A stretch of 46,560 nt of DNA from assembly GCA_030650995.1 (NCBI GenBank), contig JAUSCY010000081.1, positions 1-46,560 of the forward strand, written 5' to 3'. Source of the stretch: Sheuella sp. (lineage in GTDB: Bacteria > Pseudomonadota > Gammaproteobacteria > Burkholderiales > Burkholderiaceae_B). Shown in pieces: positions 1 through 46,560 of this stretch. How positions within the stretch are numbered: the first letter of the stretch is position 1; every line of letters starts with the position of its first letter. Position numbers and translations under genes: made by a program. The notes under the pieces were generated by a model. That model was not told the DNA's origin, made no database searches, and worked only from the letters and a program-made list of their open reading frames with translations.

Positions 1-469
1 TCACCTTGCGATGCACGCGGCTATTGACCTCAACCAGAAAATCAATGCTACGGCGTTTGCGCTTGGGAATATTCTTCAACAAGGTTGCCAGCCTCTGACC
101 TGGTTCGGTCGTCCTCAGATAGGGGGCCAGATCAGCGGCCAGCTCGGGCAGATATTTGAAAGGAAACTCCTCGGCATACGGCTCGAGGAAAAAATCAAAC
201 GGGTTATAGACCGCCATCTCCGCGACCAGATCCACTGCAACCTGGAATTCACGTGTTTTCTCCGGGAATACGATCCGGGCAAGATAGTTTGAAAAGGGAT
301 CCTGCTGCCAATTCAGGAAATGATCCTGAGGTGTGACGCGCAACGCATAGGAAAGAATCCTCGTACGGCAATGCGGCGCTGGTCGCAAGCGGATCACCTG
401 GGGTCCCAGATTGATCAACTGATCGTAGCGATAAGTTGTAACGTGATGAAGTGCAACGTGGATAGCCAT
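1..469 (-). CDS. transglutaminase-like protein, N-terminal part (cut by window edge)
   Basis: Reading the minus strand from an ATG at 467-469 gives an uninterrupted frame of 156 codons that runs off the left edge. The protein begins MAIHVALHHVTTYRYDQ and continues with GPQVIRLRPAPHCRT and YNPFDFFLEPYAEEF. These are hallmarks of the N-terminal beta-sandwich region of bacterial transglutaminase-like proteins, in particular the large (about 1,100-residue) form with a C-terminal DUF2126 domain. The catalytic Cys-His-Asp core lies outside the window. It diverges from the ATP-grasp/alpha-E pair, the usual partners of this family; together they have been predicted computationally to make or process an amide- or peptide-linked product. 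Family assignment is strong. The exact reaction is unknown, and the DUF2126 half is inferred only from the family. Confidence 0.85.
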   Translation of the reverse strand, partial: MAIHVALHHVTTYRYDQLINLGPQVIRLRPAPHCRTRILSYALRVTPQDHFLNWQQDPFSNYLARIVFPEKTREFQVAVDLVAEMAVYNPFDFFLEPYAEEFPFKYLPELAADLAPYLRTTEPGQRLATLLKNIPKRKRRSIDFLVEVNSRVHRKV

Positions 470-479
470 GATTACCTTA

Positions 480-536
480 AAGCAATATCTATGCCAGAAT
501 AAAGCCTGTCAGCCTAGTGTGGCATAGATATTGCTT
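480..536. promoter_or_regulatory. 17-bp perfect inverted repeat in divergent promoter region
   Basis: Bases 480-496 (AAGCAATATCTATGCCA) and 520-536 are exact reverse complements, separated by a 23-bp spacer. The core ATAGATATT at 524-532 recurs as a direct copy at 555-563 and, inverted, at 484-492. The element lies between the divergent starts of the transglutaminase-like gene (469) and the ATP-grasp gene (640). It could be a multi-site operator for a dimeric or tetrameric regulator, or a strong RNA hairpin in the leader of either transcript. The three-copy core and the lack of a following T-run favour an operator; that is inference. Confidence 0.6.
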
Positions 537-559
537 AATCTATCTGCACAACATATAGA
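531..559 (+). promoter_or_regulatory. possible sigma-70 promoter for the ATP-grasp/alpha-E operon
   Basis: TTGCTT (531-536) and TATAGA (554-559) are separated by 17 bp, which would start transcription near 566. The -35 hexamer lies in the right arm of the inverted repeat and the -10 region overlaps the third ATAGATATT copy, so a protein bound to the repeat would block it. The match is only partial (3/6 and 4/6), so this is a weak prediction. Confidence 0.3.
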
Positions 560-639
560 TATTTAACAATTGTCAGTCATGCAGCAAGTTGCGCGCATTC
601 AGCGCTTGCTTTCAATCAGATGAAGTGTCGGATGGTCTC

Positions 640-2112
640 ATGCAACAAACAATGCAGAACATTGCTTTTGATGAAATGGTCGATGACAATCAGTCACGCG
701 ATACCCTGTGTCAGGATCCGACTTTAAATCCTCGTGCCCACTATCAGGGTTTCGCACAATGGCTCGCGCAGCAACCTGAGCAAACACTCAAGGCCAGGCG
801 TGAAGAAGCCGAGCTGATCTTCAGACGCGTTGGCATTACCTTTGCCGTGTATGGTGATACGGACGGTACAGAACGAACCATCCCCTTTGATATTGTGCCG
901 AGGATTTTTCCTGCCCACGAATGGGCAGTGCTGGCGCGCGGATTAAAACAGCGCGTCCAAGCACTGAATATGTTTCTTCATGATGTTTATCACGATCAGC
1001 ACATACTGAAAGCCGGTATCGTGCCGCGTGAACAAGTCATCAACAATGCTCAGTACCGTGCGCAAATGCAGGGCGTGGATGTGCCACTTGATGTCTACGC
1101 GCACATCGCCGGCATTGACATCGTGCGCGCCAATCACGGTCAAGACAAGGGCGCATTCTTCGTACTTGAAGACAATTTGCGTGTACCCTCTGGCGTGTCA
1201 TACATGCTTGAAAACCGCAAGATGATGATGCGGCTCTTTCCTGAATTGTTTGCCAACCATCGTGTGGAGCCTGTCGCACATTATCCGGACCTGTTGCTTG
1301 AGTCCTTGCGACATGCAGCCCCCGCTGCAGCAGGTCAGCCAAACGTGGTGGTACTGACTCCGGGCATGTACAACTCAGCCTATTTCGAACATGCGTTTCT
1401 TGCGCAACAAATGGGCGTCGAACTCGTCGAGGGAAAAGATCTGTTCGTTCAAGACGATGTGCTGTTCATGCGCACGACGCAAGGTCCCCGACGCATCGAT
1501 GTGATTTACCGGCGTGTGGATGATGACTTTCTGGATCCGGAAGTATTTCGCGATGACTCAACACTGGGTGCAAAGGGTTTGCTGCGCGCCTTGCGTGCAG
1601 GCAATGTAGCCATCTGTAATGCGATCGGCACAGGTGTTGCGGACGACAAATCTATCTATCCTTATGTGCCGGACATGATTCGTTTTTATCTGAGCGAGGA
1701 ACCACTGATCGCCAACGTACCGACCTATATGTGCCGTAAACCCGATGAACTTGACCACGTGATTCAGAATATGGAAAAGCTTGTTGTCAAAGAGGTACAT
1801 GGCGCAGGTGGATATGGCATGCTGGTTGGACCAGCTTCGTCTAAAGCAGAAGTCGAATCATTCAAGGCGCGCGTACTGTCCAACCCCAGTAACTACATTG
1901 CACAACCGACGCTCGCCTTATCGACCTGCCCGACTTATGTTGATGCCGGAATTGCTCCACGCCATATTGACTTGCGTCCTTTCGTTTTGTCCGGGCAACA
2001 CGTACGTATGGTGCCGGGCGGCCTCACGCGCGTCGCCCTGAAAGAAGGCTCACTCGTCGTCAATTCATCGCAGGGTGGTGGTACTAAAGACACCTGGATC
2101 CTGGAAAATTAA
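640..2112 (+). CDS. circularly permuted ATP-grasp family protein
   Basis: The 490-residue product contains the conserved blocks of the circularly permuted ATP-grasp family (old DUF404/DUF407): FDIVPRIFPAHEWAVLARGL, LNMFLHDVYHDQHILKAGI, FFVLEDNLRVPSGVSYMLEN, and a C-terminal IDLRPFVLSG block followed by TRVALKEGSLVVNSSQGGG. The last block resembles the ATP/Mg site of ATP-grasp ligases. The family is predicted to form amide or peptide bonds with ATP; the substrate is unknown. I chose the ATG at 640, 4-9 bases after GGATGG; an in-frame TTG at 589 would add 17 residues without family resemblance. The alpha-E gene follows after 11 bp, and the transglutaminase-like gene diverges upstream, the usual conserved cluster. 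Confidence 0.9.
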   Translation: MQQTMQNIAFDEMVDDNQSRDTLCQDPTLNPRAHYQGFAQWLAQQPEQTLKARREEAELIFRRVGITFAVYGDTDGTERTIPFDIVPRIFPAHEWAVLARGLKQRVQALNMFLHDVYHDQHILKAGIVPREQVINNAQYRAQMQGVDVPLDVYAHIAGIDIVRANHGQDKGAFFVLEDNLRVPSGVSYMLENRKMMMRLFPELFANHRVEPVAHYPDLLLESLRHAAPAAAGQPNVVVLTPGMYNSAYFEHAFLAQQMGVELVEGKDLFVQDDVLFMRTTQGPRRIDVIYRRVDDDFLDPEVFRDDSTLGAKGLLRALRAGNVAICNAIGTGVADDKSIYPYVPDMIRFYLSEEPLIANVPTYMCRKPDELDHVIQNMEKLVVKEVHGAGGYGMLVGPASSKAEVESFKARVLSNPSNYIAQPTLALSTCPTYVDAGIAPRHIDLRPFVLSGQHVRMVPGGLTRVALKEGSLVVNSSQGGGTKDTWILEN

Positions 2113-2123
2113 GGCTGCCTTAC

Positions 2124-3080
2124 ATGCTCTCAAGAACCGCAGATCACTTGTACTGGATGGCGCGCTACACAGAACGCGCCGAGAACACCGCCCGCATGCT
2201 TGACGTCAATTATCAGATGTCGCTGCTGCCTCAGTCAGAAAAAACGATTGAAAGTGGCTGGCGAGCCCTGCTTGAAATTTCAGAGCTGACCGACGCCTAC
2301 AACAGTAAGCACGATAATGCCGCGCCCTCGACCGTTATATCGTTCATGGCGCGCGACATGGACAATCCCTCATCGATCATGCGTTGCCTGCAGGCCGCAC
2401 GTGAGAATGCCCGTGCGGTACGTGGTTCGATCACGACAGAGTTATGGGAAACAATCAACACCACATGGCTCGAAGCGCAGCGCCTGATTCTGAATGGCCA
2501 GGTGGAACAATCACCCGCTGAATTTTTTGAGTGGGTCAAATTCCGTTCGCATCTGACACGTGGCGTGCATGCAGGCACCATGATGCGCGGCGAGGTATAT
2601 GACTTTATTCAGCTCGGCTCTTTTCTAGAGCGTGCGGACAACACCGCACGCCTGCTCGATGTAAAGTTTCTGGCTGCAGCGGAGACACGTGATGAGGCGG
2701 CCGATCCTGTCGATGAGTTTTATTACTGGGCTGCGATTCTGCGTTCGGTGTCGGCCTTTGAGAGTTATCGCAAGGTTTATCGCGACGTCATCACGCCTGA
2801 GCGTATTGCAGAGCTCCTGATTTTGAATCTGAGTATGCCGCGCTCTCTGGCAGCCTGTCTGCAAGAGGTCGTCAAGAGACTCGCGCGCGTGCGAAACGCG
2901 CAATCTGCCGAGACCCAGATGGCAACGCTGAATTTATTCACCGAGCTGCGCGACACAACAATCGACGAAATTCTTGAAAAAGGGCTGCATGTCTTTCTCA
3001 CCGAATTTTTGAGCCGCATCAATGCTGTGGGTGCGGGAATCAGCCAGGACTTTCTGGTCCCGCTCGATGATGCTGCCTAA
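2124..3080 (+). CDS. alpha-E domain protein (DUF403)
   Basis: The 318-residue product starts MLSRTADHLYWMARYTERAE, the signature of the alpha-E (DUF403) family, an all-helical protein that accompanies circularly permuted ATP-grasp proteins and is sometimes fused to them. Further family blocks are RGEVYDFIQLGSFLERADNT and, near residue 195, VDEFYYWAAILRSVSAFESY. It starts 11 bp after the ATP-grasp stop codon and is almost certainly co-transcribed and functionally linked. No enzymatic activity is established for the family. The length is normal for a stand-alone member. Confidence 0.9.
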   Translation: MLSRTADHLYWMARYTERAENTARMLDVNYQMSLLPQSEKTIESGWRALLEISELTDAYNSKHDNAAPSTVISFMARDMDNPSSIMRCLQAARENARAVRGSITTELWETINTTWLEAQRLILNGQVEQSPAEFFEWVKFRSHLTRGVHAGTMMRGEVYDFIQLGSFLERADNTARLLDVKFLAAAETRDEAADPVDEFYYWAAILRSVSAFESYRKVYRDVITPERIAELLILNLSMPRSLAACLQEVVKRLARVRNAQSAETQMATLNLFTELRDTTIDEILEKGLHVFLTEFLSRINAVGAGISQDFLVPLDDAA

Positions 3081-3095
3081 ATATTTCTCACCCTA

Positions 3096-3196
3096 AACGC
3101 AGATAGTGCGTTAAACTTTTGCCACGGCACAACGTTCCAGTCCTCGTGCCTCGATAAGCCCCAACTCTGTGGGCGCTCGCCTCCAAGGCGTTTTTT
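3096..3196 (+). other. two small hairpins in the alpha-E to rhlE spacer
   Basis: The 186-bp spacer holds AACGCA/TGCGTT (3096-3101 and 3107-3112, 5-base loop) and CGCCT/AGGCG (3178-3182 and 3186-3190, 3-base loop), the latter followed by six T residues at 3191-3196. The second resembles a weak intrinsic terminator; alternatively both belong to a structured rhlE leader. The stems are short and the assignment is tentative. Confidence 0.3.
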
Positions 3197-3266
3197 ACTC
3201 CCAGTTCGTCTGCCCCGATTGGAGCCTGCTTAATTTGCTGGCCGGCACGACGATGGAGCACTTCTT

Positions 3267-4796
3267 TTGTCTTCTTCTATTACTTTTGCTGACCTCGGGT
3301 TGGCTGATCCCCTTTTGCGCGCATTAACCGACTCCGGTTACACCGCCCCCACCCCTATTCAAGCCCAGGCCATTCCACGCGTACTCGCTGGTGGTGACCT
3401 GTTGGCCGCCGCGCAAACCGGCACAGGCAAAACCGCAGGTTTTACCCTGCCAATTCTGCATATGCTGCTGGCTAAACCTCTGGCTGAACGCAAGCCAGGT
3501 CGTCCGCGCGTACTGATTCTGACACCGACGCGTGAGCTCACCGCTCAGGTTGAAGAGTCCGTGAAAACTTACGGTCAACATACAAAAATATCCTCACTGG
3601 TTATTTTTGGCGGCGTAAATATCAACCCCCAGACCAATGCCTTACGCAAACCGATTGATATCCTGGTGGCCACACCAGGACGCCTGCTGGATCATTGCCA
3701 GCAGCGCAACGTCGACCTGTCCGGTGTAGAAATTCTGGTACTCGACGAAGCCGACCGCATGCTCGACATGGGTTTTATCCGCGACATTCGTAAAATTATG
3801 GCTTTGTTGCCACGTCAGCGTCAAAACCTGCTGTTTTCAGCAACATTCTCCGATGAGATTCGTGAGCTGTCCAAAGGCGTGCTGGTCAACGCAAGCGAAG
3901 TTTCCGTTGCCGCGCGCAATACGACGGCGGAACGTGTTGATCAGACGGTACACATGGTCGAGCAAGCCCACAAACGCGACATCCTCAGCCATATCATTCG
4001 TGAAAGTGGCTGGCATCAGGTATTGGTGTTCACACGCACCAAGCACGGCGCGAACCGACTGGCTGAAAAGCTAGTCAAAGACGGTCTGGCTGCAGCCGCT
4101 ATTCATGGCAATAAGAGTCAGGCGGCACGCACACGCGCGCTGGCTGAGTTCAAAACTGGCAAAATCGCTGTCCTGGTTGCGACTGACATTGCCGCACGCG
4201 GGATTGACATCGATCAGCTGCCACAGGTTGTGAATTTTGAATTGCCCAACGTGCCTGAAGATTACGTTCACCGCATTGGCCGTACCGGTCGTGCGGGTGC
4301 TGCAGGCTCAGCCGTATCACTGGTTGATGCAAGCGAGATCAAATATCTCAAAGCCATTGAACGCGTCATTAAGAAACAAATCCCTCAGCTCCCAGCCCCG
4401 ACTGGCTGGACTGTATCACCAGCGTCCTCGCACGGCGAGGATGATGATGCGCGTTCCGCCGGTTTCCGGGACGGTCAACGCCGTACCCAGCAGCGCCCGG
4501 CACGCCCTGCAGGCGCTGCAGGTGCTGGTCGCCCAGGCTCCGGGCGTTCGGGGTCAGGCGCAGGGCGCAGCGGTGCACCTGCAGGCCAGGCGCCTCGTCG
4601 TGATGGCCAGAGCAGTGCACGCCCTGCTCACGCGGGTGCAGGACCGGTTCGCACGGGCACAGGAACCAGCACGGGTGCAGGACATCGCGGTGAGAACCGC
4701 AGCGGTGCACGTCCTGCCGCACGTCCCGGCGCAGGTTCTGGCGCAGGTACACCCAGCGCCAATCGTCCTCGCCGTCCCGCTCTTCTTTCCAAGTAA
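3267..4796 (+). CDS. rhlE: DEAD-box ATP-dependent RNA helicase RhlE
   Basis: A 509-residue helicase that unwinds RNA duplexes with ATP, probably in ribosome assembly or mRNA turnover. All core motifs are in order: Q motif ([14 protein letters not shown]...PTPIQ), [28 protein letters not shown] in [37 protein letters not shown] and [10 protein letters not shown]. The core matches RhlE and ends near residue 375. The last 130 residues are a Gly/Ala/Arg/Ser-rich low-complexity tail with RSG, GAG and PRR repeats, an RNA-binding tail type common in RhlE homologues. The start is TTG at 3267; the nearby ATG at 3253 is in another frame. The next gene, prfC, is 47 bp downstream. Confidence 0.93.
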
Positions 4797-4807
4797 CTTG
4801 TCTGACA

Positions 4808-4830
4808 ACAGGCTGGCGCGTCCAGCCTGT
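4808..4830 (+). other. 9-bp perfect stem-loop just upstream of prfC
   Basis: ACAGGCTGG (4808-4816) and CCAGCCTGT (4822-4830) form a perfect 9-bp stem with a 5-base loop, ending 13 bases before the prfC ATG. No T-run follows on the plus strand, so it is not a standard terminator. It may stabilise the rhlE mRNA end or affect prfC translation, since no Shine-Dalgarno sequence is visible. The sequence TAAAAT at 4830-4835 resembles a -10 box and would give an almost leaderless prfC mRNA, but no -35 at normal spacing is evident. Confidence 0.45.
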
Positions 4831-4843
4831 AAAATCCGCCACC

Positions 4844-6454
4844 ATGAGTATCTCAACCGAAGTCGCGCGACGCAGAACGTTCGCCATTATTTCCCACCCC
4901 GATGCGGGCAAAACCACCCTGACGGAAAAGCTATTGCTTTTCGCGGGTGCGATTCAGATCGCCGGTAGCGTTAAGGCACGCAAGGCCTCTCGCCATGCGT
5001 CCTCCGACTGGATGGAAATCGAAAAGCAGCGCGGCATTTCAGTCGCATCCTCCGTGATGCAGATGGAATACCGCGATTGCGTCATCAACCTGCTCGACAC
5101 ACCCGGTCACCAGGACTTTTCCGAAGACACCTACCGTGTGCTGACCGCTGTTGACGCCGCGCTCATGGTGATTGATGCGGCCAATGGTGTCGAGCCACAA
5201 ACCATCCGTCTTTTACAAGTATGCCGCGCACGTAACACTCCTATCATCACCTTTATTAACAAGATGGATCGCGAAGTCCGTGAACCGCTTGAGTTGCTGT
5301 CGGAAATCGAATCACATATCGGCATGGATGCCGTACCATTTTCCTGGCCAGTAGGCATGGGTAAAAGCTTTGGCGGTGTATTCGATATCCATCGCAACAG
5401 GATGAGACTGTTTCGTCCCGGACAGGAGCGTCGTGATGACAGCAAAGACGACTTTATCGATGGCCTGGATAATCCGGAAATAGAAAAGCGATTCCCGGAT
5501 GCGTTCAAGCAAGCCAAGGGTGAAATCGAGCTCATTCAGGCTGCAGCGCCTGAATTCAATCGCGAACAGTTTTTAGCAGGGAAACAAACACCGGTTTTTT
5601 TCGGCTCAGCCATCAACAACTTTGGTGTCCAGGAAGTGCTCGATGCGCTGGTAGACGAAGCGCCTGCGCCGGGCTCACGCCAGGCGCTCGAGCGTATCGT
5701 CAATCCAGACGAGCCGAAGTTCACCGGTGTAGTGTTCAAAGTGCAAGCCAACATGGATCCTGCTCATCGGGACCGCGTCGCTTTCGTGCGCGTCAGCTCT
5801 GGTAAATTTGAGCGTGGCATGCGCCTGAAAGTCTCGCGTAATGGCAAAGAAATCCGCCCCAATAACGTAGTGTCATTCTTGTCTCAGCGTCGTGAGCTTG
5901 TCGACGAAGCCTATGCAGGCGATGTGATTGGAATTCCCAACCATGGCATTTTGCATCTGGGTGACGTGCTGACTGAGGGTGAGTCGCTGCACTTTACTGG
6001 ATTGCCTTTTTTTGCACCTGAGCTTTTTCAGGCGGTTGAAGTGAAAGACCCTTTGCGCACCAAACAATTGCGTACTGGTCTGATGCAGCTCGGAGAAGAA
6101 GGTGCGATTCAGGTCTTCAGACCGATCGCAGCGGGTGGTGCCTTATTGCTTGGTGCAGTCGGCCAGCTACAATTCGAGGTCGTCGCTCATCGTCTGCAGG
6201 CGGAATATGGCGCCGAGGCCCGTTTGATGCCTTCACGCTACAACATGGCGCGCTGGATTACCGCCGAGGACCCGAAAGAACTGAACAAGTTCATAGATGC
6301 CAACGCCTCTCATATCGCCTATGATGTTGTAGAAGCTCCGGCCTTTCTGGTGACATCGACCGCACAGTTACGCGTAGCCGAAGAACGCTATCCGGCAATC
6401 AGGTTCCACGCGATGCGTGAACACGGTGGTCAAGTGTTTGCCGACAAGGTTTAA
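4844..6454 (+). CDS. prfC: peptide chain release factor 3
   Basis: RF3 is the class-II GTPase that removes RF1/RF2 from the ribosome after peptide release and contributes to post-transfer quality control. The 536-residue length is normal. G motifs are visible: HPDAGKTT at residues 18-25, the switch region KQRGISVASSVMQ, DTPGHQDFSEDTYR, and NKMD in ITFINKMDRE. Domain II (FKVQANMDPAHRDRVAFVRV) and the C-terminal domain with QLQFEVVAHRLQAEYG are RF3-like and separate it from EF-G and from tetracycline-protection proteins. The start at 4844 gives the canonical N-terminus. No clear ribosome-binding site is seen; a stem-loop lies directly upstream. Confidence 0.97.
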   Translation: MSISTEVARRRTFAIISHPDAGKTTLTEKLLLFAGAIQIAGSVKARKASRHASSDWMEIEKQRGISVASSVMQMEYRDCVINLLDTPGHQDFSEDTYRVLTAVDAALMVIDAANGVEPQTIRLLQVCRARNTPIITFINKMDREVREPLELLSEIESHIGMDAVPFSWPVGMGKSFGGVFDIHRNRMRLFRPGQERRDDSKDDFIDGLDNPEIEKRFPDAFKQAKGEIELIQAAAPEFNREQFLAGKQTPVFFGSAINNFGVQEVLDALVDEAPAPGSRQALERIVNPDEPKFTGVVFKVQANMDPAHRDRVAFVRVSSGKFERGMRLKVSRNGKEIRPNNVVSFLSQRRELVDEAYAGDVIGIPNHGILHLGDVLTEGESLHFTGLPFFAPELFQAVEVKDPLRTKQLRTGLMQLGEEGAIQVFRPIAAGGALLLGAVGQLQFEVVAHRLQAEYGAEARLMPSRYNMARWITAEDPKELNKFIDANASHIAYDVVEAPAFLVTSTAQLRVAEERYPAIRFHAMREHGGQVFADKV

Positions 6455-6478
6455 CTCTTTCGCCTCTTTGAGATCAAT

Positions 6479-7162
6479 ATGTCCTGGCGTGCCTTATTCA
6501 TTTTTCTCTTGCTTGCTGCCGTTGCCTCATGGCAAGGCGGGATACAGCTTGGCGAATGGTTAGTTGCGCGTGCCCCTGAATCAATTTCTTCGGCCCCAGG
6601 TTCAAAAGACAGCAAAGAACAGGTGCTCGATGCCAACGGTAAACCCTTTACCGCACAACCCCCACAACCTCGTATAGATGGAACCCTCGGCGTCCCACGC
6701 GCTGCAGCGCATGTCGAATGGACCATCACCCCTGTCATCGCCTCGCTGACCGATGAAGGTTCAATACCGATGATGGTGGACAGTGAGGGGAATTATGAAA
6801 GACGGGACAGCGAATTAGCTGCTGGCGGAGCGGGGCTAGTTGGCGCGCAAAATGATGTCGCTACGCTGGATATCGCCTCGGCACGCGTGGATACATCTGG
6901 TGCGACGAATAATGCTTCAACACGAAATGCGGCGGGCAATGCCACGCAGCAAACCAATCGTGCCGGCGCGTCCACCGACCCCTCCAGAGCCGCCATTGTT
7001 GCGAACCTGTCGTGGCAGCAAAGTCTTAAAAAAGAAATCGATCAGTGCAGCAATCTGGGATTCTTTCAACGCCCTACTTGCGTACAAAATGCCAGAAACA
7101 AGTTTTGCGCCCCCAACAATGCCTGGGGTAGAACCGCAGACTGTCCTGCACGAGAGTTTTAA
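6479..7162 (+). CDS. membrane-anchored protein of unknown function
   Basis: A 227-residue protein I do not recognise as a named family. Residues 4-20 form one hydrophobic segment (ALFIFLLLAAVASWQ) suited to an uncleaved membrane anchor or signal. A long polar, low-complexity stretch rich in Ala, Thr, Ser, Asn and Gln (residues 115-170) follows. The C-terminal 50 residues look folded, with four Cys residues (IDQCSNLGFFQRPTCVQ, NKFCAPNNAW, ADCPAREF) that could form two disulfides if periplasmic. It starts 24 bp after prfC and converges on rpoN with only 5 bp between stop codons. Probably a lineage-restricted envelope protein; the function is not predictable from sequence. Confidence 0.75.
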   Translation: MSWRALFIFLLLAAVASWQGGIQLGEWLVARAPESISSAPGSKDSKEQVLDANGKPFTAQPPQPRIDGTLGVPRAAAHVEWTITPVIASLTDEGSIPMMVDSEGNYERRDSELAAGGAGLVGAQNDVATLDIASARVDTSGATNNASTRNAAGNATQQTNRAGASTDPSRAAIVANLSWQQSLKKEIDQCSNLGFFQRPTCVQNARNKFCAPNNAWGRTADCPAREF

Positions 7163-7167
7163 GCTTT

Positions 7168-8667
7168 TTAACCCGCGCCAGCCTGTGATTTTCGCAAAGG
7201 CGCTGTCGGTATGCGCAACAACTCCCTGTATTTGGCGACCGTGCGTCGCGCAATCGTGATGCCATCCTGATCCAGCAAGCTGACTAGCTGACTGTCTGAG
7301 AATGGCTTTTTACGGTCTTCAGACTGGATCAAACTCTGGATCCGTGTCTGCACCGCAGTAGCGGATGTAGATTCCTTGCCTTCTGTTACAAGCCCAGTAC
7401 TGAAAAACCGTTTGAGTTCTAACGTACCAAAGGGCGTGAGCATGAACTTCTGTGTGGTCGCACGCGAAATAGTGGATTCATGCATACCAAGTTCCGCAGC
7501 AATATCTTTTAAGGTCAGTGGACGAACAGCCCCCCAGCCCTTGCTAAAAAATAATTGCTGATGCGCCACAATCGCCTGTGAAACGCGCAAGATGGTATCG
7601 AATCTTTGCGCAACATTACGAATCATCCAGCGGGCTTCCTGCAACTGCCCGTGTAACGCCGCATTCGCCCCGGAGCGCGCGCTGCCTATCGCCTGCGCGT
7701 ACATCGAGTTAATACGCAAACGGGGCACTACACCCTCATTTAACGAGGCGATCCAACCTTGTCTGGTCTTACGCACAATGACATCTGGCACTGCGAAATC
7801 TGCTGCAGGTTTATTCCAGCCGCTGCCAGGCCTGGGATTCAGACGCAGCACCAGTGCGTGCGCCCGGCGCAACACCTCGGCCTCGCATTGCAACGCTTCG
7901 CGCAAACGCGTCATATTGCCCGTCGCAAGCAGCGCCAGATGTTGCTGGCAAAGGTTTCTCGCAGTCTTCAAAACTGACTCATTACTGATCTCCGGAAATC
8001 TTTCGACATCCGCAAACTGCAGCTGCAAGTCCAGGCATTCGCCGAGGTCTCGTGCGCCTACACCGGCCGGATCGAACGATTGCAGCATCTTGAGCGCTGC
8101 GCGGAAATCATCGACCTCCAGATCAAGTGCTGGATCCATCCAGCTGACGATTTCCTCAAGAGGTGAGGCAAGAAACCCATCGTCGTTCAGCTCCTCGATC
8201 AACAATTCAACAAGTGCCGCATCACGCTGACTCAATCTGGTTGTACCCAGCTGCTCCAGCAAATACTCACGCAAATTACTGACCCGCGCCGACTCTGGAC
8301 GCTCGCTATGTTCATCATCACGCGAACTTCGGGAGTCAGAGGAAAAATCCATCCGCTCACGTTCTGCCTGAAACGTATCATCCGCACCAGAGGAGGCTGA
8401 CTCCTGGGCACTGTCCTGACTGCTGTCAGGACCTGTTTCCTGAACGCCTTCGCCAGCAACATCGCCAGACCGCGTGAGTTGAACGGGTGCGCCCGAGTCC
8501 TGCAGTCCGTCTCCTTCTTGTTCAAGAAGCGGGTTTTCTGCCAGGGCACTGGCGACTTCAGCTTCCAGATCCAGCGTCGAAAGCTGCAATAATCTGATCG
8601 ATTGTTGCAGCGCAGGGGTCAGCGCAAGGTGCTGACCGTGACGAAGTTCGAGAAAATTTCGACTCAT
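7168..8667 (-). CDS. rpoN: RNA polymerase sigma-54 factor
   Basis: Sigma-54 directs RNA polymerase to -24/-12 promoters that need an AAA+ activator (nitrogen, motility, carbon-source genes in relatives). The start is set at the ATG at 8667, giving MSRNFLELRHGQHLALTPAL, the typical N-terminal activator-interacting region I with QQSIRLLQLS. An acidic low-complexity region II covers about residues 55-130. The core-binding and DNA-binding domains follow, with a helix-turn-helix (AAELGMHESTISRATTQKFM) and the RpoN box ARRTVAKYRE near the C-terminus. The 499-residue length is normal. The in-frame extension up to 8856 overlaps the divergent gene and is rejected. The lpt/hpf neighbours found with rpoN in many proteobacteria are absent here. 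Confidence 0.96.
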   Translation of the reverse strand: MSRNFLELRHGQHLALTPALQQSIRLLQLSTLDLEAEVASALAENPLLEQEGDGLQDSGAPVQLTRSGDVAGEGVQETGPDSSQDSAQESASSGADDTFQAERERMDFSSDSRSSRDDEHSERPESARVSNLREYLLEQLGTTRLSQRDAALVELLIEELNDDGFLASPLEEIVSWMDPALDLEVDDFRAALKMLQSFDPAGVGARDLGECLDLQLQFADVERFPEISNESVLKTARNLCQQHLALLATGNMTRLREALQCEAEVLRRAHALVLRLNPRPGSGWNKPAADFAVPDVIVRKTRQGWIASLNEGVVPRLRINSMYAQAIGSARSGANAALHGQLQEARWMIRNVAQRFDTILRVSQAIVAHQQLFFSKGWGAVRPLTLKDIAAELGMHESTISRATTQKFMLTPFGTLELKRFFSTGLVTEGKESTSATAVQTRIQSLIQSEDRKKPFSDSQLVSLLDQDGITIARRTVAKYRELLRIPTAPLRKSQAGAG

Positions 8668-8683
8668 AGGTACAATATTTTGC

Positions 8684-9286
8684 ATGATGAATAGAAACAG
8701 CACTGCAAATCTCCGAAAAGACTCCAGATTGCTTGGCACTACGCTGCTCAAGCTTGCTCTTCCACGCATCGTGCTGCGGCTCGCCGTTGTGGCGGCAGTC
8801 TTGCTCTCCTGGTACTGGTTGTGCAGTTTTACGCTTAAAAAAGGCGCTACCGTCAAATACAGCGGTTTTGAGGCCTTTGGTCCTCAGGTCGTTGATTTCC
8901 TCACACGCATTAATCCTTACATCTGGTGGGTCGTTGTCCTGATAATCTCGCTTTGTGTCATTGCCGCTATTCGAGGCTGGATCCATCAAAGCCTCGCTCG
9001 CGGCCGAGCCTCACTGATCCCGCTGGGTGTATTCAGAGACTTATGCACCCAACTCAGCCCGGAAACCCTTGACGTGCTGCGCTGGGTCTGGAAAGATCCC
9101 TCACAACCCGTCACAATAGGAAACCTGCAGGCGACTCTTAAACAGATACGCAGTGGCAGAGTTAGAAAAATGGCACTTGCCCGTGCCCAGCAAGCTGAGC
9201 TTGAACTCGCCCTCAACGCAGAGTCTGACACACAATCAGCCCCAGCGAACTCTTCTGGCTATCGCGAACCCACTATGATGGCTTAA
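8684..9286 (+). CDS. inner-membrane protein of unknown function
   Basis: A 200-residue protein with two clear membrane segments: about residues 28-50 (IVLRLAVVAAVLLSWYWLCS) and 82-101 (VVVLIISLCVIAAI). A charged cytosolic C-terminal half follows, including LSPETLDVLRWVWKDPSQPV, an amphipathic region with basic residues (LKQIRSGRVRKMALARAQQ). I do not recognise the family. It diverges from rpoN with only 16 bp between start codons, so its promoter must lie inside the 5' end of rpoN, or the reverse. ATG codons at 8684 and 8687 are both usable. The 358-bp spacer to leuA that follows holds the leuA leader. Confidence 0.75.
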   Translation: MMNRNSTANLRKDSRLLGTTLLKLALPRIVLRLAVVAAVLLSWYWLCSFTLKKGATVKYSGFEAFGPQVVDFLTRINPYIWWVVVLIISLCVIAAIRGWIHQSLARGRASLIPLGVFRDLCTQLSPETLDVLRWVWKDPSQPVTIGNLQATLKQIRSGRVRKMALARAQQAELELALNAESDTQSAPANSSGYREPTMMA

Positions 9287-9329
9287 TTATTACTTGCGTT
9301 CAGCGCAAAAATATGTTTGACTAGAACCT

Positions 9330-9497
9330 ATGAAAAGCATCGCTGCAGCATTTGTCTGCACCTCTCCCAGCAACGCCACCGCCTCAGGTTGCGATCTGGT
9401 TGCGCGCGGCGACCGTTTTTCTGTTGATTTTGCCCCTGCTTCTGCTGCAAGCCTGAGCCTGCTATCGCTACTACTAGCGATCGGTTGCCGGGCCTAG
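9330..9497 (+). CDS. putative leucine-rich leader peptide of leuA
   Basis: A 55-codon frame from ATG 9330 to TAG 9495-9497, 148 bp before leuA. Codons 42-49 read Leu-Ser-Leu-Leu-Ser-Leu-Leu-Leu; four of the six Leu codons are CTA, usually a rarely used codon. Such a run just before a stop codon and a strong hairpin is what leader peptides of amino-acid biosynthesis operons show: scarcity of charged tRNA-Leu stalls the ribosome and alters downstream RNA folding. No clear Shine-Dalgarno precedes the ATG, and the frame is longer than enterobacterial leuL (28 codons). The regulatory role is inferred from position, codon content and structure, not from homology. Confidence 0.55.
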   Translation: MKSIAAAFVCTSPSNATASGCDLVARGDRFSVDFAPASAASLSLLSLLLAIGCRA

Positions 9498-9590
9498 TGC
9501 CCGTGGCTGTCCGGCAACCATTCGCCACTCGGTTTATCCCCCCTCCTGATTATCTGTCCTGACACCTGTCAGACGTTGGCCAAAACCAAC
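9464..9590 (+). promoter_or_regulatory. candidate leuA attenuator or translational switch (serial hairpins)
   Basis: Four stems can be read directly. (A) ATCGCTA/TAGCGAT, 9464-9470 with 9475-9481, lies in the Leu codons. (B) GGTTGCCGG/CCGGCAACC, 9483-9491 with 9511-9519, is a perfect 9-bp stem over the leader stop codon. (C) CTGACA/TGTCAG, 9559-9564 with 9567-9572. (D) GTTGG/CCAAC, 9575-9579 with 9586-9590, lies next to the GGGGA ribosome-binding site of the following short frame. GGTTGC also occurs at 9388 and 9398, so the 3' arm of B has competing partners, and GGCAAC (9513-9518) can pair with GTTGGCC (9575-9581) with one bulged base, which would exclude both B and D. No U-run follows any stem, so a switch on translation or Rho is likelier than intrinsic termination. 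Confidence 0.5.
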
Positions 9591-9601
9591 CGGGGATCAC
9601 C

Positions 9602-9649
9602 ATGATTCAACCTATTTGCGATGCCAAGAACTACATCCGAGATAAATGA
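9602..9649 (+). CDS. 15-codon frame overlapping the leuA start (possible coupling peptide)
   Basis: ATG at 9602 is preceded at good spacing by GGGGA (9592-9596). The frame encodes [15 protein letters not shown] and ends with TGA at 9647-9649, overlapping the ATGATG start of leuA (9646-9651). leuA itself has no obvious Shine-Dalgarno, so ribosomes finishing this frame could re-initiate on leuA. Whether the peptide is made is unknown; the overlap geometry and strong ribosome-binding site are the only evidence. Confidence 0.4.
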
Positions 9650-11322
9650 TGCTTAAAAATCCTGCTACCAAATACATTCCCTTCAAGCCTTTCGAGCGCG
9701 ACTTTGCCGAGCGAACCTGGCCAAGCAAGCGTATCACCCATCCCCCAATCTGGATGAGTACCGATTTGCGTGATGGCAATCAATCCCTGATCGAACCCAT
9801 GAGCGTTGAGCGCAAGCTCCGTTTCTTTGACATGCTGATCAAGATCGGTTTCAAGGAAATAGAGGTTGGTTTTCCTTCTGCTTCACAAACCGACTTTGAT
9901 TTCGTGCGCGCTCTCGTTGATGAAAATCGCATCCCTGACGACGTCACCATCATCGCCCTCACCCAGGCCAGGCCCGAACTGATTGAACGCACTGTAGAGG
10001 CCGCAGCAGGCGCCAAACAGGCAATGATTCACCTCTACAACGCTTGCGCTCCTGGATTTCGACGCATTGTATTCAACATGAACCGCGCCGAAGTCAAGCA
10101 AGTCGCAATTGAAGGCACCCGGTGCGTGATGGCGTGCATGGCTAAACACCCTGAAACCAACTGGTTTTACGAGTATTCACCAGAGGTCTTCAGCACCACC
10201 GAGCCAGATTTTGCGCTTGAGGTCTGCAATGCCGTGACCGAGGTCTGGAAACCGACGCCCCAGAAAAAGATTATTTACAACTTGCCAGCCACGATTGAGG
10301 CGACAACACCAAACATGTATGCCGACCAGATCGAGTACATGCACAACAACCTCAACAAACGAGACAGCATCATTATCAGCCTGCATCCGCACAATGATCG
10401 CGGCACGGCTGTTGCTGCCGCCGAGCTTGGTGTGATGGCGGGCGGTGACCGCGTCGAAGGCTGCCTCTTTGGCAACGGTGAGCGCACAGGCAACGTTGAT
10501 CTCGTCACCCTCGCACTGAACCTCTATACACAGGGTATACACCCCGGCCTGGACTTCTCCGATATCGATGAAGTCCGCCGCTGTGTTGAGGACTGCAATC
10601 AGTTGCCTGTCCACCCGCGACACCCGTATGCAGGAGACTTGGTCTTTACCGCCTTTTCCGGCTCACATCAGGATGCGATTAAAAAAGGCTTTGCTGTTCA
10701 ACAGCCCGATGCGATCTGGGAAGTTCCTTACTTGCCAATCGATCCTGCGGACCTTGGCCGCAGCTACGATGCCGTCATTCGCGTCAACAGCCAGTCTGGC
10801 AAAGGTGGCGTTTCTTATCTGCTCGAACAGGAGCACGGACTCGCCCTGCCACGTCGCCTGCAAATCGAATTCAGTCGCGCCATCCAGCGCGTAACTGACG
10901 AGACAGGAAGCGAAGTCACAGCCAGTGCTGTGTTCGAGATTTTCAGCAAGGAATATCTCGCACAAAACTCTCCCTGGACATTGATCAAGCATCGCATCAC
11001 AGGTGATCCGAGCGCAGCGGAAGGCAAACATTTCACGATTGAAGCCGAGTTTGATGTAGGTGGAGAACGCCGCACACTGACGGGCTCGGGTGACGGCGCT
11101 ATATCTGCGTTTGTTGATTGCCTGAGCATCCCTGTGCGCGTGATGGACTATCACGAGCATGCGATTGGCACAGGTACCGGCACACGCGCAGCCTGCTATG
11201 TCGAGGCACGCATCGCAGATGCGCCAACAGGCTTTGGCGTCGGAATTGACAAAGACATTGTTACCGCCTCATTCAAGGCCGTACTCAGTGCGCTCAACCG
11301 GCACTTGCAAGAAGCCATTTAA
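9646..11322 (+). CDS. leuA: 2-isopropylmalate synthase
   Basis: Catalyses the first committed step of leucine synthesis: 2-ketoisovalerate plus acetyl-CoA to 2-isopropylmalate. The 558-residue protein is the long, yeast/actinobacterial-like form (LeuA2), recognised by [17 protein letters not shown] near the N-terminus. Catalytic TIM-barrel motifs are visible: [11 protein letters not shown], with the metal-binding Asp and catalytic Arg, near residue 45, and [18 protein letters not shown] near 245 for the metal-binding His pair, followed by [16 protein letters not shown]. The C-terminal regulatory domain begins near residue 440 and ends with the [13 protein letters not shown] and [13 protein letters not shown] blocks that form the leucine-binding feedback fold. 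ATG codons at 9646 and 9649 are both possible. The decarboxylase gene follows after 13 bp. Confidence 0.96.
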
Positions 11323-11335
11323 CCCGGACACTCCC

Positions 11336-13000
11336 ATGCCAAACAAAACACAAAAAGTTAAGATCAGCGACTACCTGATTGAAAAAATTCAGGCCGCGTC
11401 TGCCGATCATGTGTTTGGCGTGCCGGGCGACTTTATTATTTCCTGGATGTCACAGGTCGAGAAGAGCAGTCTTCGACTGATCACTACATCCGATGAGCAA
11501 GGCGCAGGCTTCGCAGCAGACAGCTATGCGCGGTTGCGCGGTTTTGGCGTGGTTGCTGTGACCTATGGCGTAGGCGGGCTAAAGCTCGCTAACTCTACCG
11601 CACAAGCCTATGCAGAGGAGTCGCCCGTTCTGGTAATCAGTGGTGCTCCCGGTGTGAAAGAACGTCATTTACATCCCATGCTGCACCACAAGGTCAAAGC
11701 TTATGACTCACAACTGCGGGTTTTTCAAGAGCTCACCTGCGCGCAAGCCACACTGACGGATCCAAACACTGCGTGTAGTGAAATAGATCGTGTCATTAAT
11801 ACAATTATCAAATCAAATCGCCCTGGATACATAGAATTACCACGGGATATCGAGGGGCTCGAGGTTGACCGCCCCGCCCCCGTAAAGCACACACAGAATA
11901 TCGGTGAGACGCATACCGATGAGGCTGCACTGGAAGAGCTGTTGTCGGACACAACAAAACTACTTCACAAAGCAAAAAAACCCATCATCGTATTAGGAAT
12001 ACAACTGGTCCGTTTCGGACTGGTCGAACCAATCATCAGGATGGCTGAGCGTCTGAACATCCCGATGGCTACCACCACGCTTTCAAAATCGGCCATCAGT
12101 GAAATGCATCCGAATTTTATTGGCGTGTATGCCGGACGCATGAGCAATCAATTAGTGTCTGATACGGTTGAAAACAGCGACTGCGTCATGATGCTGGGTG
12201 TTTTGATGTCGGACATGGATATGGGTATCTATACAGCGCATATTGATCCGAAAAAGATCTTGCATGTGACCCGCGAGCGCCTGGCAATTGGCAGACATCT
12301 CTTTGAACACATCCAGTCACACGACTTTATCGATCAGCTGACCAAGATCGAGCTTTCTCCTAAAGAAGCAGGGGCATTCATACCTTTTTCTGCAATGAAA
12401 AAACCTTTTGCTGGCAAGGATGCTGACAAAATCACCAATGCCACCTTGTTTGCACGACTCGGAGAGTGCCTTGATGAATCATGCGCTGTCATTGCCGATC
12501 CGGGCGATGCGTTATTTGGTGGTATCGACCTGCCCATCAAAAGCAGCATCAATTTTATTTCCAGCGCTTTTTACGCCTCGCTTGGATTTGCCGTTCCGGC
12601 AGCGATCGGAGCAAGCTTCGCCGACCCTTCCCTGAGACCCATTGTTCTGGTTGGAGATGGTGCTTTTCAGATGACCGGCATGGAGATTTCTGTTGCTGTC
12701 CGGTATGGTTTGAATCCGATCATCATCGTGCTGAACAATGATGGGTATCTGACTGAGCGATTGATTCTCGAAGGTCAATACAATGACATCACGCCATGGA
12801 ACTACGCGGGCATCACGACCATGCTCAATGCAGGCTACTCAGCAAAAATCACTACCAACAAGCAGTTCACTGAGGAGCTTCTGGCAGCAAAAAATCGAAC
12901 TGAATGCTTTACCTTGCTGGAAGTCATTCTGGATCGGCTAGATTGCTCAGACGCACTTAAACGACTTGGCGAACAGTTAAACAAGATCGTCAAAAACTAA
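11336..13000 (+). CDS. thiamine-diphosphate-dependent 2-oxoacid decarboxylase
   Basis: A 554-residue member of the pyruvate/indolepyruvate/phenylpyruvate decarboxylase family, which converts 2-oxo acids to aldehydes plus CO2. The family's catalytic residues are all recognisable: D32 in FGVPGDF, E54 in SDEQGAGFAADSYARL (cofactor activation), the His pair H117-H118 in PMLHHKV, the ThDP/Mg motif G440-D-G to N467-N468, and E474 in NNDGYLTE. YNDITPWNY near residue 482 matches keto-acid decarboxylases rather than acetolactate synthases. The start at 11336 gives a normal N-terminus; an in-frame extension to 11159 lies inside leuA and is rejected. Substrate cannot be read from sequence. The close spacing after leuA suggests a link to branched-chain or aromatic oxo acids. 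Confidence 0.85.
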   Translation: MPNKTQKVKISDYLIEKIQAASADHVFGVPGDFIISWMSQVEKSSLRLITTSDEQGAGFAADSYARLRGFGVVAVTYGVGGLKLANSTAQAYAEESPVLVISGAPGVKERHLHPMLHHKVKAYDSQLRVFQELTCAQATLTDPNTACSEIDRVINTIIKSNRPGYIELPRDIEGLEVDRPAPVKHTQNIGETHTDEAALEELLSDTTKLLHKAKKPIIVLGIQLVRFGLVEPIIRMAERLNIPMATTTLSKSAISEMHPNFIGVYAGRMSNQLVSDTVENSDCVMMLGVLMSDMDMGIYTAHIDPKKILHVTRERLAIGRHLFEHIQSHDFIDQLTKIELSPKEAGAFIPFSAMKKPFAGKDADKITNATLFARLGECLDESCAVIADPGDALFGGIDLPIKSSINFISSAFYASLGFAVPAAIGASFADPSLRPIVLVGDGAFQMTGMEISVAVRYGLNPIIIVLNNDGYLTERLILEGQYNDITPWNYAGITTMLNAGYSAKITTNKQFTEELLAAKNRTECFTLLEVILDRLDCSDALKRLGEQLNKIVKN

Positions 13001-13021
13001 AACTGCTATCACTGGATTGGC

Positions 13022-13801
13022 TCAATAGGGCAAACCCAGTCCAGCCAATTCGTCTTCTTCAAACCCCGCTGCCCTGCGGGCATCTAGATTGAATGGCCCT
13101 TTCAGAACAGGCGCCTGATAACGCTTAGCCAGCTCGGTAAAAGTTTTAACAGGATCGGCGCCGTGCTGTGCGCACAGCCAGCGATACCAGTAATTTCCAA
13201 TCGCAACGTGACCGATTTCATCGCGCAAAATGATATCGATGATCGCGGCACCCTGTGGATCGCCACCACTTGCAAGCTTGTGACGCACTTGCGGAGAAGC
13301 GTCCAGGCCGCGTGCTTCAAGCGTGCGAGGTACCAGCGCCATCCGTGCAAGCACATCTGCCTGCGTGCGCTCGGCCATCTCCCACAGACCATCATGCGCT
13401 GGAAAATCTCCGTAATGAAAGCCCAGAGACTGCAGGTGTTTATTCAGTAAATCAAAATGCAAAGACTCTTCGCGGGCAACGCTGACCCACTCACGATAAA
13501 AAGCCTCAGGCATATTTGGAAAGCGCCAGACAACATCCAGCGCAAGATTAATCGCATTAAATTCAATATGCGCCAACGCATGGATGAGTGCCGCGCGGCC
13601 TTCGAGGGTATGAACGCTGCGTGTGCGCAAGCCTGCTGGACCTACCCACTGCAGTGCAGGCCTGCCGGGAATCCCTTGACGGGGCGGGATGATTTTTTGT
13701 GTATCGAGCACCAGATCATCCGTCATCTGCATCAATAAATCAGCTTTTCCCTGCCAATCGTTCAGGGTTAGTGCGGCGAGGGCGGCTTGTCTGAGTTCCA
13801 T
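13022..13801 (-). CDS. DUF455 family ferritin-like protein
   Basis: A 259-residue protein of the DUF455 family, a four-helix ferritin-like fold. Potential di-iron ligands are visible in LAHIEFNAINLALD, VSVAREESLHFDLLN and ILRDEIGHVAIGNYWYRWL, the ExxH-type pairs expected for a carboxylate-bridged centre. The N-terminal GIPGRPALQWVGP block is also family-typical. The biological role is not established. It converges with the decarboxylase gene 21 bp away and diverges from the DUF3429 gene; no operon partner is apparent. Confidence 0.88.
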   Translation of the reverse strand: MELRQAALAALTLNDWQGKADLLMQMTDDLVLDTQKIIPPRQGIPGRPALQWVGPAGLRTRSVHTLEGRAALIHALAHIEFNAINLALDVVWRFPNMPEAFYREWVSVAREESLHFDLLNKHLQSLGFHYGDFPAHDGLWEMAERTQADVLARMALVPRTLEARGLDASPQVRHKLASGGDPQGAAIIDIILRDEIGHVAIGNYWYRWLCAQHGADPVKTFTELAKRYQAPVLKGPFNLDARRAAGFEEDELAGLGLPY

Positions 13802-13862
13802 ACCGATATCTTAAGGGATAGTTGTCTTTTACTTGTCTTGCGGTCTTGGTATGATCTTTCTC

Positions 13863-14378
13863 ATGTCTGATCTACTGAATGCCGCAAAAGACCCGAATAC
13901 CCGTATCGGGCAATTACCCTCACGGATTCCGCTGAGCGCACTCATCCCCGGCCTGCTGGGTTTACTGCCCTTTTGGGGTCTTGCGCTGGCGACCGTCATC
14001 GATACCGGCTTTGAGCCCGTAATGGCCATCGTTGCACTCATCATGTATGGCGCGTTAATTCTGAGCTTTGTTGGTGCGTTGTGGTGGGGGATGGCTGTTC
14101 ACGCCACGCCAGGTTCGCAGCGCAACACCATGTTTATCTGGAGCGTCATCCCTGCCTTGATTGGCTGGTTTGCAACACTGGCAACGACCGATGTCGGTTT
14201 GCGTATGCTCATGGCTGGACTGGCGCTGCAGTGGTTGCTCGACAGCATGTTGCAGCGCAAATCACCTGATCTGATGCCTGTCTGGGTGTTCCGACTCAGA
14301 ACCATGCTGACAGGTGGCGCGGTGAGCGCGCTGGGGTTTGCGTGGTGGCAACTGACTAGCGGTGGGGCCCCAGCCTAG
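13863..14378 (+). CDS. DUF3429 family membrane protein
   Basis: A 171-residue protein with about five hydrophobic segments, including LSALIPGLLGLLPFWGLALA, AIVALIMYGALILSFVGALW, NTMFIWSVIPALIGWFATLA, VGLRMLMAGLALQWLLDSML and the C-terminal LTGGAVSALGFAWWQL. The GALILSFVGALWWGMA block is characteristic of DUF3429. Function is unknown for the family. The start is put at ATG 13863 (MSDLLNAAK), avoiding ten atypical residues from an upstream in-frame start at 13833. TATGAT at 13850-13855 could be its -10 box. Confidence 0.8.
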   Translation: MSDLLNAAKDPNTRIGQLPSRIPLSALIPGLLGLLPFWGLALATVIDTGFEPVMAIVALIMYGALILSFVGALWWGMAVHATPGSQRNTMFIWSVIPALIGWFATLATTDVGLRMLMAGLALQWLLDSMLQRKSPDLMPVWVFRLRTMLTGGAVSALGFAWWQLTSGGAPA

Positions 14379-14399
14379 TCCTTGACTGTTTGCTCACAT

Positions 14400-14423
14400 G
14401 GTCTGGATGTAACGATCCAGACC
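14400..14423. terminator. 9-bp hairpin between convergent genes
   Basis: GGTCTGGAT (14400-14408) and ATCCAGACC (14415-14423) form a perfect stem with a 6-base loop in the 58-bp gap between the converging DUF3429 and SET genes. The position fits a shared bidirectional terminator or RNA-end stabiliser. Neither strand has a T-run immediately after the stem, so it is not a textbook intrinsic terminator. Confidence 0.45.
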
Positions 14424-14436
14424 GCATATTCAACAC

Positions 14437-14940
14437 TCAGTCTTGCTTTTTTACTTTCTTTTTAGCAGACTTTTTCTTCGGCACAGCGAGCATCGTGCCA
14501 CGGCAAGAAGGTGCACCGCAGCGGCAAAGATATTGCGCTTTGAGTGACTTAGTTAGCTTTTCATCATCAATGACCAGACCATAGTCATAGTTGAGCTCTT
14601 CGCCACGCTTGATATCGCGTTTGGCCATGATGTGGACACGCTTGCCGCCCTTGCCTTCAGAACTTTCACAATTTGGTTCGCAGGAATGATTGATCCAGCG
14701 CGCATCATTGCCTTCATCGTTACCATCAATCACTTTGCCTGAGCTGATTGAAAAGAAAAAGGTGTGAAACGGATCATCCGGATTGGTGGGATGTCGACGA
14801 TCCGCTTCTTTAGCGCTGATCGTTTTGCCACCGTACTCAATGATTTTGGTTCCCGCCGCAATAGCTCTGGCTGCAAACACACCATTGCCATGCACTGCGG
14901 AGTTGCGAACGACGTGCCAGGGCTTTTCAATTGTTGTCAT
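14437..14940 (-). CDS. SET-domain protein lysine methyltransferase
   Basis: A 167-residue stand-alone SET domain, predicted to move a methyl group from S-adenosylmethionine to lysine side chains of a protein. Motifs in order: GNGVFAARAIAAGTKIIEY (residues 18-36, cofactor-binding start of the fold), RWINHSCEPNC (81-91, pseudoknot), GEELNYDY (113-120, catalytic Tyr region), and a post-SET-like cysteine cluster with C139, C141 and C146 that, with C91, could bind zinc. The last 13 residues are almost all Lys (KKKSAKKKVKKQ). It is the third gene of a minus-strand run after topB and panB, 18 bp behind panB. The substrate is unknown; lysine-rich tails, including its own and that of TopB, are candidates. 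Confidence 0.88.
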   Translation of the reverse strand: MTTIEKPWHVVRNSAVHGNGVFAARAIAAGTKIIEYGGKTISAKEADRRHPTNPDDPFHTFFFSISSGKVIDGNDEGNDARWINHSCEPNCESSEGKGGKRVHIMAKRDIKRGEELNYDYGLVIDDEKLTKSLKAQYLCRCGAPSCRGTMLAVPKKKSAKKKVKKQD

Positions 14941-14958
14941 GAATTTGAATCTTTTGGA

Positions 14959-15780
14959 TCAGGTGCGTTTCACACCAAAACAATGCTGCGCTTCCGGGAA
15001 CTTACCAGCACGCACCTCATCAGCGTAGCGCTGAACGGCCTGGCGCATGACGCCCTCCATATCCGCGTACCGCTTTACAAATTTGGGTACGCGCTCACCA
15101 CTCAAACCTAGCATGTCTTCCGTGACAAGGATTTGACCATCGCAGGAAACAGAGGCCCCAATTCCAATCGTTGGAATCGAAACCTTTTCGGTGATCTCTG
15201 CGCCTAAAGACTCGGCAACACCTTCAAGGACCACGCCAAAGGCACCGGCCTGCTCCAGAGCCTGAGCATCCGCGAGAATACTGGCCGCTGCCTCAGGGGT
15301 GAGGCCTTGGGCGAGATAGCCGCCCATCGTATTGACATACTGCGGCATCAGTCCAACATGCGCGAGCACGGGAATGCCGCGACGCACAAGATACTCCACG
15401 GTCTCGGCCATCACGGCACCGCCTTCAAGCTTGACCGCGTCAGCACCCTGACCGACCAGATACGCAGCACTGCGAAACGCCTGGGAAACCGATTCCTGGT
15501 AGCTGCCAAAAGGCATATCAGCCACGACACAGGCGTGCTGAGTACCGCGCACGACGGCTGCGGTGTGCTGCCCTGTCTGTTCAAGCGTAAATGACAATGT
15601 ATTAGGCAAGCCGTAAGCAACCATTGCCGTTGAATCGCCGATCAGTATGAAATCCAGATAATCATCAATGATGCGTGCGGTCGATACGTTGTGCGCGGTC
15701 AGTGCAACGATCTTGCGCTGACCTTTACAAGCACGTAACTGAGGAACCGTGACGCGTTTAATTTCTGCATGCGTGCTCAT
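14959..15780 (-). CDS. panB: 3-methyl-2-oxobutanoate hydroxymethyltransferase
   Basis: PanB makes ketopantoate from 2-ketoisovalerate and methylene-tetrahydrofolate, the first step of pantothenate (vitamin B5/CoA) synthesis, and shares 2-ketoisovalerate with LeuA. The 273-residue length is normal. Conserved blocks include IVALTAHNVSTARIID, FILIGDST (Mg-binding Asp), VVADMPFGSY, DAVKLEGG, LAHVGLMPQ and VVLEGVAESLGAEITEKVSI with the catalytic Glu, then IPTIGIGAS. The usual GDSxGMVxxG loop is GDSTAMVAYG, and the usual LTAYD is LTAHN, so the enzyme is a little divergent. panC is not adjacent. It lies 27 bp after topB and 18 bp before the SET gene. Confidence 0.93.
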   Translation of the reverse strand: MSTHAEIKRVTVPQLRACKGQRKIVALTAHNVSTARIIDDYLDFILIGDSTAMVAYGLPNTLSFTLEQTGQHTAAVVRGTQHACVVADMPFGSYQESVSQAFRSAAYLVGQGADAVKLEGGAVMAETVEYLVRRGIPVLAHVGLMPQYVNTMGGYLAQGLTPEAAASILADAQALEQAGAFGVVLEGVAESLGAEITEKVSIPTIGIGASVSCDGQILVTEDMLGLSGERVPKFVKRYADMEGVMRQAVQRYADEVRAGKFPEAQHCFGVKRT

Positions 15781-15807
15781 TTATGCCTCTGTCGTTTCAA
15801 GTGACAT

Positions 15808-18498
15808 TCACTCTGCATCCACTGCCTTGGCAGCAACTTTTTTAGTTGCTTTTTTAACTGCGGTTTTAGCTGCAGTTTTCGTAACACGCTTAGTCGCAGT
15901 TTTCTTTACAGTTTTAGTGGCTGTCTTGGTTGCCGTTTTGGTTGCTGTCTTGGTTGCTTTTTTCGCTGCGGTTTTCGTGGCAGTTTTAGCCGCTGTTTTT
16001 ACAGCAGTTTTTGCAGCACCACGCGCGCCAGCCTTACCACCCGCTTTTTCAGGGCGCGCTTCGAATTCAAAACTGACTTTGCCATCCGTTGCGCGCGACA
16101 AAAAGGCCTTGAATTTACGATTAGTGCGACTGGAAACAAACCCTTCGAGCAAATCAGTTCGGCCAACCGTGAGTAACTTGATCATCTGCTCAGGACTGAC
16201 CTCTTGCTGCAAAATCACCTTGCCTGAACGGAAATCACAATTGCGATCTGGCCCGACTGATTTTTCGCAAATATAGCTCATGCCATGCTCGAACACGCGT
16301 GCGGCGCACTTCGGGCAGGCACCTAACGGCGTATGTCCTGAGAAATCAACCGGCTCGTTCGATTCTTCATCGCGCTGACCAAAATCAAACTCAAGTTTTG
16401 ATTCGGCATCGAGCTTCAAAATCGCTGCGAACGGGCGTCCCATTTTGCTGATAAAACCTTGCAGCGGACCGATATGTTTATCAATGATCAGCGTCTCGAC
16501 TTCAGCCGGCTCAAAAGTTCTACCACCAGGATGCTTGCCGATTGAAAAGTCGCATGCTGTGCAGGCGTAACGGCGATAGTTTTCTTTCACAACACCACCA
16601 CATTTAGGGCATGCGGCAGCGAGTGTGACATAGTCACCCGGCACGGTATCGCGGTCATATTCTTTGGCGCGCTTGACAATGACTTGCGTCATTTGCGCGA
16701 TTTCGCGCATGAACGCCTCGCGCTCCAGAGCACCCTGTTCAATCTGCTTGAGTTTGTGTTCCCACTCACCCGTCAGCTCAGGCGAGGTGAGCTCTTTGAC
16801 GTCCAGACCATTGAGCAAAGTCATCAACTGACGGGCTTTAGCCGTCGGCACCAGATCACGGCCCTCGCGTCGCAGATAACTTTCATTGATCAGGCCTTCT
16901 ATGATCGATGCGCGCGTCGCAGGTGTACCAAGTCCATTGGCAGACATTGCTTCGCGTAGCTCTTCGTCATCGACTAGCTTACCTGCTCCTTCCATCGCCG
17001 ACAGTAAGGTACCTTCGTTATACCGGGCAGGTGGGCGCGTGGCCAGGCCAACACTTTCGACCACTTCAGTACGAACAGACTCGTTTTCTGCGACGGCAAC
17101 CAGCGTTGCATCTTCGCCCTGAGCTTCACGACCGTAAACAGCCATCCAGCCCGGCGAAACCAGCACCTTTCCTTCCGTCTTGAAATGATGTGACTGCACC
17201 TTTGTAATACGGGTCGTCATACGGAATTCTGCTGCAGGGAAAAACACTGCTAAAAAGCGTTTAACGATCAGATCATAGAGCTTGGCCTCTGCCTCACTCA
17301 ACTCTTTAGGAATCTGCAATGTCGGAATGATTGCAAAGTGATCGGAAACTTTTTTGTTATCAAAAATCCGCTTGCTGGGTTTGACCCAGGCATTTTTGGT
17401 AATCGTTGCCGCGTGGGGTGCGAGCGACCTAGCTACGCCCTGGCCCTCGGCGATGCCTGCCACGGTATCTTTAACGGTGTTGATATAGTCTTCTGGCAGA
17501 TAGCGCGAATCTGTTCTTGGGTAAGTGAGTGCTTTATGACGCTCGTACAAACTTTGCGCCAGCGACAGTGTGGTCTTGGCTGAAAAACCAAACCTGCCGT
17601 TCGCCTCACGCTGCAAGGATGTCAGATCATAGAGCTGAGGGGAGGTTTCTGTTTTTGGCTTAGCTTCCTCAGACACAGTACCAGGCTGATCGCGGCATGC
17701 GGCAACAACGCTCTTGGCTGCAGCCTCGATCCACAAGCGTGACTCTTTCTGCTCGGGATCAGTGGGGCTTTTGCTGAATGTCGGATCAAACCACCGTCCT
17801 TCATAGAGGCCCGCTGCAGCAACAAACGTTGCGCGGACTTCCCAATAGTCGCGAGGCTCAAACTTGCGGATTTTTTCTTCGCGCTCAGCCACAATGGTCA
17901 GTGTCGGCGTCTGTACTCGACCAACAGGTGTTTTAAAGAACCCGCCATCCTTGCTATTGAATGCTGTCATGGCACGCGTGCCATTGATACCAACCAGCCA
18001 GTCAGCCTCGGCACGTGAGCGTGCTGCCGCCTCGAGCGGCTTCATCAGCTCGTCCGAGCGCAGATTTTTAAACGCCTCGCGAATCGCATCCTGCGTCATC
18101 GACTGCAGCCACAACCTCTGCACTGGTTTATTCTGTCCTGCATACTGCTGAATGTAGCGAAAGATCAGCTCACCCTCTCGGCCCGCGTCACATGCATTAA
18201 TCAGGGCGCTGACGTCTTTACGCTTAATCAGCTTGACCAGCATCTTCAGGCGCTCACCCGCTTTTTTATCCGAGGGATTAATCTCGAACTGCGGCGGGAT
18301 CACCGGCAAATGTGCAAAGCTCCACTTACCCTTCACAGGATCGTTGGGAGCTATCAGACTCAATAGGTGGCCAACACTTGAAGACAGCACATAGTGCTCG
18401 CTCTCAAAGTAGTCACCCTCGCGCGTAAAACCACCGAGCGCACGCGAAATATCGAGTGCAACGGAAGGTTTCTCAGCAATGATCAAAGTTTTAGTCAT
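15808..18498 (-). CDS. topB: DNA topoisomerase III with histone H1-like lysine-rich tail
   Basis: A type IA topoisomerase that passes single strands through a nick to decatenate or relax DNA. The start at 18498 gives MTKTLIIAEKPSVA, the TOPRIM start with E9; the second acidic motif is DAGREGEL (residues 104-111). The catalytic tyrosine is Y326 in TYPRTDSRYLPEDY. Two C-terminal zinc-binding or degenerate repeats follow (CPKCGGVVKENYRRYACTAC and CPKCAARVFEHGMSYICE). The final ~75 residues are a repeated Ala/Lys/Thr sequence (AAKTATK-type units) resembling bacterial histone H1-like proteins, presumably adding DNA affinity. At 896 residues it is longer than E. coli TopB (653), because of the extra C-terminal domains. 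panB and the SET gene follow on the same strand. Confidence 0.95.
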   Translation of the reverse strand: MTKTLIIAEKPSVALDISRALGGFTREGDYFESEHYVLSSSVGHLLSLIAPNDPVKGKWSFAHLPVIPPQFEINPSDKKAGERLKMLVKLIKRKDVSALINACDAGREGELIFRYIQQYAGQNKPVQRLWLQSMTQDAIREAFKNLRSDELMKPLEAAARSRAEADWLVGINGTRAMTAFNSKDGGFFKTPVGRVQTPTLTIVAEREEKIRKFEPRDYWEVRATFVAAAGLYEGRWFDPTFSKSPTDPEQKESRLWIEAAAKSVVAACRDQPGTVSEEAKPKTETSPQLYDLTSLQREANGRFGFSAKTTLSLAQSLYERHKALTYPRTDSRYLPEDYINTVKDTVAGIAEGQGVARSLAPHAATITKNAWVKPSKRIFDNKKVSDHFAIIPTLQIPKELSEAEAKLYDLIVKRFLAVFFPAAEFRMTTRITKVQSHHFKTEGKVLVSPGWMAVYGREAQGEDATLVAVAENESVRTEVVESVGLATRPPARYNEGTLLSAMEGAGKLVDDEELREAMSANGLGTPATRASIIEGLINESYLRREGRDLVPTAKARQLMTLLNGLDVKELTSPELTGEWEHKLKQIEQGALEREAFMREIAQMTQVIVKRAKEYDRDTVPGDYVTLAAACPKCGGVVKENYRRYACTACDFSIGKHPGGRTFEPAEVETLIIDKHIGPLQGFISKMGRPFAAILKLDAESKLEFDFGQRDEESNEPVDFSGHTPLGACPKCAARVFEHGMSYICEKSVGPDRNCDFRSGKVILQQEVSPEQMIKLLTVGRTDLLEGFVSSRTNRKFKAFLSRATDGKVSFEFEARPEKAGGKAGARGAAKTAVKTAAKTATKTAAKKATKTATKTATKTATKTVKKTATKRVTKTAAKTAVKKATKKVAAKAVDAE
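15834..16020 (-). repeat. degenerate 12-bp tandem repeats coding the TopB lysine-rich tail
   Basis: This stretch consists of imperfect 12-bp (sometimes 15-bp) units that encode four- or five-residue units such as TATK, TAAK and TAVK. The middle part has nearly identical adjacent copies. Such coding tandem repeats are prone to length change by slippage, so tail length may vary between strains. Read on the other strand it mimics a Val/Ala/Leu membrane protein, which is an artefact. Confidence 0.75.
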
Positions 18499-18579
18499 TC
18501 TTATCCAGAGACGGCTTAATCCGAAATTTGCCAACCAGACGCATATTGTCGGAAGTGCATAGCGCGGATCATAAAAGCA

Positions 18580-19479
18580 CTAATTGATGCCGTGCAAGTT
18601 AGCACGACTCAGGCGTTGCACCCAAACGGGGGTCGCCTGAGCCCAAAAATCTTCGATATTTGACACTTTTAGACGTTCAAACCCTAATAATTGCCAGGAT
18701 CTCTGCAAAACTGCCAGCGGTTGGGTCAGATCCAGTGCCGTCGCGTTATTTTGTTTAGAGAGTTTCAGACCAGATTCATCCACGACCAGCGGGACATGCA
18801 AAACCCTTGGCGCAGAGAATCCGAGCATCTTTGCCAGTTGTTGCTGACGTGCTGTGCTACTGAGCAAATCCTCGCCCCGCACGATATCGGTTACGCCCTG
18901 CGCAGCATCATCGACCACTACGGCTAATTGATATGCCCAGATGCCATCGGCTCGTCTGATGATGAAATCCCCGACAGTATGGGCCACATTCTGCTCCATG
19001 GCGCCCAGCCAGCGGTCTTCGAAGCGCACCACACCCTCAGGCACCCTGAGTCGCCAGGAAAGGCCCTGGCGGCCCTCTGGAAGGCCGTGGCGGCAGGTGC
19101 CCGGGTAGGGTCGCTCTCCATCTGCAGACTCGCCTTGCAATCTCAGCACCGAATCTACGATTTCCCGTCGGGTGCAGCCGCAGGGATAAACGAGATTTAA
19201 CGACAGTAGAGTATCAAATGTCGTCTGATAGGCATCTAATCGGCTAGATTGGTGCAAAATCTCACCATCCCACTTCATGCCAAGAGCAACTAACTGTTGC
19301 AAAATGCTGTGAGTCGCCCCTTGAACCACGCGTAGTGAATCAAGATCTTCGATTCTGACCAGCCACTGCCCCCCATGCGCACGGGCATCCACATAACTGG
19401 CAACCGCAGCGACAGCAGACCCAAGATGCAGGGGTCCGCTAGGACTGGGTGCAAAGCGACCTGTGTAAGGCAGCAACAC
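18580..19479 (-). CDS. gluQ: glutamyl-Q tRNA(Asp) synthetase
   Basis: GluQ (YadB) attaches glutamate to the queuosine base at position 34 of tRNA-Asp; it is a paralogue of the GluRS catalytic domain without the anticodon-binding domain. The 299-residue length fits. The ATP-binding HIGH-type motif is [16 protein letters not shown] near residue 10, followed by VRIEDLD. A zinc site of CGC (PCGCTRRE) and C in PGTCRHG is present, and the KMSKS counterpart is LKLSKQN near residue 240. The start codon is GTG at 19477-19479, 6 bp after the smg stop codon, so it is probably co-transcribed with smg. Proteins ending near residue 300 without an anticodon domain rule out a full GluRS. Confidence 0.95.
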
Positions 19480-19485
19480 GGACGA

Positions 19486-19944
19486 TTAATGCAAGAGACG
19501 GTCTTGGTCGTCGCGCAACAATTCTTCGAGTATCAGGTGGTCAACTTCAGACTCCTGACTCCAAAGCACCATCAAGGCGATGATCTTGATCTTTTGCAAT
19601 GACATGGGCGAGTCTGCGGTGGCCATGGCGCGATCAATCACAATTTCTCTTAAGGCTGGCGATAAAGCGCCAGTCGCCTCGAGAAAAGTAATAAACCCGA
19701 TCGGACCTGCGCCCAGAAATTGCTGTTCGCTGTCAGCGTAGACACGCGTACCGCTTCCAGGCGATCTGGACAGACCGACACACTGCTCGGTCGTCTCGGC
19801 TAATCCGACCAGCCAGCCAAGGGCCTCGTCGATATCTGTGTGTTCAAAGCCTGCCGCAGCAAGGCGTTTGGCCAAAACGTCTGCTGTAGGGCAGGCGCCT
19901 GGGGTGTAGTAGTTCTCGAACAGGTAAACCAGAATGTCAAACAT
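19486..19944 (-). CDS. smg: Smg protein (DUF494)
   Basis: A 152-residue protein starting MFDILVYLFENYY, the signature of the Smg/DUF494 family. WLVGLAETTEQ and a C-terminal ALMVLWSQESEVDHLILEEL are also family-typical. The start at 19944 is supported by an AGGAG ribosome-binding site upstream (revealed on the minus strand near 19952-19958); an extension to 19983 adds 13 atypical residues. Smg normally lies next to dprA and a topoisomerase gene in proteobacteria. Here gluQ sits between smg and topB, and dprA is missing upstream. Its molecular function is unclear. Confidence 0.93.
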   Translation of the reverse strand: MFDILVYLFENYYTPGACPTADVLAKRLAAAGFEHTDIDEALGWLVGLAETTEQCVGLSRSPGSGTRVYADSEQQFLGAGPIGFITFLEATGALSPALREIVIDRAMATADSPMSLQKIKIIALMVLWSQESEVDHLILEELLRDDQDRLLH

Positions 19945-20170
19945 ACGAGACAGGCTCCTGTTAAAAAATCGGGCGGATTTCACCCTCTGTGGTTTTTACT
20001 CTACGCTCAAAAAGTCTCATCGACAATGATTTGCGAAAAATTTATTTTGCGCCTGCTTCTCGCCGTAGTATTTGTGCAATCTCGGGCAATCACTTCTTAC
20101 CTTGGCTCGTCCTTTACGTTGACGGTATGATGAACCGATATCATCTATAAGAGCCCGGAGACTGCCCGCA

Positions 20171-21229
20171 ATGAACCCTCAAGAACAAGCCTTGCATTAC
20201 CCGCACGGCGACACCATGCCCGAACCAGGGAGTACTCTGGAGCTTGCTAGTGGCGTACGGTGGATCAGAATGCCACTGCCATTCGCGCTAGACCACATTA
20301 ACCTGTGGCTACTACGCGACAAAATCGATGGCCGTGACGGCTGGACTATCGTCGATTGCGGCATTTGCCGTGACGAAGTCAAAACGCTGTGGGAAAAGGT
20401 CTTTGAAACACAACTCGAGGGTCTGCCTGTTCTGCGCGTGATTGTCACGCATATGCATCCAGATCACGTCGGTTTGGCCCACTGGCTCTGTGAGCGCTGG
20501 AACGTGCCGCTACAAATGAGCATGACCGACTACATGGTCGCCAAATTATGGTCAAGCCGCACCGATGGTGGAGCCACGGGCGGCGAAGCGACTGTGCAGC
20601 ATTTCATGCGCCATGGGCTGGTTGATCTGGAATCGCAGGAAAAAATTCGGGCCCGGGCCGCTTACTACTCTGGTCTCGTGCCCTCCATGCCGAACTCCTT
20701 TATCCGCATCATGGATGGCAGCCGCATCCGCATCAACGGACATGACTGGCTGGCAATCGCCGGATATGGACATGCGCCCGAACACATGTCGTTATTTTGT
20801 GCGGATAAGAATGTCCTGATTTCGGGCGATATGGTCTTGCCTCGCATTTCGACAAACATCAGCGTCTTCGACTATGAGCCAATGGGCAATCCCCTGCCAG
20901 CCTATCTGAACTCACTTGACGCCTTCTCGCCTCTACCCGAAGACACGCTGGTGCTGCCCTCGCACGGACGTCCTTTCACTGGTCTGCACGAACGCATCGC
21001 GCAGCAACACGAACACCATGCTGACCGATTGCAGGAAGTCCTGGATGTCTGTGTGACGCCACAATCTACAACCGATATCTTGCCTGTACTGTTCAAGCGA
21101 AAACTTGATCTGCACCAGACGACTTTTGCTATGGGCGAGGCGATTGCTCATCTCCATGCCTTGTATTTCGATGGCAAACTCTCGCGTGAAGTCTGTGCCG
21201 ACGGCATCATCCGTTTTACAAAAATTTAA
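20171..21229 (+). CDS. MBL-fold metallo-hydrolase
   Basis: A 352-residue metallo-beta-lactamase-fold hydrolase, predicted to bind two metals. The metal-binding motif THMHPDH (HxHxDH) is near residue 93; further ligands are the His in GYGHAPEHMS, the Asp in LISGDMVLP and the His in LPSHGRPF. A helical C-terminal portion from about residue 270 resembles the small winged-helix domain found in this hydrolase group. Substrate specificity cannot be read; glyoxalase-II-like thioesters, lactones or phosphodiesters are all possible. The metC-like gene starts 9 bp downstream, so they are likely co-transcribed. No signal peptide is seen. Confidence 0.85.
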   Translation: MNPQEQALHYPHGDTMPEPGSTLELASGVRWIRMPLPFALDHINLWLLRDKIDGRDGWTIVDCGICRDEVKTLWEKVFETQLEGLPVLRVIVTHMHPDHVGLAHWLCERWNVPLQMSMTDYMVAKLWSSRTDGGATGGEATVQHFMRHGLVDLESQEKIRARAAYYSGLVPSMPNSFIRIMDGSRIRINGHDWLAIAGYGHAPEHMSLFCADKNVLISGDMVLPRISTNISVFDYEPMGNPLPAYLNSLDAFSPLPEDTLVLPSHGRPFTGLHERIAQQHEHHADRLQEVLDVCVTPQSTTDILPVLFKRKLDLHQTTFAMGEAIAHLHALYFDGKLSREVCADGIIRFTKI

Positions 21230-21238
21230 GGCCTTGTC

Positions 21239-22426
21239 ATGACAACTCATCATCTCGACACTGATCTGCTACACATTGGTAGTGCCCCCTTTGATCCCGT
21301 TACAGGCACTGCGCCTGTGAGTCTGCCTTCGATGCGCACCAGCACCGTCAGATTCGAAAACCTGGAGGCCCTGGAAAGCGCCTTTGCCAAGCGTATGGCC
21401 GGTGAGCGCGCCATTACCTATGGTCGCTCCGGCATGGATACACACCGCGCGCTCGAACAAGTATTTATGCAACTCGAAGGGGGCACCTATTGCGTACTCG
21501 CCCCCTCGGGGATGGCGGCGATTAATATCGCATTTCTTGGGCTGTTAAAAACAGGTGATCACGTTTTGGTTGCTGATTGTGTGTATGGACCCGTACGCAA
21601 CCTGGATCGTGCCTTGCTTCAGGGTCTGGGCATTTCTGTCACTTACTTTGCTGCAGGTCACGACGATGTGGCTGCACTGATTCAGCCTAATACAAAAGTT
21701 ATCTACGTCGAGTCGCCTGGCTCTCTGCTGTTTGAAATGCTGGACATGACTACACTGGCAGCAACAGCAAAAGATAACAATCTGATTCTTGTTACAGACA
21801 ACACCTGGGGTTCTGGCTATATCTATCGTCCTCTGGCGCTCGGTGCCGACGTTTCTGTTGTAGCAGGCACAAAGTATGTAGCGGGCCATTCCGATGTCAT
21901 GTTGGGCGCAGTAATCGTTAAAGACGAAAAACTCGCTGCCCGTATTCACTCCGCCCAATATGCGATGGGCAACGCTTTAAGCGCAGATGATGCCTGGTTA
22001 GCGCTGCGTGGCGTGAAAACAATGGCCGTAAGGATGCCGCAGCATGCGCGTAACGCTATCGAAGTCTGCAAGTTTTTTGATACCCGCAAAGAAGTTGCCC
22101 GGATTTTCCATCCGGCCTGGCACAAGGATGCAGGACACGCGCTCTGGCAACGCGACTGTACCGGCTCAAACGGCATGCTTTCGATTGAACTGAACTGCTC
22201 TCCCGTTGCAGCCAAAAAGTTTGTCAACGCTCTCACACTGTTTGGAATCGGATTTTCCTGGGGAGGATTCGAAAGTCTCGTGCAATGGGTTGATCCCGGA
22301 GCACTCACTTCCCACGCCTATTGGACGGGCGATGGTCACGCGCTCATTCGCTTGCATATCGGCCTGGAGTCCACCCTGGATCTCATCGCAGATCTCGCAC
22401 AAGCGCTCGACAACATTCACGCTTAA
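21239..22426 (+). CDS. metC: cystathionine beta-lyase-type PLP enzyme
   Basis: A 395-residue Cys/Met-metabolism pyridoxal-phosphate enzyme. Motifs: TYGRSGMDTHRALEQ (substrate/PLP phosphate region), GTYCVLAPSGMAAINIAFLG, VTDNTWGSGYIYRPLALGAD with the PLP-ring Asp, and VVAGTKYVAGHSDVMLG with the Schiff-base Lys. The C-terminal GIGFSWGGFESLVQW block matches bacterial cystathionine beta-lyases, which cleave cystathionine to homocysteine, pyruvate and ammonia on the way to methionine. Cystathionine gamma-lyase or other members of the family are less likely alternatives. It follows the MBL-hydrolase gene by 9 bp with AAGG upstream of the ATG. Confidence 0.88.
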   Translation: MTTHHLDTDLLHIGSAPFDPVTGTAPVSLPSMRTSTVRFENLEALESAFAKRMAGERAITYGRSGMDTHRALEQVFMQLEGGTYCVLAPSGMAAINIAFLGLLKTGDHVLVADCVYGPVRNLDRALLQGLGISVTYFAAGHDDVAALIQPNTKVIYVESPGSLLFEMLDMTTLAATAKDNNLILVTDNTWGSGYIYRPLALGADVSVVAGTKYVAGHSDVMLGAVIVKDEKLAARIHSAQYAMGNALSADDAWLALRGVKTMAVRMPQHARNAIEVCKFFDTRKEVARIFHPAWHKDAGHALWQRDCTGSNGMLSIELNCSPVAAKKFVNALTLFGIGFSWGGFESLVQWVDPGALTSHAYWTGDGHALIRLHIGLESTLDLIADLAQALDNIHA

Positions 22427-22466
22427 ACGCAATACTCACCCAATCAATCAAAGTAGGGACTTTAAA

Positions 22467-22769
22467 ATGTCAGCAGCTAAAGGTTATGTTTTTGTAGAGC
22501 TCGTTGTTCGCGACCCCGAGAATTTCAAAGAACACTATCAGCCACGCTCTACCGCAGCAGTTGCCAAGTTCGGTGGAAAATTCCTGATGCGGGGGGGCAG
22601 CGCCTCAATCAAGGCAGGTCCTTCGGATGATCGTCGCCGCGTACTGATCGAATTTGAAAGCTATCCCCAGGCACTTGCTTTTTGGGATTCGGCAGAACAA
22701 CAGGAAGCAAAAACTTATCGCGACCAATACGCGCATACGATTACGTTCTACATAATGGAGGGTGCGTAA
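22467..22769 (+). CDS. DUF1330 domain protein
   Basis: A 100-residue protein of the DUF1330 family, a ferredoxin-like alpha+beta barrel. GYVFVELVVRDPENFKEHYQ at the start, KFGGKFLMRGG in the middle, and RRVLIEFESYPQALAFWDS are family-typical blocks. The ATG at 22467 has a good ribosome-binding site (GTAGGGA at about 22453-22459). Function is not established; some relatives are linked to dimeric barrel enzymes. It lies 40 bp after the metC-like gene and may share its transcript. Confidence 0.88.
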   Translation: MSAAKGYVFVELVVRDPENFKEHYQPRSTAAVAKFGGKFLMRGGSASIKAGPSDDRRRVLIEFESYPQALAFWDSAEQQEAKTYRDQYAHTITFYIMEGA

Positions 22770-22780
22770 CCTGAAACTAA

Positions 22781-23419
22781 TTATTTACCACGCACCTGTT
22801 TGATCAGCCCGGCGGCAACATCGATGGTTTCCTGATAACCACCAGCCTCGGAGGGCGAGGTGAGAAAACGTCCGCCTACGGCCAGGGAAGGAGTGCCCTG
22901 CACGTTATAGGACTTAGTCAATTGATCGCCACGCTGCGCTTTCGATGTTACGCCAAACGAGTCGTAGACACTTTCGAACTTAGCGCGATCAACGCCCTGT
23001 GCGCTCACCCAGGCAATAATTTCCACCTTCGAAAAAAGTTTCTTTTTCTCTTCGTGAATGGCTACAAATACCTTGGGATGCAAGTCCATCCGATTCATGG
23101 CTTCGAGCGTATAAAACAGAAGCTGCATCGGTTTCATACTTGCATTGAAGGCTACTGGCACGGGTTTGACAATCACATCAGACGGCAGGGTCTTGACCCA
23201 TTTTTCCATCAAAGGCTCAAGTACCGCGCAATGCGAGCACGCATAAGAAAAAAACTCCAGCACCTCAATCTTACCTGGCTCTGTTGGCTGGGCGGGATTA
23301 ATTTCAACATACTTGGCTTTGCCTGCCGGTGCACCTTGCGCAAATCCTGATGGTGAAAAGAACACCGCAGCTGCAGCGATAACAGCACCTAACATACGTG
23401 ACATCGATAAAAAACTCAT
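22781..23419 (-). CDS. dsbA: thiol:disulfide interchange protein DsbA
   Basis: A periplasmic oxidant that introduces disulfides into secreted proteins. The 212-residue precursor has a signal peptide (hydrophobic core at residues 9-22, probable cleavage after GFA-Q). The thioredoxin-fold active site is C61-S-H-C64 in EFFSYACSHC, and the cis-proline is P177 in QGTPS. Most DsbA proteins have CPHC; the Pro-to-Ser change in the dipeptide that tunes redox potential is unusual. An alternative start is the Met at residue 6. It converges on the DUF1330 gene and is the last of a minus-strand run with the SPOR-domain protein and argS. Confidence 0.92.
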   Translation of the reverse strand: MSFLSMSRMLGAVIAAAAVFFSPSGFAQGAPAGKAKYVEINPAQPTEPGKIEVLEFFSYACSHCAVLEPLMEKWVKTLPSDVIVKPVPVAFNASMKPMQLLFYTLEAMNRMDLHPKVFVAIHEEKKKLFSKVEIIAWVSAQGVDRAKFESVYDSFGVTSKAQRGDQLTKSYNVQGTPSLAVGGRFLTSPSEAGGYQETIDVAAGLIKQVRGK

Positions 23420-23483
23420 GCGTGTTCTACCTGTAAAAAAATGAAACTACTCTGCCGGACAACAGCAGCACATTGCCTTAAAT

Positions 23484-24164
23484 TTATTGACGTACCACTG
23501 TCGTCGGGAGCTTCTCTTCGCCAAGGCGTGCACGTGTTTTATTCATATCATCAATGCGGACATAAGGCCCGACACGCACACGATTGAACTGCACACCATT
23601 GACCTCGGCACGCTGAATCTCGACCGGCAACCCCATCAGAATAATTCTTGCACGCAACGTTTCTGCATCCCCTAGCACCTTGAATGAACCTACCTGTAAA
23701 TAATAGGTCCCACCCGCCGAGGATTGATTCGCCCCTCCAGAACCCGCTGTCGGCTGAGACTCGGTGCGCGCCTCAGGTTTTGGAGCAATGGCTTTAGGTG
23801 CTGCGGGAGGCATCGCCGCAGGCGTGCCAGTTGGTTTGAGTGTTGCAATCAGTGCACCCAGATCATCCGGTGCAGCAGATTTAGGCGGAACAGCAACCTG
23901 ACCACCTGCCCCATATGCAGCAGCGTTTGGATCGACAGGCGTGCCTTCCACCGCATTGCGTCCACCGAGCCCGGCATTCGGGTCAGGCGCTGTACGCGGA
24001 TCAACTGGTTTAGACGCATCAGGCGAGCGGCTTGCCTTGTCTAAAAAAGGTGACGGGGCCTTCACAACATAATAGGCCACCGCGGCCGCAACCATCAGTC
24101 CGATCAACAGACCTGCCAGAATACCGTAGAGCGTACTGCCGCCAGAGGACTTATGTTTGGCCAT
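23484..24164 (-). CDS. SPOR-domain cell-division-type protein
   Basis: A 226-residue bitopic inner-membrane protein. A short basic cytosolic start is followed by a membrane segment at about residues 13-32 (YGILAGLLIGLMVAAAVAYY), then a long Pro/Ala/Gly-rich linker and a C-terminal SPOR domain (from about residue 150: YYLQVGSFKVLGDAETLRAR, VQFNRVRVGPYV). SPOR domains bind septal peptidoglycan lacking stem peptides. The layout matches FtsN-like proteins of betaproteobacteria. It starts 9 bp after argS, a common pairing in this group. Confidence 0.9.
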   Translation of the reverse strand: MAKHKSSGGSTLYGILAGLLIGLMVAAAVAYYVVKAPSPFLDKASRSPDASKPVDPRTAPDPNAGLGGRNAVEGTPVDPNAAAYGAGGQVAVPPKSAAPDDLGALIATLKPTGTPAAMPPAAPKAIAPKPEARTESQPTAGSGGANQSSAGGTYYLQVGSFKVLGDAETLRARIILMGLPVEIQRAEVNGVQFNRVRVGPYVRIDDMNKTRARLGEEKLPTTVVRQ

Positions 24165-24173
24165 GTCGATTCC

Positions 24174-25859
24174 TTACATCCGCTCGGGCGCTGAGACACC
24201 CAGCAATTCGAGACCATTTGCCAGCACTTGCCGTGTCGCATCCGCCAGACGCAGGCGTGCCAGCTTAAGGTCTTGATCATCCACCAACACTCGCTCAGCG
24301 TTGTACCACGCATGAAAATCAGCGGCACAATCACGCAACCAGAATGCCACCAGATGGGGGGAAAGCTCTTGAGCCGCCTCGGCAACGAGCGAGGGAAACT
24401 CCGCTAGCCTGCGCATCAGTGAGAGCTCTGTCGGGGCAGTCAGATGAGCAACCAAAGCAGCATTTCTTTGTGACTGATCAAATCCGGACTGCGTCAGCAT
24501 TGAGCAAATGCGCGCATGTGCATATTGAATGTAATAAACAGGATTTTCTTCAGTTTTAGCGCGTGCAAGATCCACATCAAACACAAACTCTGTATCAGCG
24601 CGACGCTGGATTAAAAAGAAACGCACAGCATCACGGCCGACCCAGTCAATCAGGTCGCGCAGCGTGACGTAACTGCCGGCGCGCTTGGAGATCTTGACCT
24701 CTTCGCCACCACGCATTACCTTGACCATTTTGTGCAAGATGTAAGACGGATAATCCTTGGGAATTCCGATATCGAGCGCCTGCAAGCCCGCACGCACGCG
24801 CGCCACGGTACCGTGATGATCGCTGCCTTGAATATTGATCGCACTGGTAAAGCCGCGCTGCCATTTTGTGACGTGATAAGCAATATCGGGCACAAAATAG
24901 GTATAACCACCCTCGGACTTTCGCATCACGCGGTCTTTATCGTCGCCCGTACCCAGTTCGGTGGTACGCAGCCACAATGCACCTTCGTGCTCGTAGGTAT
25001 GACCACTGGTCACAAGTTTCGTTACAGTGTCTTCCACACGACCGGAGGTATAGAGGGAACTCTCCAGGTAATAATTATCGAAAGCCAGGCCAAAGGCCTG
25101 CAAATCCAAATCCTGCTCACGTCGCAAATAAGCCACAGCAAATCTGCGCACATTGTCCTGATCGCTGATGTCACCATTCGCTAAAACGGGTGCACCATCG
25201 CTGGCAGATACCGTTTTTCCAGCAGCAAAATCGTTGGCAATATCCTGGATGTAATCACCTTTGTAGCCATCCGCAGGGTAATGCTCGCTCTCAGGTGTGA
25301 GTCCCTGACCACGCGCCTGAACGCTGATCGCCAGGTTATGGATCTGGTTGCCAGCATCGTTGTAATAAAACTCCCGGCTAACCTCATAGCCACTCGCATC
25401 AAATAAGCGGCACAGCGCATCGCCCAGCGCGGCCTGCCGGGCATGTCCGACATGCAAAGGACCCGTAGGATTGGCTGAAACAAATTCCACCAGCACTTTT
25501 TGATCTTTGCGCGGAGCACGGCCGTAAGCTTCGCCCTGATGGGAAATCGCAGGTAACACGGCGCTTTGCGCGGCATGTGTCAAACGGAAATTGATAAAAC
25601 CCGGACCTGCCAGCTCAGCAGATTCAATCACCGCACGCGCAGCCGGATCCGACAAAAGCACGTCAACAATCTCCTGCGCAAGCTCGCGCGGATTGCGTTT
25701 GGCTGGCTTGGCCAGTTGCATCGCCACATTGGTTGCAATATCGCCGTGCGCAGCGACTTTAGGCCGCTCAAGAACGATATTAGGCGCCGCTTCGGGCAAT
25801 ATGCGGGCTACAGCAGCCTGCAAACTGGAAATAATGATGTTGTGTTGCTCGGGGAGCAT
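24174..25859 (-). CDS. argS: arginyl-tRNA synthetase
   Basis: Class-I synthetase charging tRNA-Arg. The 561-residue length is normal. The HIGH motif appears as [19 protein letters not shown], and the KMSKS counterpart is [17 protein letters not shown]; the [10 protein letters not shown] and [19 protein letters not shown] blocks of the helical anticodon-binding region follow. The start is placed at ATG 25859 (MLPEQHN), matching the family; an extension using TTG at 25913 has no family support. No clear Shine-Dalgarno precedes it. The SPOR gene and dsbA follow on the same strand. Upstream is the large RHS gene rather than the DUF1840 gene with which argS is often paired. Confidence 0.96.
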
Positions 25860-25925
25860 GGGCTTGAAAACGACGATTTGAAGGCTCAAATCATAGCCTG
25901 AATTGCGCCTCAAACGAGACCGGAC

Positions 25926-28900
25926 CTACCAACTCAGGCCGATTGAATCTTTTAACCAGGCAACATATCCCTGCATGTTCACCAGACCGACGACATCCGA
26001 ACCCACCCCGCTCAGGTCTGGAGGCCTGCGGATAAAGGCCTCCACCTCCTTGCGCAGGCCTTGTCCCATCTGCGGCAGGTCTGCCTGATAGTTCACCCAT
26101 TTGCGACCATCTGCATGATTCACCCGCCGGTCACTATTCTGCATTTTTCGGGAAAAAACGGCACGTTCATCATGGATAAATGGTTCTGTCACCTCATGGG
26201 CTGCAGGCTTGGAACCAAGCCCAACACCCGCAGCCTCAGCCTGCCACTGCATCCAGGCCAGCGCCACCCGGGACAGATTGCCGGGGGTGGAACCTGGGGA
26301 CGCCTCTGGCGTCAGATACCCTCCGCCAATATCGGCATGGGCGCCGACGAACGCCCGCTCAATTACATTTGAAGGCCCCTTTGCAGACGTCAGCGGAAAG
26401 AGCCAGCGGTGCTCATGCAACGCGACCGCGTGGGAGACCCATTTCCAGGCCGGGGCGAGCTCCAGATTAAAGGCTGCATTACCAGCACCCAGCACATTAA
26501 ATTGCGCAACCGTATCAAACAACCCCACAAACCTTAAATCCACACAACTCGATACGACACCATGCAAAGGATGATGGATCCAGAACCGCCCGTCTTTGAC
26601 ATGCTCGACCACGCGATTTCCAAAATGACGGGCAAGCGCTGCTCCACGAGAAAAACCAATGATGTCGAGCGGTAGGGTTTTATTGCGCTCATTCAAATTG
26701 GCAATCGCGTTGAGCAAGCGATCCCACTGCAGATCAACGCGCGCACCACCTGACCAGGCAATCGCCATATCCGTTTTGATATCTGTGGCTGACATACCCG
26801 CATCACCCGCGGGTCCCGGTATGTAATGCACAGGGCCGTCCCGGTATGCTTTTGCAAACAACCAGACATTTGTCAGCGAGGAAGGCTGATTACCCGTCCC
26901 ATCAAATGCAAACAGCATCAAACCCAGCGGGTCAGCGTACCTGCGCGGCTGCTGATCTGCGTAACCATAAAGGCTGTTGTCCGGCATGGGGCCTAAAGGA
27001 TCGGGCTCCAGATACTGGCCACCGCGTGGATCATAGGTGCGTTGATAATTATCGTGCCATCCCGTGGCAGCATCCACGATCTGACCTGGCAGGCGCAGCG
27101 GCATATTCTGATCGCCTTGCTCGGCAAGTAACTCTCCATACGCACTGAAGCGACCTTGCCAACGGACCCTTTGTTGCGCATCCGTCATCAAATGAGGCAA
27201 ACCCACAGCATCCGTATGGATCATAAAAAGATCCCTGCCATTTTCAATCATGGCTACCGGAACATGATGGGCATAGATGTAGCGACGCACGATCTCAGTC
27301 GTACGGCCAGCAACACGCGCCTCGGCCACCAGCTTGTTCTGATCAAATAAATAATGTGTCTGGTGCGTGCCATCATCACGCCAGATTCTTTCACCCATTG
27401 CGTTGTGTGCGTATCGCACTTTAAGCGACGAGCGAGTCAGATCGGTCACGACACTCAGACGTCGCAAGGCATTGTGTTCAAGCAATAGCTCACCCACCCG
27501 GGTTGGCAGTCCTGTTACATCACGCTGAATTCTGGTTTTCTTCATCGGCCATGTGGTCGGGTGCAAGCGATCAAACGGATCTCGAAAATAAGATCGACTG
27601 GCGGTATGGCCCGGGGTATAAATACTTTCCGCAGCAATGGCACCACGTGCGTTGTAGCGTATCTGCTGATGAAAGAGCGCGGTACGCATGATCGGCTGAT
27701 ACACGATCAGATCGGTCAGTCCAGATTGATCTTTGCGAGCACTGGTTACCAGCCCGTTACCGTGACGTATCCCTCCCGCTGTCGAATCGATAATGCTATG
27801 GCGCTTTCCTTTCACGTCGTGCCACTCAATCGATAACAATCGGTTTTCACTCCACCAGTAATGCAGACTCCCTCCTTCCGGTAATGCATGTTCAATACGC
27901 TGCGCTTGCTCGTTGTAGCGAAAACGCTCGCGATAACTCCACGGCGGGCGGCCTCCAACCCCCGGGCGAAAAATTTCACGCTCCCGTATCAGCGACGGAT
28001 GAGAAGACCTGCGCGCGTAGCGCAATATTTGTGTTTCCTGCGGATGCTCAATCAACACCGGTAATTTTCCGCGCCAGTCTATGCGCGTTCGAACAGAAGG
28101 TGTACCCGGTTTTGACGTATGCATGGATCTCACGCGTTGATGGCGATCCATTCTCCAGTGCCACGATGACTGATCAGCAAAGCTGCGACGGATCGATCGC
28201 ACAGAAGAATTTTTTGCGTGACCGCTACCCGAGCTCTCAGACACCTCATGCAGCCAGGTCTCGGTCCCGATTCCGCGCATCTGCCATGAGGCAACATTCC
28301 CCTTGGCATCCATTTGAAATTTCAGTCCAGGCCAGGCAGTCAGATTCGTGTGTAGCTTACGAATGACGCCTGCTTCATCGCGTTCGATTTCCAGCTCCGG
28401 TATGGTTTGATTAACAGGTATGCCGGTTTGCATCGTCTGCCCGTATATCGGACCTGCGATAAATAAATTTGCACGACCAGAGGCGTCGTAGCGCCAGCTG
28501 TGTGTGCGCACTTCAGACTCCTCGTTTGCGATAGATATTCCAGTCAACGCAAAGGAATTGCCAGATTGCAGTGCCGCCTCATAGTGATAAATACGCTGCA
28601 TCCCGTCGGGACGTATTACTGTCTTTAAGAGGTGATTTTTTGTACCTGAAACAGCGATTTTTTTAATTGATGCGGCAAAGCCATCCGCCTCTTTGTAATG
28701 ATAATTAAACACACCATGCGGAGTCTGCACGGCCACAACTTTGGGCCTCGCACTCAGCGGGTCATAAATAAACCTCAACTGTTGATTTCCTGACGTGATC
28801 TGATCGATCAGACCTGATCGCTTGCTGACATCAGGAAACCTCTGAATCATTACCTTCTGAGCGTTTGGTTGTTTTGGTTGTGAGAGTTCAATTAATCTCC

Positions 28901-29414
28901 CCTGCAAATCGAACTGCAATTGCTTACCCGTCGGCCATGTCCATATCCATCCGGAAGGATGTGACTGTATTTCGCCATGCATGTTGGACGCAGCGACACA
29001 GCGACTGCCCTTACAGTTAAAAACGAGCCGACTGGCATCGGCCTGTATGACTTGCAATTGCTGACCTGTTACGTAGACACGCGTGTCATATGACCAAGAC
29101 CAACCCCGTCCAAGCGCACTCATACGCGGATCCATCGCGTTGTAATGCCTGACTAATTCAAGGCCGAATTTTTGCGAAGGGAGATCTGTTTCACGTTGAT
29201 ATTTATTACCGCTGCGCATATCAATCGGATTGCCAACCCCGTTGTTGAGCCAGGGCTTTGGATTGCCTAAGGTCGCAGTCCCGCCCTGTGCGCAAGGACT
29301 GCCCATCGATATTGCTTGACACATTTTCCCCTGAGTTTTTTCTGCAGGGGCAAGCAATAAACCAGAAACAGTACTGAGGATTAAAATCAATCCATTACTG
29401 ATGAAATCGCTCAT
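25926..29414 (-). CDS. RHS-repeat protein with C-terminal DUF2235 alpha/beta-hydrolase domain
   Basis: A 1,162-residue polymorphic-toxin-type protein. An N-terminal hydrophobic segment (LILILSTVSGLLLAPA) looks like a Sec signal. Residues 50-100 have the DUF6531-like entry (GNPIDMRSGNKYQRETDLP, LGRGWSWSYD). YD/RHS repeats fill about 100-790, and the RHS core ends with the classic GQYLEPDPLGPMPDNSLYGY and PRRYADPLGL. The C-terminal domain from about residue 833 is DUF2235, with FDGTGN, nucleophile elbow GFSRG (S922), FDTV (D967) and GAHADIGGGY (H1026), a full lipase-like triad as in Tle1-type phospholipase effectors. GAGGTAG precedes the ATG at 29414. No type VI core, VgrG, PAAR or adjacent immunity candidate is visible. 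Confidence 0.88.
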   Translation of the reverse strand: MSDFISNGLILILSTVSGLLLAPAEKTQGKMCQAISMGSPCAQGGTATLGNPKPWLNNGVGNPIDMRSGNKYQRETDLPSQKFGLELVRHYNAMDPRMSALGRGWSWSYDTRVYVTGQQLQVIQADASRLVFNCKGSRCVAASNMHGEIQSHPSGWIWTWPTGKQLQFDLQGRLIELSQPKQPNAQKVMIQRFPDVSKRSGLIDQITSGNQQLRFIYDPLSARPKVVAVQTPHGVFNYHYKEADGFAASIKKIAVSGTKNHLLKTVIRPDGMQRIYHYEAALQSGNSFALTGISIANEESEVRTHSWRYDASGRANLFIAGPIYGQTMQTGIPVNQTIPELEIERDEAGVIRKLHTNLTAWPGLKFQMDAKGNVASWQMRGIGTETWLHEVSESSGSGHAKNSSVRSIRRSFADQSSWHWRMDRHQRVRSMHTSKPGTPSVRTRIDWRGKLPVLIEHPQETQILRYARRSSHPSLIREREIFRPGVGGRPPWSYRERFRYNEQAQRIEHALPEGGSLHYWWSENRLLSIEWHDVKGKRHSIIDSTAGGIRHGNGLVTSARKDQSGLTDLIVYQPIMRTALFHQQIRYNARGAIAAESIYTPGHTASRSYFRDPFDRLHPTTWPMKKTRIQRDVTGLPTRVGELLLEHNALRRLSVVTDLTRSSLKVRYAHNAMGERIWRDDGTHQTHYLFDQNKLVAEARVAGRTTEIVRRYIYAHHVPVAMIENGRDLFMIHTDAVGLPHLMTDAQQRVRWQGRFSAYGELLAEQGDQNMPLRLPGQIVDAATGWHDNYQRTYDPRGGQYLEPDPLGPMPDNSLYGYADQQPRRYADPLGLMLFAFDGTGNQPSSLTNVWLFAKAYRDGPVHYIPGPAGDAGMSATDIKTDMAIAWSGGARVDLQWDRLLNAIANLNERNKTLPLDIIGFSRGAALARHFGNRVVEHVKDGRFWIHHPLHGVVSSCVDLRFVGLFDTVAQFNVLGAGNAAFNLELAPAWKWVSHAVALHEHRWLFPLTSAKGPSNVIERAFVGAHADIGGGYLTPEASPGSTPGNLSRVALAWMQWQAEAAGVGLGSKPAAHEVTEPFIHDERAVFSRKMQNSDRRVNHADGRKWVNYQADLPQMGQGLRKEVEAFIRRPPDLSGVGSDVVGLVNMQGYVAWLKDSIGLSW

Positions 29415-29508
29415 CGGTAAACTACCTCACATAAAAGCTGTAAGCTTGCGAGATAAGGCGGGATGGAGCAACCTCCTGCGTGCCGATTTGTCTAATGAGG
29501 AAATTACG

Positions 29509-29847
29509 ATGCTAGTTACATTCAGCAGCAAAGCCGGGGCCAGCGTTCTGATGTTATCGCAACACGCGCAACCCATCATGCGTATTGCGGGCAAAATCCT
29601 GGACAAGGAAATTCCTGTGCGTGGAGTATTCACGCCTGAACAACTCACCGATGCGATCGCTTCGCTAGAGCTTGCAATTTCGCAGGAAAAGCCTCCCTCG
29701 CAAAATGAGGATGACGAAGATATGCCGCGTGATGCCCTCTCACTGCCCGTTGGACTGCGTCAGCGTGCTCACCCATTACTCGAACTGATGCGTCAAGCGA
29801 AAAAGGCGGGTCAACCACTGCTGTGGGAAGCTGGTTCAGCCTGGTAA
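29509..29847 (+). CDS. DUF1840 family protein
   Basis: A 112-residue protein of the DUF1840 family, recognised by the start MLVTFSSKAGASVLML, then IMRIAGK, EIPVRGVFTPEQLTDAIASL and a conserved C-terminal LRQRAHPLLELMRQAKKAGQ. The start at 29509 follows GAGG (29497-29500) at normal spacing; an extension to 29401 would overlap the RHS gene start and is not family-like. The function is unknown. It is common next to argS in this bacterial group, so here the RHS gene seems to separate the pair. Confidence 0.87.
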   Translation: MLVTFSSKAGASVLMLSQHAQPIMRIAGKILDKEIPVRGVFTPEQLTDAIASLELAISQEKPPSQNEDDEDMPRDALSLPVGLRQRAHPLLELMRQAKKAGQPLLWEAGSAW

Positions 29848-29901
29848 TCAAGTCTGAATCAGAGGTGTCTGAGCAACCGCTCAGCCTATTGCATCATACG
29901 A

Positions 29902-31089
29902 TCAATAGGCCTGATCAAACAACTGTCTGAACTCTTCGGTAGATGTGTGGCGAGGATTCCAACGGTTGTAATTCGCCTGCGTACACATCTGCGCCATCTC
30001 ATCAAAAAGCTCAGGTGTTGCACCGACATCGCGCAACCGCTTAGGAATACTGAGATCAGAACACATCTGCTCAATCGCGCTCACAGCAGACTGCGCAGCG
30101 TCCTGCTCACTGAGCCCCTGAATTGACTGATGCATTGCAACGGCAATACGTGCAAATTTTTCGGGACGTGCCACAAGATTGAATCTTGCTACATGCGGCA
30201 GACACACAGCATTGGATAATCCATGTGACAGATGATAATTAGCACCAACAAATCTTGCCATGCAGTGCACGTTACCTAGTCCCGTCTGCCCAAAAGTCAT
30301 CCCGGCAAGTGCCGAACCACACAACATATTGAGCCCAGCTTGCAGATTCGTTCTGTCCGCTACGAATATGCGAATATTGCTGGCAAGCAACTCAATCGCT
30401 TGAATATTGATTGCATCTGTAATCAGGTTAGCTTGTAACGAGATGTAGGATTCAAAAGCATGCACGAACGCATCGATACCCGAATGCGCGGCAACATGTG
30501 CGGGCAATGAACACAAAGCAAGCGGGTCCAGTATGGCGATCGTTGCGGGATTTAAAGAAGCGTGTCGTATCGACATCTTGAGATTTTTTTCTGTATCGCT
30601 GATGACACACGATCCGGAAACCTCAGAGCCAGTTCCAGCTGTCGTCGGTATCGCGATTAAAGGCAAAGGGGGAATATTAAATTTTTCAATCCCTTCGTAA
30701 TCATGAATACGACCACCGTTGGTTGCCAATATAGCGACCGCTTTAGCGACATCGATTGTGCTGCCTCCACCAATCGCTAGAAGCACGGTCGCCTGATGCT
30801 GCGCACACACACCAAAGGCCTTCTCAACCGTATGTGCGCTCGGGTCTGGTTCAATGTCCGTAAAGACTGCGAACTCAACACCCGACTCATCGAGAAGCTT
30901 TTGAATCGATGCGTAGAACTCGCTTTGCAGCAAAGCCGCATCCAGGGCAATAAATATGCGCTTGCAACCAAACTGCTGCACGACTTCTTTTATTTTTTCG
31001 TGCGCGCCCACACCCATGAATACTTTGGTTGGACAAAAATAACTGGAAACATTCATGCTCTGTATCATTTGCTTTTTATCCAAAACCAT
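29902..31089 (-). CDS. iron-containing alcohol dehydrogenase family protein
   Basis: A 395-residue group-III alcohol dehydrogenase, oxidising an alcohol or reducing an aldehyde/ketone with NAD(P). The cofactor motif is LLAIGGGSTIDVAKAVA, then PTTAGTGSEVS. The four metal ligands are conserved: D206 and H210 in SGIDAFVHAFES, H275 in GNVHCMA and H289 in HLSHGLSNAVCLP. The residue after CMA, normally a conserved His (H267 in FucO), is R279 here. The ATG at 31089 shares one base with the TGA of the upstream transporter-type gene (TGATG), pointing to translational coupling. An inner Met (31056) would lose this overlap. The substrate is unknown. Confidence 0.9.
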   Translation of the reverse strand: MVLDKKQMIQSMNVSSYFCPTKVFMGVGAHEKIKEVVQQFGCKRIFIALDAALLQSEFYASIQKLLDESGVEFAVFTDIEPDPSAHTVEKAFGVCAQHQATVLLAIGGGSTIDVAKAVAILATNGGRIHDYEGIEKFNIPPLPLIAIPTTAGTGSEVSGSCVISDTEKNLKMSIRHASLNPATIAILDPLALCSLPAHVAAHSGIDAFVHAFESYISLQANLITDAINIQAIELLASNIRIFVADRTNLQAGLNMLCGSALAGMTFGQTGLGNVHCMARFVGANYHLSHGLSNAVCLPHVARFNLVARPEKFARIAVAMHQSIQGLSEQDAAQSAVSAIEQMCSDLSIPKRLRDVGATPELFDEMAQMCTQANYNRWNPRHTSTEEFRQLFDQAY

Positions 31090-32090
31090 CAGTCAGGTGT
31101 CGCGCCAAGTTCGATAATGACGGGTCTCCACCGCGCGACTTCGCTCTTTAATAAGGCCGCTGCACCTGCCTGCGTTTGCTGCACTTCGCTTGGCATCTCA
31201 ATACCCGCCGCTTCGAACTTTGCTCGCACTTCCGGCGATTGAATGGCTTTACGAATCGACTCATTGAGCTGCGCGACGACGGGCGCTGGTGTACCTTTTG
31301 GTACGAGCACCATATTCCAGATGTCATACAGCAAATCAGGGTAGCCAGACTCACCGGCAGAGGGGACATCCGGCAAAGCTTTGATGCGCTGCGGACGTAA
31401 CACCACAACACCCTTGACCATGCCGGAGTTTACGTAACGCACAGCCGTTGTTGTGCTTTCAACCATGTAGTCAATATGACCGGCCATCACATCATTGACC
31501 GCCTGGCCAGCACCGCGATAGTTCACGCCATTGACCTTGACACCGAGCTTGACGTTAATTAACTGCCCGCCAAGCCATGTGCCCGAGCCAACACCAGCCG
31601 CACCAAAATTAAGTTTTGCAGCATTCTGTTTTAAATACGCAGCGAACTCATCCAGCCCTGTTGCAGGAAAATCTTTACGTGCGGAAACGACCTGAGGCGC
31701 GTCGCCAATAGAGGCAATCGGAATAAAATCCGTCAACACGTCGTAGTTGAGATTTTTATACAGGGTTGCCGAAACAGCGAGCGTACCGCCATTACCGATC
31801 AGCATGGTGTATCCATCAGCCTGCGCACGCGAGGCGCGGGTATTGCCTACCGTTCCGCCTGCGCCAGGCGTGTTTTCAACGATCACCGGCTGGCCGAGAA
31901 CTTTACCGAGGCTCTCACCCACTACACGTGCCAGTACATCGGTCGGACCACCTGCGGCGAAGGGGACGATCAGTGTGACGGGCTTTTCAGGATACGCTGC
32001 CTGCGCAACAGTACTTGCGACAATACATGACAAGCCAATCAGTAAAAGCTTCTGTTGCAGTCTTACGATTTTTCTTAATATTTTGTTCAT
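31089..32090 (-). CDS. Bug-type tripartite tricarboxylate transporter substrate-binding protein
   Basis: A 333-residue periplasmic binding protein of the Bug/TctC family, very abundant in Alcaligenaceae, that captures carboxylates or other small ligands. The signal peptide has a hydrophobic core at residues 15-28 (LLLIGLSCIVASTVAQA) with probable cleavage at AQA-A. Family blocks are YPEKPVTLIVPFAAGGPTDV, GQPVIVENTPGAGG, GYTMLIGNGGTLAV and YPDLLYDIWNMVLVPKGTP. GAGGAGA precedes the ATG. No TctA/TctB membrane subunits are in the window, so it is an orphan binding protein. Its stop overlaps the alcohol dehydrogenase start, suggesting related roles for a hydroxyl- or keto-carrying substrate; that is inference. 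Confidence 0.9.
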   Translation of the reverse strand: MNKILRKIVRLQQKLLLIGLSCIVASTVAQAAYPEKPVTLIVPFAAGGPTDVLARVVGESLGKVLGQPVIVENTPGAGGTVGNTRASRAQADGYTMLIGNGGTLAVSATLYKNLNYDVLTDFIPIASIGDAPQVVSARKDFPATGLDEFAAYLKQNAAKLNFGAAGVGSGTWLGGQLINVKLGVKVNGVNYRGAGQAVNDVMAGHIDYMVESTTTAVRYVNSGMVKGVVVLRPQRIKALPDVPSAGESGYPDLLYDIWNMVLVPKGTPAPVVAQLNESIRKAIQSPEVRAKFEAAGIEMPSEVQQTQAGAAALLKSEVARWRPVIIELGATPD

Positions 32091-32179
32091 TAGTCTCTCC
32101 TCTGTGACCTAATGTTAACCCCGTAACGACTTGATCAACAATACAGTTCAAACAACTCTTATTACGAAAATATGTAATC

Positions 32180-32222
32180 GTAAAAAAGCCGCAGAAATAT
32201 TTTTTCTCTGCGGCTTTTTTAC
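32180..32222 (-). terminator. strong bidirectional intrinsic terminator after gyrB
   Basis: A 16-bp perfect inverted repeat (GTAAAAAAGCCGCAGA at 32180-32195 with its complement at 32207-32222) with an 11-base loop, A/T-run on both sides of a GC-rich stem. On the minus strand it ends the gyrB transcript 20 bp after the stop codon. It would also stop plus-strand transcripts. Confidence 0.9.
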
Positions 32223-32241
32223 GATGACAACAGCTACAAAC

Positions 32242-35807
<3,566 letters not shown>

Positions 35808-35810
35808 GGA

Positions 35811-37268
35811 TTATCCCTTTAAAGTTTGTTCGAGTACATGCAGCGTATGGTTGAGGTCTGTCTGTTTGGCGCGCAAATCCGAAATTTTTCGAACTGCGTG
35901 CAGCACCGTTGTATGGTCACGGCCACCAAACAGGTCACCAATTTCTGGCAAGCTTTTTTGCGTCAGTTCTTTTGCCAGATACATCGCAACCTGACGCGGC
36001 ATAGCGATATTGGCAGGTCGACGTTTCGAATACATGTCGGCGACCTTGATTTTGTAATAATCCGAGACGGTTTTTTGAATATTTTCAACCGTGATCTGAC
36101 CGTTTGATACAGACAGCAAGTCTTTCAGTGCGTCCTTGCAAATATCGACGTTTACAACGTCGCGGCCGTGAAAACGCGCGTAAGCGAGAACTTTTCTTAA
36201 TGCGCCCTCAAGCTCTCTCACATTACTGCGCAAATGCTTGGCGATAAAAAAAGCAACCTCTTCTGGCATCGTCAGGCCTTCTTGCTCAGCCTTGCGCAAT
36301 AAGATTGCCACACGCATCTCAAGCTCTGGCGGCTCAATCGCAACGGTCAGCCCGGAATCAAACCGTGAAATCAAACGGCTGTCTATTCCTGCCAGCTCCT
36401 TGGGATACGTATCGCTGGTAATAATGATTTGCTTGCGCTGGGCAACCATCGCCTCAAACGCATAAAAGAATTCCTCTTGTGTCCGACTCTTGCCTGAGAA
36501 AAACTGAATATCATCAATCAGCAACAGATCCAGCGAGTGGTAATAGCGCTTGAAATCATCAAATGCTTTGCGCTGATATGCCTTGACCACATCTGATACG
36601 TACTGATCTGCATGGACGTAACGCACTCGCACGGCATTGCCATTGCTGTTGCCTGCGGCAACCATCGCATTGCCGATCGCGTGGATCAAATGCGTCTTAC
36701 CCAGCCCAACACCACCATACAAAAACAAAGGGTTGTAAGAAATACCGGGATTTTCCGCTACCTGTAATGCAGCGGCTCGTGCCAGCTGATTCGCCTTGCC
36801 TGTCACAAAATTTTCAAATGTTAATTCTGTATTGAGACGCGAACGCTCATCGACTGCGCTCACACCCGCAGTCGCGGCGGCTTGCGTTCTGGTCGGTGAT
36901 GAAGCTGTGCGGGTTGCGGCGAGCGCGGTTTCATTCGCAAACTCCTGCACCAGATTTCCAACTTGTGCTGGCGCGGATTTGGCAAGGGGTTGTGTCGCGA
37001 TCGCTGCGCGCGCGCTTGTCGTTGAAGCAGGCAATTCAAACAGAACCTGTACAGGTTTTTTAAACCACTGTGATGCAATACTTTCTATTTGAGATGAAAA
37101 GTTTTTACGTACCCAGTCCAGTTTGAATCTGTTTGGAGCAGACAGGCGCAACACTGCCTGAGACTCATCATAGGCAAGCGGGATCAGCGGACGTATCCAT
37201 GCGCTGATTTGCTGGGGGGGAAATTCCTGCTCCAACTGATTGATGCAGGACTGCCAAAACTCGTTCAT
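35811..37268 (-). CDS. dnaA: chromosomal replication initiator DnaA
   Basis: DnaA binds DnaA boxes at oriC and opens the origin. The 485-residue protein has domain I ([20 protein letters not shown]) and a flexible Ala/Thr-rich domain II (about 85-150). The AAA+ domain III has [20 protein letters not shown] (Walker A) and [12 protein letters not shown] (Walker B), with sensor LISRFDSGL. Domain IV ends with the box-binding motif [15 protein letters not shown]. The start at 37268 is 45 bp from a DnaA box in the upstream spacer. It is the first gene of the dnaA-dnaN-gyrB operon and diverges from rpmH, the classical origin layout. Confidence 0.98.
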
Positions 37269-37290
37269 GTGACTCGCTAATTAAACCCTG

Positions 37291-37319
37291 ATTCTACCCT
37301 GTTGCAGGTGAAGTTATCC
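37291..37319 (-). promoter_or_regulatory. candidate dnaA promoter overlapped by a DnaA box
   Basis: On the minus strand TAGAAT (37291-37296) is a 5/6 match to the -10 box, 22 bp before the dnaA ATG. With 17-bp spacing the -35 window is 37314-37319, which lies inside the DnaA box; its sequence does not match the -35 consensus. DnaA binding there would cover the promoter, consistent with the autoregulation known for dnaA. Confidence 0.45.
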
Positions 37320-37322
37320 ACA
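37314..37322 (+). promoter_or_regulatory. consensus DnaA box
   Basis: TTATCCACA is an exact match to the 9-base DnaA box consensus, in the dnaA-rpmH spacer. It is the only exact copy I found there on either strand. Confidence 0.85.
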
Positions 37323-37362
37323 GGTTCGATCGCGGGTCATCCCTAGTCCCAAATCTAACCAT

Positions 37363-37391
37363 TTGACTAATTTCAGTATTTTTGATGAAAT
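37363..37391 (+). promoter_or_regulatory. candidate rpmH promoter
   Basis: TTGACT (37363-37368, 5/6) and TGAAAT (37386-37391, 4/6) are separated by 17 bp on the plus strand, placing the transcription start near 37398, about 70 bp before rpmH. It would drive rpmH-rnpA and probably the genes behind them. Confidence 0.5.
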
Positions 37392-37469
37392 GGAGGGCTT
37401 TTCCGGATATTGTCTGCCGGGAAACCCTTAAATTTAAACTTTTATTCGCTCTTTGTTGGGCCATTCATC

Positions 37470-37604
37470 ATGAAACGTACCTACCAGCCTTCCGTTACCC
37501 GCCGTAAACGCACACATGGCTTTCGCGTCCGTATGAAAACCCGTGGTGGCCGCGCTGTAATCAACGCTCGCCGTGCCAAGGGCCGTAAGCGTCTGGCCGT
37601 CTAA
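37470..37604 (+). CDS. rpmH: 50S ribosomal protein L34
   Basis: A 44-residue basic protein, [18 protein letters not shown] at the start and [11 protein letters not shown] at the end, an unmistakable L34 of the large ribosomal subunit. The start is ATG 37470; the in-frame extension to 37410 is not part of L34. It is first in the rpmH-rnpA-yidD-yidC-mnmE order, divergent from dnaA. No strong Shine-Dalgarno is visible in front. Confidence 0.98.
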
Positions 37605-37605
37605 T

Positions 37606-37657
37606 ACGTCTAGTTGTGTATCCGGGACGGCTTGTCCCAATACCAGCTTTGCCGTTA
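37606..37657 (+). other. rpmH-rnpA spacer (no gene seen)
   Basis: The 52-bp spacer between rpmH and rnpA (37605-37656) contains GGGACGG/CTTGTCCC, a short imperfect hairpin, and no further gene. Coordinates are given in reverse only to mark the gap boundaries; no feature is claimed. Confidence 0.1.
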
Positions 37658-38076
37658 TGTCACGCGCCACGTTTCCAGCGGCGGCGCGCATGCACCGCCC
37701 CACAGAATTTGCAGCTGCCTTATCAGGCAAGCGCATCGCCCGTGGGGCGTATTTTATCGTGACCGCGAACCCGACCGGGTCGATTGCACATTCAGAGACT
37801 AAAGATATCTTCGGCAGACCCGCTGATTCTGCAGGATCGGATGCTCCTATCGCGCGTTTGGGTTTGATTATGGCCAAACGCCTGGCTCACCACGCCTCCA
37901 CCCGTAACGCTCTTAAACGCGTTGTACGCGAAGCGTTCCGTGCCCAGCGCTTACAGTTACCTGCAGCGGACTACGTCGTCCGGCTCAATCGGCGCATTCA
38001 GGACATATCGCTTACACAGCTCAAGCTAGCTGCGCGACTTGAAGCTGACGCCCATTTTTCCAAAGTGCGGGCATGA
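37657..38076 (+). CDS. rnpA: ribonuclease P protein component
   Basis: The protein cofactor of RNase P, which with the RNA subunit removes 5' leaders from tRNA precursors. The 139-residue protein has the signature [19 protein letters not shown] (the RNR motif of the family) and the N-terminal [18 protein letters not shown] block; the basic RLNRRIQD region follows. The start ATG 37657 ([18 protein letters not shown]) is preferred over an upstream in-frame extension that overlaps rpmH. The stop codon overlaps the yidD start (ATGA), indicating coupling. Confidence 0.94.
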
Positions 38077-38360
38077 TGATCGGCATTCTGAAAGTACTTT
38101 TAACTGCGCCCATTCGTGCATATAAATTCTTTCTTAGCCCCTGGTTGGGCCAGTCTTGCAGATTTACGCCCACCTGCTCTTCCTATGCAATCGAAGCAAT
38201 CGAAACATGGGGGCCTGGGCGTGGATTATTGTTGAGCGCCAAAAGAATTGGGCGGTGCCATCCCTGGTGCACCGGCGGTCATGACCCCGTACCAAAACCT
38301 GACAATACGCGCCCTCAAAGTAAAAACAATAGTTTATCGACCCGCTGTCACACTGATTAA
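38073..38360 (+). CDS. yidD: membrane protein insertion efficiency factor YidD
   Basis: A 95-residue YidD (DUF37) that helps YidC insert membrane proteins. Family signature: [51 protein letters not shown]. Cysteines of the CRFTPTCS and RCHPWC blocks are conserved. Its first four bases overlap the rnpA stop. About 20 residues after GGHDPVP (to RCHTD) extend beyond the family core. Confidence 0.95.
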
Positions 38361-38366
38361 CGCTAA

Positions 38367-38392
38367 ACTGCGAACCTTCACTGGTTTGCAGT
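38367..38392 (+). other. stem-loop in the yidD-yidC spacer
   Basis: ACTGCGAACC (38367-38376) pairs with GGTTTGCAGT (38383-38392) with one G-U pair and a 6-base loop, 6 bp after the yidD stop. It is followed by TATTTATAC rather than a proper T-run, so it may be a weak attenuator, processing site or mRNA stabiliser. Confidence 0.4.
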
Positions 38393-38441
38393 ATTTATAC
38401 TCATTCACCAGTTAGTTACTTATTTTATTTATTAGGCAAGA

Positions 38442-40145
38442 ATGGATATCCGACGCACCGTATTGTTGATGATTTTCTCGTTTTCCCTGCTCATGCTCTG
38501 GAACAATTGGCAGATTCATCAGGGTAAAGCACCTTTGTTTGGTGCTCCTCCTGCTGCCACAACGACAAACGGCGCAAGTCAATCACCTGCCGCGACAAAC
38601 GCCGGTGTTCCGACTGCGAATACCTCTGCCAGCACACCAGCCTCGACGGGAAGTGTTGCAGTACCAGGCTTAGCTGGCGCAGCACCTGCACAATCACAAA
38701 CAGTTACTGTTAAGACGGATGTACTGCAGCTGACGTTCGATTTGCAGGGTGCTCAGATCGTACGTGCTGACTTGCTTGCTTTCCCTACAACAGATGATAA
38801 AGACGTTCCTTTTGTTCTGCTTGACCGTGCTGCAGGCCGCACATACGTCGTGCAGTCAGGTTTGACCGGGGCACCCGCTGGAACACAATACCCGACGCAT
38901 TTGTCTTCTTTCTCGATGATCAGCGAAACAAAAGAAATTTCCGGTGATACGCTTGTCGTGAAATTTGCTGCGGAATCCGCCGGTATCAAACTTATCAAAA
39001 CATACACACTGCGCCGTGGTCAGTATGTCATCGATGTTTCACACCAGATTGAAAACATGACTACGGATGCGGTGACACCGTCTGTATATTTACAGATTAC
39101 CCGTGATGGTGTGGATCCTAATCAGAGTTCAGCGCCTAGTTTTTTAAGTGGCCCTGCTAATTACTTTGGTGCCGCTGTTTATTCTGAACAGGATAAATTT
39201 CAGAAAGTCACATTTACTGAAATTGAAAAGCACAAAGCTGCTTATATCAAGCAAACGGATAATGGCTGGTTTGGCATGATTCAACATTATTTTGTAACTG
39301 CATGGATTCCGCAACAAGGCAAATCCCGCAATTATGAAATGACTGAACTTGAAAAAAACATCTTCGCAATTCGCAGTATTGAGCCAGTCGGTGCTGTCGC
39401 TGCCAATTCCAGCCAAACCATCAATGCCAAGCTTTGGCTGGGTCCACAAGATCAGTCTGAACTCGAGAAAGTAGCGCCTGGTCTTGATCTGGTTGTTGAT
39501 TATGGTTTGTTAGCCATTATTGCAAAACCTGTTTTTTCATTGATGACCTGGCTCTTTACTTTGTTAGGTAACTGGGGCTGGACAATCATTGCATTGACCT
39601 TCCTGATTAAATTAGCTTTTTATCCTTTATCCGCAGCCAGCTATCGCTCAATGGCAAAGATGAAGCAAGTTGCTCCTCGTCTGGCAATACTGAAAGAAAA
39701 ATTTGGTGATGACCGTCAAAAGCTCAATGCGGCAATGATGGAAATGTACCGTACTGAAAAAATCAATCCGCTGGGCGGCTGCCTGCCGATCGTGGTTCAG
39801 ATTCCTGTATTTATTTCTCTTTATTATGTTTTGGGATCCAGCGTTGAATTACGTGGCGCTCCCTGGATTTTGTGGGTTCATGATCTTGCTGTTCGTGATC
39901 CTTACTTTATCTTGCCCGCCATCATGATGGGAACAATGTTTCTACAAATGAGGCTCAACCCTACTCCACCAGATCCTATGCAAGCGAAGGTCATGATGTT
40001 TATGCCTCTGGTGTTTGGTGGAATGATGTTCTTCTTTCCATCAGGTCTTGTACTGTACTGGTGCGTCAACAACATTCTGTCGATTGCGCAACAGTGGTAC
40101 ATCACACAAAAGATGGCTAAGCTTGCAGCAACACCGCACCGTTAA
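38442..40145 (+). CDS. yidC: membrane protein insertase YidC
   Basis: YidC inserts and folds inner-membrane proteins, alone or with SecYEG. The 567-residue protein starts MDIRRTVLLMIFSFSLLMLW with the first membrane segment, followed by a low-complexity Ala/Thr linker and the large periplasmic beta-sandwich domain (about residues 85-340). The five-helix core follows: LLAIIAKPVFSLMTWLFTLL, NWGWTIIALTFLIKLAFYPL, GGCLPIVVQIPVFISLYYVL, PYFILPAIMMGTMFLQMRL and MMFFFPSGLVLYWCVNNILS, with the conserved Arg in AASYRSMAKMK. mnmE follows after 12 bp. Confidence 0.97.
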   Translation: MDIRRTVLLMIFSFSLLMLWNNWQIHQGKAPLFGAPPAATTTNGASQSPAATNAGVPTANTSASTPASTGSVAVPGLAGAAPAQSQTVTVKTDVLQLTFDLQGAQIVRADLLAFPTTDDKDVPFVLLDRAAGRTYVVQSGLTGAPAGTQYPTHLSSFSMISETKEISGDTLVVKFAAESAGIKLIKTYTLRRGQYVIDVSHQIENMTTDAVTPSVYLQITRDGVDPNQSSAPSFLSGPANYFGAAVYSEQDKFQKVTFTEIEKHKAAYIKQTDNGWFGMIQHYFVTAWIPQQGKSRNYEMTELEKNIFAIRSIEPVGAVAANSSQTINAKLWLGPQDQSELEKVAPGLDLVVDYGLLAIIAKPVFSLMTWLFTLLGNWGWTIIALTFLIKLAFYPLSAASYRSMAKMKQVAPRLAILKEKFGDDRQKLNAAMMEMYRTEKINPLGGCLPIVVQIPVFISLYYVLGSSVELRGAPWILWVHDLAVRDPYFILPAIMMGTMFLQMRLNPTPPDPMQAKVMMFMPLVFGGMMFFFPSGLVLYWCVNNILSIAQQWYITQKMAKLAATPHR

Positions 40146-40157
40146 TGTTTTTCAGTA

Positions 40158-41516
40158 ATGTCTAAAAACCTGATCGATCCGATTGTGGCGATAGCCACCG
40201 CCCCTGGCAGGGGCGGGATCGGCGTAGTGCGTATTTCTGGCCCCGATCTGGGGCCTTTTATTTTTTCTTTGCTTGGTAAAAAACTAACGCCCCGGCACGC
40301 ACATTATCTGAACTTTCCAGATCATAATCAGCATCCTATTGATCAAGGCCTGGCAATTTTTTTCAATCAGCCACACTCCTACACAGGAGAAGACGTACTT
40401 GAGTTGCAAGGGCACGGTGGGCCAGCGGTTTTACAGCAGCTTTTAAAACGTTGTCTGGAAGTTGGGCACACCTTTGGTTTAAGACTTGCTACGCCTGGTG
40501 AATTCACCCAACGTGCTTTTCTTAATGACAAAATTGATTTGGCGCAGGCTGAGGCCGTTGCAGATCTGATTGACGCAACCTCTGAGGCTGCTGCGCGTGC
40601 GGCCGTCTCATCGCTTTCTGGTGAATTCTCGCGTCGTATTAATACCCTCTCGACCTCGATTGTTCAATTACGGATGCTTATCGAAGCAACTCTGGATTTT
40701 CCTGAAGAAGAAATCGAGTTTCTGGAAAAATATCAGGCGCGTCAAAAGCTGGATGTCATGCTTGATGACATTGACAACATTATTTCTCAATCACGTCAGG
40801 GCATGGTCCTACGTGAAGGTCTACACGTCGTTTTGGCTGGCGAACCAAACGTTGGTAAATCCAGCTTATTAAATGCCTTAGCTGGTCAGGATCTAGCCAT
40901 CGTCACAGACATTGCGGGGACTACGCGCGATAAAGTCTCGCAAGTCATCCACTTGCAAGGCGTGCCCATCACGATTATTGACACCGCAGGCTTGCGCGAG
41001 ACGACTGACACAATTGAGTCGATAGGGATCAGTCGAAGCTGGGCTGAGATTGCCCGCGCAGATGTTGTGTTGCACTTGATGGATGCGACGATACCGAGCA
41101 CGCATTTAGATGAAAAGATCGAAACAACACGATCCCGTCAAAGCATAGTTTTACAGGTCTTTAATAAACAGGACCTTTTATCAGATTTATCGAACATCGC
41201 AGATCAGGCGATTTACATATCAGCTAAGACTGGCAAGGGTCTTGACGTATTACAGACGAGACTTTTAAACATCGCAGGCTGGAACCCAGGTCAGGAATCT
41301 CCCTGGCTTGCCAGACAACGGCACATTGATTCGCTAGAGCAATCGCGCATGCATTTATTACTTGCAAAAGAGCATGCTGCTGAAAATGATCGTGTGCTTG
41401 ATTTGTTTGCCGAAGAGCTCAGACTCGCGCATGATAGCCTCGGTCAAATTACGGGAAAAATGACGCCAGATGATTTACTAGGTGAAATTTTTTCCAATTT
41501 CTGTATTGGTAAATAA
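40158..41516 (+). CDS. mnmE: tRNA modification GTPase MnmE
   Basis: MnmE with MnmG installs the 5-carboxymethylaminomethyl group on wobble uridine of tRNAs. The 452-residue protein starts [20 protein letters not shown] (folate-binding domain) and has a GTPase insert with [17 protein letters not shown] (G1), IAGTTRD (G2), DTAG (G3) and NKQD (G4). It ends with the canonical CIGK at the C-terminus, whose Cys is functionally required. It closes the rpmH-to-mnmE plus-strand block and converges with the ApbE gene. Confidence 0.97.
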
Positions 41517-41534
41517 GTCCTGATCAAGCTAGTC

Positions 41535-42521
41535 TTATTGCGCTTGAATCTGACCTGCAACAATTGAAATCTCTTCAAACCCTGCATCATCACGTAGTAC
41601 AAACAAAACATCCATTGCTCGTTTTTGTGCCAGTGCAACGCCGGCCTCTTCACCCAACACGAGCAATGCCGTTGCCCATGCATCTGCTAGCATGCAGCTC
41701 GAGGCCACTACGGTAACTGCTGCAACACGATTGTGCACCGGAGCACCGCGCGAGGGATGCATTGTATGTGCGTAGCGCTCACCGGCTACATCGACAAATC
41801 GACGATAGTCACCCGAAGTCGCAATTGACGCATCACACAACTCCATTACCCCCATCACCTCTCGTACTCCTGGCAATGGCTTTTCAAGGGCAACAGCCCA
41901 AGGTTCGTGACCTGGCTTGAAGCCTCGCGCACGCATCTCACCATCAATACCCACCAGATAACTGGTGACTCCCAATCGATCAAGGCAACGGGCCAGTTGA
42001 TCCACGCCATAGCCTTTGGCAATACCAGACAGGTCGAGCGTGACGTCGGACATTTTGCGAACCCGCATGCCCGCCTGATCAATCTCCAGTGTTTCTTTTG
42101 TTACATGTATGACTTGTTGTTTATTCTGACCGATTTGATTCGTTGGGATTTGATGCTTTTCTGGACCAAAGCCCCATGTATTGACGAGCGCACCAACACC
42201 GATATCGAACGCCCCATCAGATTGCCGGTTAATCTCTAATGCTGACTGCAACACCGTTATCAGTTCACTGGGTACAGCTAGCCATTTTTGTGGTGCTGCT
42301 GCGTTTAGCTCGCTCAAAGCAGAGTTTGGTTTCCACGTCGACATCTGCTTATCAGCCAGATCTACTGCGGCAAAGAGTTTTTCATTTATTTCATGAATAG
42401 TTGATGCAACGATTCCAGATGGCGCAAAAAAAACAGCGGTGTAACGTGTCCCCATGGTTTCACCGTTAACACTATATCGCTGCACGCTTGCCGTGTCGGT
42501 GCTGTCAATAAACATCTTCAC
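41535..42521 (-). CDS. ApbE-family FAD:protein FMN transferase-like protein
   Basis: A 328-residue ApbE-family protein, expected to transfer FMN from FAD to a Thr/Ser of an extracytosolic flavoprotein. Blocks: NGETMGTRYTAVF near residue 20, STWKPNSALSELNA, GAFDIGVGALVNTWGFGP (98-120 region), TLDLSGIAKGYGVDQLA (161-177), SYLVGIDGEMRARG, ATSGDYRRF (234-242) and DAWATALLVLG with the Mg-binding Asp D280. Two oddities: no signal peptide or lipobox precedes the domain, although ApbE normally acts in the periplasm, and the usual H-x-I-D-P motif reads HTMHPSRG (residues 252-259). Its ATG overlaps the reductase 3' end by 17 bp. A cytosolic target or leaderless export are alternatives. Confidence 0.85.
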   Translation of the reverse strand: MKMFIDSTDTASVQRYSVNGETMGTRYTAVFFAPSGIVASTIHEINEKLFAAVDLADKQMSTWKPNSALSELNAAAPQKWLAVPSELITVLQSALEINRQSDGAFDIGVGALVNTWGFGPEKHQIPTNQIGQNKQQVIHVTKETLEIDQAGMRVRKMSDVTLDLSGIAKGYGVDQLARCLDRLGVTSYLVGIDGEMRARGFKPGHEPWAVALEKPLPGVREVMGVMELCDASIATSGDYRRFVDVAGERYAHTMHPSRGAPVHNRVAAVTVVASSCMLADAWATALLVLGEEAGVALAQKRAMDVLFVLRDDAGFEEISIVAGQIQAQ

Positions 42522-44733
42522 GGTACCGCCCGGCGGCTTTCAACTCTTTTACACTGAGACGTGCAGGCGACAATATGCGATCAAGCTTCTCTGACACACT
42601 GTTTGCCATCTCTCGACCACCGCAGACCAGTACCTGACCACCCTGCTCAATCAAATGTCTTGTTTGTACGGCATCGTCACCTATACGGTCTTGAACATAC
42701 GCTCGGTCCTTCACTCTTGAAAAAGTCACATTCAATTGCGTAAGCCGCTCGTCCTTTATATATCCACGCAATTCAGGCTCATACAAAAAATCCGATTCTG
42801 GGTCACGACCCCCCCAGTACAGATACATGGGACGCCGAGCTTTGTTATTCCGGATAAATCCAACCAAAGGTCCAATACCGGTTCCTGCACCGATCAGGAT
42901 CACTGGAGCCTTGCCGGATACGGGACGAAAGTTTGGATTAGGAGAGATAAAAGCATCTATCCGGTCTCCAGGCTGCAAGCTATGCAAAAACCCTGAACAC
43001 ACGCCATCCGCATGTTTGCGTACACAAATTTCCAGAACGTTATCACGCGACCCGCTCGCCAATGAATAAAAACGCGGCATAGTAGAGTTTGGTGGCAATA
43101 TGCCAACCAGGTCGCCAGAACTAAAGTTCGGCAAGCCATTGCTTCCAAAAAAACGCCGTAGTCGCTTGTCCTCTGGCACTGCTATAAATCGCAGAATACT
43201 GGTAGGTGTATTTATCTCTACTCCATAGTCGATACGCTCTAGCAATTCTAAGGAACATGTAGCAGGACGCCTGGGTACATACTTCAGAGTAATGTCCTGA
43301 CCAATTGCTTGGCTCAAAGACTTGCCCCACCGAGAAAATTCCTGCTCTGACTGTTTGTCTATCGTTTCAAATGCCATCAGGTGCTGCCAGCCTAAAGATA
43401 GCAGTGCAGCATCCACATCTTTGGCAAACTTACAGAACTGTGGAAATTGTCGATCACCGAATCCTAATACCGCGAACGTCGGTTTTGTCGTTTGAACCGT
43501 TTTTTTATTCAGACTAGCCAAGCGCGTCAGAAACTGATTCGCGCAAGATGGCGCTTCACCATCGCCATAAGTTGAGGTTAGAATAAATACATGTTTTGCA
43601 CTGCGGTATTGAGGCAAGAGCGTATTCATCGTTGAAGTATGAACAGTGTGTCCTGCTAGTCTTAACGCATCGTTTAAAACACTAGCAAAGCCCCACGTAC
43701 TGTTATTTTCACTGCCAACAAGCATCACGATATCTGCCGCTTGTGCTTGGCCGTTGTTAGTTATACGAGGCCGGTCTCGACGACGCTGCCACCACATCTG
43801 AACACCTGTAGCGCTTAGGAGTGGCACACCCAAAGCACATACTCCTAACAGCAAACCTAACCACCACAAGCCTTCACCCGTATGTAACAAGTAAACCAAG
43901 TCATATATATCTCGCATGCCTGCATGCGCCCGGTAAGATAACAATTCACCGGTTGCTTGATCAACGTAGCCATCGCCTTGTGTAGTGCGTAATGAGTAGA
44001 AATCACTCAGGTCACCCGATCTTGGATACACCAGCTCTCGTAAATTACTCAGATCAATTGCTTGCAGAGCTGATAAATTAGCAGGGGGTTTAGCTTGTCC
44101 CCCATTTACACTTGCTGGAAAGTCAGGTTCGTCCTGTTTGCCGTCGTAAATAAATCCAAATGTTGCTGCCGACATATATATGCCTGTTAGTGCTGACAAG
44201 ATCAAACCAATTATGACAATACGTCCTGCCTGAGCATGCAGACGCTGGTTTAGGTTGCCGCGAAGTGGGCGTATCAGATTACGCCATCCCCCTAACCGTC
44301 TGATAAGTAATACAGCACCTGTTAAAGTCAGAATAAGCATAAATATTGCTGCAATACCAACGACAGCTCGTCCTGGTGTATCGAGCAACAATGATCGATG
44401 CAATTGCTTTACCCATCTAGAGAAACTCGAGTTAGCATGATTTGCAATACGTTTGCCATTGAGCGGATCAATACTATCAGCACCTGACTGTCCAGCATTG
44501 CTGTAGTAAACAACGACTGTTCCGGATGCCGTGCGCTTGATTTGTTCAGCGCCTGGATAGTTAAGCGCCACTCGTTGGGCTAAATCGGCCACACTGACTT
44601 GTCCTGTCGATGGCACATGTATAGACAGTCTTTCCAACCCAGGATCAATTGACAATATGGCGCCACTTATTGCCAGCACCAATAAAAACAAGCTGGCTAT
44701 TAAGCCGGGTAACGAATGAAGCTGACGTACCAT
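42505..44733 (-). CDS. PepSY-membrane / flavodoxin / NADPH-flavoreductase fusion
   Basis: A 742-residue inner-membrane electron-transfer protein. The N-terminal third is a PepSY_TM module with membrane segments near residues 8-30, 122-145, 170-193 and 286-312; H6, H112, H166 and H284 sit at helix ends where PepSY_TM proteins may bind haem. A flavodoxin domain (about 333-480; TSTYGDGEAPSCANQF, FAVLGFGDRQFPQF) binds FMN. An FNR-like FAD/NADPH part follows with PRFYSLAS (553-560), GAGTGIGPLVGF (615-626) and VLVCGGREMA (701-710); the C-terminal VY matches the aromatic end of cytochrome P450/sulfite reductase flavoproteins. It would pass NADPH electrons through FAD and FMN to the periplasmic side. 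The alternative role is ferric-siderophore reduction. Confidence 0.85.
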   Translation of the reverse strand: MVRQLHSLPGLIASLFLLVLAISGAILSIDPGLERLSIHVPSTGQVSVADLAQRVALNYPGAEQIKRTASGTVVVYYSNAGQSGADSIDPLNGKRIANHANSSFSRWVKQLHRSLLLDTPGRAVVGIAAIFMLILTLTGAVLLIRRLGGWRNLIRPLRGNLNQRLHAQAGRIVIIGLILSALTGIYMSAATFGFIYDGKQDEPDFPASVNGGQAKPPANLSALQAIDLSNLRELVYPRSGDLSDFYSLRTTQGDGYVDQATGELLSYRAHAGMRDIYDLVYLLHTGEGLWWLGLLLGVCALGVPLLSATGVQMWWQRRRDRPRITNNGQAQAADIVMLVGSENNSTWGFASVLNDALRLAGHTVHTSTMNTLLPQYRSAKHVFILTSTYGDGEAPSCANQFLTRLASLNKKTVQTTKPTFAVLGFGDRQFPQFCKFAKDVDAALLSLGWQHLMAFETIDKQSEQEFSRWGKSLSQAIGQDITLKYVPRRPATCSLELLERIDYGVEINTPTSILRFIAVPEDKRLRRFFGSNGLPNFSSGDLVGILPPNSTMPRFYSLASGSRDNVLEICVRKHADGVCSGFLHSLQPGDRIDAFISPNPNFRPVSGKAPVILIGAGTGIGPLVGFIRNNKARRPMYLYWGGRDPESDFLYEPELRGYIKDERLTQLNVTFSRVKDRAYVQDRIGDDAVQTRHLIEQGGQVLVCGGREMANSVSEKLDRILSPARLSVKELKAAGRYREDVY

Positions 44734-44808
44734 GGTACTAAATACCTCTGGTTGCTGTGTCCGAACTTTCTGATTGTGATGCTTTTTCTGATGCTTTAAT
44801 CATTGCGA

Positions 44809-45279
44809 CTACATGTCATATTTAAAGCTTTTGACATAACCACGACCAGTAACCGATTTCCCTGAGTCTTTGGTTGTTAATGGTATGCGAACATCAGCGG
44901 CATTTTCACGACCATCCTCCACTGCTGTATCAATACGAATCTCATACCCTGCATCGATTAAGGTATCTGCTAATTCAACTTTTACTGTTAACGATTTTCC
45001 GCTTCCTACGCTTGCTCCGCTTACTCCATCGAACTCTTTAGCATTCAAACCACTCCCTCGTGCCCAGTCACGCAATCCTTTGTAATATTTTGATTTTTTT
45101 CCTGCAACCCATAGTGTTTTTTGATATTTACCGTTTGCATCTGTGACATATATTGCTAAATATGCACCATTGCCACCATAGTTTTGCAACTGGGTTGTTA
45201 GCGTTAACGTACGTGCTTCTACCATTCCAGGCAATACAACAGCACCAACAAGTAAAAAAGAGCTAATGACTTTTTTCAT
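44809..45279 (-). CDS. secreted DUF2271 protein with candidate flavinylation motif
   Basis: A 156-residue protein with a signal peptide (hydrophobic core at residues 5-19, probable cleavage at VEA-R) and a DUF2271 beta-rich body (LTLTTQLQNYGGNGAYLAIY, TLWVAGKKSKYYKGLRDW). D84-G-V-S-G-A-S90 fits the Dxx[ST]GA[ST] consensus that ApbE enzymes flavinylate, with Ser rather than the more frequent Thr as acceptor. It lies between the small PepSY gene and the reductase fusion. The sensible role is a periplasmic one- or two-electron carrier loaded with FMN. Covalent flavin on S90 is inference; the motif and the ApbE gene in the same operon support it. Confidence 0.8.
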   Translation of the reverse strand: MKKVISSFLLVGAVVLPGMVEARTLTLTTQLQNYGGNGAYLAIYVTDANGKYQKTLWVAGKKSKYYKGLRDWARGSGLNAKEFDGVSGASVGSGKSLTVKVELADTLIDAGYEIRIDTAVEDGRENAADVRIPLTTKDSGKSVTGRGYVKSFKYDM

Positions 45280-45335
45280 AATAATTTTCCGTTTATAAAG
45301 TCAGTGATATGCATTATGTTTGGAGACATATCTAC

Positions 45336-45680
45336 TTATTTGGCTTGTTGGCCTGGTAAAAAATAACCAGTCGATTCACCATTTTTTCCAAAACGGATTT
45401 CAAATGCTTGAATCTTTAAAGTCACGGGTGCATATATCGCTTTAAACCTGTTTCCTTTACTATCAGACCCCCTGACTTCGTAGCAACCATCATCTATTTT
45501 GATGCGTTTAATGGTCCAACCATGCTGCTCTACTTGCTGTCGTAGCACATCACGCGATTGCCAATCGGATACTGCTCCTTCACAACTTTCATCAGCTGTT
45601 GCAACACCGCTAATTAGAATAGCGGCCACAAAGCCAACCACCGATGCATATTGCCGTATACGTATTTGCATGGCTTTCAT
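45336..45680 (-). CDS. small secreted PepSY-domain protein
   Basis: A 114-residue periplasmic protein with a signal peptide (ASVVGFVAAILISGVATA, cleavage probably at ATA-D). The mature part has the PepSY pattern: DWQSRDVLRQQVEQHGWTIK, then KRIKIDDGCYEVRGSDSKGN and a strand QAFEIRF. C33 and C67-type cysteines (ESCEGA, DDGCYEV) could make a disulfide. PepSY modules are often regulatory or redox-partner domains. It is the first gene of the PepSY-DUF2271-reductase-ApbE operon, 56 bp ahead of the DUF2271 gene. Its exact role is not known. Confidence 0.75.
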   Translation of the reverse strand: MKAMQIRIRQYASVVGFVAAILISGVATADESCEGAVSDWQSRDVLRQQVEQHGWTIKRIKIDDGCYEVRGSDSKGNRFKAIYAPVTLKIQAFEIRFGKNGESTGYFLPGQQAK

Positions 45681-45756
45681 CCTGTTTTTATAAACATATA
45701 TTTATGTAGGAATTGATTTTTTCATCTACATGCTTAGTACTTTTAAACCACGTCGC

Positions 45757-45774
45757 GCTGCTGAATTCAGCAGC
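45757..45774. promoter_or_regulatory. 18-bp perfect palindrome upstream of the PepSY/DUF2271 operon
   Basis: GCTGCTGAATTCAGCAGC is a perfect palindrome, 77 bp before the first operon ATG at 45680 (minus strand). Its place in the presumed promoter region suggests an operator for a dimeric regulator. Resemblance to a Fur box or another known operator is not seen. Confidence 0.5.
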
Positions 45775-45835
45775 TGTATTTATTCTGAAGAATGAATGAT
45801 TTAATTGTTCTACACCCTTCAATTATACGAGTCCC

Positions 45836-45861
45836 TCTTCCTACTGTAACCAGTAGGAAGA
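45836..45861. other. 11-bp perfect stem-loop between the SDR gene and the PepSY operon
   Basis: TCTTCCTACTG (45836-45846) and CAGTAGGAAGA (45851-45861) with a 4-base loop. No T-run follows on either strand immediately, so it is not a standard intrinsic terminator, though it lies 58 bp beyond the SDR stop and could end that transcript. The rest of the 238-bp AT-rich spacer (45681-45918) holds no gene. Confidence 0.5.
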
Positions 45862-45918
45862 AAATCATCATTGATTAAACGCAAGTAAATCTTTAAGTTT
45901 TTTTATCGTTTTTTTTAA

Positions 45919-46560
45919 TTACTTAATAGTGTGTCCACCATCGATAGGTAAAACAGCACCCGTTATATCTTGACCCGCATCACTACATAAAAACACTACA
46001 AATCCGGCAACACTCTTTGCTGAAACAAACCGTCCTGTTGGGTGTCTTGTAGAGATATAGTTTTTCTGTGCTTGTTCTTCTGAAATACCCTCTGCCTGAG
46101 CAATACCAGCTATTTTGTCAAGGATTGGTTTTGTTGGCACTGTTCCAGGACAAAGTGCATTACAGGTAATACCTGACTTCGCACAATCCATCGCAACACT
46201 TCGAGTCAAACCAATTAAAGCTGTCTTTGTCGTGATGTATGAAATCCGATTCTCTGAAGCGGTCAGACCAAATACCGATGACATATTGATAATACGTCCC
46301 CAGCCGGCTCTACGCATTGCTGGGACACTTAGCCTGATGGTATGAAAGGCTGCTGACAAATTAACTGCTATAGCGTCATCCCAGCTTTGTGTAGGCAATT
46401 CATCAACTAAACCAACACTTCTTATTACTGCATTATTCACAACAATATCAATCTGACCAAAACGCTGGCAAGCACCAGTCACCATTGACTCTATCTGGTC
46501 AACATGTTTAAGATTCGCGTGACTAATCAGCACACCTACTTTGTACTTCTCTTCTAGTTG
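45919..46560 (-). CDS. short-chain dehydrogenase, 3-hydroxybutyrate dehydrogenase-like (cut by window edge)
   Basis: The frame runs off the right edge without a credible start inside the window; the visible 214 residues begin QLEEKYKVGVLISHANLK. Short-chain dehydrogenase motifs: NNAVIRS (NNAG counterpart), NMSSVFG with the catalytic Ser, YITTK with the catalytic Tyr/Lys, CNALCPG, and the C-terminal FLCSDAGQDITGAVLPIDGG. The GISEEQAQ and FVSAKSVAGFVVFLCSDA blocks resemble 3-hydroxybutyrate dehydrogenases, which interconvert acetoacetate and 3-hydroxybutyrate with NAD. The N-terminal GxxxGxG cofactor loop is outside the window. Other SDR substrates remain possible. Confidence 0.75.
   Translation of the reverse strand, partial: QLEEKYKVGVLISHANLKHVDQIESMVTGACQRFGQIDIVVNNAVIRSVGLVDELPTQSWDDAIAVNLSAAFHTIRLSVPAMRRAGWGRIINMSSVFGLTASENRISYITTKTALIGLTRSVAMDCAKSGITCNALCPGTVPTKPILDKIAGIAQAEGISEEQAQKNYISTRHPTGRFVSAKSVAGFVVFLCSDAGQDITGAVLPIDGGHTIK

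Follow-up and report, generated by a model that had tools for sequence, protein, structure and literature searches.

The window, by which we mean the whole stretch of 46,560 nucleotides of Sheuella sp. DNA that was analysed, carries four genes for a putative flavin-based transmembrane electron path and raises two questions: which periplasmic acceptor would receive the electrons and, as the ApbE-type FMN transferase has no signal peptide, where the flavin is attached. The genes are laid out as follows.

45680 to 41535, minus strand: four-gene cassette, in the order PepSY_2, DUF2271, PepSY_TM-flavodoxin-FNR, ApbE
45336..45680, minus strand: PepSY_2 (PF13670) small secreted protein, 114 aa (Pfam)
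44809..45279, minus strand: DUF2271 (PF10029) secreted protein, 156 aa, predicted ApbE substrate (Pfam, motif)
45010..45012, minus strand: Ser90 codon, last residue of DGVSGAS, predicted FMN attachment residue (sequence, motif conservation)
42505..44733, minus strand: PepSY_TM four-helix module with flavodoxin and CysJ/P450-reductase-type FAD/NADPH domains, 742 aa
41535..42521, minus strand: ApbE FAD:protein FMN transferase without signal peptide (Pfam, alignment, hydropathy)

A preliminary description of this DNA had proposed an NADPH/FAD/FMN reductase fused to a four-helix PepSY membrane module with conserved His, a secreted DUF2271 protein with a DxxSGAS motif, a small secreted PepSY protein and an ApbE-like FMN transferase. 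Open reading frames and Pfam matches place all four genes on the minus strand at the positions and in the order it gave, and the flavinylation-linked electron path that it suggested has the domains, the motif, the conserved His and synteny in its favour. The matches lie over the curated Pfam cut-offs for PepSY_2 (E = 4.7e-23), DUF2271 (1.2e-37), PepSY_TM (1.1e-43), Flavodoxin_1 (2.9e-12), NAD_binding_1 (4.4e-12) and ApbE (3e-81), with a FAD_binding_6 match (0.02) below its cut-off; the Sec-type leaders of the DUF2271 and PepSY_2 proteins were judged by eye. The ApbE gene overlaps the last 17 bases of the reductase gene and starts there with GTG, or with an ATG two codons later. An Rfam scan at the gathering threshold and a tRNA scan of the whole window gave no matches.

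In both sequence and fold the cytosolic half of the reductase resembles CysJ and P450 reductase, sharing the flavodoxin and FAD/NADPH domains and a C-terminal ...REDVY, and because it is of this type NADPH is the likely donor. It differs from CysJ in scoring 170 bits against the NCBIfam equivalog cut-off of 668 and in being fused to a membrane cytochrome-like module. In that module His6, His112, His166 and His284 are invariant in 27 aligned proteins (the window protein and 26 relatives out of 54 extracted at full length). AlphaFold2 models the protein with four long membrane-type helices, at residues 8–36, 118–147, 161–191 and 290–320, an arrangement of four helices with four His that points to the FoxB type. 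The sole PDB sequence match of the membrane half is FoxB of Pseudomonas aeruginosa (7abw), a bis-haem PepSY reductase, and it is a weak one (E = 0.0087 overall, with 0.5 and 16 for the two pieces). In FoxB, HiuB and CrpH, too, the PepSY_TM core has four or more helices and pairs of His that hold haem, but the cited passages describe them as acting without a DUF2271 flavoprotein (PMC13001220, PMC13038864); the cassette adds the fused flavodoxin/FNR half, and its copy in the window has no TonB receptor next to it. The reductase itself was considered as an ApbE target and set aside: a [ST]GA[ST] motif occurs in 19 of the 54 relatives, 14 times at a single site in the fourth helix (the near-identical gamma cassette accounting for 11 of these), and is absent from the window protein.

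In the DUF2271 protein DGVSGAS spans residues 84–90, and [ST]GA[ST] is present in DUF2271 at 63 of 63 loci in a scan of genome contigs. The last Ser or Thr of such motifs is the residue that carries FMN, and the PF10029 domain and motif together make this protein the predicted ApbE substrate. A comparison of its structure model with PDB folds gave nothing at E ≤ 0.001. Flavinylation of DUF2271 by the cognate ApbE has been demonstrated (PMC8238504). The preliminary description had named orthologous operons without the motif or ApbE as evidence against it, and the outcome is mixed: all 63 loci have the motif, whereas ApbE is directly adjacent at 28 of them (neighbouring genes were counted with tblastn on genome contigs) and is present somewhere in all 50 genomes searched out of the 63. 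The PepSY_2 protein has C33 and C66 in all 77 sequences aligned (84 extracted, 7 outside the length limits excluded) and may be an accessory, perhaps docking or restraining the chain.

Systems of this overall kind are already published. The cited part of Meheust et al. (2021, PMC8238504) defines PepSY-like flavinylation systems by the presence of PF03929 or PF16357 among clustered ApbE, FMN-binding, DUF2271 or DUF3570 genes, at least one of which has a signal peptide, and the cassette belongs to them, having PF03929, PF02424, PF10029 and the DUF2271 leader. They share with it PepSY_TM, DUF2271 with [ST]GA[ST], ApbE and often a NAD-binding domain, along with connections to VIT1 and iron. DUF4198 occurs in about half of the clusters described there (1500 of 3220), whereas this cassette has PepSY_2 and no DUF4198; it further differs in its single FoxB-like/P450-reductase-like fusion, in its leaderless ApbE and in the divergent two-component system of many relatives. 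What is added here is the leaderless ApbE, the mobility and the links to a regulator and metal genes.

The cassette branch is mobile: near-identical copies are found on conjugative plasmids, and the window copy is an insertion between mnmE and an SDR-family gene. At 45.5%, its G+C content is lower than the 52.1% of the window's remaining sequence to the left.

40158..41516, plus strand: mnmE, left flank of the insertion, outside the system
41517..45918, no strand: inserted segment, approximate extent, missing from the corresponding site of the two closest relatives
45757..45774, no strand: second palindrome GCTGCTGAATTCAGCAGC, upstream of the cassette
45837..45860, no strand: perfect inverted repeat CTTCCTACTG-TAAC-CAGTAGGAAG, upstream of the cassette, near TATAAT
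45919..46560, minus strand: SDR-family gene, right flank, cut by the contig end, outside the system

The inverted repeat at 45837..45860 is a possible operator. Many relatives have a divergent two-component system and a TCAG-N7-TCA[GC] box, and in these a PmrA/QseB-like system probably switches on the cassette. The window copy has neither, and the best kinase match elsewhere in its own genome (91% complete) is 29% identical, so the system was taken as absent; the cassette, having moved beside mnmE without it, is presumably driven by its own promoter. RExxE is a sensor motif of the Fe(II)-sensing kind; in the kinases Arg64-Glu65 is conserved in 33 of 35, with the second Glu outside the conserved positions, and the motif is not claimed.

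In the chain that we propose, electrons would pass from NADPH to FAD and the flavodoxin-domain FMN, cross two haems held by the four conserved His of the PepSY_TM helices, reach FMN attached by ApbE to Ser90 of the periplasmic DUF2271 protein, and leave it for a metal acceptor in the periplasm, Fe(III) or a ferric complex being the likeliest. We consider this reading probable, though by no means secure; the likeliest function is reduction of Fe(III) in the periplasm, perhaps of other metals. The preliminary description had called the acceptor of the DUF2271 branch not known, but the cited passages already link PepSY-like/DUF2271 clusters to iron reduction and uptake (PMC8238504), a link drawn also from Caulobacter EDTA fitness data (PMC11870441). 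Speaking against iron alone, Caulobacter DUF2271/DUF4198 genes also change in a zur mutant (PMC4176598).

The neighbourhoods of relatives bear on the acceptor in part. Of the 63 loci, 31 have a ferric-reductase-type gene and 22 a relative of VIT, P1B ATPase, CDF or CzcA, half of the 22 being near copies of one gamma cassette; among the closest relatives (L032–L050, 19 loci) only L041, L048 and L050 have a match of the latter kind. Sixteen of the 97 plasmids with a match (one without annotation) were picked for genus spread, with flanks of 7 to 15 kb: a transition-metal transporter, not always one for iron, lies in 12 of the 15 annotated neighbourhoods against none in distant stretches of five of these plasmids (one stretch apiece). 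Five plasmid ATPases carry a TPC motif, which we take to be a mark of P1B-5 ATPases, and two of the three searched in Pfam have a hemerythrin domain, as some P1B-5 ATPases do. The P1B-5 ATPase of S. meliloti has been linked to Ni and Fe transport (by a reference title in PMC9388753).

It is conceivable, if doubtful, that the chain serves metal stress and not iron uptake, keeping exported or bound metal reduced or detoxifying Ni, Co, Zn or Cu alongside efflux ATPases under a metal-responsive sensor kinase. P1B ATPases, CDF and CzcA do adjoin plasmid copies, and the kinase has matches to models of PmrB, QseC and heavy-metal sensors, each scoring far short of its cut-off. Clusters of the iron-uptake branch contain a secreted DUF4198 protein and/or a TonB receptor; the genes recognised from 38 to 46.56 kb include neither, which places the window cassette outside that branch; three distant DUF2271 loci have PF10670 adjoining. 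However, the VIT1 and ferric-reductase genes also indicate iron, and the window copy has no metal gene, ferric reductase, VIT1, exporter or regulator adjoining it, nor any acceptor gene, in keeping with the preliminary description, an absence that weighs on the iron reading too. Cupriavidus metallidurans CH34 has a homologous cassette in the region of Rmet_5388; a literature search with the locus tags Rmet_5387 to Rmet_5392 returned only a paper on an Rmet_5388 insertion.

The preliminary description had all parts meeting in the periplasm, which the leaders support for DUF2271 and PepSY_2 but not the ApbE, where a signal peptide is absent from all 37 distinct cassettes of this branch. The enzyme's alignment with 6nxi spans residues 15 to 318 and takes in RYAHTMHPSRG and CMLADAWAT, presumably its active-site residues, and by domain and conserved active-site region it is a predicted FMN transferase; by hydropathy, used here in place of a signal-peptide program, it has neither the N-terminal signal peptide nor the lipobox of extracytosolic ApbEs. 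The leader is missing also in 6 of 6 other DUF2271-linked ApbEs, and is present in 22 of 22 ApbEs with no DUF2271 in the flank examined. Its absence was considered as a peculiarity of this branch, a view rejected because other DUF2271-linked ApbEs mostly lack it too.

Flavinylation before export is a serious possibility: the cytosolic ApbE may use FAD of the cell itself to modify the DUF2271 precursor, either ahead of its export by Sec or during it, the covalently flavinylated chain passing the Sec channel, a route to which we tentatively give slightly less than an even chance and which may be general for DUF2271. That the enzyme instead modifies a cytosolic protein, DUF2271 being flavinylated elsewhere or not at all, is unlikely. 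The cited review passages name a single bacterial ApbE of the cytosol, that of Klebsiella pneumoniae; it also lacks a signal peptide and modifies soluble fumarate reductase, whereas the predicted target here is secreted (PMC12052999). Against such a target, the cassette ApbE is the only one in its own genome, which has no FMN_bind protein; within the window cassette [ST]GA[ST] is found only in the DUF2271 protein; and leaderless ApbEs accompany DUF2271 throughout this branch and mostly in others.

Unlikely too, finally, is a chain that feeds a periplasmic repair enzyme, respiratory copper site or cytochrome (compare MsrPQ and CrpH) and not free metal: PepSY_TM proteins can support haem-copper oxidases (CrpH, PMC13038864), the ferric-reductase partner at half of the loci has PF01794, a domain used for MsrQ-like proteins, and one plasmid copy (L141) adjoins an annotated polyhaem cytochrome c with its own regulator pair, but the annotation of the 15 annotated plasmid neighbourhoods names no gene for MsrP, Sco or an oxidase.

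For the preferred metal acceptor, the plasmid-borne, regulator-linked form offers a handle because it often lies beside iron and metal transporters. The branch also poses a clean, testable question, that of an enzyme without an export signal modifying a secreted protein. If flavinylation does take place inside the cell, FAD export would be dispensable, which would help the cassette to work wherever it moved; ApbE biology in these bacteria would need no FAD in the periplasm, and these enzymes would escape any count limited to ApbEs with signal peptides.

The cassette comprises four consecutive genes on the minus strand, read from 45680 to 41535:

Genes of the cassette in reading order
First in 45680 to 41535, minus strand: small secreted PepSY_2 protein
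Second in 45680 to 41535, minus strand: secreted DUF2271 protein carrying the DGVSGAS motif
Third in 45680 to 41535, minus strand: PepSY_TM-flavodoxin-FNR fusion of 742 residues
Last in 45680 to 41535, minus strand: ApbE FMN transferase

Each of the four proteins has at least one Pfam match above the cut-off, and gene calls, Pfam and motif together bear out the preliminary description of a set made up of a PepSY protein, a DUF2271 protein with its motif, a reductase fusion and ApbE. The reductase half of the fusion is of the CysJ/P450-reductase type, both by sequence and by fold comparison, while the membrane half consists of four long helices in an AlphaFold2 model (mean pLDDT 81, pTM 0.57). 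Histidines 6, 112, 166 and 284 of the fusion are invariant among 27 aligned proteins, and the sole PDB sequence match of the membrane half is the bis-haem reductase FoxB (7abw), with an E value of 0.0087 for the whole and weak matches by piece. The DUF2271 protein gave a confident model (mean pLDDT 87.7) with no match to PDB folds at E ≤ 0.001; within the window's cassette it alone carries [ST]GA[ST], and its leader (N-terminal hydrophobic signal peptide), read by eye, is of the Sec type with no conserved twin-arginine motif seen.

Much of this has precedent. DUF2271 is described as an ApbE substrate whose flavinylated Thr was shown by mutation, a PepSY-like class with iron links is already reported (both PMC8238504), an operon of Caulobacter that encodes DUF2271 and DUF4198 is upregulated in iron-limited mutants and contributes to fitness when EDTA is present (PMC11870441), and Alteromonas DUF2271/DUF4198 genes are upregulated under iron limitation (PMC7190382).

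Relatives were sought with the DUF2271 protein in one genome per species across 84,980 species, a search sensitive to close relatives only, which returned 63 loci, all with [ST]GA[ST]; in a protein search, 97 plasmids proved to carry a DUF2271 relative. PepSY_2, DUF2271 and reductase stand in this order again among the relatives, with ApbE directly next in 28 of the 63 loci and a VIT1 gene in its place after the reductase in some gammaproteobacteria.

The ApbE of these cassettes has no leader of its own. Leaders were scored as the best 10-residue mean hydropathy ahead of the ApbE domain in 37 distinct cassettes whose ApbE gene immediately follows that of the reductase: 28 from genome contigs, 8 from plasmids and the window's own, with 8 duplicates removed from an initial 45 loci. 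None has a hydrophobic leader (best mean ≤1.56), and 1.1 is exceeded only in L033 (1.43) and in L044 and L046, in the last two if translation begins far upstream. Every one of the 37 ApbE genes has an in-frame start that overlaps the tail of the reductase gene, 17 or 20 bases ahead of where its stop codon ends; 22 also have starts further down, use of which would shorten the N-terminus. Of 28 other ApbEs examined, six belong to different types of DUF2271 locus (L028-L031, L125, L128) and likewise lack a leader, whereas a leader (2.18 to 3.67), in most cases with a lipobox, is present in all 22 with no DUF2271 match in the available flank (about 1.5 kb). For the DUF4198 type, confirmed by Pfam in L177 (a longer copy of L030), L181 and L182, a leader is absent from L177 and L182 and present in L181, and PMC8238504 describes the A. 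ursilacus ApbE of its test as signal-peptide-truncated. Because leaders are missing from the 37, the six and L182 and universal in the 22 elsewhere, a leaderless ApbE generally accompanies DUF2271 in these data, exceptions being at least L181 and the A. ursilacus enzyme.

The cassette's ApbE is the single one in its own genome and the only one found in six further genomes (L033, L039, L060, L088, L090, L091; completeness not stated), and an FMN_bind protein was found neither in its own genome nor in five of those six. The simplest reading, to which we give slightly less than an even chance, is that the DUF2271 precursor is flavinylated inside the cell, before or during export. To judge by its title, Bonardi et al. 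2011 suggests that Sec can pass precursors bearing bulky attachments. The first count of a 2021 survey excluded genes without a signal peptide (PMC8238504). In the partly accessible literature covered by a search without most subscription journals, no publication was found on export of flavinylated DUF2271 or on the two-component-linked, plasmid-borne form.

A divergent response regulator, as a rule accompanied by a histidine kinase, adjoins the cassette in 44 of the 83 loci with enough upstream sequence. The nearest solved structure to the L035 regulator is BasR/PmrA, and the L068 kinase is nearest to the QseC/PmrB models, yet far under their cut-offs. Forty of the 44 regulator loci (eleven of the 44 being near copies) have the box TCAG-N7-TCA[GC] in the 260 bases preceding PepSY_2, against 3 of the 39 others, 18 of which are short, so that a more distant regulator would escape notice there; the frequency of the box in base-shuffled sequences is 0.55%. 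In the three box-bearing others the regulator is truncated where the locus ends (L007) or differently oriented (L060, L088). The window belongs to the 39: it shows only the one-mismatch variant TCAGAATAAATACAG upstream, not the box itself, and no close relative of the kinase was found in its genome. Two perfect palindromes, 45837-45860, which adjoins a TATAAT, and 45757-45774, lie upstream of its PepSY_2 gene and do not match the relatives' box. Beside the two-component genes of the near-identical gammaproteobacterial cassette are a DUF6448 protein and an AraC-type regulator (L068:1088-3034, L145:9089-11025).

In the window the cassette is an insertion between mnmE and an SDR gene. Present in all 32 genomes of the genus, mnmE stands tail to tail with this SDR gene, and without the cassette, in the two closest relatives by MnmE (L148 and L149, 86% identical; gaps of 8 and 41 bases), and in none of nine further relatives' loci does the cassette lie beside mnmE. 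No target-site duplication could be made out. At 45.5%, the G+C content of the 4.4-kb insert is lower than in any block of equal length in the 41.5 kb to its left (48.7-55.3%), but composition alone proves little, because third-position G+C of the cassette genes (0.28-0.44) overlaps that of mnmE (0.44) and SDR (0.30). Within the family, 33 of 268 genomes gave a DUF2271 match (a weak one in six), and in the genus only this genome and G267 (50% identity) did. With dnaA and dnaN about 4 kb past the left end, the presumed origin of replication is close to the cassette.

Among its relatives the cassette is mobile. Eleven gammaproteobacterial loci (L063-L073), recorded under Rheinheimera, Citrobacter, Arsukibacterium, Vibrio, Marinobacter, Alteromonas and Halomonas, closely resemble L068 in their neighbouring proteins (94-100% identity). 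The 9.7-kb block of L068 matches 12 plasmid records, 10 of them over at least 80% of the block at about 98.7% identity; ten of the 12 are typed conjugative. PhnD-PhnE phosphite/phosphonate-uptake genes lie close to the cassette on three plasmids, from Citrobacter, Marinobacter and Janthinobacterium (L134:8765-24534, L145:4533-18535, L135:7406-19886), with phosphonate dehydrogenase annotated in two of the three and Tn7-like genes nearby on the Citrobacter plasmid; one shared mobile island may carry both. Cupriavidus metallidurans CH34 also has the cassette (L138, NC_007974.2 2108736-2125200), its apbE being Rmet_5388 by position; PMC6266692 reports a Tn3-related insertion in Rmet_5388 in strain MSR33, which shows raised metal resistance. 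A metagenome bin titled Bordetella parapertussis (L039) has the cassette too, and its name looks doubtful.

Of the 63 loci, 31 have a ferric-reductase-type gene and 22 a VIT, P1B ATPase, CDF or CzcA relative, with the near-identical gammaproteobacterial cassette accounting for eleven of the 22; among the closest relatives of the window (L032-L050) the latter count is 3 of 19. For plasmids, 16 of the 97 matching records were chosen for spread, with flanks of 7-15 kb, and 15 were usable, CH34 being unannotated. A transition-metal transporter is present in 12 of these 15, which include close kin (L134/L145, L136/L139, L142/L174/L175), and in none of five 14.4-kb stretches lying far from the cassette, each on a different one of the same plasmids. 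The three remaining neighbourhoods have none (L137), a calcium-type ATPase only (L144) or an unspecified RND permease only (L172). Five plasmid ATPases carry a TPC motif (L136, L140, L141, L142, L175), SPC and HEGGT are present in that of L143, which the locus edge truncates, and of three TPC ATPases submitted to Pfam two end in a hemerythrin domain. This domain occurs in some P1B-5 ATPases, one of which, from S. meliloti, reportedly takes part in Ni and Fe transport (PMC9388753). Several plasmids of alphaproteobacteria have a cytochrome b / b561-type gene where others have the ferric-reductase gene (L141:5117-5782, L143:6217-6732, L175:5769-6443, L137:8322-8990), as if the two were interchangeable there.

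The cassette is real and mostly of a known kind; its variant features are the leaderless ApbE, the regulator and box in relatives, mobility, and metal-transporter neighbours in part of the relatives.
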